Positions 1 through 64,000 of a stretch of DNA of 64,000 nt are shown in pieces (the stretch's first letter is position 1; each line of letters starts with the position of its first letter). Source of the DNA: Chthonomonas sp. (GTDB lineage: Bacteria; Armatimonadota; Fimbriimonadia; Fimbriimonadales; Fimbriimonadaceae); NCBI GenBank assembly GCA_016788115.1, contig JAEURR010000009.1, positions 1 to 64,000 on the forward strand, read 5' to 3'. The translations under genes and the position numbers were made by a program. Under the pieces are notes generated by a model, which had not been told where the DNA came from, ran no database searches, and saw nothing but the letters and a program-made list of their open reading frames with translations.

Positions 1-78
1 AACGTGACGCCTTCGCACTACGAAGTCGTCCCGAACAACATTGCGTCGGAAATCATCTCGAAGTCGCAGAGTAAATAA
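1..78 (+). CDS. C-terminal fragment of an unidentified protein
   Basis: An open frame enters from the left edge and reads 25 codons before the TAA at 76-78. The visible peptide ends in NNIASEIISKSQSK. It is too short to assign a family. Codon use is compatible with coding sequence, and the next gene is convergent and starts its own stop codon only 15 nt away, so this is most likely the true end of a plus-strand gene. No clear hairpin terminator lies between the two stop codons. Confidence 0.5.
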   Translation, partial: NVTPSHYEVVPNNIASEIISKSQSK

Positions 79-93
79 GCGCTGGTTCTTGCA

Positions 94-1221
94 TCATCGC
101 CTAGTCCTTCTCCTGAGGAGGATCAGCGTACCGGTCACGAGGGCAGCGAGCGTGCCGGGTTCCGGTACGGGGTCGAGTCTGACCAGTGCGTAGGTGTTTC
201 CTGTGGGCCTCTTCATGGTCCCGTAGACCCTTCCGAGGTCGTCGATGCCTTTCACCTGACCAAAGGACCACCCCGCGGGGACCTGGGTCTTGACGGCGGC
301 GTAGAGATCAATCCACTCATCATAGGGAGCGTCCCAGAGCGCCCAGTGGTATCGGTACTTCGTGGATCCGTCGAACTTCTGGGTGAAATCCAGGACGATC
401 TGTCCCTTGTTATTGATACCGGGCGCATTAGGGTTGCCGCCGCCGCCGGAGAACGAGGGTGCGGGGAGGTAGGTGAGGGAATGGAGCGTGGTGACTCGCG
501 CGGTGGGGCGGCCGCTCACTGGGTCCTCTTCAGGGTCGACGCTTTGCGCTTGATCGTTCATGCCCTGCAGGGTGGAGTATTTACCACCGCTTAGCCCTAC
601 GGATGAGAAAACGAAACCTTCTTCTGGGCTCCAGTACCCTGCCCGTTGTTCGAAGTCTCCACTACTCGTGTAGAAAAATGCCCTGCCTTTGGCATCGACT
701 CGTGTGAAAGTGCCTTGGAAACCTGCGGGGAATGGCATCGTGACGACCCCGTTCTTCATGTAGAAGGGGATTCCCTCCTCGTAACCGAGATAGTAGTGTC
801 CTACGACGACTCCGCTGTCGTTGATATCCCGGGCCCAGGCGTAGCGATGATTGCTATCTGTGGGGATAGCGATCTCAGTGCCGTCGGCATACCTCACGCC
901 GCCGCCAGAGGACTGACCTGTGTTGTAGACAAAGTCCCCTCGGTTGTTGCACCCCAGCGTGGAGACCCAGGTTTTCAAGTTGTTAGTGCCGCTGGGCGTG
1001 ATTGAACCACTTGCGTAATATCTGTAGTCTTGTCCGTAAGCGACGACAACGTCTAGGGTTCCTTGGGATGCTACTTTGTTGACCCCTATGTAAGTAGGCA
1101 GACCAGTAAACCCCGGTGGGTTCTCGATCTTGATCTCGCTGAGCTTAAACTGCTGACCGGCCTGCGCTACGCAGATACCCAGCACAGCAAACATGACAGA
1201 TGACGGTCCTCTCCAGTCCAT
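94..1221 (-). CDS. PEP-CTERM sorting-domain protein with HAF-like repeats
   Basis: The predicted protein is secreted and unrelated to known enzymes. The C-terminus carries a classical PEP-CTERM tail: VPEPGTLAALV, a hydrophobic helix, then an Arg-rich end (LLRRRTRR). In characterised systems that signal is cleaved by an exosortase. The body has repeated short segments of the type GMND-Q, GINNKGQIV and GIDDLGRVYG, which resemble the extracellular HAF repeat family. The frame is open to a further Met at 1314, but the N-terminus there is cysteine-rich and not signal-like. The Met at 1221 or the one at 1194 gives a short hydrophobic segment ending AQAGQQ. A GGAGAGGA stretch lies 12 nt before the 1194 Met. 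The true start is therefore uncertain by 9 codons. No exosortase gene is in this window. Confidence 0.8.
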   Translation of the reverse strand: MDWRGPSSVMFAVLGICVAQAGQQFKLSEIKIENPPGFTGLPTYIGVNKVASQGTLDVVVAYGQDYRYYASGSITPSGTNNLKTWVSTLGCNNRGDFVYNTGQSSGGGVRYADGTEIAIPTDSNHRYAWARDINDSGVVVGHYYLGYEEGIPFYMKNGVVTMPFPAGFQGTFTRVDAKGRAFFYTSSGDFEQRAGYWSPEEGFVFSSVGLSGGKYSTLQGMNDQAQSVDPEEDPVSGRPTARVTTLHSLTYLPAPSFSGGGGNPNAPGINNKGQIVLDFTQKFDGSTKYRYHWALWDAPYDEWIDLYAAVKTQVPAGWSFGQVKGIDDLGRVYGTMKRPTGNTYALVRLDPVPEPGTLAALVTGTLILLRRRTRR

Positions 1222-1388
1222 ACCGCCATAGTACGCCATGCCCCAGAATGCACACCCAGCAAAAATACGGTATTCGTGTCGAGTTATCTCATCACATGAA
1301 GTGCAGCGTCGCAAGAGCGAGTTGGAGTGTTATGATGAGGTCAGAGGGTGTCAATATTAATCGGTGGTAAATAGCGAGGAGATGGCTT

Positions 1389-3989
1389 ATGAAACGTGCA
1401 CTAGCATGTGTTTTCATCTTGGTAACAGGGGTAGGGTTTGCCCAGGCACAGTACGGGTATGGACCGGACAATCCCACAAACCCGTACGCCTCGAATAAGT
1501 TCGCGAGGGCGCTGGGGCAGGACCTTGTCGACGGGGTGCTTGATCAGAGCAGCAATACGGAGCTGAGCCCGCCGGGATTTCGCAAGACGTACTACATTCG
1601 CGGGCGGGTCAAGGTTAGCGCCACCTTCATCGAGCCGACGGCAGATTCACAGTATGACCTGAATGCCGTGCCCAATACGACAATTGTTCCCGCGCCCGGG
1701 CAGCGGGCCAGGATCGTACACGGGGTGGGGATTCGCAGCGACGAAGGGCGGTGGCACCCGATCACCGACTTGCTCCTGGAGGGCGCGAGCGAAGACCCAT
1801 GGGCGTTCCGCTTCATCAATCTACCTGAGGGGGCCATGGCCTACTATGTCGACCTCGACGAGCTCGACATAGAACGCATCATCGGAGGATGGCCCCAGAC
1901 ACCGGGGTCGATCTCGGACGGGCGAATCATCGATACCAGGGACGGAGTCGACGGTACGAATCCGTTAAACCCCGCGGCGTTCATCGACGCATTTCGGGCC
2001 GACGACGTGCGCGAAGATGGGCTGACCAAGCCCTGGTCCTGCTCGGTGGACTACGGGGTGGGCGCGCAGCGCGTCTACAGCAGCCCCCTCAGCCTCGCGC
2101 ACGACCAGGTGCCCACCGGTGACCGAAATTTCTGGTGGGCGCGCAGCACCGGCTCGGGTGGGACCGTCACGATCGACGGAGTGTCTCACAAAGTCCTGAG
2201 ATACACCGGAACGAGGACAGAATTTGAATGGGAGAGTAGGCGACATGAATCACCCCCGGACTCGACGGATCTGCGCATCGTCTGCTTTCCGCAGCACGAG
2301 TACACCAGCGTGAACGTGGGCGTAGTGAAAGGTCCTGGACAATTGGTGGGGGTGAAGCAAGACTTTGCCCTCTCAGGTGACCCTTTCTCGCCGACCGGCA
2401 ACATCCAGTTTTTCAACCAGAACCAGCGATTCACACTGATGAACGCTCCCGAATACGTGCGCCAGCCGGGCGATATGGTGATCAGCTACGCACGGCACAG
2501 GGTCTATTTTCTCCCCTACTCGTACGACCACATAAGCCCGACGCCGGATGCATCGGCCCAAGTACTGAATCTGAGCTTGCCCGACATCTCGAATCCGGCT
2601 GCTGCGCCACCCGATCGAAAAGCCTATGACGCTCCGCTGTGGTTCTGGAACTGCGATGGCGTTCACCTACAGGATATCGACTTCGAAGCCTGCGCCGGAG
2701 CCGGGCTCATACTGACGCGGGTTGGCGCGACGATCGGCTCGGCTACGACTCGCGGCATGGTCGTGGAGAACTGTAGGTTCTTGAATGGCGGACTGACGGG
2801 GCTGCGGTTGGAACGCTGCTACCAGTCCCGCACTCTCGGTTGCTCATTCGACCACATTCAGGGGATCGCATACCGCTCCACGCAGAAGATAAGTGAGGAG
2901 CCTCCCTCAAGGACCTACGAAGATTTCCGCACGCTGCACGACCAGAACAACTGGATCTACGGCTGCACGTTCACGCACATCGGCACGATGCATCCGAGCC
3001 TGGCCGCCATTCAGATGCTTCACCGTCCGAGCCACACGATCATCACTCAGAGTGTATTTGAAGACATCTCGGGGCCAGTCATGGTGCTAACGGGTGTCAG
3101 TACTCACATCCATGCCAACACGTTCAATCGCTGCTCGCCAGACGTGGCCGAATCCGGGGTCATTTACCAGGGAAAATCGCTCACTGCCCTGGGGCTGAAG
3201 GTGAGCCAAAACACCTTCACCAACTGCGCCAAGGGGGCCGAATTTGGTGCAGCCGCAGACTCATCGTTCTACCGCCACCACTCGTGCGTGATGCTGGATG
3301 ACGGGATGTCGGGAGCCGAGATCGCGGGGAACACATTCGGCCCGCTTGTCCCGGTGGGTCAGACCTTTGGGGCGGATCCGGAAGAGTATCCGATGCAGAT
3401 CAACGGTGGACAGTTTAACCTGATCGATCGGAACGAATTCCCGAACCCGGTTCCTGACTTCATCGTTCATGGCGATGCGACAGTTCGCGGTTTCTTTCCA
3501 GGTGCTGCAAACAGTTACATCGAGAGTGCCTCTGGAGGGACGTCTACCGCCACCACGAACGACTTTATCCAGTTACTTGCAAACTCATTCTGCGTCCCGC
3601 ATCCAGAGTCGGTAGCTTACGTGTTTCACACCACTCCGTGGACAACGAAATTCGGAGTGGCGTCCGGCCCATTCTCTGGCGGGAGCTACTACGGTGCGGA
3701 CCTCCAGGCGGCTGGGGTGGTCTCGGACGCCAACGGGCTGCGGGCCCTGAGTGCCTTTTGGTTCGACGGGGGTGACCGCCAGTCGCGTTGGTTCACTTTG
3801 CTGAATCCGGCCAACGCCGCTGCCGGCTACAAGCTAAGAATGCGCGGAAACCGCATCAACGGGCCTGTCAATTTCTTGAGCCGGATGCATGGCGAAGCGG
3901 GCAATGCGGATGCCTTCGAGTACACTTACGATTCAGTTCCATACTTGGCATACCAACTTTTCTATGTTGCTCCGCCAGGGTACGAGTGA
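1389..3989 (+). CDS. Large secreted right-handed beta-helix protein
   Basis: This 866-residue protein has a clear Sec signal peptide (MKRALACVFILVTG..., cleavage after AQA near residue 22). A GAGGAG Shine-Dalgarno lies 7 nt before ATG. From roughly residue 420 to 700 it contains short repeats such as GLRLERCYQSRTLGCSF, IITQSVFEDISG and HIHANTFNRCS. This N-x-F/C-x-N ladder pattern is typical of right-handed parallel beta-helix proteins (pectate-lyase-like fold). Such folds often bind or cleave polysaccharides, but no catalytic set can be assigned here, so the substrate is unknown. The N-terminal 400 residues and C-terminal 160 residues have no recognisable domain. It is divergent from the PEP-CTERM gene, with about 170 nt between the two starts. 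Confidence 0.8.
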   Translation: MKRALACVFILVTGVGFAQAQYGYGPDNPTNPYASNKFARALGQDLVDGVLDQSSNTELSPPGFRKTYYIRGRVKVSATFIEPTADSQYDLNAVPNTTIVPAPGQRARIVHGVGIRSDEGRWHPITDLLLEGASEDPWAFRFINLPEGAMAYYVDLDELDIERIIGGWPQTPGSISDGRIIDTRDGVDGTNPLNPAAFIDAFRADDVREDGLTKPWSCSVDYGVGAQRVYSSPLSLAHDQVPTGDRNFWWARSTGSGGTVTIDGVSHKVLRYTGTRTEFEWESRRHESPPDSTDLRIVCFPQHEYTSVNVGVVKGPGQLVGVKQDFALSGDPFSPTGNIQFFNQNQRFTLMNAPEYVRQPGDMVISYARHRVYFLPYSYDHISPTPDASAQVLNLSLPDISNPAAAPPDRKAYDAPLWFWNCDGVHLQDIDFEACAGAGLILTRVGATIGSATTRGMVVENCRFLNGGLTGLRLERCYQSRTLGCSFDHIQGIAYRSTQKISEEPPSRTYEDFRTLHDQNNWIYGCTFTHIGTMHPSLAAIQMLHRPSHTIITQSVFEDISGPVMVLTGVSTHIHANTFNRCSPDVAESGVIYQGKSLTALGLKVSQNTFTNCAKGAEFGAAADSSFYRHHSCVMLDDGMSGAEIAGNTFGPLVPVGQTFGADPEEYPMQINGGQFNLIDRNEFPNPVPDFIVHGDATVRGFFPGAANSYIESASGGTSTATTNDFIQLLANSFCVPHPESVAYVFHTTPWTTKFGVASGPFSGGSYYGADLQAAGVVSDANGLRALSAFWFDGGDRQSRWFTLLNPANAAAGYKLRMRGNRINGPVNFLSRMHGEAGNADAFEYTYDSVPYLAYQLFYVAPPGYE

Positions 3990-4057
3990 CCCAATCGCAG
4001 GGTGCAACCGATCAGTTTGGGGTGGGCTACGCTTGGCGGCAGACCCGGTCAGGCGTC

Positions 4058-4087
4058 TTGACCTGATAACCTGAATTGGTCCATAAT
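4058..4087 (+). promoter_or_regulatory. Sigma-70-type promoter for tuf
   Basis: TTGACC (4058-4063) and CATAAT (4082-4087) are separated by 18 nt; each matches the consensus in 5 of 6 positions. The promoter lies about 140 nt upstream of the tuf start and fits a strong, separately transcribed tuf. The intervening leader has no clear hairpin. Confidence 0.6.
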
Positions 4088-4223
4088 CTCACGTTCGCGC
4101 GCGGATGTAGTGTTCGTGTGCGTCATCGAATCCGGCCTTGGACCTACGGGACCTCGGTGGCTCTGCAAAGGCGGCGATGCTGACAGCGGAAAAAACCGGA
4201 AGAGAGCATAAGGAAACAAAACC

Positions 4224-5435
4224 ATGGCAAGAGCAAAATTCGAACGAAAGAAGCCGCACGTCAACATCGGCACCATTGGTCACGTCGACCACGGCAAGAC
4301 GACCCTAACCGCCGCAATCACCGGCGTTCTCCAGACTAAGGGTCTGGCGCAAGCCCGCCGCTACGACGAGATCGACAGTGCACCCGAAGAGAAGGCTCGC
4401 GGTATCACGATCAACATCTCGCACCAGGAGTACGAGACGGAGACGCGACACTACGCGCACGTCGACTGTCCTGGTCACGCTGACTTTATCAAGAACATGA
4501 TCACGGGTGCCGCCCAGATGGACGGCGCGATCCTCGTGGTTGCCGGTACCGACGGTCCGATGCAGCAGACGCGAGAGCACATCCTGCTCGCTCGACAGGT
4601 CGGCGTCCCGTACATCGTCGTATACATCAACAAGTGCGACGACGTGGACGACGATGAGCTGCTCGATCTGGTCGAGCTCGAAATCCGAGAACTGCTGTCC
4701 AAGTACGGCTTCCCGGGCGACGACACTCCGATCATTCGCGGTTCGGCTCGCAAGGCTCTCGACCAGGTCGAAGCCGGAACGGTCAACTTCGATGACAAGT
4801 GGGTCAAGGGCATCATCGACCTGATGGACGCAGTGGACAGCTTCATCCCGACGCCAGAGCGCGATCAGGACAAGCCGTTCCTCATGGCGGTTGAAGACGT
4901 CTTCACCATCACCGGTCGCGGTACCGTTGCGACGGGTCGTGTCGAGCGAGGCACGCTTAACATCAACACCGAAGTCGAGATCGTCGGTCTGCGAGAAGCA
5001 CCGATGAAGACCGTCTGTACGGGCGTTGAAATGTTCCGTAAGCTGCTGGACAGTGCACAGGCTGGTGACAACGTCGGGCTGCTCCTCCGCGGTGTCGACC
5101 GCAAGGAGATTGAGCGAGGCATGGTTATCTGTAAGCCAGGCTCGATCAAGCCGCACACCAAGTTCGAAGCACAGGTCTACGTTCTCTCGAAGGAAGAAGG
5201 CGGTCGCCACACCCCGTTCGTCACGGGTTACCGACCTCAGTTCTACTTCCGCACGACGGACGTTACCGGTACCTTGAACCTGCCGACGGGCGTTGAAATG
5301 GTCATGCCCGGAGACAACATCACCATGACGATCGAGCTCATCGCTCCGATCGCTATGGAAGAAGGCTCCAAGTTCGCTATCCGAGAGGGTGGCCGAACGG
5401 TTGGTGCCGGTACGGTTACCAAGGTCATTCAGTAA
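4224..5435 (+). CDS. tuf: Translation elongation factor Tu
   Basis: EF-Tu carries aminoacyl-tRNA to the ribosomal A site as a GTP complex. The 403-residue product has the P-loop GHVDHGKT at residues 19-26, the switch I segment with EEKARGITI, switch [10 protein letters not shown], and the NKCD guanine-specificity motif. These are followed by the two beta-barrel domains, ending in GTVTKVIQ. Its length is normal for the family (about 394-405). An AAGGAAACAAAACC leader just before ATG supplies a weak Shine-Dalgarno. The next gene is rpsJ, as at the end of many str operons, but fusA, rpsG and rpsL are not upstream. The gene has its own promoter, and a hairpin follows it. A long open frame on the opposite strand is a codon-bias shadow. 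Confidence 0.99.
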
Positions 5436-5455
5436 GCCTGAAGCCCGGAAACCAC

Positions 5456-5491
5456 AAGGTCCTTGCCCCCTTCGGGGAGCGAGGACCTTTC
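5456..5491 (+). terminator. Hairpin after tuf
   Basis: AAGGTCCT (5456-5463) pairs with AGGACCTT (5482-5489), with an inner CCCC/GGGG stem closed by TTC. The T-run is short (TTT), so termination may be partial and allow some read-through into rpsJ. Confidence 0.65.
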
Positions 5492-5503
5492 CATTCGGGT
5501 GGG

Positions 5504-5509
5504 TATAAT
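5504..5509 (+). promoter_or_regulatory. Candidate -10 element for rpsJ
   Basis: A perfect TATAAT lies 71 nt upstream of rpsJ, just after the tuf hairpin. There is no good -35 box at 17 nt. It suggests that rpsJ can be transcribed independently of tuf. Confidence 0.45.
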
Positions 5510-5580
5510 GTGCATTCGACTGCAAGGTTGGAGCACCTCGCCGGGTGCTTGGTATTTGCGGTCAACCGGAGAACCATCAA

Positions 5581-5889
5581 ATGGCACAAATCAAAGTACG
5601 AATTCGTCTGCGCGCCTACGATCACCGCATTCTCGACCAGTCTGCGGAAAAGATCGTCGAGACCGCGCGCCGCACCGGAGCCCGAATTGCGGGCCCAATC
5701 CCCCTTCCCACTCACATCCGACGCTGGTGCGTTATCCGCGGCCCGCACATCGACAAGGAGTCGATGGAGCACTTCGAGCTGCGCACGCACAACCGCCTGA
5801 TCGATATCCTTGAGCCGACGAACAAGACCATTGACGCGCTCATGCGACTGGATCTGCCAAGCGGCGTCGACATCCAGATCAAGCTCTAA
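5581..5889 (+). CDS. rpsJ: 30S ribosomal protein S10
   Basis: The 102-residue product reads [20 protein letters not shown] at its N-terminus, which is the S10 signature, and contains the [10 protein letters not shown] and [14 protein letters not shown] segments. Its length is standard. S10 is part of the 30S head and doubles as NusE in antitermination. In most bacteria rpsJ opens the S10 operon and is followed by rplC. Here it is followed at once by a terminator and a convergent gene, and rplC lies about 26 kb away on the other strand. The frame extends 12 codons upstream, but family alignment and the usual MAQ start favour 5581. Confidence 0.98.
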
Positions 5890-5912
5890 TCAAGGGGCGA
5901 AGTCAACACTTT

Positions 5913-5948
5913 CGGGCGAATCTGCCATCCGGCAGGTTTGCCCGATTT
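5913..5948. terminator. Bidirectional hairpin between rpsJ and the J-like gene
   Basis: CGGGC (5913-5917) pairs with GCCCG (5940-5944), with an inner TCTGCC/GGCAGG stem. It sits between two convergent stop codons (5889 and 5950) and can serve both strands. Confidence 0.65.
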
Positions 5949-5949
5949 G

Positions 5950-6351
5950 CTATTCGATCTCGAGCGATTTGAAGCGGCGCTCGGTCTCGCTGTACTGGTC
6001 CGCGAGCTTGGTGTACGCCAAGTTGACCCGTCGCTGCAGCTCAGCGGCATGCTCCCGCTCCTGGCTCCCCTCGGGGAACCGTGCGGGATCTGCGCGCTTG
6101 TTCAGCCGGTCGTACGCCTTCCGGAGCTCAGAGTAGGCGCAACCCTCCGGGATGCCGAGGATCTTTCGGGCGACCACAAGCTGATCGACTTCGGGAAGGA
6201 GTTCGCTGGGTGCGGGGGCATCGGCCGGACGTCCCGGAGATGTCGGAATCGAGGGCTGATCCAGCTCCTCTTCGGCGCGCACCAAGTCCAAGTCCTTGAT
6301 CCGTTCCCATTCGCGGTTCACGTATGCACGCAGAAGATTGTAGGGTCGCAT
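5950..6351 (-). CDS. J-domain-like protein lacking the HPD histidine
   Basis: The 133-residue product begins MRPYNLLRAYVNREWERIKD and has a C-terminal segment resembling a DnaJ J-domain: ARKILGIP, SELRKAYDRLNKRADPARF, then NLAYTKLADQYSETERR. In a true J-domain the loop between helices II and III is HPD, which stimulates Hsp70 ATPase. Here the same position reads ADP, so Hsp70 stimulation is doubtful. The reading frame is open upstream to 6417, but that would overlap the preceding gene, and the MRPYNLL start gives a sensible N-terminus. It is the last gene of the aldolase-hisS-barrel operon, 22 nt after the preceding stop. No signal peptide is seen, so it is probably cytoplasmic. Confidence 0.75.
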   Translation of the reverse strand: MRPYNLLRAYVNREWERIKDLDLVRAEEELDQPSIPTSPGRPADAPAPSELLPEVDQLVVARKILGIPEGCAYSELRKAYDRLNKRADPARFPEGSQEREHAAELQRRVNLAYTKLADQYSETERRFKSLEIE

Positions 6352-6373
6352 AGGGCCGTTCACAGATAGGTTA

Positions 6374-7261
6374 TCACAGTCGGATTCGAAGCCCGACAGA
6401 GAGGTCCTTCCATACACCTCGCTCGAATCGGACGAAAGACTTCAGGGACAGATTCTTGCTGACTTTCAAGTCACTCTCGACACGGTAGAAGTCGACTCGA
6501 TCGCGCCATTCGCGACTGTATCCGACGACAAGCATGAGCTGCTCGTCCAATGAACCGAAGATCGCTCGGATGTCCGTGATGTCTTGCGAGAGATCCAAGG
6601 GACTGTTCGAACGTCGCAGACCCACGTACTCGCCAACCAGCCGGAACCGCCCGAAGTTTCGACTCGCATCCGCACCGACCACCAGCTTGTAGCCACGACC
6701 TGGACCGGGGCTCGACTGCGGGTCGCGCAACATCCCAAGACTCGTGCCTGCGGCGCTCAGATGCTGACCACTGGCCACGCTGATCCCGACCCGATCACCG
6801 ACGCGTGCCATCGCCCCGCGGAGCTTCTGGACGCCATTGTCGAAGAGCGCCATGCGGATGGGGACGTTGAGTCCGGGGATGATGGCATCGTAGCGCGCCC
6901 CCAGGGCCGCCTCCCGGATGAGATTCTTGTCGCCAAAGGGAAGGTACTGCCGCCCCACGCGCCATACGCTGGGGTCCTCGATGTACGCCTCGTCGAGTTG
7001 CTCGGTATCGAGGTCACCAGGTATTTTCTGCAGCCGCTCCGAGATGAGGACGTAGTAGCCCGGCTCAAGGATGAGTCCCACTCCGATCGTGCTTGGCCGC
7101 CCAAGCGGGTCGAACCATCGTAACCGATTCTTGGACCCGGTGGTGCTCGTATAGTTTGGGTTTAGATCGACCCGCAGGACCACGTCGGGAGTCTGCGCGA
7201 TTGCCATGCTAGCCATCGCCACCGAGGAGACTAGGATCAGCGAGTTACGCACGGGCCACAT
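6374..7261 (-). CDS. Secreted outer-membrane beta-barrel-like protein
   Basis: The 295-residue product has a signal peptide (MWPVRNSLILVSSVAMASMAIAQ) and then alternating amphipathic strands with many aromatic and charged residues, for example YKLVVGADASRNFGRFRLVGEYVG. It ends in VGLRIRL, a beta-strand-like C-terminus. This pattern suggests an outer-membrane barrel of perhaps 12 strands, but no family could be named. Its ATG lies inside the 3' end of hisS (17-nt overlap), which implies translational coupling to an unrelated housekeeping gene. A role as porin or surface protein is inference. Confidence 0.7.
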   Translation of the reverse strand: MWPVRNSLILVSSVAMASMAIAQTPDVVLRVDLNPNYTSTTGSKNRLRWFDPLGRPSTIGVGLILEPGYYVLISERLQKIPGDLDTEQLDEAYIEDPSVWRVGRQYLPFGDKNLIREAALGARYDAIIPGLNVPIRMALFDNGVQKLRGAMARVGDRVGISVASGQHLSAAGTSLGMLRDPQSSPGPGRGYKLVVGADASRNFGRFRLVGEYVGLRRSNSPLDLSQDITDIRAIFGSLDEQLMLVVGYSREWRDRVDFYRVESDLKVSKNLSLKSFVRFERGVWKDLSVGLRIRL

Positions 7262-8525
7262 CGCTCAAGAAGTCGTTGTAGTTCACCGTCTCTTGGGTCC
7301 CTGCGCCAAGGTCTTTGACCGTGAGCGTGCCGCCAGCCAGTTCGTCCTCACCCAAGATCAAGGCGCGCTTGGCTCCAGATCGGTCCGCCGCCTTGAATTG
7401 AGCACGCAAGCTCCGGCCCTGGATGTCGGTGCCACACGCCGCACCAGTCGCACGAAGAGAGCGAACAAGTTCCCGGACCTTGGCCTCCGCCTCAGCGGAA
7501 GCGCATACGACATAGTAGTCGGGACGGGGTGCTTCCGGGAGAAGCCCTTGAGACTCCATGACGATGATGACTCGCTCGACCCCCGCGCCAAAGCCGACGC
7601 TTGGGGTCGCTGGGCCGCCGATCTCTTTGATCAGATTGTCGTAACGTCCGCCGCCGCACAGGGCAGTCTGAGCCCCCAGGTTGGTGCTCTGTACTTCGAA
7701 AACAGTGTCGGTGTAGTAGTCCAGGCCGCGTACGATTTCAGGAGTGACGGCGTACGGTACTCCCGCCTCCGTCAGCAGGCTCTGCACCTGCGCAAAGTTC
7801 GCCGCGCTCTCCGACTCCAGATAGTCCAGCACGCTTGGCGCACCCTGCAAAGCTGCCCGCATCGCGGGATCCTTGGAATCCAGCATCCGGAGCGGATTGC
7901 GCTCGGCTTGCGCGCGCGCTTCAGTGCCCTGGTCCGCCAGGTACGACTCCATGTGCTTGAGCAGTGCGTCGCGGTAGGCCACGCGAGTCTCAGTGCGGCC
8001 GATGGAGTTCAGTGAAACCTTGAGACCCCGGACGCCGAACCGCTCATAGAACCGGTAGGCGAGCTCGATCATCTCGGCATCTGCCGCGGGCGAATCGGTG
8101 CCGATAAGTTCCGCGCCGACCTGGTGTGCCTGTCGGTATCTGCCGCGCTGCGGCCGTTCATACCGGAAAATGTGGGTGAAGTACCAAAGCCGTGTAGGGC
8201 CGCCTGACGCCCCTAGATTGTGCTGCAGATAGGCGCGCATAACCGGCGCAGTGCCTTCCGGCTTCAGGCTGATGCTACGGTCGCCCTTGTCAAGGAACGA
8301 GTACATCTGCTTCGTGACGATCTCGCTTGTGTCGCCACTCGTCCGCGTGAAGAGCTCGGTGTCTTCGAAAATCGGAGTGCGGATTTCGGAGTATCCAAAC
8401 TGGTTGCTCAGCTGCGCAAAGGTGTCTTCCACCCATCGCCAAACATGCGAGTCGAACGTGCGCTCACTGCGCGAAGCGTCATACGGCAGGACGTCGTTCG
8501 TTCCTCGAGGTGATTGGTAGGGCAT
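7245..8525 (-). CDS. hisS: Histidyl-tRNA synthetase
   Basis: Class II synthetase that charges tRNA-His. The 426-residue product is of normal length. It shows the N-terminal PRGTNDVLP motif 1 region, the motif 2 loop FRYERPQRGRYRQAHQ, the histidine-specific LDYYTDTVFEV segment, and the GFGAGVERVI motif 3. These are followed by the C-terminal anticodon-binding alpha/beta domain (DYYVVCASAEAEAKVRELV). It lies 24 nt downstream of the aldolase gene, and its last 17 nt overlap the start of the barrel-like gene, so it belongs to a four-gene minus-strand operon. Confidence 0.98.
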   Translation of the reverse strand: MPYQSPRGTNDVLPYDASRSERTFDSHVWRWVEDTFAQLSNQFGYSEIRTPIFEDTELFTRTSGDTSEIVTKQMYSFLDKGDRSISLKPEGTAPVMRAYLQHNLGASGGPTRLWYFTHIFRYERPQRGRYRQAHQVGAELIGTDSPAADAEMIELAYRFYERFGVRGLKVSLNSIGRTETRVAYRDALLKHMESYLADQGTEARAQAERNPLRMLDSKDPAMRAALQGAPSVLDYLESESAANFAQVQSLLTEAGVPYAVTPEIVRGLDYYTDTVFEVQSTNLGAQTALCGGGRYDNLIKEIGGPATPSVGFGAGVERVIIVMESQGLLPEAPRPDYYVVCASAEAEAKVRELVRSLRATGAACGTDIQGRSLRAQFKAADRSGAKRALILGEDELAGGTLTVKDLGAGTQETVNYNDFLSDVARA

Positions 8526-8549
8526 GCCGCCTATTTTGGCACGACAGCG

Positions 8550-9185
8550 CTAGAGCTGGCCGTTGCCGAACTCGGAGCGGAGCCGCTCGGTCGCATCGGC
8601 GGGCAGCGGAGACGGGCCGCCCAAAGCTCGTGTGAGCCACGCCAAGCGCGCCGTTGCCTCAAGCGTCTCCATGCGGTAGTAGGCGTCCAGGAGGTCGCGT
8701 CCGAGAGTGACCGCCCCGTGATGGCTCAGCAGGATCGCCTTGTGGTCGACAATCAGACGAGAAATCGACTGCGGGACCGCGGTGGTACCCGGAAATCCAA
8801 AAGGGGCGAGAGGGACACTTCCAAGTACTGCCGATGCCTCGGGTGTCAGATGATCGGGGATCGTCTCGCCAGCAACGGCGAACGCGGTGGCGTGTGGGGG
8901 GTGGGCGTGCACCACGGCCATACAGTCCTCGCGTTGCCGATAGACTTCCAGGTGCAAGAGGATCTCACTGCTGGGTGTCCCCGGCCCAAAGGGGGTGCCC
9001 GCGAGGTCCACGACGACAAGGTCTTCGGGTTTTAGGTGACCTTTGCTGACCCCACGCGGGGTGCAAAGCAGTCGACCGTCAGGCATTCTCGCGCTGAGGT
9101 TGCCTTCGGTGGCGCACACCAGGTGTGCGCCCAGCATGCGCTGGCCGACCTCACACATGAGCTCTCGTAGCTTCTGCTCTGGCAT
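8550..9185 (-). CDS. Class II aldolase/adducin family protein (fuculose-phosphate aldolase type)
   Basis: The 211-residue protein has the class II sugar-phosphate aldolase signature: GNLSARM (phosphate binding), TPRGVSK, SSEILLH, the zinc ligands HAHPPH near residue 93, and a third histidine in SHHGAVTLG. Members cleave L-fuculose-1-phosphate or L-ribulose-5-phosphate, or act on methylthioribulose-phosphate; the exact substrate cannot be read from the sequence. No fucose or arabinose pathway genes lie nearby; it heads the hisS operon. Length is normal (about 210-230). Confidence 0.9.
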   Translation of the reverse strand: MPEQKLRELMCEVGQRMLGAHLVCATEGNLSARMPDGRLLCTPRGVSKGHLKPEDLVVVDLAGTPFGPGTPSSEILLHLEVYRQREDCMAVVHAHPPHATAFAVAGETIPDHLTPEASAVLGSVPLAPFGFPGTTAVPQSISRLIVDHKAILLSHHGAVTLGRDLLDAYYRMETLEATARLAWLTRALGGPSPLPADATERLRSEFGNGQL

Positions 9186-9237
9186 TCCAAAGCGATTATG
9201 ACAGGTGCTTCAGCATAGAATCGGGTAGGGTGGCGGG

Positions 9238-12200
9238 ATGAAAGCACGCGCGTGCGGCACTTTGCTCCTCGTTACGGCCTTGTCCGTGTCCTATGCTCAA
9301 TCGCTTGACTCCAAGCCAAAAGAACTGCACGGAGTTCGGCAGCTTGCCCTTAGTCCCGACGGAAATCGGTTGGCATTTGTTTACAAAGCCGACGTGTGGG
9401 TTTGTGATGCAAATGGTGGTCGGGCGATACCCTTGACCAGCCACATCGAGCTGGACGAATCGCCGGTGTGGTCGCCTGACGGTCGGTGGATCGCCTTCTG
9501 CTCGAACCGCACCGGGAACCGCGATATCTACTTGGTGCCGAGCGACGCCGGCCAGACCCAGCGGCTGACCTATTTTTCGGGCTCGGATCTCGCGACCGAC
9601 TGGACACCAGACGGCAAAGGGCTTCTCGAAGCGGGGACGTTTGACAAGCCGGAGAATGCGTTGGTGACCGTCGATGCGACGACGGGTGACCTCAAAGAGA
9701 TCATCCGCGATTTCGGTGCGATGGGGAGCGCGGTGTACAGCGCCGACGGCAAGTCTATCGTGTACGCTCGATTGGGCTTTCCTTGGTACCGACCGCGATA
9801 CCAGGGCTCCGCGGCGGCCCAACTGTGGAAGGTCGATCTCGTAACCGGCAAGCGCACGATGCTTCGGGACAACGGGTACCAGCACCTGTGGCCGCAGACT
9901 GGCCCAAAGGGGACCGTGTTCGCCGTCACCGTGACCGAGAAGACGCCGAGCACGACCAAGCTCGGGGCTGCGCTCGCACCGTGGAGCGACAATGCCGCGC
10001 GCACGCCGAACGTATATCGCATCGATGGTCCAACCAAGGCTGAGCGCTTGACGAACGTCGTCGGCGAGCCCGTGCGATTCCTGACCGTCTCCAAGCAGAC
10101 CGGCGCGTGGGCGTACGTGTGGCAGGGGCATGCCTGGGTAGCTCAACCTGGTCAGGCACCGAAACAGATCGAGATCACCGCGAGCGAAGACGAGCGCACC
10201 ACGAACACGGAGCGGTTGATCCTGACCTCAGGCGCGACCGATGCCGCGATCGACAGCAAGAATGAACTTGCGGCGTTCACGGTTCGTGGCGAGATCTGGA
10301 CGGTACCCATCAAAAAAGGGAAGGGTCCGAATGCTAATGACGCGACCCAAGTGACAGATTTCGAAGGACTTGATGAGGCCGTGCTCTGGCACCCCAGCGA
10401 GCGGATCCTATTCTTCCAGAGCGAGCGGAGTGGTTCGGCCCAGCTCTACGCTTACGACCCCGCAAAGCGAACGACGGCAGCGATCACGCGCGGTTCGAAC
10501 GATATCACCGAAGTGGAGATTACACCCGACGGCAAGAGCCTGAGCTACTGGCAAACCGGTCAGAGCGGCGGGCTCTATACGGTGAGCTTGGCGGGCGGCG
10601 AGCCCAAGCGCGTGTTCTCCCAGCCGGGCGAGTTTCCCGCGTGGGCCGCGTTGAAGTACGCGTGGTCGCCCGACGGTCGCTACGTCGCATATCGCCGCGT
10701 GGTCCAGAGCGTGGCAAACATCTGGCTCTACGACACGAAGAAGGCGACGAACACGAACCTGACCGAGCTGAGCGCTGAGGTGGGCGTGCCCCAATTCTCA
10801 AGCGATGGGACGCGGCTCTACTTCACGAGTGACCGCGCCGGAGACGCGATCTACCTGCTCCCACTGCAGCCCGACGAGATGCGCCCCATCGAACAGTTGC
10901 TGGCCTACGAGAAACCGAAGACCACGCCTAGCGTCGAGTTTGACCTCAACGGCCTGTCCAGGCGCATCCGGAGGTTCATCGCTCAGCCAGGAGTCTCGCA
11001 AATGTGGATGGACCCGGAGAAGGGCCAGCTCTATTACGTCGCTGGCGGCGATCTGTATCGCGCGGACTACGATGGTGACAACGCCAACCGAATCGTGCCG
11101 GGTGTGGGCGGCTTTGAGGTGGCCGCCGACAACAATGCGCTGACGTTCATGCGTGACGGCCAGCCCGCGGTCCTGGACATTCGCAAACCCAACCTGCCCG
11201 TTCAGATTGTGGCGTTTCGGGCTGATTGGACACGCGACCTTGCGAAGGAGCGGGTTGCGGCAATGGACCAGGTCTGGCGCATTTATAACCGAAGCTTCTA
11301 CGATCCTCGATTCCATGGTCGAGATTGGACCGCTCTTCGCGAGCGCTACAAGCCATATCTGGAGTCTGTCGGGCACCGAAACGAGATGGCCAACGTGCTG
11401 AACATGATGATCGGAGAGCTGGAATCGTCGCACTCCGAAGTCGGCCCGGCGGCGGGGAACCCTCGCAGCCAATCTACCGCCAGCCTTGGTATTCAGTTCG
11501 ACCTGAGCTACTCCGGTCCGGGCATCAAGGTCCTGCAGGTTCCGGAAGGGACTCCCGGTTCGTTCCCGAAGACCAAGTTGAACCCGGGCGACATCATCAC
11601 ACAAGTGAACTCAGTGCCCGTAACGGCGGGGCAGTCGTTGTTCAAAGTGCTCAACGAGCAGGCCGGGCGCGAAGTGACGCTTCAAGTGCAAACCGGCGAA
11701 GTATCACGCACGGTCCGGTTCCGCGCTCTCAGCGGCGGGGAAGTCTCGGACCTCATCTACCAAAACCGCATCGCTGCCCGCCGAGCTTATGTCGAGAACC
11801 GATCCGGAGGGAAACTGACGTACGTCCACATCGCGGGCATGGGCGGTAACAACTTTGCCACATTCAATCGGGAGATATGGCAGTATGCCCAAGACAAGAA
11901 GGGCGTCATCATCGACGTCCGGAACAACGGCGGCGGCAACATTTCGGATCGGCTCATTGACATTATCGAGCGGGTCCCGCACAGCACGTACCAGGATCGC
12001 GATGGGGTGCCAACCCCTGCGCCCGACCGCGCTTGGGACCTTCCGACGGTGGTCATGCACGCCCAATCGAGCTTCAGCAACGCGGAGATGTTCCCCTACG
12101 CAATGCGGCAGCGCCGATTAGCGACCTTGGTCGGGATGCCGACGCCGGGGTACGTGATCTGGACGTACGAACTCACGCTTGTCGATGGCACGAGCGCACG

Positions 12201-12360
12201 CCTACCGACCGCAGGTGTGTACCGATTGGACGGTACGCCGCTGGAAAACAATGGCCAGCAGCCAGACATTCAGGTCGAGCTCTCGGTTGACGAGTACCTG
12301 GCCGGTCGCGATAACCAGCTTGATGCCGCGATCGATGCACTGCTGAAAAAGGTGAAGTGA
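9238..12360 (+). CDS. Tricorn-type S41 protease with WD40/TolB-like propeller and PDZ domains
   Basis: The 1040-residue protein has a signal peptide (MKARACGTLLLVTALSVSYA). It then shows two runs of TolB/PD40-like beta-propeller repeats (LALSPDGNRLAFV, PVWSPDGRWIAF, YAWSPDGRYVAYR), followed by the tricorn core domain and a PDZ domain around residues 740-840 (GTPGSFPKTKLNPGDIITQV). The C-terminal S41 protease domain includes GVIIDVRNNGGG. Likely catalytic residues are the His in LESSHSE, the nucleophile Ser in SSFSNAEMFPYA, and the Glu in TPLENNGQQPDI. Tricorn enzymes degrade oligopeptides; because this one has a signal peptide it probably acts in the periplasm. Its stop overlaps the start of the next gene (GTGA). 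Confidence 0.93.
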   Translation: MKARACGTLLLVTALSVSYAQSLDSKPKELHGVRQLALSPDGNRLAFVYKADVWVCDANGGRAIPLTSHIELDESPVWSPDGRWIAFCSNRTGNRDIYLVPSDAGQTQRLTYFSGSDLATDWTPDGKGLLEAGTFDKPENALVTVDATTGDLKEIIRDFGAMGSAVYSADGKSIVYARLGFPWYRPRYQGSAAAQLWKVDLVTGKRTMLRDNGYQHLWPQTGPKGTVFAVTVTEKTPSTTKLGAALAPWSDNAARTPNVYRIDGPTKAERLTNVVGEPVRFLTVSKQTGAWAYVWQGHAWVAQPGQAPKQIEITASEDERTTNTERLILTSGATDAAIDSKNELAAFTVRGEIWTVPIKKGKGPNANDATQVTDFEGLDEAVLWHPSERILFFQSERSGSAQLYAYDPAKRTTAAITRGSNDITEVEITPDGKSLSYWQTGQSGGLYTVSLAGGEPKRVFSQPGEFPAWAALKYAWSPDGRYVAYRRVVQSVANIWLYDTKKATNTNLTELSAEVGVPQFSSDGTRLYFTSDRAGDAIYLLPLQPDEMRPIEQLLAYEKPKTTPSVEFDLNGLSRRIRRFIAQPGVSQMWMDPEKGQLYYVAGGDLYRADYDGDNANRIVPGVGGFEVAADNNALTFMRDGQPAVLDIRKPNLPVQIVAFRADWTRDLAKERVAAMDQVWRIYNRSFYDPRFHGRDWTALRERYKPYLESVGHRNEMANVLNMMIGELESSHSEVGPAAGNPRSQSTASLGIQFDLSYSGPGIKVLQVPEGTPGSFPKTKLNPGDIITQVNSVPVTAGQSLFKVLNEQAGREVTLQVQTGEVSRTVRFRALSGGEVSDLIYQNRIAARRAYVENRSGGKLTYVHIAGMGGNNFATFNREIWQYAQDKKGVIIDVRNNGGGNISDRLIDIIERVPHSTYQDRDGVPTPAPDRAWDLPTVVMHAQSSFSNAEMFPYAMRQRRLATLVGMPTPGYVIWTYELTLVDGTSARLPTAGVYRLDGTPLENNGQQPDIQVELSVDEYLAGRDNQLDAAIDALLKKVK

Positions 12361-12965
12361 TCTCGCAGGCGGATGGCCCGACCAACATGCGGCTTGACGA
12401 AGAGCTGCTGGTCACCGGCGGACTCCGGGTGTACACCTGGGACGGTCCGTGGGTGAGTCTTGGTCGGTTCCAAAGCCCGGAGCGTGACTTGCTACCTGGA
12501 TGTACGGTGCCGTACGTTATGCGGCCCACCGGTGGTCGGGCTGTGCTCCATGGCCACGACCTCACGGTCTCGATCGGTCTGATCGACGCAGAACTCGCTG
12601 GCAGCCGATCGGTCAAGAGGGCTTATCGGCGAATCATCCAGCCCATCTTGGACGCTTTTCGCGCAGCGGGAGTGGACGCCTGCCTGGGCGAGGATGTGCG
12701 CGCGGTATCGCAGAACCCGAGGAGCACCGACTGCTTTGCGCATGTCAGTGCCAACGACGTGATTGAGCGGCAGACCCGGCGGAAGATTTGCGGGTGTGCC
12801 TTGCGTCTGACGGATGTCGCGGTCCTCGCCCAGTGCAGCATCCCTTTAGGCCCACCGCTTGTGAACCTAGCGAGCGTTTTTCTTGCGCCTGCGACGATCG
12901 ATCCGGTTCAAATGTCGACGGAGCGCTTCATTGCAGGGCTGAAAGTTGAAACGGATAGGCCTTAG
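12357..12965 (+). CDS. Lipoate-protein ligase A / octanoyltransferase-family protein
   Basis: The 202-residue protein has the BPL/LPL catalytic fold signature: RPTGGRAVLHGHDLTVSI, corresponding to the R-x-TGGGAVFH motif of LplA/LipM, and a second conserved block, FAHVSANDVI...RRKICGCALR, holding the catalytic lysine. It should transfer lipoyl or octanoyl groups to carrier domains such as E2 subunits or GcvH. It lacks the C-terminal accessory domain of full LplA. The GTG start at 12357 overlaps the preceding stop, so it is co-translated with the tricorn-like protease; no functional reason for that pairing is apparent. Confidence 0.85.
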   Translation: MISQADGPTNMRLDEELLVTGGLRVYTWDGPWVSLGRFQSPERDLLPGCTVPYVMRPTGGRAVLHGHDLTVSIGLIDAELAGSRSVKRAYRRIIQPILDAFRAAGVDACLGEDVRAVSQNPRSTDCFAHVSANDVIERQTRRKICGCALRLTDVAVLAQCSIPLGPPLVNLASVFLAPATIDPVQMSTERFIAGLKVETDRP

Positions 12966-12972
12966 CCGCCGA

Positions 12973-12978
12973 TATAAT
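12973..12978 (+). promoter_or_regulatory. Perfect -10 box placing the transcript start at the ATG
   Basis: TATAAT ends 7 nt before the ATG at 12986, so the expected transcription start coincides with the start codon. This suggests a leaderless mRNA for the lipoprotein gene, besides any read-through from the operon upstream. Confidence 0.55.
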
Positions 12979-12985
12979 CACTAGG

Positions 12986-14140
12986 ATGAAGATTCACAAG
13001 CTTAGTTTATTGGCGGCCATCGCGTGCGGCCTCGCCATCGGTGGGTGTAGCAAGGGGAAGGACGCGGCAATGCCTCCAGCCAAAAGCGGCGGCGTGACAT
13101 CGGCTGCTCCCGCCCCTGGAGCGGCTCCATCGAGCGGCGTGACCGAGGCCCCCGCGGGAACCGCGCCCGGAGCAGCCCCCAGTGCGGGTGTCGCCGCAGC
13201 GCCCACGGCACCGACTGCGCCAGGAACTGCCGCTACAGCGGGAACTCCCGCCCCGGCGGAAGCTCAGGCCGCGTCGTATGACCTGCGGCTCATTGCCGAG
13301 AAAGGCGACTTTGCAAAGTACGAGACGGCCATGGATATGACGATGAAGATGCCTCAGATGGGAGCTCCAAAGGGTGAGCCCGACAAGGCACCGGACCCCA
13401 TCAAGGTCGCTTACTCGGTGGTAACCGACTACAAGTTCCTTGGTAAGAGCGACAAAGGGTACACGATTGAATCCAAGCTGGTGGACGTGAAAGCACCTGC
13501 GTCAACAACTCCCAAGGGCGGCATGGATATGGCGGCGATGGCCATCGATGGCGTCAAGCAGATGAAGGACAAGCCCGTGAAGATGGACGTCAGTCCCAAG
13601 GGCAAGATACTGAAGCAGGGTAGCAGCGTCGATGACCAGGCTTCGATGGCCATTCAGGGCATGAGCCAGGCGATTGGCTTCCAGGGAATTCTGTTCCCGG
13701 ACAAGCCGGTGAAGGTCGGCGAGACTTGGAACAGCAAGCTTGAGTTCTCCAAGCTCATGGGTGGTATGGGCTCAATGCTCCAGGGCGGCAAGATGAGCAT
13801 GGACGATGTCCCCGTAGAGACGAAATTCGTGCGCGTGGAAACCCTCAACGGTCGCACCATCGGCGTCTTCGAAATGAAGATGAATGGCAAGCCCAAAATG
13901 ACCATGTCCATGCCCGGGGACGCCAAAACGAAGTCCAGCGGCATGGGAATGTCCATGGATATGGAGATCAGTGGTCTTACCACGCTGAGGGTGGATACGA
14001 AGACAGGCATGCTGGAGAGCAGCAACGGGACCACCAACATGAAGATGCTGATCAAGATGTCCGGTATGGGTAGCCAGGCCGGAGGACCAGGCGGCATGAA
14101 GATGGAGCAGGCCATCAAGGTCAACATCAAAAAGCTCTAA
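12986..14140 (+). CDS. Lipoprotein with Ala/Pro/Gly linker and a VGETW-motif domain
   Basis: The 384-residue protein starts with a lipoprotein signal whose lipobox reads IGGC at about residue 21. It continues with a low-complexity linker rich in Ala, Pro, Gly and Thr (residues 25-95), then a domain of about 280 residues very rich in Met and Lys. That domain holds the segment FPDKPVKVGETWNS, which recurs in the secreted protein at 34095 (FPEAEIKVGETWKS). Both also share a late segment about a threshold-like residue pattern (LRVDTKTG versus LNKATGQ), so they appear paralogous. Function is unknown. It is followed by a perfect hairpin terminator. Confidence 0.85.
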   Translation: MKIHKLSLLAAIACGLAIGGCSKGKDAAMPPAKSGGVTSAAPAPGAAPSSGVTEAPAGTAPGAAPSAGVAAAPTAPTAPGTAATAGTPAPAEAQAASYDLRLIAEKGDFAKYETAMDMTMKMPQMGAPKGEPDKAPDPIKVAYSVVTDYKFLGKSDKGYTIESKLVDVKAPASTTPKGGMDMAAMAIDGVKQMKDKPVKMDVSPKGKILKQGSSVDDQASMAIQGMSQAIGFQGILFPDKPVKVGETWNSKLEFSKLMGGMGSMLQGGKMSMDDVPVETKFVRVETLNGRTIGVFEMKMNGKPKMTMSMPGDAKTKSSGMGMSMDMEISGLTTLRVDTKTGMLESSNGTTNMKMLIKMSGMGSQAGGPGGMKMEQAIKVNIKKL

Positions 14141-14156
14141 CACGTGAACATCCAAG

Positions 14157-14201
14157 AACAAGAGAGTCCCGAGGCATTCTTCGCCTCGGGACTCTCTTGT
14201 T
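14157..14201. terminator. Perfect 19-bp hairpin terminator, bidirectional
   Basis: A 19-nt arm (14157-14175) is exactly complementary to 14183-14201, around a 7-nt loop. The stem contains GAGAGTCCCGAGGC. It lies between convergent stop codons (14140 and 14216) and should terminate both transcripts, although the T-runs are poor on both sides. Confidence 0.85.
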
Positions 14202-14215
14202 CGGGGCCGGCTGGA

Positions 14216-14575
14216 TTAGCCTTCGACGTACTGTACAAGCCCCACCCGGTTACCATCGGGGTCAAGCACTTCGGTCGAGAATCCGACGCCCGGCACCGGA
14301 CTCTTAGGCTCATTCGCAGTGCCACCCAAGCGCGTGGCCTTGGCCATCATCGAGTCGAGATCTTCGACTCGGTACCAAATTTGGCATCGCGGTGCAGGGT
14401 CCGGTGCGTCGATCTTCAAGAGCCCGCCAATGTGCGAATCACCGTTGGCGAACACTACCATCTCCTCCATGAAGCTGCGAAACGTCCAGCCGAAGAGCCC
14501 TTCGTAGAATGCCTGCGAGCGCGCGAGGTCGGTGACGAAGTATTCAACGTGGCAAATGTTGTTGCAGGTTTCCAT
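14216..14575 (-). CDS. Glyoxalase/bleomycin-resistance (VOC) fold protein
   Basis: The 119-residue protein has one VOC module: ICHVEYFVTDLARSQAFYEG at the N-terminus (paired beta-alpha-beta motif with a metal-ligand-like His) and FSTEVLDPDGNRVGLVQ at the C-terminus. The family includes glyoxalases, dioxygenases and antibiotic-binding proteins, and most small single-module members are uncharacterised. It starts 29 nt after the AraC-type regulator on the same strand, so the two are probably co-transcribed and the regulator may control it. Confidence 0.88.
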   Translation of the reverse strand: METCNNICHVEYFVTDLARSQAFYEGLFGWTFRSFMEEMVVFANGDSHIGGLLKIDAPDPAPRCQIWYRVEDLDSMMAKATRLGGTANEPKSPVPGVGFSTEVLDPDGNRVGLVQYVEG

Positions 14576-14604
14576 GGGCTGATGATAGCCCGAGGTCCGT
14601 TATC

Positions 14605-14985
14605 CTACTCAGCGGAATTGCCCTTCGTAGGGCTTGCGCCGTGTGCCTGGCGGTACATACGGCTGAAGGTGGGAAGGCTTCGATAGCCGAGCTCCCGCGC
14701 CGCCTGTGATGCGCGAAGTCCTTGGTTCACGAGCTCTTTCGCTCGGCGCATTCGCATGATGGAGCGGTATTTCGCGGGTGCGACACCGTAGGTGGCGCGA
14801 AACAGGCGGACAAAATGGTCCTCGGAGAGGTTTGCCAAGCATGCGAGGTGGTAGTTGGTCAAAGCCTGAGAAAGTTTAGAGACGATCGCCTCCCTGGCAA
14901 CTTCGAGTTGCGGTTCAAGCTCTGCGCGTGTGACCCAGCGCGCCGCAGGGATGCGGGACATTCTCAGTGCGTTGGGGCAAGGCAT
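14605..14985 (-). CDS. AraC-family DNA-binding domain protein
   Basis: The 126-residue product is essentially a lone AraC/XylS C-terminal domain with two helix-turn-helix motifs: HLACLANLSEDHFVRLFRATYG (first HTH and turn) and ASQAARELGYRSLPTFSRMYRQAHGASP (second). The ligand-binding N-terminal domain of typical 280-residue AraC proteins is missing. The start is uncertain; Met codons at 14985 and 14961 are both possible, and the second has a GAG motif before it. Its downstream partner is the VOC protein gene. Confidence 0.85.
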   Translation of the reverse strand: MPCPNALRMSRIPAARWVTRAELEPQLEVAREAIVSKLSQALTNYHLACLANLSEDHFVRLFRATYGVAPAKYRSIMRMRRAKELVNQGLRASQAARELGYRSLPTFSRMYRQAHGASPTKGNSAE

Positions 14986-15039
14986 GAGGAAATGAATCGG
15001 CCCTCGATGCGTGGTGGCACCGAGGGTCGAGAGCGAGTG

Positions 15040-16173
15040 TCAGTTCGGATTTGGTGTGATCGAGAAGCCTTGGACCGATAGCTCCTGGCCGATGTGGCGG
15101 AGCTTCTTCATGGCCCGCAGCTCGATCTGTCGCACGCGCTCGCGCGTGACGTTGAGTGCGCTGCCAACTTCTTCGAGCGTTCGCGATCGGCCGTCGTCAA
15201 GTCCGAAGCGCAGACGAACGACGTCGCGCTCACGGCCGGTCAGTCGGCTCAAGATGCCATCGATCTCTTCGCGGCGAATGAGCGTCCAAGTCACATCGCC
15301 CGGCGTGGGCATATTGTTACTCGGGACGAAGTCGCCGATGGAGCTATTGTCCTTTTCGCCGACCGGAGTTTCCAGCGAGAGTGGCTCAACGGCCACGCGC
15401 ATCATTTCCTGGACTCGGTCTGGGCTCATCTGCACGCGCTCGGCAACTTCCTCCGGCGTCGGCTCCCGTCGCAGCTCTTGCTGCAGCTGGTTGGCGGTCT
15501 TCATCACCTTGTTGATCAGCTCGGCCACGTACACCGGGATGCGGATGGTGCGTCCCTGGTTAATGATGGCGCGTGCGATCGCTCGGCGAATCCACCACGT
15601 GGCGTACGTCGAGAAGCGGAATCCCTTTCGCCAGTCGAACTTCTCAACGGCGCGGATGAGGCCTAGATTGCCCTCCTGGATGAGGTCAGCCAGCGGGATG
15701 CCGCGAGCGTTGTACTTCTTCGCAATCGAGACTACGAGTCGCAGGTTTGATTCAATCAGGTGCTGCTTGGCCTGGATGCCCGACTTGACGATCCACTTGA
15801 TGTCTTCCTCGTCAAAGTTCTCATCGCGACCCAACAGGCGTGCGAGTTCCTTGAACTTGCCGCTCTCGGCGAGGTCTCGCGCTTGGACTCGCTTCGCGAG
15901 ATCCTCTTCTTGACCGGGCGTGAGCAAGTGCGCGCGCCGAGTCTGGCGCATCCACATCTCAAGTTCTTCCGAGTCGTCATGCTGCGGCGGGGCCTCGGCC
16001 TCCTCCTCAGCTTCCTCCTCGGTCAGATCCAACAAATCGTCTTCGGCTGGTTCTGTGAGGTCGTCCGCTAAAGCGTGGGTGGCCGCGCTGGAATAAGCCG
16101 CGCGGCTCGTGCTACGCACTGTGATGGGCTTACCCCTTCGTGCTGCTGTTTGTAATCCGTTTTCAACCGACAT
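15040..16173 (-). CDS. sigA: Primary RNA polymerase sigma factor (sigma-70/SigA)
   Basis: The 377-residue protein has the full set of group 1 or group 2 sigma-70 regions. Region 1.2 is around [14 protein letters not shown]. Regions 2.1-2.4 include [32 protein letters not shown] and [13 protein letters not shown]. Region 3 is [15 protein letters not shown], and region 4.2 is [19 protein letters not shown]. Ahead of region 1.2 is an acidic stretch rich in Glu and Asp, like a short region 1.1. I chose the ATG at 16173 (MSVENGLQT) over an upstream GTG at 16212 because a GGAGG motif lies between them. As the only full-length sigma-70 here, it is probably the housekeeping factor. Confidence 0.95.
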
Positions 16174-16319
16174 TTTGTTAATACAACCTCCGTATTCAAC
16201 GCCAATTCGCACGCCTCAGTTTCATCATCTCAAATCCGAGCCCCGCTGGGGGTCTTCGTAGAGGGGCGAATGGCCGCCATCCGTGCGTTATGTTTTTGTA
16301 AATCTGTTCCTAATGGTTA

Positions 16320-16348
16320 ACACTATCAAGCGCAGCGAAAATTGTCAA
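16320..16348 (-). promoter_or_regulatory. Candidate sigA promoter
   Basis: On the minus strand a perfect TTGACA (16343-16348) is followed after 17 nt by TAGTGT (16320-16325), a weak -10. It lies about 150 nt before the sigA start codon. Confidence 0.5.
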
Positions 16349-16437
16349 GAAATTTCTTGCGAATTTCTGCGCCAAGTCTCTTCCGGAGCAATTAGCGTGC
16401 CGTTACACGCATAAGACCGGAACAAATACGACGTTCG

Positions 16438-16473
16438 TTCGGCTTGAACGGTCAGTCGTTTCGACTTGAACGG
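16438..16473. repeat. Two 14-nt direct repeats spaced by two helical turns
   Basis: TTCGGCTTGAACGG (16438-16451) and TTCGACTTGAACGG (16460-16473) differ at one position, and their starts are 22 nt apart. That spacing puts both on one face of the DNA and suggests a tandem operator, about 90-120 nt upstream of the sigA -35 box. Confidence 0.4.
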
Positions 16474-16523
16474 AGGTTCGACGGTGAACCTCAGTCAATA
16501 TGCACATACTAATGTACGCCAGG

Positions 16524-17411
16524 TTAGCGTAAAGCGGTTACCTTTTCGAGTGCAATTTTCACAAGACCCGGTACATCGCTGGTTTTGTCGGCAACTGCCG
16601 CGCCTGCTGCGAGCAAGGCATCGACTTTACTTTGGGGCGTGCCCGTGTTTCCGCTGATGATGGCTCCAGCGTGTCCCATACGCTTGCCCGGAGGGGCAGT
16701 GCGGCCCGAGATGAAGCTCACAACCGGCTTGCGCATGGTCTTAATGAACTCCGCCGCGCTCTCTTCATCGGATCCACCGATCTCACCAACCATCACCACC
16801 GCTTGGGTGCTGGGGTCAGCTTCGAACAACTGCATCACTTCAAGGAACCTTGTGCCGGGCAAGGGATCGCCCCCGATGCCCACACAAGTCGTTTGACCGA
16901 GGCCGGCCCGAGTAAGTTCCCACGCAATTTCGTAGGTCAGGGTGCCACTTCGGCTGACCATCCCGATGGGACCCTGCGAGAAAATGTGGCCCGGCATGAT
17001 CCCCATCTTGCATTCGCCTGGGGTGATGATGCCCGCGCAGTTGCCGCCGAGCAGACGGGTGGTTCCGTTGGCGTCAAGCCGGTTGACGACACGAAGCATG
17101 TCCAAGATGGGAACGCCTTCGGTGATGAGCGTCACGAACGGGATTCCCGCGGCTTCCGCTTCCAGGACCGAGTCTGCCGCGAACGGCGCAGGAACGAAAA
17201 TGAGTGCCGCGTCTGCGCCAGTAGCTGCCTTGGCTTCGGCAAAAGAGTTGAAGACTGGGCGTCCGAGGTGCTCGATGCCACCCTTGCCCGGGGTTACGCC
17301 TCCTACGACCTGAGTGCCGTACTCGATCATTTGCTGGGCGTGAAAAGTACCTTCTTTGCCGGTCATGCCCGCAACGAGGACCTTGGTGTTCTTATCTACC
17401 AGGACTGCCAT
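16524..17411 (-). CDS. sucD: Succinyl-CoA synthetase (ADP/GDP-forming) alpha subunit
   Basis: The 295-residue protein makes succinate from succinyl-CoA with substrate-level phosphorylation in the TCA cycle, together with SucC. It begins [20 protein letters not shown], has the CoA-binding Rossmann domain ([20 protein letters not shown]), and the active-site region [19 protein letters not shown] with the phosphorylated histidine. An upstream in-frame extension to 17558 would run into the neighbouring gene, so the 17411 ATG is chosen. The beta-subunit gene sucC, usually immediately upstream, is not present here; the upstream neighbour is an unrelated secreted protein gene. Confidence 0.97.
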
Positions 17412-17448
17412 ACCAATGCGAGAGGATACCCGGTTGAACCTAGTCGAG

Positions 17449-18639
17449 TCAGCGGCGGGGCGGGCGTGGTGGGGCAGCAGGCGCGCGCTTTGTACCGGGT
17501 AGCACGAGTTTGAAAGCCCGCCAGTACCCATTGAGGACACGGGCAGTGCCCGCAACAATCATGTCTTCGCCATCGCGAATGACACACGTGGCAATCGACT
17601 CTTCCACAGGGACCGGGATGAGCGCGTGGACATCAGTGTACGAAGCCTTGGTCCCTCGCCAAAGAGCGGCGCGCACCAGAAAGCTGGTCGGCGATTCTTC
17701 GGTCGTCATCGAGACCCATCCCGTTTGGAATTCTCCGTCGGTCCAGTTTGCCGAGCTCCAATCGAATCGGTTCGGGTGAAGGTCCGTAAACGTCCAACCC
17801 GGACCGCGCCATAGCACGGCGTGTGGCTGCGCCGAGGCACCGGCCGGGAACCCAGCTCGGCCCACAATCACGCCTCCGCGGATCCCGACCGCTTCGGCAT
17901 AGGCTGCGTTCGCCGGTGTGATGACTTGCAACGTGGAGGTAACGACTTGATCGTCGCTAGGCTGGGGTGAGAGCGTCCAGAAGGTCGCATCAGAGTGTCC
18001 ATCGGCATCGGAAATGCTGCCTACGACAGTCAGACCCTGGACGCCGCGGGCTAGGGCTGACTCCGCGCCATCAGAGTTCAGCCTGCGGAGAATCCCGTCA
18101 GAACCCCACGTCACCGCGCGGGTCGGAAGTGGGATCGCAATGCGATAATCTGGACCGAATTCAAGCCACTCGACAAAGCTGGCTGCCCCCACGATACGCA
18201 TGCCGTCCGTACCGTAGGCCATGCCGCGGTCGTATCCGCCGAGATCAAGATACTGAGTCGAACCGGGGAGGCTGCTCCAGAGCACCGGTCGTTCCAGGCC
18301 GTCATTTGCGTAGAAGTCGCGGATTTCGCCGACCTGCCACATGTCGCTGACGTCGTTGATGCGGCCTCGGTACGCCGGGGAGTTCAACTGGAACAGGGGA
18401 GTGGGGACATCTGAACCGTGCCAGACGGCCGTGAGCTGTTTGGTCCCCTCGAACTCATTGGATGGGTTGCCGCTGATGAAGAACGAGCCAAACATGCGGG
18501 TGGCATTTCCGCCAACGATCGCCGACGAGTACGAAATCTCCGGGCCCATCCATTGGAACGTGACGCTTCGCCCGGCGGCATAGCTCATAACTACCGCCGC
18601 GATCCCAAGGCTGGAAATCGCGGTGCGAAGAACGGACAT
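17449..18639 (-). CDS. Secreted protein of unknown function, HAF-like
   Basis: The 396-residue product has an N-terminal signal ([23 protein letters not shown]) and repeated motifs of the type A-x-G-x-VVG or [13 protein letters not shown] together with AVLWRG, reminiscent of HAF-type extracellular repeats and similar in style to the PEP-CTERM protein at 94-1221. It lacks a PEP-CTERM tail and ends in a Pro/Arg-rich stretch ([12 protein letters not shown]). A CACTAT or TACACT box lies 8-10 nt before the ATG, so the mRNA may be leaderless or nearly so. The role is unknown. Confidence 0.75.
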
Positions 18640-18761
18640 TTGAACCTATAGTGTATCGCGATTTGGCCAGAATGCCAAGACAAACCGGCACTCCCGCATG
18701 GAACCGCGCGCAGATTTTGTGAAGTTCGGGCAAATGGGAACGCAAACGCTTGAAACAGTTG

Positions 18762-18767
18762 TAGAAT
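18762..18767 (+). promoter_or_regulatory. Candidate -10 box for the riboswitch transcript
   Basis: TAGAAT lies 26 nt before the aptamer, which would start the transcript just ahead of the first aptamer helix. No convincing -35 box is present, so the call is weak. Confidence 0.35.
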
Positions 18768-18792
18768 GAAACAGATCGCTCAACCGAGCGGA

Positions 18793-18902
18793 CGTCGAAT
18801 CACACCTTTGGGTGTGAACGGGGGACCCAAAACTCGGGGTGAATGAGCCGAAAGGCTCTAGGGTAACTCTTGGCCCGAACCCGACAGCTAACCTCGTAGA
18901 CG
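18793..18902 (+). ncRNA. Cyclic di-AMP riboswitch aptamer (ydaO-yuaA class)
   Basis: The region matches the ydaO-yuaA consensus at its diagnostic blocks: GAATC after the first helix strand, AACGGGGGACCCA (18828 area), CGGGGTGAAT, TAGGG-TAAC, and the highly conserved 3' block CCGACAGCTAACCTCGTA. The closing helix is intact: CGTC (18793-18796) pairs with GACG (18899-18902). Two internal hairpins, CACACCTTTGGGTGTG and GAGCCGAAAGGCTC, occupy the variable stems. In known examples c-di-AMP binding turns transcription off. The first gene downstream on this strand is the ECF sigma factor at 19190, after an intrinsic terminator at 19085-19121. Confidence 0.9.
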
Positions 18903-19084
18903 AAGCTGGAGTCGGCTGACGGATGGTCTCCATCCATTTCAGAACGAATTCCTTCTTCCACTCGGGACGGCGATCCTGGCAGGCTGTTCTGGCCTTCGCA
19001 AAGTCGCGAAGTAGCACGGGCGCACGATCGCACGCACGATCCAACCGTCCGCGTCAGGTGGCTTACCAAGTGCACCTCCGACTG
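18903..19084 (+). other. Leader between the aptamer and its terminator
   Basis: No convincing gene is seen. A competing hairpin is possible: CCGACAGCT (18881-18889, the aptamer's conserved 3' block) can pair with AGCTG plus TCGG (18904-18908 and 18912-18915), disrupting the aptamer. Further hairpins are GGATGG-TCT-CCATCC (18921-18935) and a CTTCGC/GCGAAG stem near 18993-19010. The stretch could be the expression platform or could encode a small RNA. Confidence 0.4.
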
Positions 19085-19121
19085 GAAGCCCTTGCTCGCC
19101 CGCAGGGGCTTCTCTCTTTTT
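19085..19121 (+). terminator. Intrinsic terminator upstream of the ECF sigma gene
   Basis: GAAGCCCTTGC (19085-19095) pairs with GCAGGGGCTTC (19102-19112) through 11 bp with one G-U pair, followed by TCTCTTTTT. It has all features of an intrinsic terminator and lies between the c-di-AMP aptamer and the sigma factor start, 69 nt before the ATG. Confidence 0.88.
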
Positions 19122-19189
19122 CCCCCTCCCATTGAACGATCTGGTCGCGTCCTTACATACACCTGTCGAAAGACAAACAGCGCGGCCTT

Positions 19190-19693
19190 ATGAAGGTTTT
19201 TGACCGACGAAGAAGCCAGCCCGACATTGATCAGTGGGCCAAGGAGCATTACCAAGCGGTGTGGGCGTTTTGCCGACGCCGTGTGGGCATGGACCTGGCC
19301 TCGGATCTGACCCAAGACACGTTCGTGACTGCTGAGCAAAAGAGATCGAGCTACCGTGAGGACGTCCCGCCCAGAGCCTGGCTCTTCGGGATCGCCCTCA
19401 ACCACTGTCGAAACCGGGCGAGGAACCTTGGCAGGGAAGTCCAGATCGATTGGCTGGCAGACACCCCCGCTCCGAAGGGGGCCGACATGATCGAGAGCGA
19501 GGCGCTCAGGCAAGCCTTGGCGAAGCTGAGCGAAGACCACCGAGCCGTCGTGATCCTGAAGGAAGTCGAAGGTCTCACGTACGATGAGATCGGAAAGGTG
19601 TTGGATGTGCCTAGCGGCACGGTCAAGTCCCGACTACACCACGCGTTTGTCCAATTGCGCAAGGAACTTTGTACTGGATCGGTGGAAGCATGA
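19190..19693 (+). CDS. ECF-type RNA polymerase sigma factor
   Basis: The 167-residue protein has the two ECF domains. Region 2 is around YQAVWAFCRRRVG...DLTQDTFVTA with the core-binding ASDLTQD motif. Region 4 is LSEDHRAVVILKEVEGLTYDEIG and GTVKSRLHHAFVQLR. Length is typical. It is followed with a 4-nt ATGA overlap by its likely anti-sigma factor. The upstream c-di-AMP riboswitch and terminator suggest that transcription of the pair is set by c-di-AMP, probably off when c-di-AMP is high. The Shine-Dalgarno is weak. Confidence 0.95.
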   Translation: MKVFDRRRSQPDIDQWAKEHYQAVWAFCRRRVGMDLASDLTQDTFVTAEQKRSSYREDVPPRAWLFGIALNHCRNRARNLGREVQIDWLADTPAPKGADMIESEALRQALAKLSEDHRAVVILKEVEGLTYDEIGKVLDVPSGTVKSRLHHAFVQLRKELCTGSVEA

Positions 19694-20916
19694 ACGACAT
19701 TCGCGAGAATCTGAAGGCCTATCTCGATGGGGAACTCTCCCCCGAGATGGCCGCGCGGGTGGCGACAGCACTGGAACAGGACGAAGCTCTGCGGCAAGAG
19801 GTGCAAGACATGAGCAGAATCTCGTTTGCGTTTCGACACTATGATCAGGCGGCATCCCAGGCCCCGAACGAACCGGCCAAGAAGCCAGAATCGCGACGGC
19901 CTTGGTGGCGCGTCAAGTGGGCACCGATGGCGGCGGTCGGCGCACTGGTGGTTATCGTCGCCGGCTCGGTCGTGATGAGCAGACCTGAGACTTTCCCCAA
20001 AGTAGCAAGTGCGGCTGGAGCCGCTGCTGCAGTCGACGAGGCCACTGCTGGGGCACCGACGATCACGCCCTCGATGCCGGGAGAGGCTGCTCGTCCCGCT
20101 GCACAAATTCCGGAGTCTGCAGCTAATTCTGAGGCCGGAGAGTATGAAAGCCAAGGCATTTATCCACAGGACAGCCCCGCGGCTCATGCAAAGTCAGAAT
20201 CCAGGGGACGAGAGTCCGTTCCCAACAGCGCTGCGGCCATGGCCTCCAAGCGCGATGTCATCCGACGTGCTGTCCTCGGCCTGCTGGTCAAGTCTGTTCA
20301 AGACTCCCAGACCGCCATCGAGAGCTTGACGACCGGTTGGGGCGGTTTCATTGAGAGCGCCGATCTGAATCGTCAAGTTGAGACCCGCGTGACCGCATCG
20401 ATGGTGTTGCGTATCCCAAGTAATCGCTTCGATGTGGCCATGTCGGCACTCCGGGAGATCGGCGAGGTGCAATCCGAGAACGTCTCAGGTGAGGACGTGA
20501 CCGGACAGCGCGTGGATCTTGAAGCGCGGCTCAAGACCATGAGGGCGGAAGTCGAGAGCCTCAGGCAGATTCTTCGTCAGGCACGTCGGGTGGGCGAAGT
20601 CTTGGAGATTCGTGACCGGATCACGCAAACCCAATCGGAAATCGAGTCTCTCACGGCTCAGTTGGCCGTCCTAAAGGATCAGTCTGCCTACTCCACCGTC
20701 AGCCTGACGCTGACCCAGCGACCGAGCGGGTCAGACGTCACTTTGGACAAAGGCAACTGGTCGGGCGACGCCTTTGCGAGTGCCATGGAGAACATGCGCC
20801 GGTTCGGGCGAGGGCTCGGCGAGTTCCTGATCCACGTGCTGATCTACGCGCCAGTGTGGCTACCGATCGCGCTCATCACGGTGGTGATCCTGCGCCGCAA
20901 CGCCTCCAAATCATGA
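19690..20916 (+). CDS. Anti-sigma-like membrane protein fused to a DUF4349 domain
   Basis: The 408-residue protein appears to have three parts. Residues 1-55 resemble an anti-sigma N-terminal domain (ENLKAYLDGELSPEMAARVATAL), without the His-Cys-Cys zinc ligands. A transmembrane helix follows at about residues 78-98 (AAVGALVVIVAGSVVM). After a low-complexity linker, residues 190-408 match the DUF4349 pattern: a lipoprotein-like beta domain, a coiled coil (LEARLKTMRAEVESLRQILRQA), IRDRITQTQSEIESL, YSTVSLTL and a C-terminal transmembrane helix (PVWLPIALITVVIL). Location is the inner membrane with the DUF4349 part outside the cytoplasm. It probably sequesters the ECF factor and senses an envelope signal; that is inferred from context. 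Confidence 0.85.
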   Translation: MNDIRENLKAYLDGELSPEMAARVATALEQDEALRQEVQDMSRISFAFRHYDQAASQAPNEPAKKPESRRPWWRVKWAPMAAVGALVVIVAGSVVMSRPETFPKVASAAGAAAAVDEATAGAPTITPSMPGEAARPAAQIPESAANSEAGEYESQGIYPQDSPAAHAKSESRGRESVPNSAAAMASKRDVIRRAVLGLLVKSVQDSQTAIESLTTGWGGFIESADLNRQVETRVTASMVLRIPSNRFDVAMSALREIGEVQSENVSGEDVTGQRVDLEARLKTMRAEVESLRQILRQARRVGEVLEIRDRITQTQSEIESLTAQLAVLKDQSAYSTVSLTLTQRPSGSDVTLDKGNWSGDAFASAMENMRRFGRGLGEFLIHVLIYAPVWLPIALITVVILRRNASKS

Positions 20917-20948
20917 GCCCTCGCTTCGGGTAAGTTGAATCCAGATCG

Positions 20949-22094
20949 ATGGGATTGACTTACCACGAGCTCGGACCAGCGGACCGCGCGGAACTCGTGG
21001 ACCTCTGGTCCGAAGTCTATAACCGCGGCCAGCAGTTCGAGGAAGGGCGGCTCAGCCGTGACTTCGAGATGCCCGTAGGGGTCCGGTACGACAACCGGTT
21101 GGTGGCCGCGGCCTCGATCCATTCGTTTGACTTTTCTCGCGGCAGCGCTTCGCTCCACGGGGGTGGAGTGGCGATGGTGGCAGTCCGCCCGGACAGTCGC
21201 GGCATTGGGGCGGGCACCGCCCTCGTCCGCGGCGTGCTCGAATCGCTTCATACCCATGGTTACGACCTCAGCGTCCTGTACGGGTTCCGCGAGCGGTTTT
21301 ATCGTCCATTCGGTTACGAGCTTGCTGGTGACAGCGTGCTCGTCCGGTGCCCGAGCCACCTCTTCCCGAAGATTTCACCGCAGCTGAATGTGCGGCGAAT
21401 CTCGCCCGATGAGCTGCATCTGCTCCAACCGGCGTACGATGGCTTCCGGGCGAACCACGCGGGCATCGCACGGCGCGGTCCAGCCGAGTGGCAGAACCGG
21501 ATGGGGCTGCGCGCACCCATGATCTATGGCGCTGGCGACCCGGTCGAAGCGTATGCGTGGACGAGCATGGAGGGCGGCTTCTTCGACGAGTTCCAGATGG
21601 GTGAATTTGTCTGGAGCACGCGACGCGGCTACGAGACGATCTTGGACTGCATCCGCGGCTTGGCCTTTAACCGGTCTGCAGCGAAGTGGACCGAGCCGAG
21701 CCCGAGTCCCTTCCAGCACCGCTTTGCCGATGAAGGGATCACGTTTACCAATCATCGCGTTGCGATGTGGAGGATCGTGAACTTACCTCAGGCACTGGAG
21801 CGACTGTCCGGGCGCGGCGCAGGCGTGTTCAGTCTCGAGGTCGAAGATCCGAGGTTCCCCCAGGTGCATGGCGCATGGCGGGTCGAGTTTGACGCATCGG
21901 GCACCCACGTCCAACGCGCGAGCGGGGGCACGATCAAACTCAAGGTGGGGACGCTTTCCCAGGCGCTGATGGGGCAACCTTCGGTGACCGCGCTCATGGA
22001 GATGGGCATGATCGAGAGTCGTGACGCCGCGGAGTTCCAGGCCATGCAGAACTTGCTCACTCCGCAGTCGGTTTTCTGCTCTGAATTCTTCTAA
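20949..22094 (+). CDS. Eis-like GNAT acetyltransferase with SCP2-like C-terminal domain
   Basis: The 381-residue protein has an N-terminal GNAT fold with the acetyl-CoA motif [18 protein letters not shown], a second GNAT-like domain, and a C-terminal sterol-carrier-like segment ending in a free carboxylate, FCSEFF. This is the layout of the Eis family, whose C-terminal carboxyl acts as catalytic base and whose members acetylate aminoglycosides or protein lysines. The substrate here cannot be deduced. It lies 32 nt after the anti-sigma gene and may be in the same transcript. Confidence 0.9.
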
Positions 22095-22130
22095 ACTTGT
22101 GTCGATTCGGCTCCGACACTTACAGTAAGA

Positions 22131-23636
22131 ATGCCTATGCTTCGCCCTTCCAGCCGTGTTAGTAATGTGGTCCCGATCCTGGCGTTTCTGCTTGGGATCG
22201 CACTCTTGATCGGGTGCGGTGGCGGTGGCGGCGGGGGCGGTGGTTCAACCGGCTCGACCGCCGGGAGCACGACGGCAGGTTCGACGACCGCGGGCTCGAC
22301 GACTTCCGGTTCCACGACGTCTGGCTCCACAACGTCTGGCTCAACGACCTCCGGATCGACAACATCGGGTTCAACGACCTCGGGCAGCACGACGGCCGGG
22401 GGAACCACGGGCGGCACAGCGTTCACACGATTGAATGACGCACTGCGCAGCGGAACCACGAACGTAACGACGCTCGCAGCGCTGAGCGCGGAGTTTGACG
22501 CTTTGGTTTCGGCCAGTGGTGTGGCCGAAGATGCCCGTACGGGTAGTGCCATCGTCAAGGCAGCCCTGGTCTCGGAGAGGATTTTTGCGCTGTATCCGAC
22601 CGCGCTGACCGATGTCGAGATTTCCTCGCTGAACTCGCCCTTGCTGGATACGCTGCAGAAGATGCGCCTTTCAAGCATTGGCGGAGGCCAGTTCCTACCG
22701 ACCGCAGGTCTGATCGACGTCAATCAGCTTCTCAAGGTGATCCCGTTCCTCGGGCAGTTGGAGCGGTACGACGTAGACGGCCCGACGCCCTGGGAAATCC
22801 AAGCCACGTTGGCGAGTTCGCGTTCTGAAATCGGGGCAGCTATCTCGGCGCTGAGCGCGATCCCCTCCAACGCGCCGGACACACTTGTCGCCGACCTCAC
22901 CCCCGAGGGAGCAGAGACCAGTTTGAACGCCACTGCGGGCTTCGGCGAGGCGGAACGCAGAGCCCTGCTCGGCTGGCTTCAATGCCTCTCGGCCCAAGAG
23001 GCGATCCTCCGAGCGTACGACTGGCGGTTTGGCACCTTTGACCCCAACGCCGCTGCGATCACGACTTACAACACTGAGTTTACAGCGGGTGATCCGCTCC
23101 CCGTCGCCCGGTACTTCGCCGGGAGCCCGTTCCTCACCAAAGCGGGCGTGAGTACGACGGCCCTGACGGCGGCCAAGACGACGTGGAAGGCCGCGGGTGA
23201 CTCAGCCGTGCTCGGATTGAACGCATTCGCTGGCCGTACCGGCGATCACATTTTCGCGACCGGGCAGGTCAACGACTCGACCGTGGTCCAGGCTTTGGCG
23301 AACATCGCCTCGTATCAGGGCTATCCCGACGGACCGGTTTCGATGCCCTCTGTGAGCCTTGTCGATGGTTCGGTGCCGCTCCTCATCGATCTTTCGGTGC
23401 TCTTCGATACGCCGCCGAACGACTTGAAGGTGTTTTTCCCCGAGCTCACCACCTACGAGGCAGACGCGAGTTCCTACGGAATTGAAGTCGATCTGAACTC
23501 GACGGTGGATACGACATGGGCTGGCATCTTCCCGGACGGCGTCGATACCACCACGTTCCTGGAGCGCGGGGACGTCGTCACCTCGACTTGGGATCGAGGC
23601 GACGTCATGATGTTCGCCTGGGATATTTACCCGTAA
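22131..23636 (+). CDS. Repeat-linker lipoprotein, unknown function
   Basis: The 501-residue protein has a lipoprotein signal (lipobox LIGC at about residue 27), a run of Gly, and then nine GSTT(A/S) pentapeptides forming a flexible linker (residues 45-90). The main domain, residues 97-501, is acidic and rich in Ala, Leu and Thr, with no recognised family. The C-terminus repeats [14 protein letters not shown]. The most likely location is the cell surface or the outer leaflet. The stop codon lies 2 nt from the convergent stop of the GspE-like gene, so no space is left for a separate terminator. Confidence 0.8.
22263..22397 (+). repeat. Nine tandem 15-nt repeats encoding GSTT(A/S)
   Basis: Nine consecutive 15-nt units of the form GGnnCnACGACnnCn lie in frame from 22263 to 22397. 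Each codes for the pentapeptide GSTTA or GSTTS. Silent differences between units show the array is old rather than a recent slippage product. Confidence 0.85.
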
Positions 23637-23638
23637 GC

Positions 23639-24916
23639 TCAGTTCTCGCTGACGGTTTGTGAAAACACCGCTTTGATGACTTCCTCGGGAGTCGTCCAGC
23701 CGGTCAACACCTTGTCCCTACCATCTTCCAGCATGGTTCGGTACCCCTGCTGACGCGCGACTTGCGTGAGCTCTTGCACAGTCGAGTTCTTTGCGATGGC
23801 GTGACGCAGATCGTTGGTCCCGAGTAGGAGTTCGAAGACACCGAGACGCCCTTTGAATCCGGATCCACGGCATTCGGCACACCCCGCACCCTTCATAAGC
23901 GTGGAACGGGCGACGTCTTCGTCCTTGATCGAAAGAAGGTCCTTCTCATCCTCCGTCGGGGTGTACGGCTGACGGCACTTGGCGCAATTCAGTCGGACAA
24001 GTCGCTGGGCAAGGATCGCTACGGTGACGCCGGAGACGAGATATGGCTCTGCACCCATGTCGAGCATGCGTCCTACGGTCTCGATGGCATTGTTCGTGTG
24101 GAGGGTGGACATGACCAGGTGGCCAGTCAGGGCCGCTTGAATGCCGATTCCCAGCGACTCGGGGTCGCGCATTTCACCGACCATCATCACGTCCGGGTCC
24201 TGACGCAGGAAGCTGCGCATTACCCGCGCGAAAGTCATGCGCTCGGTGACCTGCACTTGCGCAATGTGGTGATCAAACTCGTACTCAATCGGATCTTCGA
24301 CGGTGACGATGTTGCGCTTCTTGCAGTCGAGCTGATTGATGCTAGCGTAGAGCGTCGAGGTCTTACCACTACCGGTTGGGCCGGTGACCAGGATAAGGCC
24401 GTAGGGAAGTCCGATGGCTCGGGTCCAGCCCTTGATGACGGATTCGGACATACCTAGCTTTGGGAGTTCCACGCGCATGCTGGCGGGGTCGAGCAGACGG
24501 AGTACAAACTTCTCGCCGTTCAGACACGGCACACACGAAGCACGAGCGGAGAGCCGTCGTCCGTCGTACTCCATGTCGATGCGGCCGTCTTGGGGTTCGC
24601 GGGTCTCGTCGATTCGCATTCCCGCGGCAAGCTTCAGTCGCACGATCACGTTGGCCGCCTCTTCGGCGGGCAGCATTCCGTTCTCGCCCAGAACTCCGTC
24701 CTGACGGAATCGGAATCGTAGCTGGTTTCGCTCAGGCTGGAAGTGGATGTCGCTCGCGTTCAGGTCGAGCGCGTTCATGAGCGTCGTATCCAACAGCTGG
24801 ACCGCAATGGACATCTCCGCGCCTCCCATCTCGCGAGTCATCCCTTGCTCGCGCAAGATCAGACGGAACCGCTTTGCCGCTCCGAAGTTCGTCTGGTTGT
24901 AGTCCTTCATGCTCAT
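23639..24916 (-). CDS. GspE/PilB-type secretion or pilus ATPase, short form
   Basis: The 425-residue ATPase powers assembly of type IV pili or type II secretion pseudopili. It has the N2 domain (NALDLNASDIHFQPERNQ), Walker A GPTGSGKTST, an Asp-box (EDPIEYE), Walker B VMMVGEMRD, the His-box TLHTNNA, and a zinc-binding CAKC...CAEC motif near the C-terminus. It lacks most of the N-terminal N1 domain of typical 550-residue GspE/PilB and so resembles a short form. No other pilus genes are adjacent. The start could be the first ATG or the third codon (MKD). Confidence 0.93.
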   Translation of the reverse strand: MSMKDYNQTNFGAAKRFRLILREQGMTREMGGAEMSIAVQLLDTTLMNALDLNASDIHFQPERNQLRFRFRQDGVLGENGMLPAEEAANVIVRLKLAAGMRIDETREPQDGRIDMEYDGRRLSARASCVPCLNGEKFVLRLLDPASMRVELPKLGMSESVIKGWTRAIGLPYGLILVTGPTGSGKTSTLYASINQLDCKKRNIVTVEDPIEYEFDHHIAQVQVTERMTFARVMRSFLRQDPDVMMVGEMRDPESLGIGIQAALTGHLVMSTLHTNNAIETVGRMLDMGAEPYLVSGVTVAILAQRLVRLNCAKCRQPYTPTEDEKDLLSIKDEDVARSTLMKGAGCAECRGSGFKGRLGVFELLLGTNDLRHAIAKNSTVQELTQVARQQGYRTMLEDGRDKVLTGWTTPEEVIKAVFSQTVSEN

Positions 24917-24932
24917 GGTCGCTGGCGTTCAT

Positions 24933-24938
24933 CATACT
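24933..24938 (+). promoter_or_regulatory. -10-like box 7 nt before a GTG start
   Basis: CATACT ends 7 nt before the GTG at 24946, the same spacing as the TATAAT before 12986. No Shine-Dalgarno is present. The arrangement fits a leaderless mRNA for the EamA transporter. Confidence 0.4.
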
Positions 24939-24945
24939 AGAACTT

Positions 24946-25860
24946 GTGCAACACAGCCGCTTTAGCCCGCCCAACGGTCCACTTCTGGTCACCGTTTTGG
25001 CGTGGGCGTACAATTTTACAGCGGTTAAGTTCGTTTATCGGGAGATCGAGCCGGCGGCGGTGGCGCTCACGCGCTGCATCGTCGTTGGCCTCTTTCTAGT
25101 CGGGGTGTGCTGGTCGCTCAAGTTGAGCCTCAAGGTTCCTCGGGAGCTTTGGGCACGGGTGATCCTTCAGGGATTCTTGGCGAACGGTCTGTACATGGTC
25201 CTTTTCATGGACGGCATGGGTCGGACAACTCCCGCGATGGGAGCGGTCATCTTGGCCACCGCGCCCGTGCTGACCGCGACGTTTTCGATGCTAGTCCGCC
25301 ATGAGCCGTTTCACAGTGGAGTGCTGGTCGGCGGTGCGATCGCATTTGCCGGGGTTTTTGTCGCCGTTCAGAGTCACGGAGGCGCGATGGGGGGCACCCT
25401 TCTGGGTAACGCCATGATCCTCGGCGCGGCCATCGTGTGGAGTTGCTCGATCTTGCTTATGCAGCGGATACTCGGCGCGATGACCCCCTTGCAAGCCGTT
25501 ACGTGCTCTACTCCAGGGGCGTTGCTGGCTTTGGTTCCATATGGGCTCATGGCGACTCTGAAAGCGCCGTGGTCGCAGGTGTCTGCCGTGGGTTGGGGGA
25601 ACTACATCCATGTGGCGCTTATCTCCGGGGGGCTCGCGTTCATAACCTACTACAAGGGCACCCATATGATTGGTGTTGTGCGCGCCACGACGTACCAGTT
25701 TCTGGTACCTCCGATCGCGGCGCTCATGGCTTGGGTTGCCCTGGGCCAGAAGCCTCAACTCATCTTCTGGCTTGGCCTGGGATTGGTGGTCGTGGGCGTC
25801 GCCGTGGTGGCCCGAGCCAAGGGCTCATTGAGGCCCCGCGAGGTAAAACCACAGACATGA
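24946..25860 (+). CDS. EamA/DMT-family transporter
   Basis: The 304-residue membrane protein has about ten hydrophobic helices in two EamA repeats, for example GPLLVTVLAWAYNFTAVKF at the start and FWLGLGLVVVGVAVVARAK at the end. The family exports or imports amino acids, nucleotides or drugs; substrate is unknown. The frame is open further upstream into the divergent GspE-like gene, but that part is polar and antisense, so I prefer the GTG at 24946, which has a -10-like box 7 nt before it and no Shine-Dalgarno. The stop overlaps the ATG of the oxidoreductase gene (ATGA), indicating translational coupling. Confidence 0.85.
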   Translation: MQHSRFSPPNGPLLVTVLAWAYNFTAVKFVYREIEPAAVALTRCIVVGLFLVGVCWSLKLSLKVPRELWARVILQGFLANGLYMVLFMDGMGRTTPAMGAVILATAPVLTATFSMLVRHEPFHSGVLVGGAIAFAGVFVAVQSHGGAMGGTLLGNAMILGAAIVWSCSILLMQRILGAMTPLQAVTCSTPGALLALVPYGLMATLKAPWSQVSAVGWGNYIHVALISGGLAFITYYKGTHMIGVVRATTYQFLVPPIAALMAWVALGQKPQLIFWLGLGLVVVGVAVVARAKGSLRPREVKPQT

Positions 25861-26840
25861 TGCGCGTTGGGATCGTGGGTTTGGGTGGCATGGGCGGAGT
25901 GCACGGCAGCAAGTACGCTCACATGCAGGATGTCCAGCTCTTTGGGTTCGATGCTACCCCCGCCAAACGCACTGCCTTTTGCGACCGCACCGGTGCGACG
26001 GAGTGCGTGAGTTTCGAAGATCTTGTCTCCAAGTGCGACTATCTCGATGTCTGCTTGCCGACCGACCTGCACTTGGAATACGGGCTGAAAGCGATCGCTG
26101 CGGGAAAGGCGGTGCTTATGGAGAAGCCGATGGCTCTAGACCTGCCTGGCTGCCTGCAACTGATGAACGCGGCGGAGAAGGCGGGCGTCCCGCTGATGCC
26201 GGCGCAAGTCGTGCGCTACTTCCCGGATTATGCGAAGGGGCATGCGATGGTGGCGAGCGGCATGGTCGGGCGAGTCGGTGCCGCCAGAACGCGGCGAGGA
26301 GGGAAGATGCCGTTGGGCGCGGGCGGCTGGTTCCGTGATACGGCGCGGTCCGGCGGGGTGCTGCTCGATCTGGCAGTGCACGACCTCGATTGGTTGCGCT
26401 GGACGCTCGGTGAACCGATGCATGTGACCTCTCGTTCGATCGCTATCGACGCCCCTTGGGAGGGTGAGTGGAACGGCGATTACGCGCTCACGACGATTGG
26501 TTTCGAGAGCGGGGCCGTCGCCTACATCGAAGCGACATGGATGGACCCTGCCGGATTCCGAACCACGTTCGAAGTGTGCGGGTCGGAAGGGATGATTGAG
26601 CACGATTCGAAGGCGTCATGGACGCTTCGGACGAGCACCGAGGGCGGAGTCATCACCGAAGCTCCGGTGGTATCGGGCGATGACCCGTACTACCGCCAAG
26701 CTCGGGCATTCTTGGAAGCCGTCAGCGGTGGAACGCCGCTTCCGGTGACCGCCTATGATGGGGCAATGGCCGTTTCGATGGCCCGTGCGGCCATTGAGAG
26801 TGCGCGCACGGGCCGAACGATGGTTCCCGACCGACCTTAG
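25857..26840 (+). CDS. Gfo/Idh/MocA-family NAD(P)-dependent oxidoreductase
   Basis: The 327-residue protein has an N-terminal Rossmann fold (MRVGIVGLGGMGGVHGSKY) and the catalytic-family motif EKPMALDL at about residue 93, then a GFO_IDH_MocA C-terminal domain including GVLLDLAVHDLDWLRW. Members oxidise or epimerise sugars and inositols; the substrate is not evident. Its ATG overlaps the transporter stop, so the transporter might import its substrate. The stop codon overlaps that of the convergent flotillin gene by 4 nt. Confidence 0.93.
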   Translation: MMRVGIVGLGGMGGVHGSKYAHMQDVQLFGFDATPAKRTAFCDRTGATECVSFEDLVSKCDYLDVCLPTDLHLEYGLKAIAAGKAVLMEKPMALDLPGCLQLMNAAEKAGVPLMPAQVVRYFPDYAKGHAMVASGMVGRVGAARTRRGGKMPLGAGGWFRDTARSGGVLLDLAVHDLDWLRWTLGEPMHVTSRSIAIDAPWEGEWNGDYALTTIGFESGAVAYIEATWMDPAGFRTTFEVCGSEGMIEHDSKASWTLRTSTEGGVITEAPVVSGDDPYYRQARAFLEAVSGGTPLPVTAYDGAMAVSMARAAIESARTGRTMVPDRP

Positions 26841-28180
26841 CTCGGTTTCTTTGGCGGAGGCGTCACGGGCTGGGGCGCAGGCTTTGGTTCCTCGACCACC
26901 GGTTGAGGTTCTGTTTTGGCCTCAATCGCCACGGGCTCCGGGCGCGCAGTGGTCATCTCCTGCAGCTTCGAGACGACGTCAATTCCGAACATTTGCTTGA
27001 GCTGTTCGTTGAGCACCATCAGCCGTGCCGGGTCCATGCTCCCTCCGGCCGAGGCTCCCTTCGAGTCGATGAGCGTCACCTGGTTAATCTTCGCCGGGCT
27101 TATCGAGCTGGTGACCTGGGCAATCACCGACTCCAGCTTTTGCAGGATGAAGATGTCGCGTGCGTTGTCGCCAGCATCGGACCAACTCTTGGCCAGGCTG
27201 CGGAGTGCTCCCGCCCGTGCCTTGCCGTCTTCGATGATGGGAGCGACCTTGGCGCGGGCCTCCTGCTCCATCGCTTCGCATCGAGCCTTGGCGGGCTGTA
27301 CGACGTCGGCGTCCAATTGCAATCGGACCGGCTCCAAGCGCGCCTTCTGCACTTCGAGTTCGGCGCGCGCCTTGGCGACTTGGGCCTTCACCACCGCTTG
27401 CTCTTCAGCGACGACGGCAGCGCGGCGGGTAAGGGCGTCGGTGACCATCTTGGTCGCCTCGGCCTTGGCCACGCTCGTTTGCGCCAGGATCTGAGTCTGC
27501 ACCTCTTGTTGCATGTTCTCGGCGACGCGTACCTTGGCGTCAGCACCCGCGATCGCTTCTGCGGTCCTGGAGCTGGAGTCCAGCTCGGCGTTGCGGACGC
27601 GGCCGATGCTGTCCAAGTACTTCATGTCGTCTGTAATGGTCTGAATTTTGAGCGTATCGACGACGAGCCCGAGGGAGGTCATGTCTTGCTCAACTTCCTG
27701 CACCAGTTTCTCAGCGAAGAGATTGCGGTCCTCGTTCAATTGCTCGGGGGTCAGCGTCGCGAGGACGCCACGCAGCGAACCTTCGAGCGTCGCCCGGGCG
27801 ATCTGCATGACCTCGATGCGACTCTTGCCCAGAAATCGCTCGATGGCGTTGTTCAACACGGGTTCGTGGCCCGCGATCTTGACGTTGGCGACGCCGTGGA
27901 CATTGAGCGGAATGCCGCCGCGTGCATACGCGTTTTGGGCCTGGAGCTCGATGATCATGTTGGTCAGATCCAGCATGTCCACGCGCTCGATGAACGGGCG
28001 GCGTAGTCCGCGACCGCCCTTGATCAAGCGGTAGCCGACGGTGCGAGTTCCCACTCGGGTTCGTGACCCAGAGAAGATCAGTACTTGGTTGGGTTGGCAG
28101 AGGTAGATCAGACTCTTGAGGCTGAGAAGCAGGATGACGAGCATCATCCCGACAAAGCCAATCACGATGGGGAAGATCAT
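26837..28180 (-). CDS. Flotillin-like SPFH-domain membrane protein, copy B
   Basis: The 447-residue protein has an N-terminal membrane anchor (residues 1-27), an SPFH/Band-7 domain (VLIFSGSRTRVGTRTVGYRL and on to residue 200), and a long Ala/Glu/Lys coiled coil (residues 200-330) typical of flotillins. A Pro-rich tail follows (PQPVVEEPKPAPQPVTPPP). Flotillins form scaffolds in membrane microdomains. It is the last gene of an NfeD-flotillin-flotillin operon and overlaps the upstream flotillin gene by 4 nt. It is about 40% similar in feel to the upstream copy across SPFH, so the pair looks like an ancient duplication. Confidence 0.92.
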   Translation of the reverse strand: MIFPIVIGFVGMMLVILLLSLKSLIYLCQPNQVLIFSGSRTRVGTRTVGYRLIKGGRGLRRPFIERVDMLDLTNMIIELQAQNAYARGGIPLNVHGVANVKIAGHEPVLNNAIERFLGKSRIEVMQIARATLEGSLRGVLATLTPEQLNEDRNLFAEKLVQEVEQDMTSLGLVVDTLKIQTITDDMKYLDSIGRVRNAELDSSSRTAEAIAGADAKVRVAENMQQEVQTQILAQTSVAKAEATKMVTDALTRRAAVVAEEQAVVKAQVAKARAELEVQKARLEPVRLQLDADVVQPAKARCEAMEQEARAKVAPIIEDGKARAGALRSLAKSWSDAGDNARDIFILQKLESVIAQVTSSISPAKINQVTLIDSKGASAGGSMDPARLMVLNEQLKQMFGIDVVSKLQEMTTARPEPVAIEAKTEPQPVVEEPKPAPQPVTPPPKKPS

Positions 28181-29484
28181 CGATTCGCTCCTTTGGGTTC
28201 GCCGTGGACAGACTTCAGCACGTCCACTCCAGTGGCGACCTGGACAGCATCGAACATTGATGCGAGGATAGCGGGGTAAGCCGCAACATAATTGCGCAGG
28301 GTCTGGCCATCACCGCTGTCGATGAGGTTGACGCCTTCGATCTGAATCTTCTGCACGCCCTTTGCGGCGGCAGCGAGGATGGGCTCCAGATTCTCGATCA
28401 GCTGAATTTGACGGGCGTTTTCTCCTGCCTCCTTCCACGCCTCGTTCATGATCTGGAGCGCTTGGCTCACTGCCTGACCCCGCTCGCGAAGGATGGCCGC
28501 CTCGCCGCGAGCGCGATACTCTTCGGCTTGGCGCTGGGCCTCGGCGGGCAGCACGGTGTCCACTTGCAAGCGGATCGCCTCAAGCTCAGCGCGGAGCCCT
28601 TGAAGTTCTTGTTCGGCCTTGGCCCGCGCCTCGCGTGCAGCGGCCAGAGTCTTTTCTTCCTCGACCTTAACGCTAGCGTCTAGTTCGGCGAGCGTCGTCC
28701 GCAGCTCGTTTTTCAAGCTGAAGACCATTGCTTCCATGTCCGCCTTGGTCTGATCCGCGCGGCCGACGTTCTCGGCAATCGATTGCTCGGCCTTGCGACG
28801 CATGTCCGATTCGGCCATCTCGGCCGACCGGACGACGTTTGCGATGGCAGCGCGACCAATCGCATCCAGGTACCCGACCTCGTCGCTGACGTGAAGGATC
28901 TTTAGCGTATCGAGGTGCATGCCAAGCTTGCGGAGATCCTCCTCAGTCTCGGTTGCGAGGGCATCCGCGAAGGTGAGGCGGTCCTCGTTAACCTGCTCGG
29001 GCGTGAGGCGGGCGACAACGCCGCGGAGGTGCCCCTCGAGGGTCTCTTTGGCGACGCGGCGAACCTCTTCAAGATCTCGGTTCAGGAACCGCTCGATGGC
29101 ATTGGCGATGACCGTCTCGTCCGAGCTGATCTTCACGTTTGCCATCGCCTCGACGTTCATGGCGATGCCTCCGCTGGAGTAGGCGTTTCGAATCTGTATC
29201 GGTACCTCCATCGTCGTGAGCGTCATCTTGGAGACGCTCTGGAAGAACGGAATGGTAAGGGCTCGGCCGCCCATGACCGTTCGGAACCCGCGGGTCCGGC
29301 CGTCGGCCGTTCGCGATCCGGACTGTCCTGAGACGATCAGGACCTCGTTCGGCGGGCAGATCTTGAGGAACGTCGCGACGAACCACGCAATGCCGATGAG
29401 CACCGCGAGGCAGATCACCGCCCCAATGACAATCATCATTGAAGTCGGCCCAAGGCCCTTCAGAAAGTCGAGTATTTGGTTCAT
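28177..29484 (-). CDS. Flotillin-like SPFH-domain membrane protein, copy A
   Basis: The 435-residue protein has an N-terminal transmembrane helix (about residues 17-39), the SPFH domain (EVLIVSGQSGSRTADGRTRG and on), a long coiled coil (residues 230-340) and a short C-terminal tail. It belongs to the same family as the gene downstream and shares blocks such as LEGHLRGVVARLTPEQVNED with LEGSLRGVLATLTPEQLNED. Such duplicated blocks support duplication. It overlaps the NfeD gene by 4 nt. The pair may form hetero-oligomers. Confidence 0.93.
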   Translation of the reverse strand: MNQILDFLKGLGPTSMMIVIGAVICLAVLIGIAWFVATFLKICPPNEVLIVSGQSGSRTADGRTRGFRTVMGGRALTIPFFQSVSKMTLTTMEVPIQIRNAYSSGGIAMNVEAMANVKISSDETVIANAIERFLNRDLEEVRRVAKETLEGHLRGVVARLTPEQVNEDRLTFADALATETEEDLRKLGMHLDTLKILHVSDEVGYLDAIGRAAIANVVRSAEMAESDMRRKAEQSIAENVGRADQTKADMEAMVFSLKNELRTTLAELDASVKVEEEKTLAAAREARAKAEQELQGLRAELEAIRLQVDTVLPAEAQRQAEEYRARGEAAILRERGQAVSQALQIMNEAWKEAGENARQIQLIENLEPILAAAAKGVQKIQIEGVNLIDSGDGQTLRNYVAAYPAILASMFDAVQVATGVDVLKSVHGEPKGANR

Positions 29485-30098
29485 TTCAGTTCATCCAAAA
29501 GGTCTTCCGTGCGTGAAATCTGGGCGGTCGATCCTTCAACTCCTACGACGACAACCTCTTCGCCGACTGCAAATTCGCCGTGGACCGGTGACTTAGCGAG
29601 CATATCGATGATGTCGCCCTTGACGGTGAGTCGAACCTTGCCGGGTTCGTCGCCACGGGGGGCAACAAGCACCTTGGCCAGCGATCCGACCATGTCGACT
29701 TCGTTGGCGGTGCTGTCGATCTGGCTTTTTCCGATGATCCGCACCGATAGTGCGGCAATCGTTCCAATGACGACGCCGATACTGCCAGCAACGATGGCGG
29801 TGAGCGGCTCGGCAGAGGCACGGAAAAGGGTCAGAAGGAGACCCAGCATGCCGAAGCTCGCCAAACCAAAGGTCCAGAAGCGCATGCTGAAGAAGGGAAG
29901 CCAGAAGTCATTGGCGGTGCCGTGCGAAAGGTGGCTGTCGTGGCCCGATGAATCCCCGTGATCGCCTGCATGGTGGTCCAAGCCGCTGTGCTCGAGCGCG
30001 CTATGGTCGGCGAGCCCCCCGAGGGCGCTAGCCAAAACCACACCTCCCGCCACGATTGCGCAGACCAAGTAGATTGTCAACATGCTCACTGCAGTCAT
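29481..30098 (-). CDS. NfeD-family membrane protein with a His/Asp-rich loop
   Basis: The 205-residue protein has an N-terminal transmembrane helix (about 7-26), a hydrophilic loop with eight His and five Asp between residues 31 and 62, two further hydrophobic helices (about 72-120), and a C-terminal OB-fold domain of NfeD type (VGSLAKVLVAPRGDEPGKVRLTV is the start of it). NfeD proteins accompany flotillins in many bacteria, as in the yuaF-yuaG operon. It heads the operon and is followed by two flotillins with 4-nt overlaps. It most likely organises membrane domains; the loop may bind metals. Confidence 0.85.
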   Translation of the reverse strand: MTAVSMLTIYLVCAIVAGGVVLASALGGLADHSALEHSGLDHHAGDHGDSSGHDSHLSHGTANDFWLPFFSMRFWTFGLASFGMLGLLLTLFRASAEPLTAIVAGSIGVVIGTIAALSVRIIGKSQIDSTANEVDMVGSLAKVLVAPRGDEPGKVRLTVKGDIIDMLAKSPVHGEFAVGEEVVVVGVEGSTAQISRTEDLLDELK

Positions 30099-30111
30099 AT
30101 CCTAAAACGAG

Positions 30112-30142
30112 AAATCCCCGCATGCGCGTTGCACGCGGGGAT
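30112..30142 (-). terminator. Terminator after rplB
   Basis: ATCCCCGC (30114-30121) pairs with GCGGGGAT (30135-30142). On the minus strand the hairpin is followed by TTTCTCGTTTT. It separates rplB from the NfeD-flotillin operon and ends the short rplC-D-W-B cluster. Confidence 0.75.
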
Positions 30143-30166
30143 AACTGATTGTTGATTTGGCAGCGT

Positions 30167-30997
30167 TTACTTGGCGCGTCGTCGAACGATGAACCGGTCG
30201 GTTCGCTTGTTCTTTCGAGTTCGGCGACCAATCGCCTTGTTGCCCCATCGGTCGACCGGGCCCTTCTTGCGGCCGATCGGCGACTTGGCTTCACCACCAC
30301 CGTGGGGGTGATCCCGTGGCGACTTAACGACACCGCGGACGTGCGGCTTGCGACCCAGGCCGCGGTTTTTACCCGCTTTACCCTTCTGCTCGTTCTCGTG
30401 CTCCGAGTTGCCGACTTCACCGACGGTGGCGCGGCAGGTGTTGTGCACCATGCGCATTTCGTTGCTGGGCAGTCGGAGGGTCACGTAGCTACCTTCCTTG
30501 GCCATGACCTGTGCGGCGGCACCGGCGCTGCGGACCATCTGGCCACCGCGACCGGGCTGCAGCTCGATGTTGTGCACGAGCGTTCCCAGCGGGATGTCCT
30601 TCAGGGCCAGCGTGTGGCCGGGCAGAATGTCCGCGCCTTCGCCGCTGCGAATCTTGGTGCCAACTTCGACGCCCTTCGGCGCAAGAATGTACCGTTTTTC
30701 GGTGTCGGCGTATTCGACGAGGGCGATTCGGCAGGTGCGGTTTGGATCGTACTCAATGGCGATCACGTTCGCATCCATTCCGTCCTTCTGGCGCTTGAAG
30801 TCGATAATTCGATATCGGCGCTTGTTACCACCGCCCTTGTTAAACGACGTGATGCGACCATAGTGGTTGCGTCCGCCGCTCTTCTTGAGCGCAGAAGTAA
30901 GGCTCTTCTCCGGTTTGCCCTTTGTGATTTCCGAGTACGTCGAGCTAATTGCGTGACGACGTCCCGGGGATGTGGGTTTATGACGCTTGACTGGCAT
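30167..30997 (-). CDS. rplB: 50S ribosomal protein L2
   Basis: The 276-residue protein is a universal 23S rRNA-binding protein near the peptidyl transferase centre. It starts [18 protein letters not shown], carries [19 protein letters not shown], and has the conserved C-terminal motif [17 protein letters not shown] [17 protein letters not shown]. Length is typical. It begins 3 nt after rplW. It is normally followed by rpsS, but here a terminator follows. Confidence 0.98.
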
Positions 30998-31000
30998 GGG

Positions 31001-31348
31001 TTAGACTCCGTAATCCTCGAGCATCTGGCCCTTTGCAAGTGTAATGATCGCCTTCTTCCAATCCGGGGTCTTGCCCGGTGTGCGCGAGTTCACGCGCTTG
31101 CGCTTACCGCGGACGGTGATGGTATGTACCTTCTCGACCACGATCGCGGCGTCCTTCTTGCTTTTGCCAGCGTTGTAGATGGCTTCGATGGCACGCTTGA
31201 TTTCCACCTTGTTAGCGTCCTTCAAAACCTCAAACGTATATTTTCGCTGCACTTCCTCGGCGGGCTTGTTTGGATCTCCGTAGCTCAGAGAGACCGTGCG
31301 TTCCGAGATGTGCGGGCGAATAATGATCACGTGTGGACTTCGTGTCAT
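31001..31348 (-). CDS. rplW: 50S ribosomal protein L23
   Basis: The 115-residue protein lies at the peptide exit tunnel and docks trigger factor and SRP. It begins MTRSPHVIIIRPHISERTVS and contains KYTFEVLKDANKVEIKRAIE, which is the L23 core, and RVNSRTPGKTPDWKKAIITL near the end. It is slightly longer than the common 95-100 residues because of an extended loop. The start overlaps rplD by 4 nt. Confidence 0.97.
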   Translation of the reverse strand: MTRSPHVIIIRPHISERTVSLSYGDPNKPAEEVQRKYTFEVLKDANKVEIKRAIEAIYNAGKSKKDAAIVVEKVHTITVRGKRKRVNSRTPGKTPDWKKAIITLAKGQMLEDYGV

Positions 31349-32070
31349 GCCCAGACCTCCTCCATCGCCTTCAGCGCGTCTTGCGCGATGACGATCTTGT
31401 GCGCGACCAGCAGGTCACGCGTCGAGAAAGCAACCGACTTTGCCGGGGCGGCTTCGACCTTCTTCTTGGCCTTTGCCTTAGGCGCCTCTTCGCTGTCTGC
31501 CTCGGGCTCGGCCACCACGGTTTTCACCGGAGCAGTGCGAACTTCGACGCCCGGAAGGTTTCGGAAGCTTCGATACGTTAAGTCGTCGTAAGCGGGGAGG
31601 ATCACCAGGACACGTCGCGTGGACTCAGCACCGACCGACTTGAGCAGTTCGGTCGCCGACTTGGTCTTTGCTTCGGTGAAGAGGATCTTCTCAGCCACCA
31701 GCACGTTACCAGCCGCGACCTGCGCGTTGAAGGCTCCCAGGATCGCCGCGCGGCGCTCCTTTTTGTTCATCTTCTTGCTGTAATCGCGTGGGGTGATTGC
31801 GAGCGCCATACCACCGTGGGCATAGTGCGGGGCGCGAATCGTGCCCTGACGTGCGTTACCGGTCTTCTTCTGCTTGTACGGCTTGCGACCGCCGCCGCGA
31901 ACTTCGCTGCGGGTCTTGGTCTTTTGCGTACCTTGGCGGCTGTTGGCCTCTTCCGAGACAACCGCTCGGTGAAGCACCGACATGGCAGGTTCGGCTTCGA
32001 CGATAATCTTTGGCAGGCTGACCTTACCGACGGCCTTGCCCTTCAAATCCTTGACTTCGAGCGTTGCCAT
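31345..32070 (-). CDS. rplD: 50S ribosomal protein L4
   Basis: The 241-residue protein has the L4 core: the tunnel loop region (KTKTRSEVRGGGRKPYKQKK), GTIRAPHYAHGGMALAI, and the globular part ending with a dehydrated helix. Compared with 205-210 residues in E. coli it carries an acidic/Ala-rich insertion near residues 190-215 (EPEADSEEAPKAKAKKKVE). L4 often autoregulates the S10 operon. It overlaps rplC by 1 nt (TAATG) and rplW by 4 nt. Confidence 0.97.
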   Translation of the reverse strand: MATLEVKDLKGKAVGKVSLPKIIVEAEPAMSVLHRAVVSEEANSRQGTQKTKTRSEVRGGGRKPYKQKKTGNARQGTIRAPHYAHGGMALAITPRDYSKKMNKKERRAAILGAFNAQVAAGNVLVAEKILFTEAKTKSATELLKSVGAESTRRVLVILPAYDDLTYRSFRNLPGVEVRTAPVKTVVAEPEADSEEAPKAKAKKKVEAAPAKSVAFSTRDLLVAHKIVIAQDALKAMEEVWA

Positions 32071-32696
32071 TATTTCACCACCTTGTTCAGGGTCACGAGA
32101 CCACCGTTCGGTCCTGGCACGCTGCCGTCAACAAGCACGAGTCCGCGCTCTGCGTCGATCTTGACGATCTTCAGACCCTTCTGGGTGACCGTGTCGCCGC
32201 CCATGCGACCGGGCTTGCGGGTGCCCTTGAAGACACGCTGCGGACCGGTTGCACCGCTCGAGAGCGGTCGGCGGTGGGTCATGTAACCGTGGGTCATGTG
32301 CTGGCCCTTAAATCCATAGCGCTTGACGCCGCCTTGGAAACCGCGGCCCTTGCTGATGCCGGTCACGGTGATGTTCTGGCCCTCGTCGAGGACCTCCACA
32401 CCAATCGACTGACCCAGCTCGAACGCATCGGTCTTCTCGACGCGAAACTCGCGCAGATGGCGAAGGTTCTTACCAACGCCTGACTTCTTCAGGTGACCAA
32501 ATTTGGGGAACGTCAGATGCTTATCGCTCTGATCGCCGTAGCCGACTTGGACTGCTGCATAGCCGTCCTTGTCCACTGTTTTGAGTTGCGTGACGAACAC
32601 TGGACCGCACTGGATCACCGTTACCGGGATCGCTCGGCCCTCTTCATCGAAGATGTTCGTCATGCCAATTTTTGTTCCGAGTATTCCCGGGAGCAT
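32070..32696 (-). CDS. rplC: 50S ribosomal protein L3
   Basis: The 208-residue protein binds the 3' end of 23S rRNA. It has GILGTKIGMTNIFDEEGRAI at the start, the central loop (GFQGGVKRYGFKGQHMTHG) and the C-terminal block SVPGPNGGLV. A strong Shine-Dalgarno (ATAGGAGGCAGTC) precedes ATG. It opens an rplC-D-W-B cluster; rpsJ, which normally precedes it, is 26 kb away. Confidence 0.98.
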   Translation of the reverse strand: MLPGILGTKIGMTNIFDEEGRAIPVTVIQCGPVFVTQLKTVDKDGYAAVQVGYGDQSDKHLTFPKFGHLKKSGVGKNLRHLREFRVEKTDAFELGQSIGVEVLDEGQNITVTGISKGRGFQGGVKRYGFKGQHMTHGYMTHRRPLSSGATGPQRVFKGTRKPGRMGGDTVTQKGLKIVKIDAERGLVLVDGSVPGPNGGLVTLNKVVK

Positions 32697-32786
32697 GACT
32701 GCCTCCTATCGTGTTTTAGATACGCTTCGTGCTCGCGACCGACTTCGAAAGTGCAGCGCCCACCAGGAGGTAAGGGATGCAAGAAA

Positions 32787-32863
32787 GCCGAACGCTAAGA
32801 AGCGTGTTGCCTCGGAGACTCCCCGAAGCAATTCGGGAGAATACCCGAGGCAGCCCGTTCGGC
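32787..32863 (-). terminator. Three-tier hairpin between the M42 gene and rplC
   Basis: GCCGAACG (32787-32794) pairs with CGTTCGGC (32856-32863); TGCCTCGG (32808-32815) pairs with CCGAGGCA (32845-32852); CTCCCCGAA pairs with TTCGGGAG inside. On the minus strand it follows the M42 stop codon, so it can act as its terminator, but it also forms a long leader structure upstream of rplC. Confidence 0.6.
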
Positions 32864-32873
32864 GCAACATGGG

Positions 32874-33947
32874 TTAACGGAGGCGTGGAGTGAAATCGGT
32901 ATCGGGGCGAACGCGTCGACAGTACGCCGCCATGAGTCGGGCACAGTCCTCCACATCGGTGATGGAAAGCAGTTCGCACGGCGTGTGCATGTACCGCAGC
33001 GCGACGCCAAGAATGCCGACGGCCATCCCGTCGCGGTTAAGCTGCATGGCGTTGCCGTCCGTTCCTGTCCCGCCGGGGGCCACATCCACCTGGTAGGGAA
33101 TCTTCTCGGCCGCGGCACCCTCGCGGATCATGTCGAAGACGATCGGGTTGGCATTCGCGCCGCGCATGACGCTCGGACCTTTACCGACGTCCAGTTGACC
33201 ATAACGCGTTTTGGTGAGCGTTGGCGAGTCTGTCGCGTGGTTGACGTCGACCGCAAGGCCGCTTTGGGGAGCGATGGCGTAACTGGAAGTCCGCGCCCCG
33301 CGGAGACCGATTTCTTCTTGGACGGTCGCGACGGCGTACACGCCGACACCCGGATCGAGGCCGCCGTCTTCTTTGAGCAGGCGCAGCGCCTCGGCGACGA
33401 TGAACGAACCCATTTTGTTGTCAAAACCCCGGGCGACGGCGCGATCTCCCAGCACATGCTGGAACTCCCACTGGTAGGTGGCCACATCTCCAAGCGATAC
33501 GATCGCCTCCGCCTCTTCGCGGTTACTCGCGCCGATGTCGATCCATAAATCCTTGATCTCCGGCTTCTTCTTGCGCTCTTCGTCGTCTAGGAGGTGGATC
33601 GCTTTTCGCCCAAGAACTCCGGTGATGCGCTCTTTGCCGTGGACCCAGACACGCTGACCGACGATAATCGTGGCGTCGTGGCCGCCGATCGTGCTGAAGT
33701 AAAGCATGCCCTCGTCGCTGATGTAGTGGACGATGAACCCGATCTCATCCATGTGCCCTGCAAGCATGATTTTCATCTCAGCCTGCGGGTTGAGGATGGC
33801 CATCACATTGCCATGCACGTCGGTGCGGAGTTCGTCGGCGAAGCCCTTGCAGTAGTTCCGATAGACCTCGGCAGCCCGCTCCTCGTAGCCGGAGGGGGAG
33901 GGAGTATTGACGATCTCCTTGAAAAATGTCAGCGATTCTGCACGCAT
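32874..33947 (-). CDS. M42-family aminopeptidase
   Basis: The 357-residue protein is a metallo-aminopeptidase of the deblocking-aminopeptidase or cellulase-M type. Zinc ligands and catalytic residues are visible in GHMDEIGFI (His and Asp), RGFDNKMG (bridging Asp), VQEEIGLRG (catalytic Glu pair), DVNHATD and the late MHTPCELL. Length is typical. No signal peptide is present, so it is cytoplasmic and may trim oligopeptides. It is the upstream neighbour of the ribosomal protein cluster but is separated from it by a strong hairpin. Confidence 0.95.
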   Translation of the reverse strand: MRAESLTFFKEIVNTPSPSGYEERAAEVYRNYCKGFADELRTDVHGNVMAILNPQAEMKIMLAGHMDEIGFIVHYISDEGMLYFSTIGGHDATIIVGQRVWVHGKERITGVLGRKAIHLLDDEERKKKPEIKDLWIDIGASNREEAEAIVSLGDVATYQWEFQHVLGDRAVARGFDNKMGSFIVAEALRLLKEDGGLDPGVGVYAVATVQEEIGLRGARTSSYAIAPQSGLAVDVNHATDSPTLTKTRYGQLDVGKGPSVMRGANANPIVFDMIREGAAAEKIPYQVDVAPGGTGTDGNAMQLNRDGMAVGILGVALRYMHTPCELLSITDVEDCARLMAAYCRRVRPDTDFTPRLR

Positions 33948-34094
33948 GAGGAAATGTTACACGCTTTGCGCTTCACAGGGTTCCTGCACTGTTTGTCCAC
34001 GTCCAACCGTGCCAAACGTCCCAATCGCGACAGGCTAACGGCCATAATCATGAGAACGTCCGTGCAATGTCGCACGTATATCCCAGGGAATCTT

Positions 34095-34928
34095 ATGAAA
34101 TCGATCCGAACTGCTTTTGTTCTCTTCACTGTCGCGACGGCCTTCATGGCGCACGCGGAAGACTCGTATAAGATTCGACGGACCCTAACGGAAGGTGCCG
34201 TTGAGAAGTACTCCTACAAAAACGTCTTTGACGCCAACATCGACCTGAGCAGCTTCGGTGCACCGAACATGAGCATGACGATGACGCAGTCGATGATCGC
34301 CACGATCACCTACGGCAAGGCGGATGCGACCAAGAAGACCACTCCGTTTGACATCAAGGTCACCGAGCACAAGCTTGACATGGAGCCCGCGATGCCCGGC
34401 GGCCCCGAGATCCCGACAGAGTTCTCGCTCTCGGGCGCTCTCAACGAACTGAACAGCGTCTCCGATATGAAGGCGGACGGGATGAACGAAACGGTGAAGA
34501 TGATGAGCGCGGGCGCACTGGACTCGCTGTCCAGCATCTTCGAGTTTCCCGAGGCTGAGATCAAGGTCGGCGAAACGTGGAAGAGCGTGAAGTCGAAGAA
34601 GAGCCTTGGTGGCGACACCGATGAAGACATCACGCACAAGCTGGTTGCGGCTGAAAAGCTCGACGGTGTGGACGTCCTCAAGATCGAGAGCAAGGGCAAG
34701 GTCACCGTTCGCAACGAGTCCGCAGAAGGCATGGGCATGGGCCCGATGAAGTCGACGACCGAAGTGACCGTGGACTCGATCACGTACCTCAACAAGGCGA
34801 CCGGTCAGATCGTCAAGACCGAAGCCAAGTCGGTCCCGATGAACATCCTGACTGACATGGGCGGGATGACGATTCCGATGAAGGGCACCTACACGACGCT
34901 TATGGAGCTCGTCAAGCCGAAGAGCTGA
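34095..34928 (+). CDS. Secreted protein with VGETW-motif domain
   Basis: The 277-residue product has a Sec signal (MKSIRTAFVLFTVATAFMAHA). Its body shares the motif FPEAEIKVGETWKS and a similar layout with the lipoprotein at 12986-14140, but it lacks the lipobox and linker. It is rich in Met, Thr and Lys. The function is unknown. The frame is open upstream into the M42 gene's antisense strand, but only the 34095 ATG gives a signal peptide, and GGGAATCTT before it is a plausible weak Shine-Dalgarno. Its terminator lies in the convergent gene. Confidence 0.85.
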   Translation: MKSIRTAFVLFTVATAFMAHAEDSYKIRRTLTEGAVEKYSYKNVFDANIDLSSFGAPNMSMTMTQSMIATITYGKADATKKTTPFDIKVTEHKLDMEPAMPGGPEIPTEFSLSGALNELNSVSDMKADGMNETVKMMSAGALDSLSSIFEFPEAEIKVGETWKSVKSKKSLGGDTDEDITHKLVAAEKLDGVDVLKIESKGKVTVRNESAEGMGMGPMKSTTEVTVDSITYLNKATGQIVKTEAKSVPMNILTDMGGMTIPMKGTYTTLMELVKPKS

Positions 34929-34937
34929 CGCCTAGCG

Positions 34938-35417
34938 TTACCAAATCGATCGACGGGGTGAGCCTGGAACGGGCTCGCCCCGTTTTGCTGCTGCTGAGAC
35001 CTCGACAAGGATCTTTGCGAAGATGTCCGCATCGACGTAGCCGCCTACACTGTCCAGCCGATTGGCTTTGCCGTCCACAAAGACGGTCAGGGGAACGGTG
35101 GTGACGTTGTACTCTGCGGCCAAGTCAGGACGTTCGTCGGTTGATACGAGCACCGGAATGACTTGCTTCGCCGCGGTCTCGACGCGTGCATCCGCAAAGG
35201 TCTCGGTTTGGAGCTTGCGGCACCAGGTGCAGCCGCGAGAACTGAACACAACCATCGCTGGCTTCCCGGACTGAGCGCTCCGCCTGAGGGCGTCTTCATA
35301 GCTCAGCGCCCACGGAAGTTTGTTTCCGCTCGCAGGATCGACAGCTATCCTTCCGACGACCAGCGTCACCACGATCGCCGTGATCGTCCATCCAAAGGTT
35401 CGCGCTCGGAGGCTCAT
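34938..35417 (-). CDS. Thioredoxin-fold protein with CTWC motif, membrane anchored
   Basis: The 159-residue protein has an N-terminal hydrophobic segment (residues 9-27) that acts as an anchor or signal, then a thioredoxin fold with active-site CTWC at residues 63-66 in SSRGCTWCRK, cis-Pro in TVPLTVFVDG, and a C-terminal helix. It resembles the Thioredoxin_7/DsbD-gamma group and probably reduces or exchanges disulfides outside the cytoplasm. The 3' end contains the terminator of the convergent gene. Confidence 0.9.
   Translation of the reverse strand: MSLRARTFGWTITAIVVTLVVGRIAVDPASGNKLPWALSYEDALRRSAQSGKPAMVVFSSRGCTWCRKLQTETFADARVETAAKQVIPVLVSTDERPDLAAEYNVTTVPLTVFVDGKANRLDSVGGYVDADIFAKILVEVSAAAKRGEPVPGSPRRSIW
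34953..34986 (+). terminator. Terminator inside the convergent thioredoxin-like gene
   Basis: ACGGGGTGAGCC (34953-34964) pairs with GGCTCGCCCCGT (34972-34983), with one wobble pair, followed by TTTT. It serves the plus-strand gene ending at 34928 but lies in the last codons of the minus-strand gene (34938-35417). Confidence 0.8.
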
Positions 35418-35499
35418 ACGTTTACAGTACCGTAGCTGGGCGAAGACGACCGACAGTCCCGGTTGCCGAGCTCACCAAACAGGTAAATTTTCACACTGC

Positions 35500-36984
<1,485 letters not shown>

Positions 36985-37179
36985 GTGTGCAGGCTCCGTC
37001 CAGAAGAGACGGTGACTTCCGAGCCCTGGGCATCCACGACCGCTTTGCCGTAGCACAGACCGGTACCGACCTCGACGAGGCTGAGTGGCGCGATCAGGCT
37101 GGGTCTCCCCCGGCAGATGGGTCAGAATGCGCTGCGGACGATCTCTTAGCTCAGGAGCCCAGGAAGGCCGGCACAGCCT

Positions 37180-37656
37180 TTAACCTCTTCGTGCCGCATC
37201 AATCGCGGCGACGTCAATTTTGCCCATCGTCATCATCGCGTTGAAGGCTCGTTCGGCCTGTTCGCCGCCCGCTGCCAGACCCTCAATGAGCGTTCGCGGC
37301 TCGATCTGCCACGAGACTCCCCAGCGGTCCTTGCACCAGCCACACGCGCTCTCCTGGCCGCCATTATCGACAATCGCGTTCCAGTAGCGGTCAGTCTCTT
37401 CTTGGTCCTCGGTCATGACTTGGAACGAGAACGCCTCCGACTGGCTGAAGAAAGGACCCCCGTTGAGGCCCATGCACGGGATCCCCATGACGGTGAAATC
37501 CACGGTCAGGACATCTCCCTTCTTGCCATTCGGAAAGTCGGCTGGCGCGCGATTCACCCCGGTGACTCGGCTGTCAGGGAACGTCGCAGCGTAGAATTCG
37601 GCCGCTGCTTCGGCGTCCGCTTCGAACCACAGGCAGATAATGTTCTTCGGTCCCAT
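37180..37656 (-). CDS. PhnB-like VOC-fold protein
   Basis: The 158-residue protein has the PhnB/3-demethylubiquinone-methyltransferase-like VOC fold: IICLWFEADAEAAAEFYAA at the start, GIPCMGLNGGPFFSQSEAFS in the middle, and CGWCKDRWGVSWQIEP near the end. It is a family of unknown enzymology. The 195 nt on its downstream side (36985-37179) contain no gene I can support. It is separated from rho by a perfect hairpin. Confidence 0.9.
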   Translation of the reverse strand: MGPKNIICLWFEADAEAAAEFYAATFPDSRVTGVNRAPADFPNGKKGDVLTVDFTVMGIPCMGLNGGPFFSQSEAFSFQVMTEDQEETDRYWNAIVDNGGQESACGWCKDRWGVSWQIEPRTLIEGLAAGGEQAERAFNAMMTMGKIDVAAIDAARRG

Positions 37657-37690
37657 GGTGTTTGCCCATGCTACCCATGGCCAAGCAAAC

Positions 37691-37717
37691 GGCCCGATGG
37701 ACTGGGTCCATCGGGCC
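37691..37717 (-). terminator. Perfect 12-bp hairpin downstream of rho
   Basis: GGCCCGATGGAC (37691-37702) pairs exactly with GTCCATCGGGCC (37706-37717) around TGG. On the minus strand it is followed by GTTTG. It lies 24 nt after the rho stop codon and before the VOC gene. Confidence 0.75.
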
Positions 37718-37741
37718 GGTACCGCTCATGATGTCGAGTGG

Positions 37742-39169
37742 TTAGACGGTCGCGCGGACCTTTTGCAGGACGCTCTCCAGGAAGACCGCGTTCGTGGGCG
37801 TTTTCTTCAGGAGCTTGATGAGCGAGTCGGTTGCCTCGTAGCTCTTGTCCTGGTTCGCGAGCAATCGGTGCAGCTGCACCACGCCGTCGAACTGGTTCTT
37901 GTCGAACAGTGCTTCTTCGTGGCGAGTGCTTGATCGCTTGACGTCGATGGCTGGCCAAATACGGCGCTCGGCGAGTTCGCGATCCAAAACGATTTCCATG
38001 TTGCCTGTGCCCTTAAACTCTTCGAAGATCGCCTCGTCCATCTTCGAGCCGGTCTCGACGAGGGCGGTGGCAATGATCGTAAGCGAGCCGCCTTCTTCGA
38101 TGTTTCGCGCCGCACCGAAGAATCGGCGTGGGCGGTAAAGAGCAGCAGGATCCAAACCTCCCGAGAGGGTGCGACCGCTTGGGTTGATGGTCAAGTTCGA
38201 AGCGCGCGAAAGACGGGTGATGGAATCGAGCAGCACGACGACATCGCGGCCCGATTCGACGAGCCGCTTGGCTTGGTCGAGGCAGAGCTCGGTAACCCGC
38301 ATGTGGTTCTCGGCCGGTTCGTCGAATGTCGAGCTGATGACCTGCCCCTTGACGAATCGCTTCATGTCGGTGACTTCTTCCGGTCGCTCGTCCACCAACA
38401 GCACCATGAGGTAGACCTCGGGGTGGTTGATGGCGACCGAGTTGGCGATCGTCTTGATGATCGTCGTCTTACCAGCCTTGGGTGGCGCGACGATCAGTCC
38501 TCGCGATCCCTTTCCGATTGGCGCGATCAAGTCGATAATGCGAGCGACGATGCTCTCCGGACCGATCTCCATTCGGATGCGCTCATCGGGGAACAACGGT
38601 GTCAGGTTCTCGAAATCGCGTCGCACTGCCATCTCAGGCGATTGGGTGCCGAGGCCGTTCACGCTCTCGACGCGCAGCATCCCGCGGTACTTCTCGCCCT
38701 CTTTGGGAGTTCGGATCAGGCCGAAGACGATGTCACCTTGGCGCAAAGCAAAGCGTTTGATTTGGCTCTGCGAAACGTAGATGTCGGCGTTACCAGGGGC
38801 GTAGTTGTCACGGCGGAGGAAACCCCAGCCATCGTGCAGGATCTCAAGGATCCCTTTGCCGTAGATTGCTTCTTGCTCGGCGTTGGTCTTTTCCAGCAGC
38901 ATCTCGATCACGGCGCTGCGGTCTGAACTCAGATCAATCTTTGCCTTCTTGCATTCCTTGGCCAGGTCCGTCGCGGTCATCCGGTCGAAGTGGTTGAAAT
39001 CGATTTCAGGCATCTGCTCCAGGTCGCCGGCCTGGTCCATGTTTGGAAGGCCCTGGCGTCCTTTGCCGCCTCCGCCTCCGCCTCGCTTGCGGTTGCCCTG
39101 CGAGCCGCCGCCTCCACCGCCTCCGCGGGGTCGAAAAGTGTGGGTCATTGGTGTGCCAGATTTTGTCAT
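37742..39169 (-). CDS. rho: Transcription termination factor Rho with Gly/Arg-rich N-terminus
   Basis: The 475-residue RNA-dependent helicase ends untranslated transcripts. It shows an N-terminal helical domain ([17 protein letters not shown]), the primary RNA-binding CSD ([19 protein letters not shown]), the Walker A motif [10 protein letters not shown], Walker [12 protein letters not shown], and the Q/R-loop regions. Ahead of these lies a Gly/Arg-rich tract (residues 12-45) with runs of seven and six Gly, not present in E. coli Rho. The ATG at 39169 (MTKSGTPMT) is preferred, with 39148 as alternative. Confidence 0.97.
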
Positions 39170-39265
39170 AGGAGACTCGGTGTGTGAGAAAGTGGGGGCA
39201 GGTGATCCTCCCAGGATTCCGACGAGACGGACTACGCCGACCAGCGGAGAAAGCAAGGGAAGGGA

Positions 39266-39802
39266 CTAGGCAGATTCGTTCAGTATCGCGATGTAAGGAA
39301 GATTTCGATACCGCTCTGCGTAATCTAATCCGTATCCTACCACAAAGGCGTTCGGAATTTCGAAACCAACGTAATCAATGAGCGCATCGTGCTCACGGGC
39401 TTCGGGTTTGGAGAGCAGCGTGACAACGCGGAGGGACCTCGGACGTCGGGTGCCAAGCAACTCCTTGAGGTGCTTCAGCGTGAGGCCGGTATCGACAATG
39501 TCCTCGACGATGAGCACGTGCTCGCCTTCGATCGACTTGTCCAAGTCCTTGCGTATCTGTACGACGCCGCTACTGCTCTTGGCGTTACCGTAGCTGCTGA
39601 CTTGGACGAAGTCCACCGTGATTCGGTCGCCCAGGCGGCGTGAGAGGTCGGCGAGGAAGTACAGCGAGCCTTTGAGAACTCCGACAAGCATGATCGGTTC
39701 GTCGCCGTAATCGGCCTCGATCTGCGCAACCAGCTCGGCAATCCGGGCGACGATCTGGTCTTCGGTGAGCAGGGGAGTTAGATGGGTTTCGTCGTAGCGC
39801 AT
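39266..39802 (-). CDS. hpt: Hypoxanthine phosphoribosyltransferase
   Basis: The 178-residue protein converts hypoxanthine or guanine plus PRPP to IMP or GMP. It has the PRPP-binding motif VLIVEDIVDTGLT, the substrate loop GVLKGSLYFLADL and FVVGYGLDYAERYRNLPYI at the C-terminus. The length is standard. Its start lies within the last 25 nt of the nitrilase-family gene, so the two are translationally coupled. It lies 96 nt upstream of rho. Confidence 0.97.
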   Translation of the reverse strand: MRYDETHLTPLLTEDQIVARIAELVAQIEADYGDEPIMLVGVLKGSLYFLADLSRRLGDRITVDFVQVSSYGNAKSSSGVVQIRKDLDKSIEGEHVLIVEDIVDTGLTLKHLKELLGTRRPRSLRVVTLLSKPEAREHDALIDYVGFEIPNAFVVGYGLDYAERYRNLPYIAILNESA

Positions 39803-40644
39803 GCGGTGCGGTCATTATGCCCGCTCACCTGCACCTTCGTGTACAGGTCCGGTCGACGCGTACCCAGCACGTCGTACTCATACTCGCCGGGCTTGATCAC
39901 CACATGCTTGTCGCGCGCTCGCTCCAGGTCGAGGTCGGCGATCAATGTGATCGAGCCGTCGCTCGCCGAGGCAAGCACTGCACCACTGGCATCAATAATC
40001 TTGCTCCGGCCGATGAAGTCAGTTCCGCGCTCCGACCCGATGCGATTGGCCGTGATCACGTGCATTCGATTCTCCGCAGCACGGGCGATACAAACGTGGT
40101 CGGCGGAGACTTCCGCACCAATCGGCCAGTTTGTTGGAAGACAGAGAATGTCGGCCCCTTCCAGCGCGAGTGCACGCGCCGCTTCGGGAGGGCGCTGATC
40201 ATAGCAGATCAGGATCGCGATACGGCCCACGGCCGTATTGTAGAGTGGTAGCTCGTCGCCGGGAGTCGCAAACCGGTCGAATCCAATGAAGGGAAGATGT
40301 AGCTTGCGATAGACCTGCAGCGGGAGGCCGGGTTGGAGCAGTGCTGCTGAGTTGTAGAGCCTGCCCTCCGATTCCTCTGCGAAGCCAATGACGGCCATGA
40401 TCTCAAGCTCGTCGACCGCCGCTTGCAAGCGGGCAAAGTAGGAAGAATCAGGACTGCACTCAATCGCGATGCCGCGCGCTTCGTCCTCGGAGTTTGCGCA
40501 GTAGCCGGTCAGGTAGCACTCGGGAAAAACGGCAAGTTGCACCTTCTCGGCAGCGAGCGACCGGAGGTGCTCGATGGCAAAGTCAGTGTTCGCCTTTGGG
40601 TTCCCAAAGACCACGCTGCTCTGTACCGATGCAACTCTCACCAT
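39778..40644 (-). CDS. Carbon-nitrogen hydrolase (nitrilase superfamily)
   Basis: The 288-residue protein has the Glu-Lys-Cys catalytic triad: Glu42 in FPECYLTGY, Lys114 in YRKLHLPF and Cys147 in LICYDQRPPE. Members hydrolyse amides or nitriles, for example omega-amidases, N-carbamoyl-amino acid or carbamoylputrescine amidohydrolases; the substrate is not clear. It overlaps hpt by 25 nt. Length is typical. Confidence 0.95.
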   Translation of the reverse strand: MVRVASVQSSVVFGNPKANTDFAIEHLRSLAAEKVQLAVFPECYLTGYCANSEDEARGIAIECSPDSSYFARLQAAVDELEIMAVIGFAEESEGRLYNSAALLQPGLPLQVYRKLHLPFIGFDRFATPGDELPLYNTAVGRIAILICYDQRPPEAARALALEGADILCLPTNWPIGAEVSADHVCIARAAENRMHVITANRIGSERGTDFIGRSKIIDASGAVLASASDGSITLIADLDLERARDKHVVIKPGEYEYDVLGTRRPDLYTKVQVSGHNDRTACATTKPI

Positions 40645-40743
40645 TCTCTCACTCCTTCCATATCGCCCGCGTGATCACCCCCGTATGTTACACGGGAGTC
40701 CATCCGCGAGGTCACCTTGAACTTGGGTACAACCTTTGTCAGC

Positions 40744-43449
40744 ATGGCAGACCGGTACGAACCCTCCCAATTTGAGGCCGCATGGCGGGCGCGATGGAAG
40801 GAGGCCGATCTCTTTCGAACCCGTGAAGAAGAGGGGCGGCCAAAGTTCTACGGGCTCGATTTCTTTCCGTATCCCAGTGGCGCGGGCCTGAGCGTCGGGC
40901 ATTGCCGCAATTACATCCCGACCGATGTTTTGTGCCGAATGAAGTACATGCAGGGCTATAACGTCTTGCACCCCATGGGATTCGACGCGTTCGGCCTGCC
41001 CGCTGAGAACGAGGCGATTAAGCGGCAACGGCACCCCGGCGCGATGGTGGAAGAGTACGGAGCAACCTACCGCCGCCAGATGGAGCTCATCGGAAACAGC
41101 TACGACTGGTCGCGCAGCTTCTACAGTTCCGATCCTCGCTACTACCGCTGGACACAATGGATTTTCATAAAGCTGTACGAGAAGGGGCTTGCCTTTCGGT
41201 CTCTCGCCGCTGTCAACTGGTGCCCCAAGGATCTCACCGCGCTCGCGAATGAGGAGGTTGTTGGCGGGCTGTGCGAGCGGTGCGGAACGCCAGTCGAGAA
41301 GCGCGCCATCCCGCAGTGGTTCTTCAAGATCACGGAGTACGCCCAGCGACTGATCGACGACCTGGACGAGCTGGATTGGCCCGATGGCATCAAGAATCAG
41401 CAGCGGAACTGGATCGGTCGAAGCGAAGGCGTCGAGTTCGAGATGAAGCTGTCGGGACCAGGGATCGGTAACGACCGTGCCGTCGATCTCGATTCAGACC
41501 GACCGGCGAGCAAGCCGCTGAGCTTCCGCGTTTTCACCACGCGCATCGACACCATTTTCGGCATGTCGTTCTGCGTCTTAGCACCGGAACTCCCCCTTGT
41601 GGATCGACTCATCGAGATGGCCGGTGCAGAACACGCGACGGCGATGCGCACGTACCAGCGCGAAGCGGTGGCGATGTCGGAGACGAGCCGACAGGCAGAG
41701 GGTCGTGAGAAGACCGGCGTCTTCACCGGCTACTACGCAACCAACCCGGCTACCGGCCAGAAGGTGCCGGTTTACATCGCCGATTACGTCCTGATGGGTT
41801 ACGGGACCGGGGCGATCATGGCCGTGCCTGCGGGCGATCAGCGCGACTTTGAGTTTGCCAAGCAATTCGGCATCCCTGTGGTCGCGATCCAGGATCCGAG
41901 CGACGAGTGGCTTGCCGAGCAAGGGATTACACGCGAGGCTTATCACGCCGACCCGAAGTGCGCCCGAAACGCGTTCATTTCCAAGGACGCGCCCCTCATC
42001 AACGCTGGCGAGTACTCGGGCATGCCGTCCGCCGAAGCCGCCACAAAACTGGGCGAGTGGATCGAGGCCAGTGAACTCGGACAGCGGAAGATCCAGTACC
42101 GACTGCGCGATTGGTTGATCAGCCGGCAGCGCTACTGGGGTTGCCCGATCCCGGTTGTCTATGACGGCGACGGCACGATGGAGATCGTCTCGGACGACTC
42201 GCTTCCGGTCACGCTGCCCGAAGTCGCCAATTACGAGCCCAGTGATGACGGAAGTAGCCCATTGTCGCGCATCGACGAGTTTGTCAACGTCACCACCGCC
42301 GATGGCACGCTGGGACGGCGTGAAACCGACACCATGGGCGGCTTTGCCTGCAGCAGCTGGTACTTCCTGCGATTCATCGATCCGCATAACGATGAGGAGG
42401 CTTGGGATCCCGCCAAGGCCGCGTATTGGATGCCGGTGGACGCCTACGTCGGCGGGGCCGAGCATGCGGTTATGCACCTTCTATACGCCCGGTTTTGGAC
42501 GAAGGTGCTTTACGACCTGGGCCTCGTCCAGGTGAAGGAGCCGTTCCGGCGGCTGCAGAACCAGGGGCAGGTGCTGGCGATGACGCCCTACCGCAAGCCG
42601 CGGCCGGGAGAAACCCTGCAGATCGGCGAAGATGGTGTGCTCGTGAGCTTCGAAGAAGCAAAGGCCATGCCCGAGGACGAGCTGATGTGGCGCTGGGCGC
42701 GCATGAGCAAGAGCAAGGGGAACGTCGTCACACCCGATGAGGCAGTCGAGCAGTTCGGTGCAGACGCTCTGCGCATGTACGAGCTCTTCGTCGCACCGTT
42801 CGACGCTGACGTGCAGTGGTCGAACGAAGCGATGCAAGGGGCGGTCCGGTTCCTCTCGCGAGTCTTCAAGTGGACATCAGAAGATGCCGCGCTCTACGAT
42901 CCGACTTGGAAGGACCGGATCGACACCATAGAGCTGGACGACACCGCGAGAGCTTTTCGCCGCGAGACGCACCAGCTTATCGACAAGGCGACGCGCGACA
43001 TTGACCGGTTCGCGTTCAACACGTACGTCTCGTCGATGATGAGCGCTATGAACGCTTACAACGATCTGCGCAAGTCCGCTCCCGAGCCCAACGAAGGCGT
43101 CCGTCTTGCCCTAAGCGAGGCGATGGAGTCGCTCATTCTGGTGCTCAGCCCGTGCTCGCCCCACACTGCCGATGAGATCTGGTCCACGGCCATGGGCAAG
43201 TCGGGCTTCACGTACTGCGCTGACTGGCCGGTGGCTCGCCCCGAGCTTGCAGCAGCGGACTCGATCACAGTCGCGGTTCAGGTCAACGGCAAGCTCCGAG
43301 ACAGCTTTGATGTCCCTGCGTCAGCGACCCCTGCCGAGATCGAGGCAGCGGCGCTCATTCGCGAGCGGGTGCGCGCCCACACGGACGGCAAGACGGTGCG
43401 AAAAGTCATCGTCGTCCCCGGTAAGCTCGTGAATATCGTGGTGGGTTGA
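40744..43449 (+). CDS. leuS: Leucyl-tRNA synthetase
   Basis: The 901-residue class I synthetase has the HIGH-type motif in PYPSGAGLSVGHCRNY, a large CP1 editing domain (TGYYATNPATGQKVPVYIAD, VMGYGTGAIMAVPAGDQRD-like block), the KMSKS loop ARMSKSKGNVV, and a C-terminal anticodon-binding domain. Length is a little above the 860 typical for E. coli. The ATG at 40744 (MADRYEP) is chosen over a TTG at 40717. The stop codon overlaps the ATG of the following gene, so leuS heads a four-gene operon. Confidence 0.98.
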   Translation: MADRYEPSQFEAAWRARWKEADLFRTREEEGRPKFYGLDFFPYPSGAGLSVGHCRNYIPTDVLCRMKYMQGYNVLHPMGFDAFGLPAENEAIKRQRHPGAMVEEYGATYRRQMELIGNSYDWSRSFYSSDPRYYRWTQWIFIKLYEKGLAFRSLAAVNWCPKDLTALANEEVVGGLCERCGTPVEKRAIPQWFFKITEYAQRLIDDLDELDWPDGIKNQQRNWIGRSEGVEFEMKLSGPGIGNDRAVDLDSDRPASKPLSFRVFTTRIDTIFGMSFCVLAPELPLVDRLIEMAGAEHATAMRTYQREAVAMSETSRQAEGREKTGVFTGYYATNPATGQKVPVYIADYVLMGYGTGAIMAVPAGDQRDFEFAKQFGIPVVAIQDPSDEWLAEQGITREAYHADPKCARNAFISKDAPLINAGEYSGMPSAEAATKLGEWIEASELGQRKIQYRLRDWLISRQRYWGCPIPVVYDGDGTMEIVSDDSLPVTLPEVANYEPSDDGSSPLSRIDEFVNVTTADGTLGRRETDTMGGFACSSWYFLRFIDPHNDEEAWDPAKAAYWMPVDAYVGGAEHAVMHLLYARFWTKVLYDLGLVQVKEPFRRLQNQGQVLAMTPYRKPRPGETLQIGEDGVLVSFEEAKAMPEDELMWRWARMSKSKGNVVTPDEAVEQFGADALRMYELFVAPFDADVQWSNEAMQGAVRFLSRVFKWTSEDAALYDPTWKDRIDTIELDDTARAFRRETHQLIDKATRDIDRFAFNTYVSSMMSAMNAYNDLRKSAPEPNEGVRLALSEAMESLILVLSPCSPHTADEIWSTAMGKSGFTYCADWPVARPELAAADSITVAVQVNGKLRDSFDVPASATPAEIEAAALIRERVRAHTDGKTVRKVIVVPGKLVNIVVG

Positions 43450-44090
43450 TGCGATCAAATCCGTACGCTTTATTCTTTGGTCTGCTGGTGCTTGGCGCGT
43501 GTGCCCCAGCAGCTCCCGAGGGGCCGCCAGCAATCGCCAGTGAGTCCGAGTACCGTGCCGCTCAGCAGGAGGCGAAGACTCTTAGCTTGGATGCATTGAA
43601 GCAGTTCCGAGACGGGGTCATGCTTGACGAGGTCCAAAAGAACGGGCTCATCCGAGCGGGGCAGCTCTTCGACCGCATGATCGCCTACGATCCCAAGCAG
43701 CCGGGACACTACCTGGGAGCGATCAAGGCGAATTTGGCGGTCGAGGATGATGCAGGAGCCATCAAGTATTTCGAGGCTGCACGCAAAGTGTGCGAGGGGG
43801 CCAACGATCGGGTGTCGCTGGCAGAGCTCTATGGCGACATGGGGCTTGCTCACTACGGGCAGGGCAACTACGGCAAAGCGCTTGAGTTCATCGAGGAGGC
43901 GCGAACGCTTGAGCCGCAGAACGTGGACTATCTGACCAGTGAATTGATGGTGCGGCTGGAGACCCGTGAGCCGGAGCGCGTGAACGAGCTCGTGGCAGAG
44001 GCGAAGAAGATCCCGGTCCACCCGCCGCGGCTGGATAAGCTCATCAAGCTCGTGGCGATGAGCAAGAGCGAAGATGACAAAAGCCCCTAA
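43449..44090 (+). CDS. Lipoprotein with TPR-like repeats
   Basis: The 213-residue protein has a lipoprotein signal with lipobox LGAC near residue 18, followed by a helical domain with TPR-like repeats, for example AELYGDMGLAHYGQGNYGKALEFIEEA and the preceding AIKYFEAARK. TPR domains mediate protein contacts. The ATG at 43449 overlaps the leuS stop (TGATG) by one base, and the gene overlaps the RadC-like gene by 17 nt. It probably sits on the periplasmic face of a membrane. Confidence 0.85.
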   Translation: MRSNPYALFFGLLVLGACAPAAPEGPPAIASESEYRAAQQEAKTLSLDALKQFRDGVMLDEVQKNGLIRAGQLFDRMIAYDPKQPGHYLGAIKANLAVEDDAGAIKYFEAARKVCEGANDRVSLAELYGDMGLAHYGQGNYGKALEFIEEARTLEPQNVDYLTSELMVRLETREPERVNELVAEAKKIPVHPPRLDKLIKLVAMSKSEDDKSP

Positions 44091-44748
44091 GGACGACGCT
44101 CAGGACGGGCCTCTGCAGCGAATGCGCCACTTGGGGATTCGCAGCGCATCGCCGGTAGACCTAGTTGCCGTCGCGATGAGCGCAGACGAGGCGGGAGCCA
44201 TCAAGAGCGAGGATAGTGCGCGTGCCCTGGTCCGTCGGTACGGGATTAACCTCCTCGGCGACCTGGGAGCGGGCGACCTGGTGGATCAAGTTGGAGTTTC
44301 CAGCTACGAGGCCTGCCGTTTGCTAGCGGCCATCGAAATCGGCAGGCGCGCTGGTGTCTCCGCCAAAGGGGAAGTACGAACGATCTCCAACGCCGAGGAC
44401 ATTGTCCAACTGTTCGCCCACCTCAGAGATGAACGGAAGGAGCACTTCTGTATCGCTCTACTGAACTCCAAGAACGGCGTCATCGGAATACGAACGATTC
44501 ACATTGGAACGGTAAACATGTCGGTGGTGGGCCCACGCGAGGTCTTTCGCGAGGCGATCCGCGAAGGGGCGGTCAGTATCATCGCGGTACATAACCATCC
44601 CAGCGGCAATCCGGAACCGAGCCCGGAAGACCTGCACATCACGCTCAGGCTCAGCGAGCTTGGCAAGGCGCTGGATGTAAAGTTGCTCGACCACGTCATA
44701 ATTGGGCACGCCGACTGGGTGAGTCTGGCGGCGCGCGGTGTCCTATGA
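44074..44748 (+). CDS. radC: RadC-like JAMM-domain protein
   Basis: The 224-residue protein has an N-terminal helix-hairpin-helix-like region (residues 15-95) and a C-terminal MPN+/JAMM domain. The metal-binding motif is HNHPSGNPEPSPEDLHIT near residue 173: two histidines and the Asp at the standard spacing. RadC's biological role is still unclear, and the JAMM motif suggests metalloprotease or other hydrolase activity. It overlaps both neighbours (17 nt before, 4 nt after), so it is tightly coupled to the lipoprotein and the translin-family gene. Confidence 0.95.
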   Translation: MTKAPKDDAQDGPLQRMRHLGIRSASPVDLVAVAMSADEAGAIKSEDSARALVRRYGINLLGDLGAGDLVDQVGVSSYEACRLLAAIEIGRRAGVSAKGEVRTISNAEDIVQLFAHLRDERKEHFCIALLNSKNGVIGIRTIHIGTVNMSVVGPREVFREAIREGAVSIIAVHNHPSGNPEPSPEDLHITLRLSELGKALDVKLLDHVIIGHADWVSLAARGVL

Positions 44749-45371
44749 ATTGGGAAGAGATTATTGAAGACCTAAGACCCACGCTTGATCGGATGCATCA
44801 AGCACGCGAGGCCGCACTGAAAGAGTCGCGGGCGCTCATCCAGATTTCGAGCAAGGCGATCCGGCACGTCCATCGTAAGCAATTCGATGCGGCGGAGACC
44901 CTGGTGGCCGAGGCGCGAAGCATGAGCCGCAAAGCGCGGCAAGCGGTGGCCGCAACCCCTGAGATTCTTTACGCTGGCTACCTGCAGGACGCCGAGAAAG
45001 AGATGGTCGAAGCGGCGGCCGTGCTGGCGATCACCCTTGGGAAGCCCATTCCGTCTCCCCAGGAGTTGGGCGTGCAGGTCACGAGCTACCTGAATGGGAT
45101 GGGCGAGGCGGCGAGTGAAGTCCGGCGCTACCTGCTGGACGAACTCCGCGGCGGGCGCTACGACAGCGCAGAACGGATTCTTCAGGTCATGGAGTCGATC
45201 TACGACGACCTCATTACATTTGACTATCCGGACGGGCTAACGGGTGGTTTGCGGCGCACGTGCGACGCGCTGCGTGCGGTCATCGAGCGGACCCGCAGCG
45301 ACCTCACGATGACGCTTAGCCAAGGTGAACTCCTCCGCGCCCTGCGCGAATCCCGTGAAGACAAGAAGTAA
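44745..45371 (+). CDS. Translin-family protein
   Basis: The 208-residue all-helical protein matches the translin/TRAX fold: an N-terminal helical half (ALKESRALIQISSKAIRHVH) and the family's C-terminal block YLNGMGEAASEVRRYLLDEL, GGRYDSAERILQVMESIYD, and RRTCDALRAVIERTRSDLT. Eukaryotic translin with TRAX forms C3PO, an RNA-degrading complex; TRAX provides the acidic catalytic residues. Archaeal homologues form octamers that cleave RNA. Here the catalytic set could not be confirmed. ATGA overlap with the RadC-like gene implies co-translation. It is the last gene of the leuS operon. Confidence 0.85.
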   Translation: MNWEEIIEDLRPTLDRMHQAREAALKESRALIQISSKAIRHVHRKQFDAAETLVAEARSMSRKARQAVAATPEILYAGYLQDAEKEMVEAAAVLAITLGKPIPSPQELGVQVTSYLNGMGEAASEVRRYLLDELRGGRYDSAERILQVMESIYDDLITFDYPDGLTGGLRRTCDALRAVIERTRSDLTMTLSQGELLRALRESREDKK

Positions 45372-45381
45372 ACAAAAAAAT

Positions 45382-45416
45382 GCGGGTGCAATCCCCAAAA
45401 TGGGAAGCGCACCCGC
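45382..45416. terminator. Bidirectional terminator at convergent genes
   Basis: GCGGGTGC (45382-45389) pairs with GCACCCGC (45409-45416). Seven A residues precede it on the plus strand, giving a strong T-run for the minus-strand gene that ends at 45434. It lies 11 nt after the translin-family stop. Confidence 0.88.
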
Positions 45417-45433
45417 CTTGGTTTGTGCGAGCT

Positions 45434-46708
45434 TTACTCGCCGACCATCTCCCACGACTCCGACATGATCAAGTAATCGAACTGATCGACCGTGTCGTCA
45501 CCGTTCAGATCCGCCATCGCATCGTAGGCTAGGTCAAGCTTGACCGTATCGAACGCGGCGCTCAGTCGCAAATAGTCGAACTGATCGACGGTGTTATCGT
45601 CGTTGATGTCGCCATTGATGAGGGTTCCGAAGTTCAATCCGCTCAGCCCGGCATTCGTCACGTTGACGTTCGAGATCTTGCGGCTGAGCCAGTGGGTGCC
45701 CTTGACCGTGATATCGTAGCTCCCGCGGCTCATGAGCGTTGTGTTGAAATTCCCGCTGGCGCTACCTGCTACGTCGATCGTTTCGACGAGCGTGCTTGTG
45801 CCCGGCTGGTACAGCTGAACCCGCATCGTCTGCTTGCTTGGATCTCCCAGGAAGCCGCCGAGCATGGCGTTTCCGCTTGCAGGGGCGAGCTCGGTCGGCA
45901 CAATTCCGACCCCAACTGCCGATACGCCCGATTGGGATGCGCCGGGCTGCAGTCGGAAGATGTGCTGGAAGTCGGTTGCCTGGTCGTCCGCATAGAAGCT
46001 CGGCGGTACCTGATTGTTCAGGATCGAATCCTTGACCATGTTTGACAGGACCGTGCGCACGTTCTGGTAGAAGCCCGCCTGATAGGCGGAAACCGCGGGC
46101 GACATGGCCCGCACGAAGAGTTGCGGATTTGCATTATTCGTGTTGGTGTAGGTGAACATCTGCTGACCCGTGTTGTAAACCAACGTATCGTTGAAGTTCT
46201 CAGCCGAGTGGCATTGCATGTCCAGATAAGGGAAGTAGTTGACATCGTAGATGTCCGCGGCACCGGTCTTCTTGTTGGTTACCTTCCAGTCGATGTGCAG
46301 AACGGCCTGCTTGGGACCCATCGAGCGGAGTGTGAAGACGTAGTCGAAGTCCAGCACGTTGCCGACTCCGTTGACTTCTTCAAACGCATGGGCAATGCCT
46401 GTGCTGGGCGAAGCCTGGGTGGAGACATCGAAGTGGCACACCTGGTACTCACGCGGCTGGCCCGAATCGGACGTGCGCTTTGCTCGGTACCAAGCCGAAA
46501 TCTGGTAGGCATAGTCCTTGCCGCCGAAATCCAGCTTGCCGGGGCTGAAAGTGGAGTTGCCAAAGCCTCCCTGCATCCACATGGAGAGGCCGGGCTCAAA
46601 CCACTGGAACTGGAACGGATTTGCCCCACTGGCGCCAATGGTGAAAGTGAAGGCCAAGTTGATGCTTGCGACGCTGCAAGCGACGGCGACATAGACAAGT
46701 TTCTTCAT
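45434..46708 (-). CDS. Secreted protein with C-terminal dockerin-like repeats
   Basis: The 424-residue protein has a signal peptide (MKKLVYVAVACSVASINLAFT) and a large beta-rich body without a recognised family. It ends with a dockerin type I-like module: two Ca-binding loops, GDINDDNTVDQFDYLRL and ADLNGDDTVDQFDYLIM (about 25-26 residues apart). Dockerins bind cohesins in cellulosomes and surface assemblies; no cohesin is visible in this window. The spacing of D-x-N-x-D residues fits F-hand Ca loops. It probably tethers the protein to a surface partner or works as a stability module. Function of the body is unknown. Confidence 0.85.
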   Translation of the reverse strand: MKKLVYVAVACSVASINLAFTFTIGASGANPFQFQWFEPGLSMWMQGGFGNSTFSPGKLDFGGKDYAYQISAWYRAKRTSDSGQPREYQVCHFDVSTQASPSTGIAHAFEEVNGVGNVLDFDYVFTLRSMGPKQAVLHIDWKVTNKKTGAADIYDVNYFPYLDMQCHSAENFNDTLVYNTGQQMFTYTNTNNANPQLFVRAMSPAVSAYQAGFYQNVRTVLSNMVKDSILNNQVPPSFYADDQATDFQHIFRLQPGASQSGVSAVGVGIVPTELAPASGNAMLGGFLGDPSKQTMRVQLYQPGTSTLVETIDVAGSASGNFNTTLMSRGSYDITVKGTHWLSRKISNVNVTNAGLSGLNFGTLINGDINDDNTVDQFDYLRLSAAFDTVKLDLAYDAMADLNGDDTVDQFDYLIMSESWEMVGE

Positions 46709-46852
46709 AGCTTCTTGTATTCCGGAGGACGGTGGACTAACCCAACCTTAAGAGTGTACGACACCTTTTTCTGGTGAGGGCGCGAATGTTACCTTCGCCG
46801 TTTCGGAGTTTATGCGCGAATAATGCGCATGGCGCGCATTCGGCGGAAAAGC

Positions 46853-46866
46853 TCAGTTCAAACTGA
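46853..46866. promoter_or_regulatory. 14-bp palindrome TCAGTT-CA-AACTGA
   Basis: An exact inverted repeat lies in the 240-nt interval between the dockerin-protein gene start (46708) and tRNA-Met (46950). Together with GC-alternating ATGCGC/GCGCAT repeats at 46812-46839 it may hold operator sites. No further gene is visible in this interval. Confidence 0.25.
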
Positions 46867-46949
46867 ACTCAAAGTGACTACTGCATAGAGGACCGCAAAT
46901 CATCACGATGATCATGCAAACGACAGGCAGTGCAAGTCAATGAGTGAGA

Positions 46950-47026
46950 TGGTAGCGGCGGGCGGACTCGAACCGCCGACCTAACGGGTATGAACCGTTT
47001 GCTCTAACCAACTGAGCTACGCCGCC
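46950..47026 (-). tRNA. tRNA-Met (CAT anticodon)
   Basis: The minus strand reads GGCGGCGTAGCTCAGTTGG at its 5' end, with a D-loop GTTGGTTAGA, an anticodon stem AACGG/CCGTT enclosing TTCATAC (anticodon CAT at 46990-46992), and a T-arm GGCGGTTCGAGTCCGCC. The acceptor ends with encoded CCA at 46950-46952. The first base pair is G-U. The features suit elongator Met rather than initiator, but Ile2 (lysidine-modified CAT) cannot be excluded. Confidence 0.95.
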
Positions 47027-47076
47027 AAGCAGAAACCTATTATGGCCGGGCGGGGGCTGTAACTGCAAGCAGGGCC

Positions 47077-47985
47077 TTACAGGCGCACGCCCATCGTATC
47101 AAGAATCCGCTGTAGTTCGTCATCCGAAGCATATGCCACGACGATCTTTCCGCCCTTCTTCGAAGTCTGCAGGGAAGTCTTCGAACCAAAGTACTGGCTA
47201 AGGCTCGACTCTAGGGCTCGCAGATTTGGATCCAGCTTTCGCTTTTCCTTAACCTTGTCCTGCTTGGCCGTCATCATTCCCTTGACGAGAGCCTCGACCT
47301 GTCGTGCGTTGAGAGAGAATCGGATAATCCGCTCGTATGCGTCAAGTTGCTCTTCAGCCGTGGGCAGTGCCAAGAGGGGGCGCACGACGCCCTCGCTCAC
47401 ACTACCGTCCAGCAGCGCATCTTGAATATCATTCGGAAGCCGAAGCAAACGCATAGTGTTCGCGACGGCGGGCCTGCTCTTTCCGACCCGTTTGGCGATC
47501 ATTTCGTGGGTGAGATCGAACTCGCGTTGGAGTTGCTCGTAGGCGCGTGCGCACTCAATGGCCGAGATGTCCTCACGCTGGATGTTCTCGATGAGCGCCA
47601 TCTCGAGCGAGGCTTGTGCGCTCGCCGCTCGGATGTGAACAGGCACCTCCTTCAGCCCCACCAACTTTGAGGCGCGGAGACGGCGCTCACCAGCGATGAG
47701 CTCGTACTTATCGGTGCCAACGGGGCGCACGACGAGCGGCTGGATCACACCGACGGCGCGGATGGAGTCCGCAAGTTCCTTGAGGCTGTCTTCTTCAAAC
47801 TGGGTGCGCGGCTGGCGCTGGTTCGCTACGATCAGCGAAGTGGGCAAGACGGTTGTTTCCTTAGCGCCCGCCACCGGAGTCTTAGGTGCCTTGGCGACGG
47901 GTGCCTTGGGCTTCTCCTTGGGCGCGGAGACCGCCGCGCGGTCCGTCATCAGGTGGCTGAGACCCTTGCCGAGACCCCTTCTCAT
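47077..47985 (-). CDS. parB: Chromosome partitioning protein ParB
   Basis: The 302-residue protein has the ParB N-terminal nuclease-like domain (QPRTQFEEDSLKELADSI, GERRLRASKLVGL and ENIQREDISAIE, which is the CTP-binding and sliding motif region), the helix-turn-helix (LTHEMIAKRVGKSRPAVANTMR) and a short C-terminal dimerisation domain. It loads at parS sites and spreads. Start at 47985 (MRRGLGKGL) has an AAGGA 8 nt before it, and matches the conserved N-terminus seen in ParB. parA, which normally precedes parB, is absent; flagellin is the upstream neighbour. No parS (TGTTTCACGTGAAACA) was seen. Confidence 0.97.
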   Translation of the reverse strand: MRRGLGKGLSHLMTDRAAVSAPKEKPKAPVAKAPKTPVAGAKETTVLPTSLIVANQRQPRTQFEEDSLKELADSIRAVGVIQPLVVRPVGTDKYELIAGERRLRASKLVGLKEVPVHIRAASAQASLEMALIENIQREDISAIECARAYEQLQREFDLTHEMIAKRVGKSRPAVANTMRLLRLPNDIQDALLDGSVSEGVVRPLLALPTAEEQLDAYERIIRFSLNARQVEALVKGMMTAKQDKVKEKRKLDPNLRALESSLSQYFGSKTSLQTSKKGGKIVVAYASDDELQRILDTMGVRL

Positions 47986-48085
47986 CGAACAAGTCCTTGA
48001 GAAGAAGGTTCGTTTGCCAAACGAAGAAAACGCATCCTCAGAGTATGACTCCAAGGATGCGCCGTTCGCTTTGAATGCGGGGAAA

Positions 48086-49549
48086 TTATCCGCCGTTTCG
48101 CAGCAAGCTGAGGATCGACTGGGGCTGCTGATTCGCCTGGGCGAGCATCGACATACCGCTTTGCTGCAGGATCTGCAACTGCGTGTACCGTGTCATTTCC
48201 GATGCCATGTCGGCATCGCGAATCTGGCTTTCCGCCGCGGTGAGGTTCTCTTTGGCGACGCCAAGGGATCGAACGGTGCTCTCCAAGAAGTTTGATTGGA
48301 ACGAGCCGAGGTCACCGCGCATCGTGGCAAGTTGGCTGATCGCCGCGTCAATGATCTGCATGGCCTGGTTGGCACCTGCTTGATTCGTAACGTCGAGCGA
48401 ACCGATGCTCTGTCCCGCAATCGCAGCGGTCCCGAGGTTGGCTGCGAAGGCCGTTGGCATGGCGTACTGGACACTCTGGTTCGAATTTGCGCCGATCTGG
48501 AACTGAACAGCGCCGCTCGAGATGGTGCCGATGCTGACGGTACCGCCTGGCCAGTTCTGGTTACCTCCTGCGGTCAGAGTGAGAACGTTGCCGTACGTGT
48601 CCGTGAGTTTCAAACCGGAGTCGCCGGGGCCGCGTCCACCCTGGAATGCGACGGTGGTTGCACCATTGGTCGTGGTCGCAGTCACGTTGTATACGCCGTT
48701 CACCCCAGTGAGCGCAGTCGTTGCGGTCGTGTGGATGATGCCGCTCGGGTCGCTCAGGTTGATCGGAAACTGGGAACCGGGAGTGGTGTTCGTGAGCCGA
48801 ATCGACACGTTTGGACCTGCCGCCACTGCACTCGCGACAACACCGGTCTGACCGGACAGATCGTTGATCTTGTTGATCATCGACTGGACGGTGTCCGTTC
48901 CGTTACTGGTGAAGCTGTAGCCGTTCAGGACGAACGTGCCTGGGGTTGCGATCGTGGTGTTGACGGTGGCATACGTAGCACCGCCGGTCAGCGCGGCTGC
49001 GGAGGCTGGGGTGGTTTGGGCCAGCGTGACGTTGCCGTTCTGAACGGTGTAGCCGCCGAAAGAGCTTCCGACGTACAGGCTCTGGGCGATGGTGGAATTC
49101 GTGATGGCCGCCGAAACACCCGCAGTGCCATCAAGCAGCTTTTTATTGCCCCACTGAGTCGTGCGGGCAATGCGGTCGATGGAGTCCACCAACGAGCGGA
49201 TCTGCTGTTGGTTGGCCTGTAGCTGGGCCGAATCGACGACTGCCGTGTTGGCGGAGTGGACCGAGATGCCGCGCATATCACGCAGCAGGCGCTGTACTTC
49301 GTCGAGGGCACCCTCAGCCGTCTTCGCCATGTTGACGGCGTCTTGCGAGTTACGGATCGCTTGATCCAGACCCTTGAGCTGGGACCGCATCCCTTCGCTG
49401 ATGATCAGACCCGCTGGGTCGTCTCCCGCGCTGTTGATGCGAAGACCGGTGCTCAAGCGCGTGATGCTTCCGCCCAGCATATCAACTGTCTGGGTGAGGT
49501 TGCGCAGCGCGCCCATGGCTTGAATGTTTGTATTGATCCGCAGGCTCAA
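48086..49549 (-). CDS. fliC: Flagellin, TTG start
   Basis: The 487-residue protein has the two conserved flagellin ends: N-terminal SLRINTNIQAMGALRNL and RLSTGLRINSAGDDPAGL, and C-terminal IRDADMASEMTRYTQLQIL ending SILSLLRNGG. The central part (residues 165-390) is variable and Thr/Gly/Asn-rich. The start is TTG at 49547-49549: GGAG is 6 nt upstream, and the product starts like other flagellins (MSLRINTN). A longer in-frame reading would add nine unlikely residues. It is exported by the flagellar type III system and forms the filament. No other flagellar gene is in this window. Confidence 0.96.
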   Translation of the reverse strand: MSLRINTNIQAMGALRNLTQTVDMLGGSITRLSTGLRINSAGDDPAGLIISEGMRSQLKGLDQAIRNSQDAVNMAKTAEGALDEVQRLLRDMRGISVHSANTAVVDSAQLQANQQQIRSLVDSIDRIARTTQWGNKKLLDGTAGVSAAITNSTIAQSLYVGSSFGGYTVQNGNVTLAQTTPASAAALTGGATYATVNTTIATPGTFVLNGYSFTSNGTDTVQSMINKINDLSGQTGVVASAVAAGPNVSIRLTNTTPGSQFPINLSDPSGIIHTTATTALTGVNGVYNVTATTTNGATTVAFQGGRGPGDSGLKLTDTYGNVLTLTAGGNQNWPGGTVSIGTISSGAVQFQIGANSNQSVQYAMPTAFAANLGTAAIAGQSIGSLDVTNQAGANQAMQIIDAAISQLATMRGDLGSFQSNFLESTVRSLGVAKENLTAAESQIRDADMASEMTRYTQLQILQQSGMSMLAQANQQPQSILSLLRNGG

Positions 49550-49610
49550 GGTTGACTCCTTCGATGCAGCGCCCAAGGAAAATTCGAAAATTCCTTCAGC
49601 GACATGTGAA

Positions 49611-49638
49611 TTCTAGGAGTGACTGTGGAAAAACTTGA
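49611..49638 (-). promoter_or_regulatory. Sigma-28-like promoter for flagellin
   Basis: On the minus strand TCAAGTTT (49631-49638) matches 7 of 8 positions of the sigma-28 -35 box, and TCCTAGAA (49611-49618) matches the GCCGATAA -10 box in about 5 positions with 12 nt between. TAGAAT overlapping the -10 could also serve sigma-70. The predicted leader is about 55 nt. Confidence 0.35.
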
Positions 49639-49664
49639 GGCCCAATTGGGTGAGACGCAAAAAA

Positions 49665-49687
49665 GCCCTGCCGCAGATGGGCAGGGC
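49665..49687 (-). terminator. Terminator of the Asp/Arg-rich protein gene
   Basis: GCCCTGCC (49665-49672) pairs with GGCAGGGC (49680-49687). On the minus strand it is followed by TTTTTTGC. It lies 24 nt downstream of the stop at 49711 and upstream of the flagellin promoter. Confidence 0.85.
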
Positions 49688-49710
49688 GAGCATTTGATGG
49701 TGGTCTTGAA

Positions 49711-50751
49711 CTAGCGGCACGGATTGGTTCGGTAGGTACCGAACTCAACGATGGAGTAACCGCCACGGTAGTCCTCTTCTAAGATGTACTGGTGGTAGAC
49801 GGCGTCGCGGCGACCCCATGGGTCGTCGAACTCGTGGCGAGCGACGATCTGGGCTCCGCCGCGGCCTTCGCGGACTGACTCGATCGCGTATCGGCGAGTC
49901 CGAGTTCCGTTCACCGCGTCGTTCATCAGGTCATAGAAGTCGTCAGAGTTAATGCTGTAAGCCCGCCCGTTCTCATTCCGGATTGCGATGCGCGACCGAC
50001 GCGGCAGCATCGAGTCCAAAGCACGCATATCGCGCCGCTCAAACGTTCGGACCAAATCCCGGACTGCGACGTCAAGCTCGTAGTTGCTGTCATACCGGTC
50101 GTATCGATCCTGGTACCGCCAGTCGCACTCGCGATCGTCGTAGGTGAACGACCAGTGCGGCAGGTTGATGCTGATCCGGATTCCGCTGACGTAGCCTGGC
50201 AAATGCGGGTACGCGTACCATGGCGAGAAGACGCACCGATCGTCGTAGTCGAATCGATAGTAGGGGTACGAGAAGTTGTCATCGCGCCAGTTAGAGTCGT
50301 AGTGGTAGTAGCCTCGGCGCGTGTTGGGACGAGTCCGGGCTTCGCGGTTCGCGCGCTGAGCGATTTCGTCGTCCGTAGGGAAGCGGTAGGTACTGGGCTG
50401 CCGCGAATCCCCATCCCGGTCGTTGTTTCTTCCTCGGGCGGCCGAGTTGCTATTCGTGCCGTACTGGATGACCCCGGAGCGTCCTGACCGCCGCCCGATC
50501 AGACTATCGTCGCCCCCTGAGTTGCCGGTCCGGCGGCTACCGTTGTCACGATTGTCCGAATCCCGGGTACGCGGGGGAGGGTTACGCTCGCCAGATTTGC
50601 TATCTGAATTGCCGCCGCCACCTGAACTCTGGCCACCGCTATTACCGCCTCCTTTACCGCCGCGTGGCTTGCCGAGCAGTCCGTCATCGGCGATGGCAGT
50701 GGCGAAGAGGGCGATTGCCGCAATGAGTGAGAGTGAACGATGGATAGTCAT
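49711..50751 (-). CDS. Secreted Gly/Asp/Arg-rich protein of unknown function
   Basis: The 346-residue protein has a signal peptide (MTIHRSLSLIAAIALFATAIA), a disordered Gly/Ser/Asn/Arg/Asp-rich stretch (residues 26-140), a Tyr/Asp-rich segment (SYPYYRFDYDDRCVFSPWYAYPHLPGY), and a C-terminal globular half with LVRTFERRDMRALDSMLPRR, which looks like a SnoaL/NTF2-like arrangement but is not certain. Such low-complexity surface proteins may be matrix components. No domain can be named with confidence. Confidence 0.75.
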   Translation of the reverse strand: MTIHRSLSLIAAIALFATAIADDGLLGKPRGGKGGGNSGGQSSGGGGNSDSKSGERNPPPRTRDSDNRDNGSRRTGNSGGDDSLIGRRSGRSGVIQYGTNSNSAARGRNNDRDGDSRQPSTYRFPTDDEIAQRANREARTRPNTRRGYYHYDSNWRDDNFSYPYYRFDYDDRCVFSPWYAYPHLPGYVSGIRISINLPHWSFTYDDRECDWRYQDRYDRYDSNYELDVAVRDLVRTFERRDMRALDSMLPRRSRIAIRNENGRAYSINSDDFYDLMNDAVNGTRTRRYAIESVREGRGGAQIVARHEFDDPWGRRDAVYHQYILEEDYRGGYSIVEFGTYRTNPCR

Positions 50752-50835
50752 CTGGGTCTCCTATGTAAGCATGAACGGTCTGTCGGGAAGGTCGTGTCAT
50801 AGGTCCTAGTCCTCGCATGGTCCAAACTGAGGGCA

Positions 50836-51306
50836 ATGCCAATCCGAGTCTTGTTTGTCTGCACCGGAAACATCTGCCGCAGCCCGCTGGCCGAAGCGAT
50901 GTTTCGCAAGTACGCCGAAGAGGCGGGGGCCAGCGACCTCTTTGAAATCGATTCGGCGGGCACCGGCGGTTGGCATGCCGGGGAGTTAGCGGACCCACGG
51001 ACGCTGGCCGTCGCGCGCGCGCTTGGCTGTCCGACTTCACACCGAGCGCGGCAGGTCCGGCCCACAGATTTCGAGGAGTTCGATCACATGGTGCTCATGG
51101 ACCATCAGAACATTCGCGACCTTAAGCGCCTTGGGACGGGTACCGCCGAGTTCAGTTTGATGCTAAGTTGGGACCCGAAATCGACTCGAGAGGAGGTCCC
51201 GGACCCCTATTACGGGGGCCCGGAAGGGTTCAGCGAAATGGCCGCGATGCTGGAGCCAGCGTGCCGCGGCCTTCTCCAGATCCTGACCCCGCGAGGCACG
51301 ATCTAG
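50836..51306 (+). CDS. Low-molecular-weight protein tyrosine phosphatase
   Basis: The 156-residue phosphatase has the P-loop VCTGNICRSP at residues 8-17 (nucleophile Cys9, Arg15) and the general-acid Asp in VPDPYYGG near residue 122. Bacterial members often dephosphorylate tyrosine kinases that regulate exopolysaccharide synthesis; others act on arsenate. The length is typical. GAGGGC before ATG is the likely Shine-Dalgarno. The gene is divergent from the Asp/Arg-rich protein gene, and its last part lies just before the infC promoter. Confidence 0.96.
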   Translation: MPIRVLFVCTGNICRSPLAEAMFRKYAEEAGASDLFEIDSAGTGGWHAGELADPRTLAVARALGCPTSHRARQVRPTDFEEFDHMVLMDHQNIRDLKRLGTGTAEFSLMLSWDPKSTREEVPDPYYGGPEGFSEMAAMLEPACRGLLQILTPRGTI

Positions 51307-51328
51307 AACTCCCCGGTACGTTTGCCGA

Positions 51329-51334
51329 TATAAT
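51329..51334 (+). promoter_or_regulatory. -10 element of the infC operon
   Basis: A perfect TATAAT ends 7 nt before the ATG at 51342, placing the transcription start at or next to that ATG. No clear -35 box is visible at 17 nt. Confidence 0.5.
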
Positions 51335-51341
51335 AGCCGTG

Positions 51342-51377
51342 ATGAATAGAAATCTCATTCGAGGTGTAAGACAATAA
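51342..51377 (+). CDS. Eleven-codon upstream ORF overlapping the infC start
   Basis: ATG at 51342 opens an 11-codon frame (MNRNLIRGVRQ) ending TAA at 51375-51377. The stop overlaps the proposed AUA start of infC by two bases (ATAA). Because the -10 box sits 7 nt before the ATG, this ORF would be read from a leaderless 5' end. The infC Shine-Dalgarno GAGGTG lies within it. A role in coupling or feedback control of infC is inference; no peptide family is known to me. Confidence 0.4.
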   Translation: MNRNLIRGVRQ

Positions 51378-52012
51378 GAAGGTTTCGATCGCGCCCGCAA
51401 CGTGACCCGGGCCCAGACATCAACGAGCGCGTCCTTCGTTTCCGCGACCTGCGAGTGATCTCCGCCGATGGGAGTCAGGCAGGCATTATGCAGAGCCGCC
51501 AGGCGCTGAATCTCGCCAAGGAAGCCGGCCTTGATCTCGTGCTGGTGACAGCCACCGCCCAGCCTCCCGTCGCCCGCATCACCGACTACGGCAAGTATAA
51601 ATACATGACCGAAAAGCGGGAGAAGGAGAACAAGAAGCAAAAGCAAGAATTAAAGGGTATAAAGATGAGTCCGCGAATCGCGGAGAACGACGTGCAGACT
51701 CTTTTGAGTAAGACACGGAAGTTTCTCGAGGAGGGGCACAAGATCCGAGTAGTCTGCCAGTTCAAGGCGCGAGAAATCACGCACCCTGAGATTGGTCATC
51801 AGAAGATGATCCGCTTTGCCGAAGCGTTGTCTGAACTCTCGGTGATCGAACGGCCACCTTTGCTAGAAGGTCGCCAGATGATCATGATCTTGAACCCCAA
51901 ACCGAACGTACCAGGAAAATCAAATGCCAAAGATCAGAACAAACAAGACGGCCGCGAAGAGGTTCAAGATCACGGGCTCGGGGAAGATAACTCGACGGAA
52001 GAGCGGGAATAG
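51374..52012 (+). CDS. infC: Translation initiation factor IF-3 with AUA start and long C-terminal tail
   Basis: The 212-residue protein has the IF-3 N-domain (DINERVLRFRDLRVISADG... and ALNLAKEAGLDLVLV), the linker (YGKYKYMTEKREKE) and the C-domain (KGIKMSPRIAENDV, FLEEGHKIRVVCQFK). The only normal start codon in frame is a GTG at 51455, which would delete the conserved INERV region. ATA at 51374 has GAGGTG 7 nt before it and gives a full N-domain. Rare starts, classically AUU, are a known feature of infC. The last 30 residues are coded in a frame overlapping rpmI, longer than the usual IF-3 end. Confidence 0.88.
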   Translation: MRRFRSRPQRDPGPDINERVLRFRDLRVISADGSQAGIMQSRQALNLAKEAGLDLVLVTATAQPPVARITDYGKYKYMTEKREKENKKQKQELKGIKMSPRIAENDVQTLLSKTRKFLEEGHKIRVVCQFKAREITHPEIGHQKMIRFAEALSELSVIERPPLLEGRQMIMILNPKPNVPGKSNAKDQNKQDGREEVQDHGLGEDNSTEERE

Positions 52013-52118
52013 CCACATGTTCTTCAATAAGAGTCACTCCCGACGCCGACGTCTTGAAGGCGAGCCGGTGCTCTTCAAGGGAGAGCGCAAGCGCGTCCGA
52101 CGCATGCTCGTCATCTAG
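51924..52118 (+). CDS. rpmI: 50S ribosomal protein L35
   Basis: The 64-residue protein has the L35 signature MPKIRTNKTAAKRFKITGSG and KSHSRRRRLEG. The ATG lies 13 nt after an AGGA in the infC coding region. The gene overlaps the 3' end of infC by 89 nt in another frame. In most bacteria infC and rpmI are separate. The order infC-rpmI-rplT is the standard operon. Confidence 0.97.
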   Translation: MPKIRTNKTAAKRFKITGSGKITRRKSGNSHMFFNKSHSRRRRLEGEPVLFKGERKRVRRMLVI

Positions 52119-52159
52119 GACCGCGACTCGCAACTAGCTGCTGGATCTCCACCGCTACC

Positions 52160-52188
52160 GCCCGAAAGGGCTGGGACCCGGTCCAGCC
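52160..52188 (+). promoter_or_regulatory. Two mutually exclusive hairpins before rplT
   Basis: GCCC-GAAA-GGGC (52160-52171) and GGCTGG/CCAGCC (52169-52188) share bases 52169-52171, so only one can form at a time. They lie in the 103-nt rpmI-rplT gap. L20 autoregulates this operon in known bacteria by binding leader RNA, so a similar switch is possible. Confidence 0.35.
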
Positions 52189-52221
52189 AACAACCATACA
52201 CACAAGAGAGGTAACAGAAAA

Positions 52222-52578
52222 ATGGCCCGCGTAAAACGTGGAATCATGCGCCACAAGCGCCATAAGAAGATCATCAAGGCCGCCGAAGGATATTGGGGCC
52301 GTAAGAAGAGTCTTTTCCGCCGTGCCAATGAGCAGGTGATGAAGAGCGGCCAGTACGCCTTCCGCGACCGCCGCGCTAAGAAGCGAGATTTTCGCCGACA
52401 GTGGATTGTCCGCATTACCGCCGCCTGCGAGATGTGCGGCGTGAAGTACAACCACCTGATCTCCGGTCTCACCAAGCAAGGAATCGAAGTCAACCGCAAG
52501 ATGCTGAGCGAACTTGCCATCAGCGACATGGACGCGTTCCGTGCACTGGTGTCGCAAGTCGTGCCGGCCAAGGCGTAA
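52222..52578 (+). CDS. rplT: 50S ribosomal protein L20
   Basis: The 118-residue protein starts MARVKRGIMRHKRHKKIIKA and contains GYWGRKKSLFRRANEQVMKS and FRRQWIVRITAACE, which identify L20. It is an early assembly protein and, in E. coli, the repressor of its own operon. Length is standard. It has an AGAGAGGTAACAG Shine-Dalgarno. It is the last gene of the operon and is followed by a strong terminator. Confidence 0.98.
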   Translation: MARVKRGIMRHKRHKKIIKAAEGYWGRKKSLFRRANEQVMKSGQYAFRDRRAKKRDFRRQWIVRITAACEMCGVKYNHLISGLTKQGIEVNRKMLSELAISDMDAFRALVSQVVPAKA

Positions 52579-52598
52579 AGCCACAAACCCCAATAGAG

Positions 52599-52638
52599 AG
52601 CGGGGTGAGTTCCGAGTGGAACTCACCCCGCTTGTTTT
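52599..52638. terminator. Strong hairpin between rplT and the EF-G-like gene
   Basis: AGCGGGGTGAGTTCC (52599-52613) pairs exactly with GGAACTCACCCCGCT (52618-52632) around GAGT, followed by TGTTTTG. An outer CCACAAA/TTTGTGG pairing (52581-52587 and 52635-52641) extends it. It lies between convergent stop codons and can act on both strands. Confidence 0.9.
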
Positions 52639-52653
52639 GTGGACCTGAGGAGG

Positions 52654-54723
52654 TCAGTCCTCCTCGTGATCCTTGCGAGTCTTCTCGAACTGGGCGATGA
52701 GTGCCTGAGACTCTTGCTCCGGCAGCGGATCGTAGTGCGAAAACACCTGCTTGAAGCGTCCGCGCCCCTTGGTGATGGACCGAAGATCAAGCGCATACCG
52801 CATCATCGTGGCCATCGGGACGTGGGCATGCACTTCTGTGCGCCCTGGCGAGCTCGGCTCCATGCCGTGCATGCGTCCTCGGCGCGTGTTCAGGTCTCCG
52901 ACGACATCGCCGACGGTCGTATCCGGGACGTCCACGTGCACTTCGAGCACTGGCTCAAGAATCACCGGTGAGGCGTCCGCAGCGGCGTTGCGTAGTGCCA
53001 GTGAGCCCGCGACTTTGAACGCCATTTCGTTCGAGTCCACGTCGTGATAGCTGCCGTCGGTGACCGTCGCCTTGAGGTCGATCACCGGATAGCCAGCAAC
53101 CAACCCTCGATCCATGGTCTCGCGAATTCCCTTCTCGATGGCTGGAATGAAGTTCTTGGGGATGGCACCCCCAACGACCTTCGACTCGAATGCGAAGCCG
53201 GTTCCACGCTCCAAGGGTTCGACCGTGATCCAGCAATCGCCGAACTGACCCTTGCCGCCCGTTTGGCGCTTGTGGCGACCCTGGGCCTTGGCCGGTTTGC
53301 GAATGGTCTCGCGGTAGGGAACCTTGGCTTCCTCTGTCGCGACAGCGACGCCAAACCGAGTCTTCAGCTTTTCGATGGCACTCTCGAGGTGGATGTCACC
53401 CATGCCTTGAAGAATCTCTTGGTGGAGCGACGCATCGCGGTCGTAGCGCAGTGTCGGATCTTCCTCCAGCAACCTTGTGAGAGCTGGACCGAGCTTGTCT
53501 TCGTCGGTCTTACTGACCGGGCGGATCGCCGTGCGGTAGATCGGCTCGGGAAACTCAATGCCTGGCAGCTTGATCTTGTCCTTGGCGGTCGAAAGAGTGT
53601 CGTTCGTGCCCGTCGCTTGGAGCTTGGCGACGGCGCAAATGTCGCCCGCGGCGACCTCCGTCGCATTTTCCTGCGCCTTACCATGCGGATAGAAAAGGTT
53701 ATGCAGTCGCTCTTCTTTCTCGCTGGTGGTGTTCAATGCGTTCATATCCACCTTGAGCGTGCCGGAGAAGACACGCAAGTAGTTGATCTTGCCCACGTAG
53801 GGGTCGGCGGTGGATTTGAAACAGAAGGCGGCCAGCGGACCGCTTGGGTCGCAGGGCAGCATCGAATCGCCACACGGGCGCGGCATATCGACGGGAGACG
53901 GCAGTTCGCCAATGATCCGGTCGAGCAGCGTGGCAACGCCAATGCCGGTCGCAGCCGAGCCCAGGAGCACCGGGACCACGCGGCCGGATTCCGTACCCAC
54001 GAGCAAACCGTGCTCGATTTCCGCTTCGGTGAGTTCTTCACCCTCCAGGTACTTCAGAGCCAGTTCGTCGTCGCCCTCCGCGGCGGCGTCCATCATCTTT
54101 TCGCGCCGCTCGCTGGCTTGTTCGGTGTAACCAGCCGGAATGTCCTCGATCTCGACACCTCGGTCGTGGCCCTTGTAGACCTTCATCGCCAGGAGATCCA
54201 ACACGCCAGCGAACGCGGCTTGGTGTCCGATGGGGATCTGGACGTTGACGATGCGGCGACCATAGCGGGCGTGCAGGGTCTCGATCAGCCCTTCGTAGTC
54301 GGCGTTGTCGCGCTCGAGTTTGTTGATGAAAATGCACTTCGCGAGGCCGTATTTTTCGGCGATCTCCCACGCGAGGTCGAATCCGACGTCCAGGTCTCGC
54401 TTCGCTTCGCATACGAAGATCATCGACTCGACGATCTTGGCGACGCCGTGAAGGTCGGCAATGAAGTCGGGGTAGCCCGGGACGTCGATAAGGTTGATCT
54501 TATGATCGTGCCACTCGATGGGTAGCATCGTCGCGCTTACGCTGATCTTGCGGCGAATCTCGAGCGGGTCGAAGTCACTCTGGGTATTGCCGCCATCGAC
54601 GGTACCCAGTCGATCAGTCGCCCCTGCTGTGTAGAGAAGGTGCTCCACCAGCATGGTTTTGCCCGAGCCGCCGTGGCCTACAATGGCAACGTTACGAATA
54701 TGATCCGCTGCATATCTCTTCAC
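52654..54723 (-). CDS. Elongation factor G-like GTPase (EF-G paralogue)
   Basis: The 689-residue translational GTPase has the P-loop GHGGSGKT at residues 16-23, switch II DVPGYPDF, and NKLERD in place of the canonical NKMD/NKLD motif. Domains II-V follow (PYVGKINYLRVFSGTLK, GMGDIHLESAIEKLKTRFG, GGKGQFGDC, RRGRMHGME). Switch I reads RRKISVSATML rather than the ERGITI motif of canonical EF-G, placing it in the fusA2-like or EF-G-like class. Some such paralogues act in ribosome recycling or are poorly characterised. A canonical fusA presumably lies outside this window. Confidence 0.92.
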   Translation of the reverse strand: MKRYAADHIRNVAIVGHGGSGKTMLVEHLLYTAGATDRLGTVDGGNTQSDFDPLEIRRKISVSATMLPIEWHDHKINLIDVPGYPDFIADLHGVAKIVESMIFVCEAKRDLDVGFDLAWEIAEKYGLAKCIFINKLERDNADYEGLIETLHARYGRRIVNVQIPIGHQAAFAGVLDLLAMKVYKGHDRGVEIEDIPAGYTEQASERREKMMDAAAEGDDELALKYLEGEELTEAEIEHGLLVGTESGRVVPVLLGSAATGIGVATLLDRIIGELPSPVDMPRPCGDSMLPCDPSGPLAAFCFKSTADPYVGKINYLRVFSGTLKVDMNALNTTSEKEERLHNLFYPHGKAQENATEVAAGDICAVAKLQATGTNDTLSTAKDKIKLPGIEFPEPIYRTAIRPVSKTDEDKLGPALTRLLEEDPTLRYDRDASLHQEILQGMGDIHLESAIEKLKTRFGVAVATEEAKVPYRETIRKPAKAQGRHKRQTGGKGQFGDCWITVEPLERGTGFAFESKVVGGAIPKNFIPAIEKGIRETMDRGLVAGYPVIDLKATVTDGSYHDVDSNEMAFKVAGSLALRNAAADASPVILEPVLEVHVDVPDTTVGDVVGDLNTRRGRMHGMEPSSPGRTEVHAHVPMATMMRYALDLRSITKGRGRFKQVFSHYDPLPEQESQALIAQFEKTRKDHEED

Positions 54724-54900
54724 TGAGAATCTCCTTGTTCGGTTTTAGTCCGAATTAACCCTACTTTAACCGACTTTGGGCCATTCTAGCGCAGGGGGTA
54801 GGGGGTGCAGCGAGCCCATGCGATGGGGGAACTTTCTCGCTCACTGACTCGTCCTCCAATAGGAATCATACGGGTTTCCTCGGGATGGGATAACTTTTCC

Positions 54901-54929
54901 TTGCGAATCTTGCTCAAGCAAGGTTTAAT
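54901..54929 (+). promoter_or_regulatory. Promoter for the pseudopilin gene
   Basis: TTGCGA (54901-54906) and TTTAAT (54924-54929) are separated by 17 nt, about 50 nt upstream of the ATG. A CTTGC-TCAA-GCAAG inverted repeat lies in the spacer and could bind a regulator. The remaining 170 nt to the EF-G-like gene hold no gene. Confidence 0.5.
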
Positions 54930-54981
54930 AGAAGTTACTTTTCACCGAGACCGACTCAGGTCAGAGAGCTGTATTAATATC

Positions 54982-55869
54982 ATGAACCGCAAGAACAACG
55001 CTTTTACCCTCATTGAGTTGCTCGTGGTTATCGCGATTATCGCGATCCTCGCTGCAATTCTGTTCCCCGTGTTTGCTCAGGCTAAGACTGCCGCCAAGAA
55101 GACGGCGGGTCTTTCTCAGTCAAAGCAGGTCGGCCTGGCACTGCAAATGTACGCCAACGATACGGATGACGCCCTTCCTCCGTACCGCTACACGAGCACC
55201 GCCACACCGATCAACCCCACGTACCTGAAGCTTCAGGCAGCTGGTGACCCGCGCGCTGCAACCATGTTGGCGCAGGGCCTCAGCGCCGTCCGAGGCATCT
55301 TCTTCAACCAGATGCTTGATGTCTACATCAAGAACGAGGGAATTTGGCGCGCACCGGGCAACCCGAACGCTTGGGTCAACTTCCAGGATAAGGGCACGTG
55401 GGACCCTGGTTTCCACAGCTACGGCGGACAGAATAGCTATGGCGCAAACAACTGGGTGCTGAAGCCGAGTTCGGAAGCCTCGCCGGCGTCTCCGACAATC
55501 CTTAGCAGCATTGCCGAAGTTTCGAACACGCTCGTCCTCGCCGACGCAACGTACTACAACATCCTGCCAGCGATGCCCGGCGGAACGTACTGCAAGCTCA
55601 ACGGAGTGACGCTTAGCTCCACTTACACGCAGTACTGGAAGAACCTCGGCAACGGATCGCTGAACTTCAACACTCCGGGCAACAACAACCCGGATGACGC
55701 TTCGAACGGTACAGTCATGAAGAACATTGAAGCTCGCTACAGCGGCTCGTTGAACATCATCCGTGCAGACTCCAGTGCCAAGTCCGTTCCGGCTCGAGAT
55801 GCGGTCTACAACTTCCGCAACAAGGGTAAGGACAGCTACTGGAACCCGACCAAGGGCGACTGCGAGTAA
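54982..55869 (+). CDS. Type II secretion/type IV pilin-like protein (pseudopilin)
   Basis: The 295-residue protein starts with a prepilin leader and class III signal: MNRKNNA, F1, TLIELLVVIAIIAILAAILF, with Glu at +5. Cleavage by a prepilin peptidase should occur before Phe. The following PVFAQAKTAAKKTAGLSQSK, then YANDTDDALPP, is a signature of many Armatimonadota proteins. The C-terminal part is a globular beta-rich domain with a late cysteine. It probably forms part of a pseudopilus or a surface matrix. Start at 54982 is chosen because it gives the correct leader. A hairpin terminator follows. Confidence 0.95.
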   Translation: MNRKNNAFTLIELLVVIAIIAILAAILFPVFAQAKTAAKKTAGLSQSKQVGLALQMYANDTDDALPPYRYTSTATPINPTYLKLQAAGDPRAATMLAQGLSAVRGIFFNQMLDVYIKNEGIWRAPGNPNAWVNFQDKGTWDPGFHSYGGQNSYGANNWVLKPSSEASPASPTILSSIAEVSNTLVLADATYYNILPAMPGGTYCKLNGVTLSSTYTQYWKNLGNGSLNFNTPGNNNPDDASNGTVMKNIEARYSGSLNIIRADSSAKSVPARDAVYNFRNKGKDSYWNPTKGDCE

Positions 55870-55894
55870 GCAACTCACCCTCCTTATCAAAGAT

Positions 55895-55932
55895 TCGGGC
55901 CACCCTCCAATTGGAAGGTGGCCCGATCTCTT
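55895..55932 (+). terminator. Terminator of the pseudopilin gene
   Basis: CGGGCCACC (55896-55904) pairs with GGTGGCCCG (55917-55925), followed by ATCTCTTTA. It lies between the convergent stop codons at 55869 and 55946. Confidence 0.82.
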
Positions 55933-55945
55933 TATTCGTCCCGTG

Positions 55946-56947
55946 TCAGCCGCGGAGTTCGCTGCAGATGGCGTCGGTGAATTCGCTCAGCTTTGCCGAG
56001 CCACCGATGTCGTAGGTCTTGATCCCCTTGGACAACGTCGCCTCAAGCGCGCCTTCGATGTTCTTGCGCGCGGCATCCTCGCCGAGGTGCTCCAGCATAA
56101 GCGTCGCCGACAAGAGGAGCGCGGTCGGGTTCACCTTGTCCAGGCCCGCGTACTTCGGTGCAGAGCCATGCACAGCTTCGAACACGGCACAACCATTTCC
56201 ATAGTTCGCCCCCGGAGCCACTCCGAGGCCGCCCATCATGCCCGCCGCGAGGTCGCTGACGATGTCGCCGTATAGGTTCGGCAGGACGAGGACGTCGTAC
56301 AGCTTCCAGCGGGTGACCAACTGCATGCACTGGTTGTCGACAATGTTGTCCCAGCTCTCAATCTCGGGATAGTCCTTGGCGACCTCCTGGAAGGTGCGAA
56401 GGAAGAGACCGTCGCCGATCTTCATGATGTTGGCCTTGTGCACACCAACGACCTTCTTACGACCATTCTTGCGGGCGTACTCAAATGCTGCGCGCGAGAT
56501 CCGCTCCGAGCTGAACTTGGAGATCAGCTTGACGGTGTGCGCCACCTGATCGGTCGCCATGTACTCGATCTGCGCGTAGAGATCCTCGGTGTTCTCGCGG
56601 AAGATGACGATATCGAGATTGTCGAAGGGCGTAGGGACACCGGGAAGCGACCGTACCGGTCGCACACACGCGTACAAGTCAAGCTTCTTACGCAAGGTGA
56701 CGTTCGGCGAGACGGAGCCTTTGCCGATCGGAGTCGTCATCGGGCCCTTGAGACCCACGCCGAGCTCCTTGATCTTGGCGATCGTCTCGTCGGGGACGAT
56801 CGGCTTGCCAGCTTCGACACACTTGAGGCCAGCCTCGACATCGACCCAGTCGATGTTGACGTTAGCGGCCTGGAAGATCTTTTCAACTGCGGCGACGAGT
56901 TCCGGACCCGTTCCATCTCCGCGAATGAGTGCTACTTTATGAGCCAT
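55946..56947 (-). CDS. icd: Isocitrate dehydrogenase, catalytic body only
   Basis: The 333-residue protein has the IDH/IMDH fold: MAHKVALIRGDGTGPELV, KGPMTTPIGKGSVSPNV, IVIFRENTEDLYA, HKANIMKIGDG, PNLYGDIVSDLAAG, and NYGNGCAVFEAVHGSAPKYAG. It oxidatively decarboxylates isocitrate in the TCA cycle. The FRENTEDLYA segment identifies an isocitrate dehydrogenase; 3-isopropylmalate dehydrogenases have different residues there. NAD or NADP preference is uncertain. It ends where Thermus/Rickettsia-type enzymes have an additional C-terminal domain; a homologue of that domain is the gene immediately upstream, ending 20 nt before this ATG. Confidence 0.93.
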   Translation of the reverse strand: MAHKVALIRGDGTGPELVAAVEKIFQAANVNIDWVDVEAGLKCVEAGKPIVPDETIAKIKELGVGLKGPMTTPIGKGSVSPNVTLRKKLDLYACVRPVRSLPGVPTPFDNLDIVIFRENTEDLYAQIEYMATDQVAHTVKLISKFSSERISRAAFEYARKNGRKKVVGVHKANIMKIGDGLFLRTFQEVAKDYPEIESWDNIVDNQCMQLVTRWKLYDVLVLPNLYGDIVSDLAAGMMGGLGVAPGANYGNGCAVFEAVHGSAPKYAGLDKVNPTALLLSATLMLEHLGEDAARKNIEGALEATLSKGIKTYDIGGSAKLSEFTDAICSELRG

Positions 56948-56967
56948 TTGAATCTGTTCTCCTTAGG

Positions 56968-57276
56968 TTAGTAGGGCTGGCTGTAGAGGTTGTTGCCATC
57001 CTCGCGGAAGAGCTTCTGAGCCTTGGTCCAGCGGTAGCCGGAGGCGGTCAGCTCGTTCAGCACCGTCTGGATCTGTGCGTCTGTGACTTCAGTATCGGAT
57101 TCGTACCGGCATCGGGGCCAGTTCAAAAGGGCGATATCGGGGGCCGGACCCGGGTACACGCGGGTACCTCTGTTGGAGATCAGAGTGAGCTTCAGCGAAC
57201 CGAACTCCTTGGTGATCTCGGGGGTCTCATTGGTCTCGGTCCAGATGTAGACATCGACTCCGTGTAGGGTCATCAT
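56968..57276 (-). CDS. Stand-alone homologue of the isocitrate dehydrogenase C-terminal domain
   Basis: The 102-residue protein matches the extra C-terminal domain of Thermus- and Rickettsia-type isocitrate dehydrogenases: HGVDVYIWTET at the start, LKLTLISNRGTRVYPG, then NWPRCRYESDTEVTDAQIQT and KAQKLFREDGN. In those enzymes the domain is fused downstream of the catalytic body and lies near the dimer interface. Here it is a separate gene upstream of icd on the same strand, with 20 nt between, so the order is the reverse of the fused form. GGAG lies 9 nt before its ATG. It may bind the IDH body in trans. Confidence 0.82.
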   Translation of the reverse strand: MMTLHGVDVYIWTETNETPEITKEFGSLKLTLISNRGTRVYPGPAPDIALLNWPRCRYESDTEVTDAQIQTVLNELTASGYRWTKAQKLFREDGNNLYSQPY

Positions 57277-57349
57277 GGGCGGGTGCTCCTTCGTTTCATT
57301 TCAGGCTCCATTATGGGGTTTCGACCCGGACCCTGTCAAAAGGCCGGGT

Positions 57350-58381
57350 ATGGTGGGTTCGATGCGATGTGGGGTGTGCTGCACGGACGCGCTGGGATGG
57401 AGGGTTGTCCGCGCACGGTGGGCAACGTGCCTGCCCTCGGCTTTCGACTCCGTCATTTTCGCCAACCCCGAGGATTTTGGCAATCCGTACCTGCGACGGG
57501 GATTCCGAACCTTCGCCAAGCAGCTCGCGATGCGCCGTGCTGTCCGGTCGCTTGCTGGCCGGGTCGATCGGGTGATCGTGGCAAGCAATGGGGAAGCAGG
57601 CTTTTTGCCGTTAAGGAGCGCTGCGCAAACGATGATCTACGGCGATGCGAGCCACCGCCAGCTGAACGATCTCTACCGATTCAATCGTCCGGAGGCGAAG
57701 CTGCGCAACCGAGAGCGTCAGATGCGACGGCTGGCAGCGCACGGCGCTCACTTCGTCGGCATGTCGCGCTGGTGCTCGGCTGGCTTCGAGCAGGACTACC
57801 AGGTCGTGGAGTGCGCCACGATTGGGCCGCCCATGGACACGGGCCTTTTTCCCGCGCAGCCGCCGCGGTCACAAGTGCGCCGAGTGCTCTTTGTTGGAGG
57901 TGACTTCAAGCGCAAGGGGGGGGAAGACCTCCTTGCTGTGGCAGCGCAGTTTTCGGAGCTCCAGTTCGATATCGTGAGCCCTGGTGCCCCAGAACAGCTA
58001 CCGCCGAACGTGCTCCGCCACATCGGCGTCGGACCGCAATCTCCTGAGCTTCTGGCGCGATACGCAAACGCCGATGCCTTTGTGTTTCCCACCCACGCAG
58101 ACTGTAGCCCACTGGCGGTCCTGGAGGCTCAGGCGAGCGGTTTGCCCGTGCTGTGCACATCGGTGGGGGGGCTCGGCGATATGGTCAGTGACGGGGTGCA
58201 CGGATGGGTCTTCTCGCCGGGCGACCGAGCGGCGCTCCATGCGGCCCTCGCTGAATCGGTTGCACAGCCAGAAGTGGCGGCCAGCGTCGGCCAAGCGGGC
58301 CGTCAGCGGGTCGAGCGCGAAAACGCCCTGGCCGTCCATGCGGTGCGGTGGCGGACCATCGCAGAAACGATGAAACCTTAG
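57350..58381 (+). CDS. Family 4-type glycosyltransferase
   Basis: The 343-residue protein ends in a GT-B fold like family 4 glycosyltransferases. The C-terminal half shows VRRVLFVGGDFKRKGGEDLL, HIGVGPQSPELLARYANADAF and FPTHADCSPLAVLEAQASG, which has the E-x7-E donor-binding region, and PVLCTSVGGLGDMV. It should transfer a sugar to a glycan, lipid or protein. Start is uncertain: ATGs at 57350 and 57362 are both feasible, and the upstream in-frame extension is unlikely. The gene is divergent from the IDH-domain gene and is followed by a secreted protein. Confidence 0.85.
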   Translation: MVGSMRCGVCCTDALGWRVVRARWATCLPSAFDSVIFANPEDFGNPYLRRGFRTFAKQLAMRRAVRSLAGRVDRVIVASNGEAGFLPLRSAAQTMIYGDASHRQLNDLYRFNRPEAKLRNRERQMRRLAAHGAHFVGMSRWCSAGFEQDYQVVECATIGPPMDTGLFPAQPPRSQVRRVLFVGGDFKRKGGEDLLAVAAQFSELQFDIVSPGAPEQLPPNVLRHIGVGPQSPELLARYANADAFVFPTHADCSPLAVLEAQASGLPVLCTSVGGLGDMVSDGVHGWVFSPGDRAALHAALAESVAQPEVAASVGQAGRQRVERENALAVHAVRWRTIAETMKP

Positions 58382-58407
58382 CGCATGGACCGCTCGTATC
58401 GCCTTGC

Positions 58408-58920
58408 ATGGTTCTTGCAGCGGTTATCTCATCGGTGCTTCTCTCTGCGGAGGTCGACCCGTCCAAGCAGCTGGATTTTTGGTTCGGTGAATGGCAGCTG
58501 ACCGGACGGATGCGCAACGCCCCCGGCAAGGAGGAGTACACCGAGACCAAAGCCAAGAACGTCATTGTGCGGGTCCAAGGTGGCAAGGTCGTCCAAGAGA
58601 CCTTTGAGTCGGACGGTTTCACTGGATCGAGTTGGTCCGTCTACGATGTACGCAAGAAGAAGTGGTTCCAGACGTGGGTGGACAACTCTGGCGCGTACCT
58701 GACGTTCGAGGGAGAAGCAACGAAAGAGGGATTTATGTTTGTCCAGAACAATATCCCCGCGGAAGTAAGCGCCAAGGGGACGCGGATGCGCATGGTCTTC
58801 TCAAAGATCACCGCGGACGGATTTCACTGGGATTGGCAGCACTCGGGAGACTCGGGCAAAAGCTGGGAGACCCAATGGGAGCTGGACTACAAACGCGTGA
58901 AAAAAGCCGCCGGAGGCTGA
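58408..58920 (+). CDS. Secreted DUF1579-like protein
   Basis: The 170-residue protein has a signal sequence (MVLAAVISSVLLSAEV) and a lipocalin-like beta pattern: QLDFWFGEWQLTGRM at the start, SSWSVYDVRKKKWFQTWVDNSGAY, and DGFHWDWQHSGDSGKSWETQWELDY near the end. DUF1579 proteins have this FLxGxW opening and are of unknown function. The ATG at 58408 is chosen as it gives the signal peptide. Its last codons form one arm of a terminator for the convergent gene. Confidence 0.82.
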   Translation: MVLAAVISSVLLSAEVDPSKQLDFWFGEWQLTGRMRNAPGKEEYTETKAKNVIVRVQGGKVVQETFESDGFTGSSWSVYDVRKKKWFQTWVDNSGAYLTFEGEATKEGFMFVQNNIPAEVSAKGTRMRMVFSKITADGFHWDWQHSGDSGKSWETQWELDYKRVKKAAGG

Positions 58921-58932
58921 ACTTCCGGCGGC
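58906..58932 (-). terminator. Minus-strand terminator inside a plus-strand gene end
   Basis: GCCGCCGGA (58906-58914) pairs exactly with TCCGGCGGC (58924-58932). On the minus strand it is followed by TTTTTTCACG. It serves the gene ending at 58953, and its distal arm and T-run are the last six codons of the gene ending at 58920 (KKAAGG). Confidence 0.85.
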
Positions 58933-58952
58933 CCCGCTCGTGTTGGCGAGTC

Positions 58953-60338
58953 TCAGTCCTTGAAGATCGCTCGGGTTGCGGTGAAGGTCATGCCGTTGTA
59001 CGTGCCCTTGACCTTGATCTCGCTGGTCGAGGTGATCGCGTCGAAGAACTCAGCATCCGTCAGCTCGTTGCCGTCGCCATCTTCGAAGATCGTCGATGCG
59101 CTCGTCTGAACGGTCACTAGTTGGTTCATCATTCCGGCGAAGCCGAACCACTCGTTCAGCCGGATTCGGAAGGTGCCCGCGTCGAGGTTCGCGTCGCTGG
59201 CTAAGCCACGTGCTTCATTTTGCCCGCCACCGTCGTCATCGGCGATGTCGTCCAGCTTGAGCTTCGTTGCGGTGAAGACGCCACCCGAGACGCTCCCTTC
59301 GGCTTCGAGTTCGCCCAAGAACATCAATTCTGCGAACTCAATTGCGGTGATGGGCGCCCCGGCGTCGTTCAAGTACTTCGCCCCCGTGGCCGGCTGAATC
59401 ACGATGCTATCGGCAGTCGGGAAGAACCCTCTGGCTTCACTAATCTCGACGGTGATGCGTCCGGTTGAGTCATCAAAGTCCACCGGAATTCCATGAACCT
59501 TAACGTCCGGGTCCAGGGAGTCGTCGAGCTTGATCGATGTGGCGACCAATGCGCGCGAGGTCGTGGAGTAGGTACCGCGAACTTCGACGATGGCTCCGTT
59601 GCTGAGCGCGACATTGGGTGTCCCATTGTCCGAGAAGATCTCTGTAGCGGCGCTGATTGTGACCGCGAACGCGCCGCCCCCTGCGAAGGTGAGCGTGAAT
59701 CCGCCGGACGTCAGGTTCGAGACGGTGCCCTTGTAGTCTTCGCCAGCGTGTCTCGCTGGATCGGAAACGGAGTTATCGTCCTTCTTCGCAAGGACTGGGG
59801 TGACGACCGTGCCGTCATCGTTCCAGTTCGCGAGGTCGAAGTCGATGATCAGATTGTCATCGTTCCCCAGCGAGGTCGCTGAGGCAAAGTTGACGGGTAT
59901 CGCTGAGGTCCCCGCGCCTGCATCAAGCGAGTTCGGGAAGCTGCGATTCTGCCCAGTAGTTGCGCCGTTTGGAAAGACGACGAGCGCCTTGTTGACGGTG
60001 AATACAAGCCCAGTGTAGGTGGTCTTGGGGATGTCAAGGCTGTTGAGCATCTTGAAGAGCCCGCCCGTGCCGTCGTGCAGGGTGGTCAGGTTCACTGTCA
60101 GCGGGGCAGCGCCTCCCAAAACCGTCACACGAGTCGCGTCGCTCTTCACAAGTTCGACCTTGTTGATGGTCACCCATACTTGGGCGTAGTCCGACATGCT
60201 GTCAGTGATAAATGCGTTCAATCTGCCCGTGGTGCTGCCGCCACCGCCGCCTCCACCGCTTGAGGAGCCTCCTCCTCCGCCGCACCCTGCAATCAGGAGG
60301 GCGGACACCAATGCCCAAATCAGAATCAGTTTCTTCAT
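58953..60338 (-). CDS. DUF4382/DUF5666-type lipoprotein
   Basis: The 461-residue protein has a lipoprotein signal (lipobox IAGC near residue 19) and a Gly/Ser linker. It continues with a DUF4382-like domain (GRLNAFITDSMSDYAQVWVTINKVELVK, residues 38-165) and then DUF5666-type OB-fold repeats (VSNLTSGGFTLTFAGGGAFAV, IVEVRGTYSTTSRALVATSIKL and similar) to the C-terminus. It is predicted to be displayed on the cell surface and its function is unknown. The upstream neighbour is a glycosyltransferase on the same strand, 23 nt away. Confidence 0.86.
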   Translation of the reverse strand: MKKLILIWALVSALLIAGCGGGGGSSSGGGGGGGSTTGRLNAFITDSMSDYAQVWVTINKVELVKSDATRVTVLGGAAPLTVNLTTLHDGTGGLFKMLNSLDIPKTTYTGLVFTVNKALVVFPNGATTGQNRSFPNSLDAGAGTSAIPVNFASATSLGNDDNLIIDFDLANWNDDGTVVTPVLAKKDDNSVSDPARHAGEDYKGTVSNLTSGGFTLTFAGGGAFAVTISAATEIFSDNGTPNVALSNGAIVEVRGTYSTTSRALVATSIKLDDSLDPDVKVHGIPVDFDDSTGRITVEISEARGFFPTADSIVIQPATGAKYLNDAGAPITAIEFAELMFLGELEAEGSVSGGVFTATKLKLDDIADDDGGGQNEARGLASDANLDAGTFRIRLNEWFGFAGMMNQLVTVQTSASTIFEDGDGNELTDAEFFDAITSTSEIKVKGTYNGMTFTATRAIFKD

Positions 60339-60361
60339 ACGTGTATTCCCTTACTCTGTAC

Positions 60362-61330
60362 TTACGAACTGGACCCCCTGCCGCTACGCCATAGTTGAAG
60401 CTGGCGTTCGTACCGGTCCATCAAAATCTCCCAGTCGAATGTGCCCTCAGCATACTTCCGGGCGTCCTGCCGGAGGGTGTCTTGGCCCTGAATCGCTCTC
60501 TCGATCGTGGGTTGCAGGTCGCCTTCCTGCTCTAAGAGATGCACGAACGGTTTGCTGAGATCCAGGTTTTCTGCGGCCGGCCGGGTGACGACCACGGACA
60601 GTCCGGCGGCCAGCGCTTCTGGGACGACCAGCGGTTGACCTTCGGCAGTGGATACGAGGACGAGTGCCGAGTACTCCGTAAGTCGTTCGCGAAGCTGCTC
60701 ACGGGTCCACTCTCCCAAGTAGTTCCTACCGTCCGGCAAAAGCGCATCGCGGATGGGACCGACGAAATCGCACTCCACTTTGCTTTCGGCAAGTGCACGG
60801 ACGATCCAATCCTGTCGTTTGCGGCTCTCAATACGCCCAACGCAAATAGCGCGGCAATTTCCCGATGGCTGAAATCGGAACTGGCTTACCTCGCAACCGT
60901 TGGGCTGCACCGCAATCTTTGCAAACGGGTTTTTTCGCCGGATTTCATGTCCGCACCGATCGGTCAGCGGCAGTTGGAATGGCGCGTAGCTTGTCATGCG
61001 CAGTAAGCGGCGCGAGTCGTTTGGAAGAGCCCCCCAATGCCAAGCGTGGTGCGAAGTAGCAATGACTCTGGCCCGCTTGAGGATGCCCGCCGCCATCACC
61101 CGGCTAACCGCGCGGTCGTTATGGCAATGGATGAAATCGAGCTTCGGCAGGTTCATCAACGCTCGGAACGCCTTTCGCTTTCGTTCGTTCACGATGTGGA
61201 CCGTATGTCCGCGCGCAGTGAGCCGTTCGTGCATTTCCCAGAGAATGCTCTCCACAGCCCCCCACCCCGTGGGCGGGATGGGTAACAAGCCGAACCCTAC
61301 GAGGGCAATCTGCAGCGGACGCTCGGTCAT
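60362..61330 (-). CDS. Family 4-type glycosyltransferase
   Basis: The 322-residue protein has the GT-B C-terminal signature: CRAICVGRIESRKRQDWIVRAL, YSALVLVSTAEGQPLVVPEALAAGL and VVVTRPAAENLDL. The N-terminal half includes PTGWGAVESILWEMHERLTARG, typical of GT4. It is a second glycosyltransferase in this region; both may act on surface glycans. It follows the MacB-like permease by 15 nt, so they may be co-transcribed. Confidence 0.92.
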   Translation of the reverse strand: MTERPLQIALVGFGLLPIPPTGWGAVESILWEMHERLTARGHTVHIVNERKRKAFRALMNLPKLDFIHCHNDRAVSRVMAAGILKRARVIATSHHAWHWGALPNDSRRLLRMTSYAPFQLPLTDRCGHEIRRKNPFAKIAVQPNGCEVSQFRFQPSGNCRAICVGRIESRKRQDWIVRALAESKVECDFVGPIRDALLPDGRNYLGEWTREQLRERLTEYSALVLVSTAEGQPLVVPEALAAGLSVVVTRPAAENLDLSKPFVHLLEQEGDLQPTIERAIQGQDTLRQDARKYAEGTFDWEILMDRYERQLQLWRSGRGSSS

Positions 61331-61345
61331 GCCGCTATTTTGCGC

Positions 61346-62575
61346 TTATTCAGTGCGAAGCGCGACGATGGGGTCGAGCTTGGCCGCACTGACGGCAGGG
61401 AAGAAGCCGAACACCACTCCAATCGCCGCGGAGAACATGCTCGCCCCGATGGCGGCAACCAACGGGAATGGCAGCGCCAAACCGTCCTTGCTGGGGAACC
61501 CCTTTGCGACGGTCAGCGCCGTCACACCCTGGCCCATGAGCCATGCGATCGACATCCCGATGAGACCACCGATCAGACTGAGCGTTCCCGCCTCGATCAG
61601 GAACTGGAGCAACACAGCCGATCGCTTTGCGCCGACCGCCTTGCGCAGACCAATCTCGCGCGTGCGCTCCGTCACCGAGACGAGCATGATGTTCATGATG
61701 CCGATGCCGCCGACGAGCAGGGACAGCGCCGCGATTCCCGCGAGGAGCGCTCCCGCCACGCCGATGATCCCCTGGAAGACCTTCATCACGTTGGCGCTCG
61801 AATCGAGCGAGTAGACGGCCTTGTTCCCGGTCCTCGCCATCAGGAGTCGCCAAATTTTGTCCATGACCTTGTTGGGATCGTAGCCATCCTTCGGGCGCAT
61901 GAGGATCGCATCCACGCTGTCGCCGCCAATCCACTTTTGGTTTGCGGTCGTGAGCGGCATGAAGACGGTCTTGGTGTTGCGGTCTCCCATCAGCTCAAGC
62001 GGTTCGCTGACGCCCACGACCTCCAGCGAGATGCCGTTCATTCCGATCCGGTTGCCGATGGGACTTGCGCCCCCAAAGAGTTCTTTCGAGACGTCTTCGC
62101 TGATGACGGCAACGTTCGCTCGGGCATCCAGGTCCGCGCGGTTCAAGAACCTGCCCGACAGGAGTGTCACCCGGTTCAGTGTTGTGAATTCTGCATCGGA
62201 GGCGTTTATCCGTACCGATTTCGACTTCTTCTCACCGAAGGTGACATCTTGGCGGCCAGCTTCTCGGAAGCCTGAGGCGACTTCGATTTCGGGAACGCGA
62301 TCAGTGATGTACTTGATGTCATCGAGCTTCAACCCCTCGATCGATCCTTGACGATCGGCATCCTTCAGCCTCCAGGGCTCAAACGTCAGGAAGAGGGTGT
62401 CCGAGCCGATCTTTGCAAACTGAGACTTGATGTAGCTTTGAAACCCGTTTGAGATCATGACGATGATCGTCACACTCATCACACCGATGATCACTCCAAG
62501 CATGGTAAGGAATGCACGCAACTTGTGCAGCCGTAGCATGCCGAGGGCAATTCGGAAGCTCTCAAGGAAGTTCAT
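61346..62575 (-). CDS. MacB/FtsX-type ABC transporter permease
   Basis: The 409-residue protein has an N-terminal transmembrane helix (LTMLGVIIGVMSVTIIVMIS region), a periplasmic MacB_PCD domain (residues 45-270), and three C-terminal helices with the conserved FtsX core NIMLVSVTERTREIGLRKAVGAKR. It should couple to an ATPase and a membrane-fusion protein in a MacAB-type efflux system. The membrane-fusion gene ends just before it (1-nt gap). No ATPase gene lies between or downstream in this window. Confidence 0.95.
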   Translation of the reverse strand: MNFLESFRIALGMLRLHKLRAFLTMLGVIIGVMSVTIIVMISNGFQSYIKSQFAKIGSDTLFLTFEPWRLKDADRQGSIEGLKLDDIKYITDRVPEIEVASGFREAGRQDVTFGEKKSKSVRINASDAEFTTLNRVTLLSGRFLNRADLDARANVAVISEDVSKELFGGASPIGNRIGMNGISLEVVGVSEPLELMGDRNTKTVFMPLTTANQKWIGGDSVDAILMRPKDGYDPNKVMDKIWRLLMARTGNKAVYSLDSSANVMKVFQGIIGVAGALLAGIAALSLLVGGIGIMNIMLVSVTERTREIGLRKAVGAKRSAVLLQFLIEAGTLSLIGGLIGMSIAWLMGQGVTALTVAKGFPSKDGLALPFPLVAAIGASMFSAAIGVVFGFFPAVSAAKLDPIVALRTE

Positions 62576-62576
62576 G

Positions 62577-64000
62577 TCAGTCTCCGCCCGAGAACGCCCC
62601 GAGCCGTTCGGGGCCCTTGTAATCCGGCTTGACCAGGGACTCGCCGCCCTTTAGCCCCGAGAGGACTTCGAGTTGGGCACCGCTCTCGGCACCCACGGTC
62701 ACGTCTTTGCGAACTGGTTTGCCCTTGGCATCCTTTGCGGCGAGCATCACGAACCGTCCCTTGTCGTCCTTGCCGACGTACTCGATCGGGCACACGACGA
62801 CGTTCTTGCGCTCAAGGGTTGTAACCGTGCACTTGGCGTTCATGCCGGACTTCAATCGGTCATCGACCTTGTCAAATGTGATCTCGACCTTGTACTTCAC
62901 GACGGCGCTGCTTGCTCCAGCCGCTGGATCGTTGCTCGTTGGGGCGAGTTTGGTCACGACGCCGGTGAACTCACTGTTTGGGACCGCGTCCACGGTGATC
63001 TTTGCACCCATCTTCAGCTTCAGTCGCGCGACGTCGATCTCATTGATGTCGAGTCGAACCAGCATCTGGTGCCGATCTTCGATTTTGACGATCGGGCTGC
63101 CGCTACTGAAACCGCCGATGCTGGTGACGAGTTCGCCCTCTTGCACCAGCTTTTTCGTAACGATCCCGTCGATGGGGCTGCGAATCTCGGTCTCGCCGAG
63201 GAGTCGCTGTGACTCGCGGAGGGAATTCTGGATTTGCTCGGCGGTCGCCTGCGACTGCCGTACGCTCTGAGCCATGGCTTCGGGGTCACGCAGCGCCGCC
63301 TGTGCATCGCGCAGGCTCGCAAGGGCGGTCTGGTAGTCCTGACGCTTGGTGGAATCTTGAATGCGATTCGCGTTGGCGCGATCAAGCTCGGCTCGGCTCT
63401 GCTTGATGGTCTCTTCGGCACGGGCTAGCGCAAGCTGCTCCTCTTGCTTGAGTCGATCATATCGTGCCTGGGCGTTCACCACTTTGTTCTGCGACAGCGA
63501 CTCGTTCAGCTGTGCGTCCTGGTAATCGCGGAGGCTGATGTACCCTTTGTCGTACTGCGTCTTGCGACGGGCTAGCTCGCTCTGGGCATTGTCCCGGCTG
63601 GCCATGGCGTCTTGGAGTGCCGATTCAACGGCAGCGCGCTCATTCGGTTGGCGTACCTTGACGAGTTCGTCGCGTGCCTGCAGGGCCGACTTGTACGAGG
63701 CCTCTGCTTGAGAGATCGCGCTCTTCGTGAGCGTTGGCTGGATTTTCAACTCAGACTCCAGCTGCGCGACGCGCAGCTTTGCACGGTCGTAAGCCGCTGC
63801 TGCCGTCACGCGTCGTTGCTCCATCTCGATGGAGCTCCGCTTAACCGAGCTTTGTGCGCCGCGGAGCTGTGCGAGCTCGCCTTCGACCCGGTTGCGAGTC
63901 TCCTGTGGGTCGATCACCGCGATCAGCTGCCCCTTCGTCACAAGGTCGCCTTCCTTCACGAGGAGCTTGGCCAGCCGGCCGGACACCTGGCTCTTCACCT
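62577..64000 (-). CDS. MacA/HlyD-type membrane fusion protein, truncated at the window edge
   Basis: At least 474 residues of a periplasmic adaptor are visible. It has a lipoyl-type segment (GRLAKLLVKEGDLVTKGQLIAVIDP), a very long coiled coil (residues 30-260), a second half-motif (LLGETEIRSPIDGIVTKKLVQ), beta-barrel domains and a C-terminal part with KDVTVGAESGAQLEVLSGLK. It should link an inner-membrane transporter to an outer-membrane channel. The start codon and signal sequence lie beyond the right edge. It precedes the MacB-like permease. Confidence 0.93.
   Translation of the reverse strand, partial: VKSQVSGRLAKLLVKEGDLVTKGQLIAVIDPQETRNRVEGELAQLRGAQSSVKRSSIEMEQRRVTAAAAYDRAKLRVAQLESELKIQPTLTKSAISQAEASYKSALQARDELVKVRQPNERAAVESALQDAMASRDNAQSELARRKTQYDKGYISLRDYQDAQLNESLSQNKVVNAQARYDRLKQEEQLALARAEETIKQSRAELDRANANRIQDSTKRQDYQTALASLRDAQAALRDPEAMAQSVRQSQATAEQIQNSLRESQRLLGETEIRSPIDGIVTKKLVQEGELVTSIGGFSSGSPIVKIEDRHQMLVRLDINEIDVARLKLKMGAKITVDAVPNSEFTGVVTKLAPTSNDPAAGASSAVVKYKVEITFDKVDDRLKSGMNAKCTVTTLERKNVVVCPIEYVGKDDKGRFVMLAAKDAKGKPVRKDVTVGAESGAQLEVLSGLKGGESLVKPDYKGPERLGAFSGGD

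Follow-up and report, generated by a model that had tools for sequence, protein, structure and literature searches.

A c-di-AMP riboswitch aptamer joined to a conserved anti-Shine-Dalgarno motif beside an ECF sigma factor gene in Chthonomonas sp.: a candidate stand-alone regulatory RNA

Results

The DNA analysed here, referred to as the window, is a stretch of 64,000 nucleotides from Chthonomonas sp. (contig JAEURR010000009.1, positions 1 to 64,000). On its forward strand it carries an ECF sigma factor gene (19190-19693), whose product matches Sigma70_r2 and Sigma70_r4_2, overlapped at its last nucleotide by an anti-sigma factor gene (19693-20916) with zf-HC2 and DUF4349 domains, all of these Pfam matches being above cut-off. 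A GNAT/SCP2 acetyltransferase gene (20949-22094, forward strand) and then a gene for a 501-aa protein follow the anti-sigma gene. An earlier note, made from the sequence of the window by itself, had placed a ydaO-class c-di-AMP aptamer at 18793-18902 and an intrinsic terminator at 19085-19121 in front of this pair, and both elements were borne out. Infernal matched RF00379 to 18783-18916 on the forward strand over the full model (1-134) with 86.8 bits (E 7e-19) against a gathering score of 38 bits, and this is the one RF00379 match in the whole genome. A terminator consensus scan found a hairpin of 12 bp at 19084-19113 and, behind it, the U-rich tail CTCTTTTT, the whole terminator spanning 19084-19121 and having a predicted folding energy of -21.3 kcal/mol. 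The gap between the two elements, put earlier at about 180 nt, measured 167 nt from the aptamer end to the hairpin, and the domain assignments agree with the sigma and anti-sigma identities proposed for the downstream genes. Since the window genome encodes a diadenylate cyclase (DAC, PF02457), as do both congeners, the ligand is probably made. Divergent from the aptamer lies a gene for a 396-aa protein without a Pfam family (17449-18639, reverse strand), separated from the presumed promoter described below by about 120 nt.

Comparison within the family brought out a feature of this leader that the earlier note does not contain. RF00379 matches were present in 74 of 85 genomes of the same family, from which 116 loci were fetched and oriented, making 117 with the window. 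When three congeneric leaders were read side by side, what they had in common beyond the aptamer was the sequence CACCTCC placed right before the terminator hairpin; in the window, CACCUCC occupies 19073-19079 on the forward strand. At 40 of the 117 loci this heptamer was found no more than 300 nt downstream of the aptamer, compared with 15 occurrences in about 900 control windows taken further downstream, an odds ratio of 31 with a p value of about 1e-28 that is only nominal because the loci are related and not independent. We refer to the loci that combine an aptamer, a variable spacer, (C/U)ACCUCC or a close variant of it and an intrinsic terminator as class A (45 of 117, the window included) and to the other 72 as class B. 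Class A occurs in exactly one copy per genome in all 45 genomes that have it, across 19 genera, even where a genome contains up to five c-di-AMP aptamers.

The heptamer is identical to the anti-Shine-Dalgarno (anti-SD) core at the 3' end of 16S rRNA, which in the window genome reads GGATCACCTCCTTTAAGG (a first search pattern with a fixed TTTNT tail gave nothing, and the end was located with a shorter one). It is near-invariant, CCTCC being retained in all but one of the 45 curated loci of the family and seven loci of a sister family. The distance from aptamer to motif varies between about 50 and 190 nt (52-186 nt), and when 18 spacers were aligned (mean identity 56%), nine of the 16 invariant columns came from CCTCCTGTT. 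All 51 loci checked have a stable hairpin 3' of the motif, in most cases followed by a U-rich tail, and the motif and a strong terminator are present in all three congeners. Exact GCACCTCCTGTTGA sites number 17 in the 85 genomes; 16 of them lie behind an aptamer and the remaining one lies within a coding-like stretch with no terminator behind it. The copy in the window ends in CACCUCCG where CACCUCCU is usual and has lost the usual final U.

Two further elements of the window, also absent from the earlier note, lie at the 5' side of the aptamer. A hairpin, UCGCUC-AACC-GAGCGG (18776-18791, forward strand), stands at the presumed start of the RNA, as seen in the alignment and the consensus fold of the nine RNAs nearest to the window; its counterpart in most other class A RNAs is GGCUGCAAAGCC, and many class A RNAs begin with a small hairpin of this kind, GGCTGCAAAGCC or TCGCTC-AACC-GAGCGG, a few nucleotides past a -10-like element. 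In the window that element would be TAGAAT (18762-18767, forward strand), read directly in the sequence at the position where the interval of the earlier note begins; a TAnnnT placed about 10-15 nt upstream of the 5' hairpin was seen repeatedly across class A loci, and the assignment of a promoter to the window RNA is weak. As a separate observation, the promoter-like pattern GGAA(C/T)-N14-19-G..TAnnnT, whose -35 part is unlike TTGACA, occurs within 75 nt upstream of 13 of the 45 class A aptamers (for example L111, L112, L127, L128 and L192) but was not seen in any of 176 control windows.

The spacer of the window RNA (18917-19072, forward strand) has no conserved open reading frame. It includes a hairpin, GATCG-CACGCA-CGATC (19026-19041, forward strand), whose CACGCA loop was found again in related RNAs; its alignment to the spacers of the congeners did not rise above the shuffled level, and none of the Rfam families sought in it was found. 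A small encoded peptide was considered as the function of the class A spacers and rejected, as no frame is conserved and some spacers, at 52-60 nt, leave too little room for one.

In many class A relatives CCUCC lies in the loop of a predicted hairpin before the terminator (CAGCA-CCUCC-UGUUG; AUACA-CCUCC-UGUAU in L186). Of the five flanking pairs, 73% form, compared with 18-62% for slid versions, but the hairpin is absent from the window group and was not accepted as a universal element. In the predicted fold of the window RNA, CACCUCC is mostly paired, with a mean unpaired probability of 0.22, so that the RNA of the window may deviate from its relatives in some details. The consensus fold of the nine nearest RNAs pairs CCUCC with the GGGGG of the aptamer; this pairing never varies, and in the absence of covariation it was rejected as the reason for the motif. 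Whereas the motif remains CCUCC, the 3' strand of the aptamer itself takes several forms (CCCCG, CCUCG, CUCCG), which argues against pairing with the aptamer G-run as the sole reason why the motif is kept. No consistent antiterminator partner for the 5' arm of the terminator was found across class A. An alternative hairpin that the earlier note had suggested would compete with the aptamer (CCGACAGCT/AGCTGGAGTCGG, 18881-18889 with 18904-18915) is present in the window, but pairing of its outer 5-bp arm is complete in only 15 of the 44 relatives examined, and neither congener is among these 15; the hairpin is therefore not a conserved switch element.

Searches for a trans target with extended complementarity, made with exact 14-mers over 85 family genomes and 291 genomes of the phylum, returned only the RNAs themselves and chance coding hits. 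An SD-like 5-mer precedes the start codon in 17 of 42 long frames of the window and in 14 in one scrambled control, which makes SD usage in the window uninformative.

The architecture extends to a sister family, f2, to which eight of 40 further genomes searched belong. All eight have c-di-AMP aptamers, and seven have one aptamer with (C/T)ACCTCCTGAC 152-171 nt further downstream and then a terminator. In all seven of these RNAs an additional hairpin with a run of at least five T lies between the aptamer and the anti-SD motif; no such internal terminator was recognised in the window copy. Aptamers of the more distant families sampled had no such motif downstream, and its matches outside the order were at chance level by comparison with a reversed-pattern control.

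INDEPENDENCE from downstream genes was apparent throughout class A, the neighbours of the RNAs being very varied. The his operon or his genes lie 3' of about 19 of the 45 class A RNAs, and a SurA-like gene lies 3' of the RNA in five of the seven sister-family loci. Elsewhere the neighbours are genes for DnaK, a GGDEF regulator, a sulfotransferase, an M24 peptidase, prolyl oligopeptidase-like proteins and a BadF-type ATPase, as well as sucD, rpoB-linked genes and the ECF pair. Most downstream genes are co-oriented with the RNA. In several loci the gene next to the RNA is not co-oriented with it: a convergent uracil phosphoribosyltransferase gene is next in L114, L137 and L148, a convergent DUF2231/CcmF pair in L122, and a convergent methyltransferase-like gene in L249. 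(The functions of the L249 gene and of the SurA-like and prolyl oligopeptidase-like genes were judged from the translated sequence alone.) Judged by sequence, the architecture of the RNA is conserved, single-copy and independent of the genes behind it.

The same holds for the ECF/anti-sigma pair itself. The earlier note had taken the riboswitch to control the pair and had proposed looking for the same arrangement in related genomes; it was found 3' of two of the 117 aptamers, those of the window and of congener G071 (locus L130), while DUF4349 genes are present in 79 of the 85 family genomes. Flanks of up to 3 kb around the closest ECF relatives beyond this set contained no aptamer. In congener G070 (locus L197) the RNA is present without the ECF pair and stands directly before homologues of the acetyltransferase gene and the 501-aa gene of the window, which indicates that the pair was inserted or lost beside a persisting riboswitch. 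By this comparison of gene orders the pair is a lineage-specific neighbour of the RNA. The earlier interpretation holds for a riboswitch and a terminator upstream of an ECF/anti-sigma pair in a genome with a diadenylate cyclase gene, and it is not supported as to control of that pair; cis control of the ECF gene is possible but unsupported. A separate conserved ECF promoter past the terminator was also considered and rejected, since the block common to the two ECF-bearing congeners was not above the shuffled level. In the sister-family loci L257, L259, L261 and L263 the class A RNA is preceded, at a distance of about 1.3-1.8 kb and on the other strand, by an ECF sigma gene; a link of these genes to the ECF gene of the window is possible but looks coincidental.

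Discussion

Our results suggest that the aptamer in the window is the 5' sensor of a discrete c-di-AMP-controlled noncoding RNA that carries an anti-SD module and probably acts in trans on mRNA start sites, a reading to which we assign a probability of about 60%. The observations on which it is built are the aptamer, the motif and the terminator, their joint conservation, the single copy in each genome and the independence of neighbouring genes; from them we infer the separate transcript, its promoter, the response to the ligand and the action on SD sequences. The RNA would be about 345 nt long (roughly 18774-19121), with its own promoter and its own terminator, and would consist, in order, of the 5' hairpin, the c-di-AMP aptamer, the variable spacer, the anti-SD module CACCUCC and the terminator. 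Binding of c-di-AMP would alter either the amount of full-length RNA or the exposure of the CCUCC segment, which in turn could pair in trans with the SD sequences of target mRNAs. A number of observations sit less comfortably with such an RNA: the frequent position before his genes, and in the sister family before the SurA-like gene, is what would be expected of a cis regulator; the motif is mostly paired in the predicted fold of the window RNA and differs there at its end from the usual form; and the lack of an extended complementary target, of a recognisable f2-type internal terminator in the window and of a firm promoter also count against it.

One alternative is that of a classical cis attenuator, in which c-di-AMP would cause RNA polymerase to stop at 19084-19121 and so turn the ECF/anti-sigma operon off. 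The aptamer, terminator and ECF gene are indeed correctly ordered on one strand, the arrangement recurs in congener G071, and ligand-promoted intrinsic termination is the mechanism of the kdp c-di-AMP riboswitch of Bacillus thuringiensis (PMC6488665). We nevertheless regard this explanation as unlikely, given how rarely the pair stands behind an aptamer in a family in which DUF4349 is nearly ubiquitous, the presence of the RNA without the ECF gene in congener G070, and the lack of a consistent antiterminator partner across class A. The kdp terminator moreover adjoins its aptamer, whereas that of the window is 167 nt away, and attenuation leaves both the anti-SD motif and the convergent neighbours unexplained. 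More generally, a riboswitch beside a gene is not in itself evidence that it controls that gene.

Control in cis could also take an unusual form, in which aptamer, spacer, CCUCC and terminator together make up one long expression platform for whatever gene lies downstream and CCUCC competes for the G-run of the aptamer. This would fit the GGGGG/CCUCC pairing in the consensus fold, the co-oriented genes in most loci and the his genes found behind the RNA in many genomes. We consider it quite unlikely: the invariance of the pairing deprives it of covariation support, the combination of a fixed motif with a varying aptamer 3' strand suggests that something other than G-run pairing constrains the motif, and several loci offer no co-oriented gene directly downstream on which such a platform could act. 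That the aptamer and terminator of the window are a decaying, functionless remnant seems very improbable. The usual final U is indeed missing from the window motif, and the window spacer cannot be aligned to those of the congeners above the shuffled level, but the aptamer retains an intact core and a score of 86.8 bits, the motif and strong terminator persist in all three congeners, and a diadenylate cyclase is encoded.

Several known systems resemble the RNA in part. The kdpFABC leader of B. thuringiensis belongs to the same aptamer family (ydaO/yuaA, RF00379) and likewise continues into an intrinsic terminator; its aptamer ends at +171 and its terminator begins at +172, in front of a conserved operon (PMC6488665), in contrast to the 50-190 nt spacer, the anti-SD module and the changing downstream gene of class A. 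Similar in organisation are EutX of Enterococcus faecalis and Rli55 of Listeria, small RNAs with a vitamin B12 riboswitch in which B12 stops the RNA before the effector module (PMC7602753). There, too, an aptamer is followed by an effector module within a noncoding RNA, and the sister-family RNAs share the terminator between the two, so that c-di-AMP could stop the f2 RNA ahead of its anti-SD module as B12 does for EutX and Rli55. The differences lie in the ligand and in the module, which in EutX and Rli55 binds the protein EutV and in the window RNA is an anti-SD sequence, with no internal terminator recognisable. C-rich loops of staphylococcal small RNAs pair with SD sequences (PMC3861533). 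RNAIII and the Rsa RNAs of Staphylococcus aureus, and their Listeria relatives, resemble class A, in which CCUCC is often placed in a predicted loop before the terminator, but the reviewed examples use UCCC boxes and have no ligand-binding aptamer, whereas class A RNAs have both an aptamer and CCUCC. The window element is a true member of RF00379 that resembles riboswitch-controlled small RNAs without having all of their defining features.

Riboswitches that act in trans are rare exceptions (PMC7266159). In the literature covered, which was incomplete, we found no c-di-AMP riboswitch described within a trans-acting RNA and no riboswitch paper naming Fimbriimonas. We put forward only tentatively, and leaning somewhat against it, the wider proposal that class A represents a widespread c-di-AMP-gated RNA, single-copy in two families of the order, that would mimic the anti-SD end of 16S rRNA and tune translation initiation of many mRNAs. 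Were it correct, c-di-AMP signalling would reach beyond local operons and govern translation initiation directly, in poorly studied bacteria, and the CCUCC module would provide a simple part that can be tested.

Class B differs from class A in its relation to the genes behind it. An SD sequence with a start codon lies within 110 nt of the aptamer in 57 of the 72 class B loci, compared with 7 of 44 class A loci, which suggests that c-di-AMP riboswitches in this family are of two kinds, ordinary leaders and a self-contained RNA. Many class B riboswitches are followed directly by an SD sequence and a short open reading frame of about 90-130 aa without a Pfam family (clusters c10, c11, c12 and c47), situated +20 to +60 nt past the aptamer in L217 (G070:C127), L219 (G071:C1), L204, L215, L176, L212 and others. 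From their position these short frames are candidate c-di-AMP-regulated small protein families. The riboswitches of L202, L194, L180 and L136 (genus g11), found before an MFS transporter gene (or in g11), have in common the leader block GGAGGAGGAG...GAACCTCC...TTTTGTCACCACTGGGGCC.
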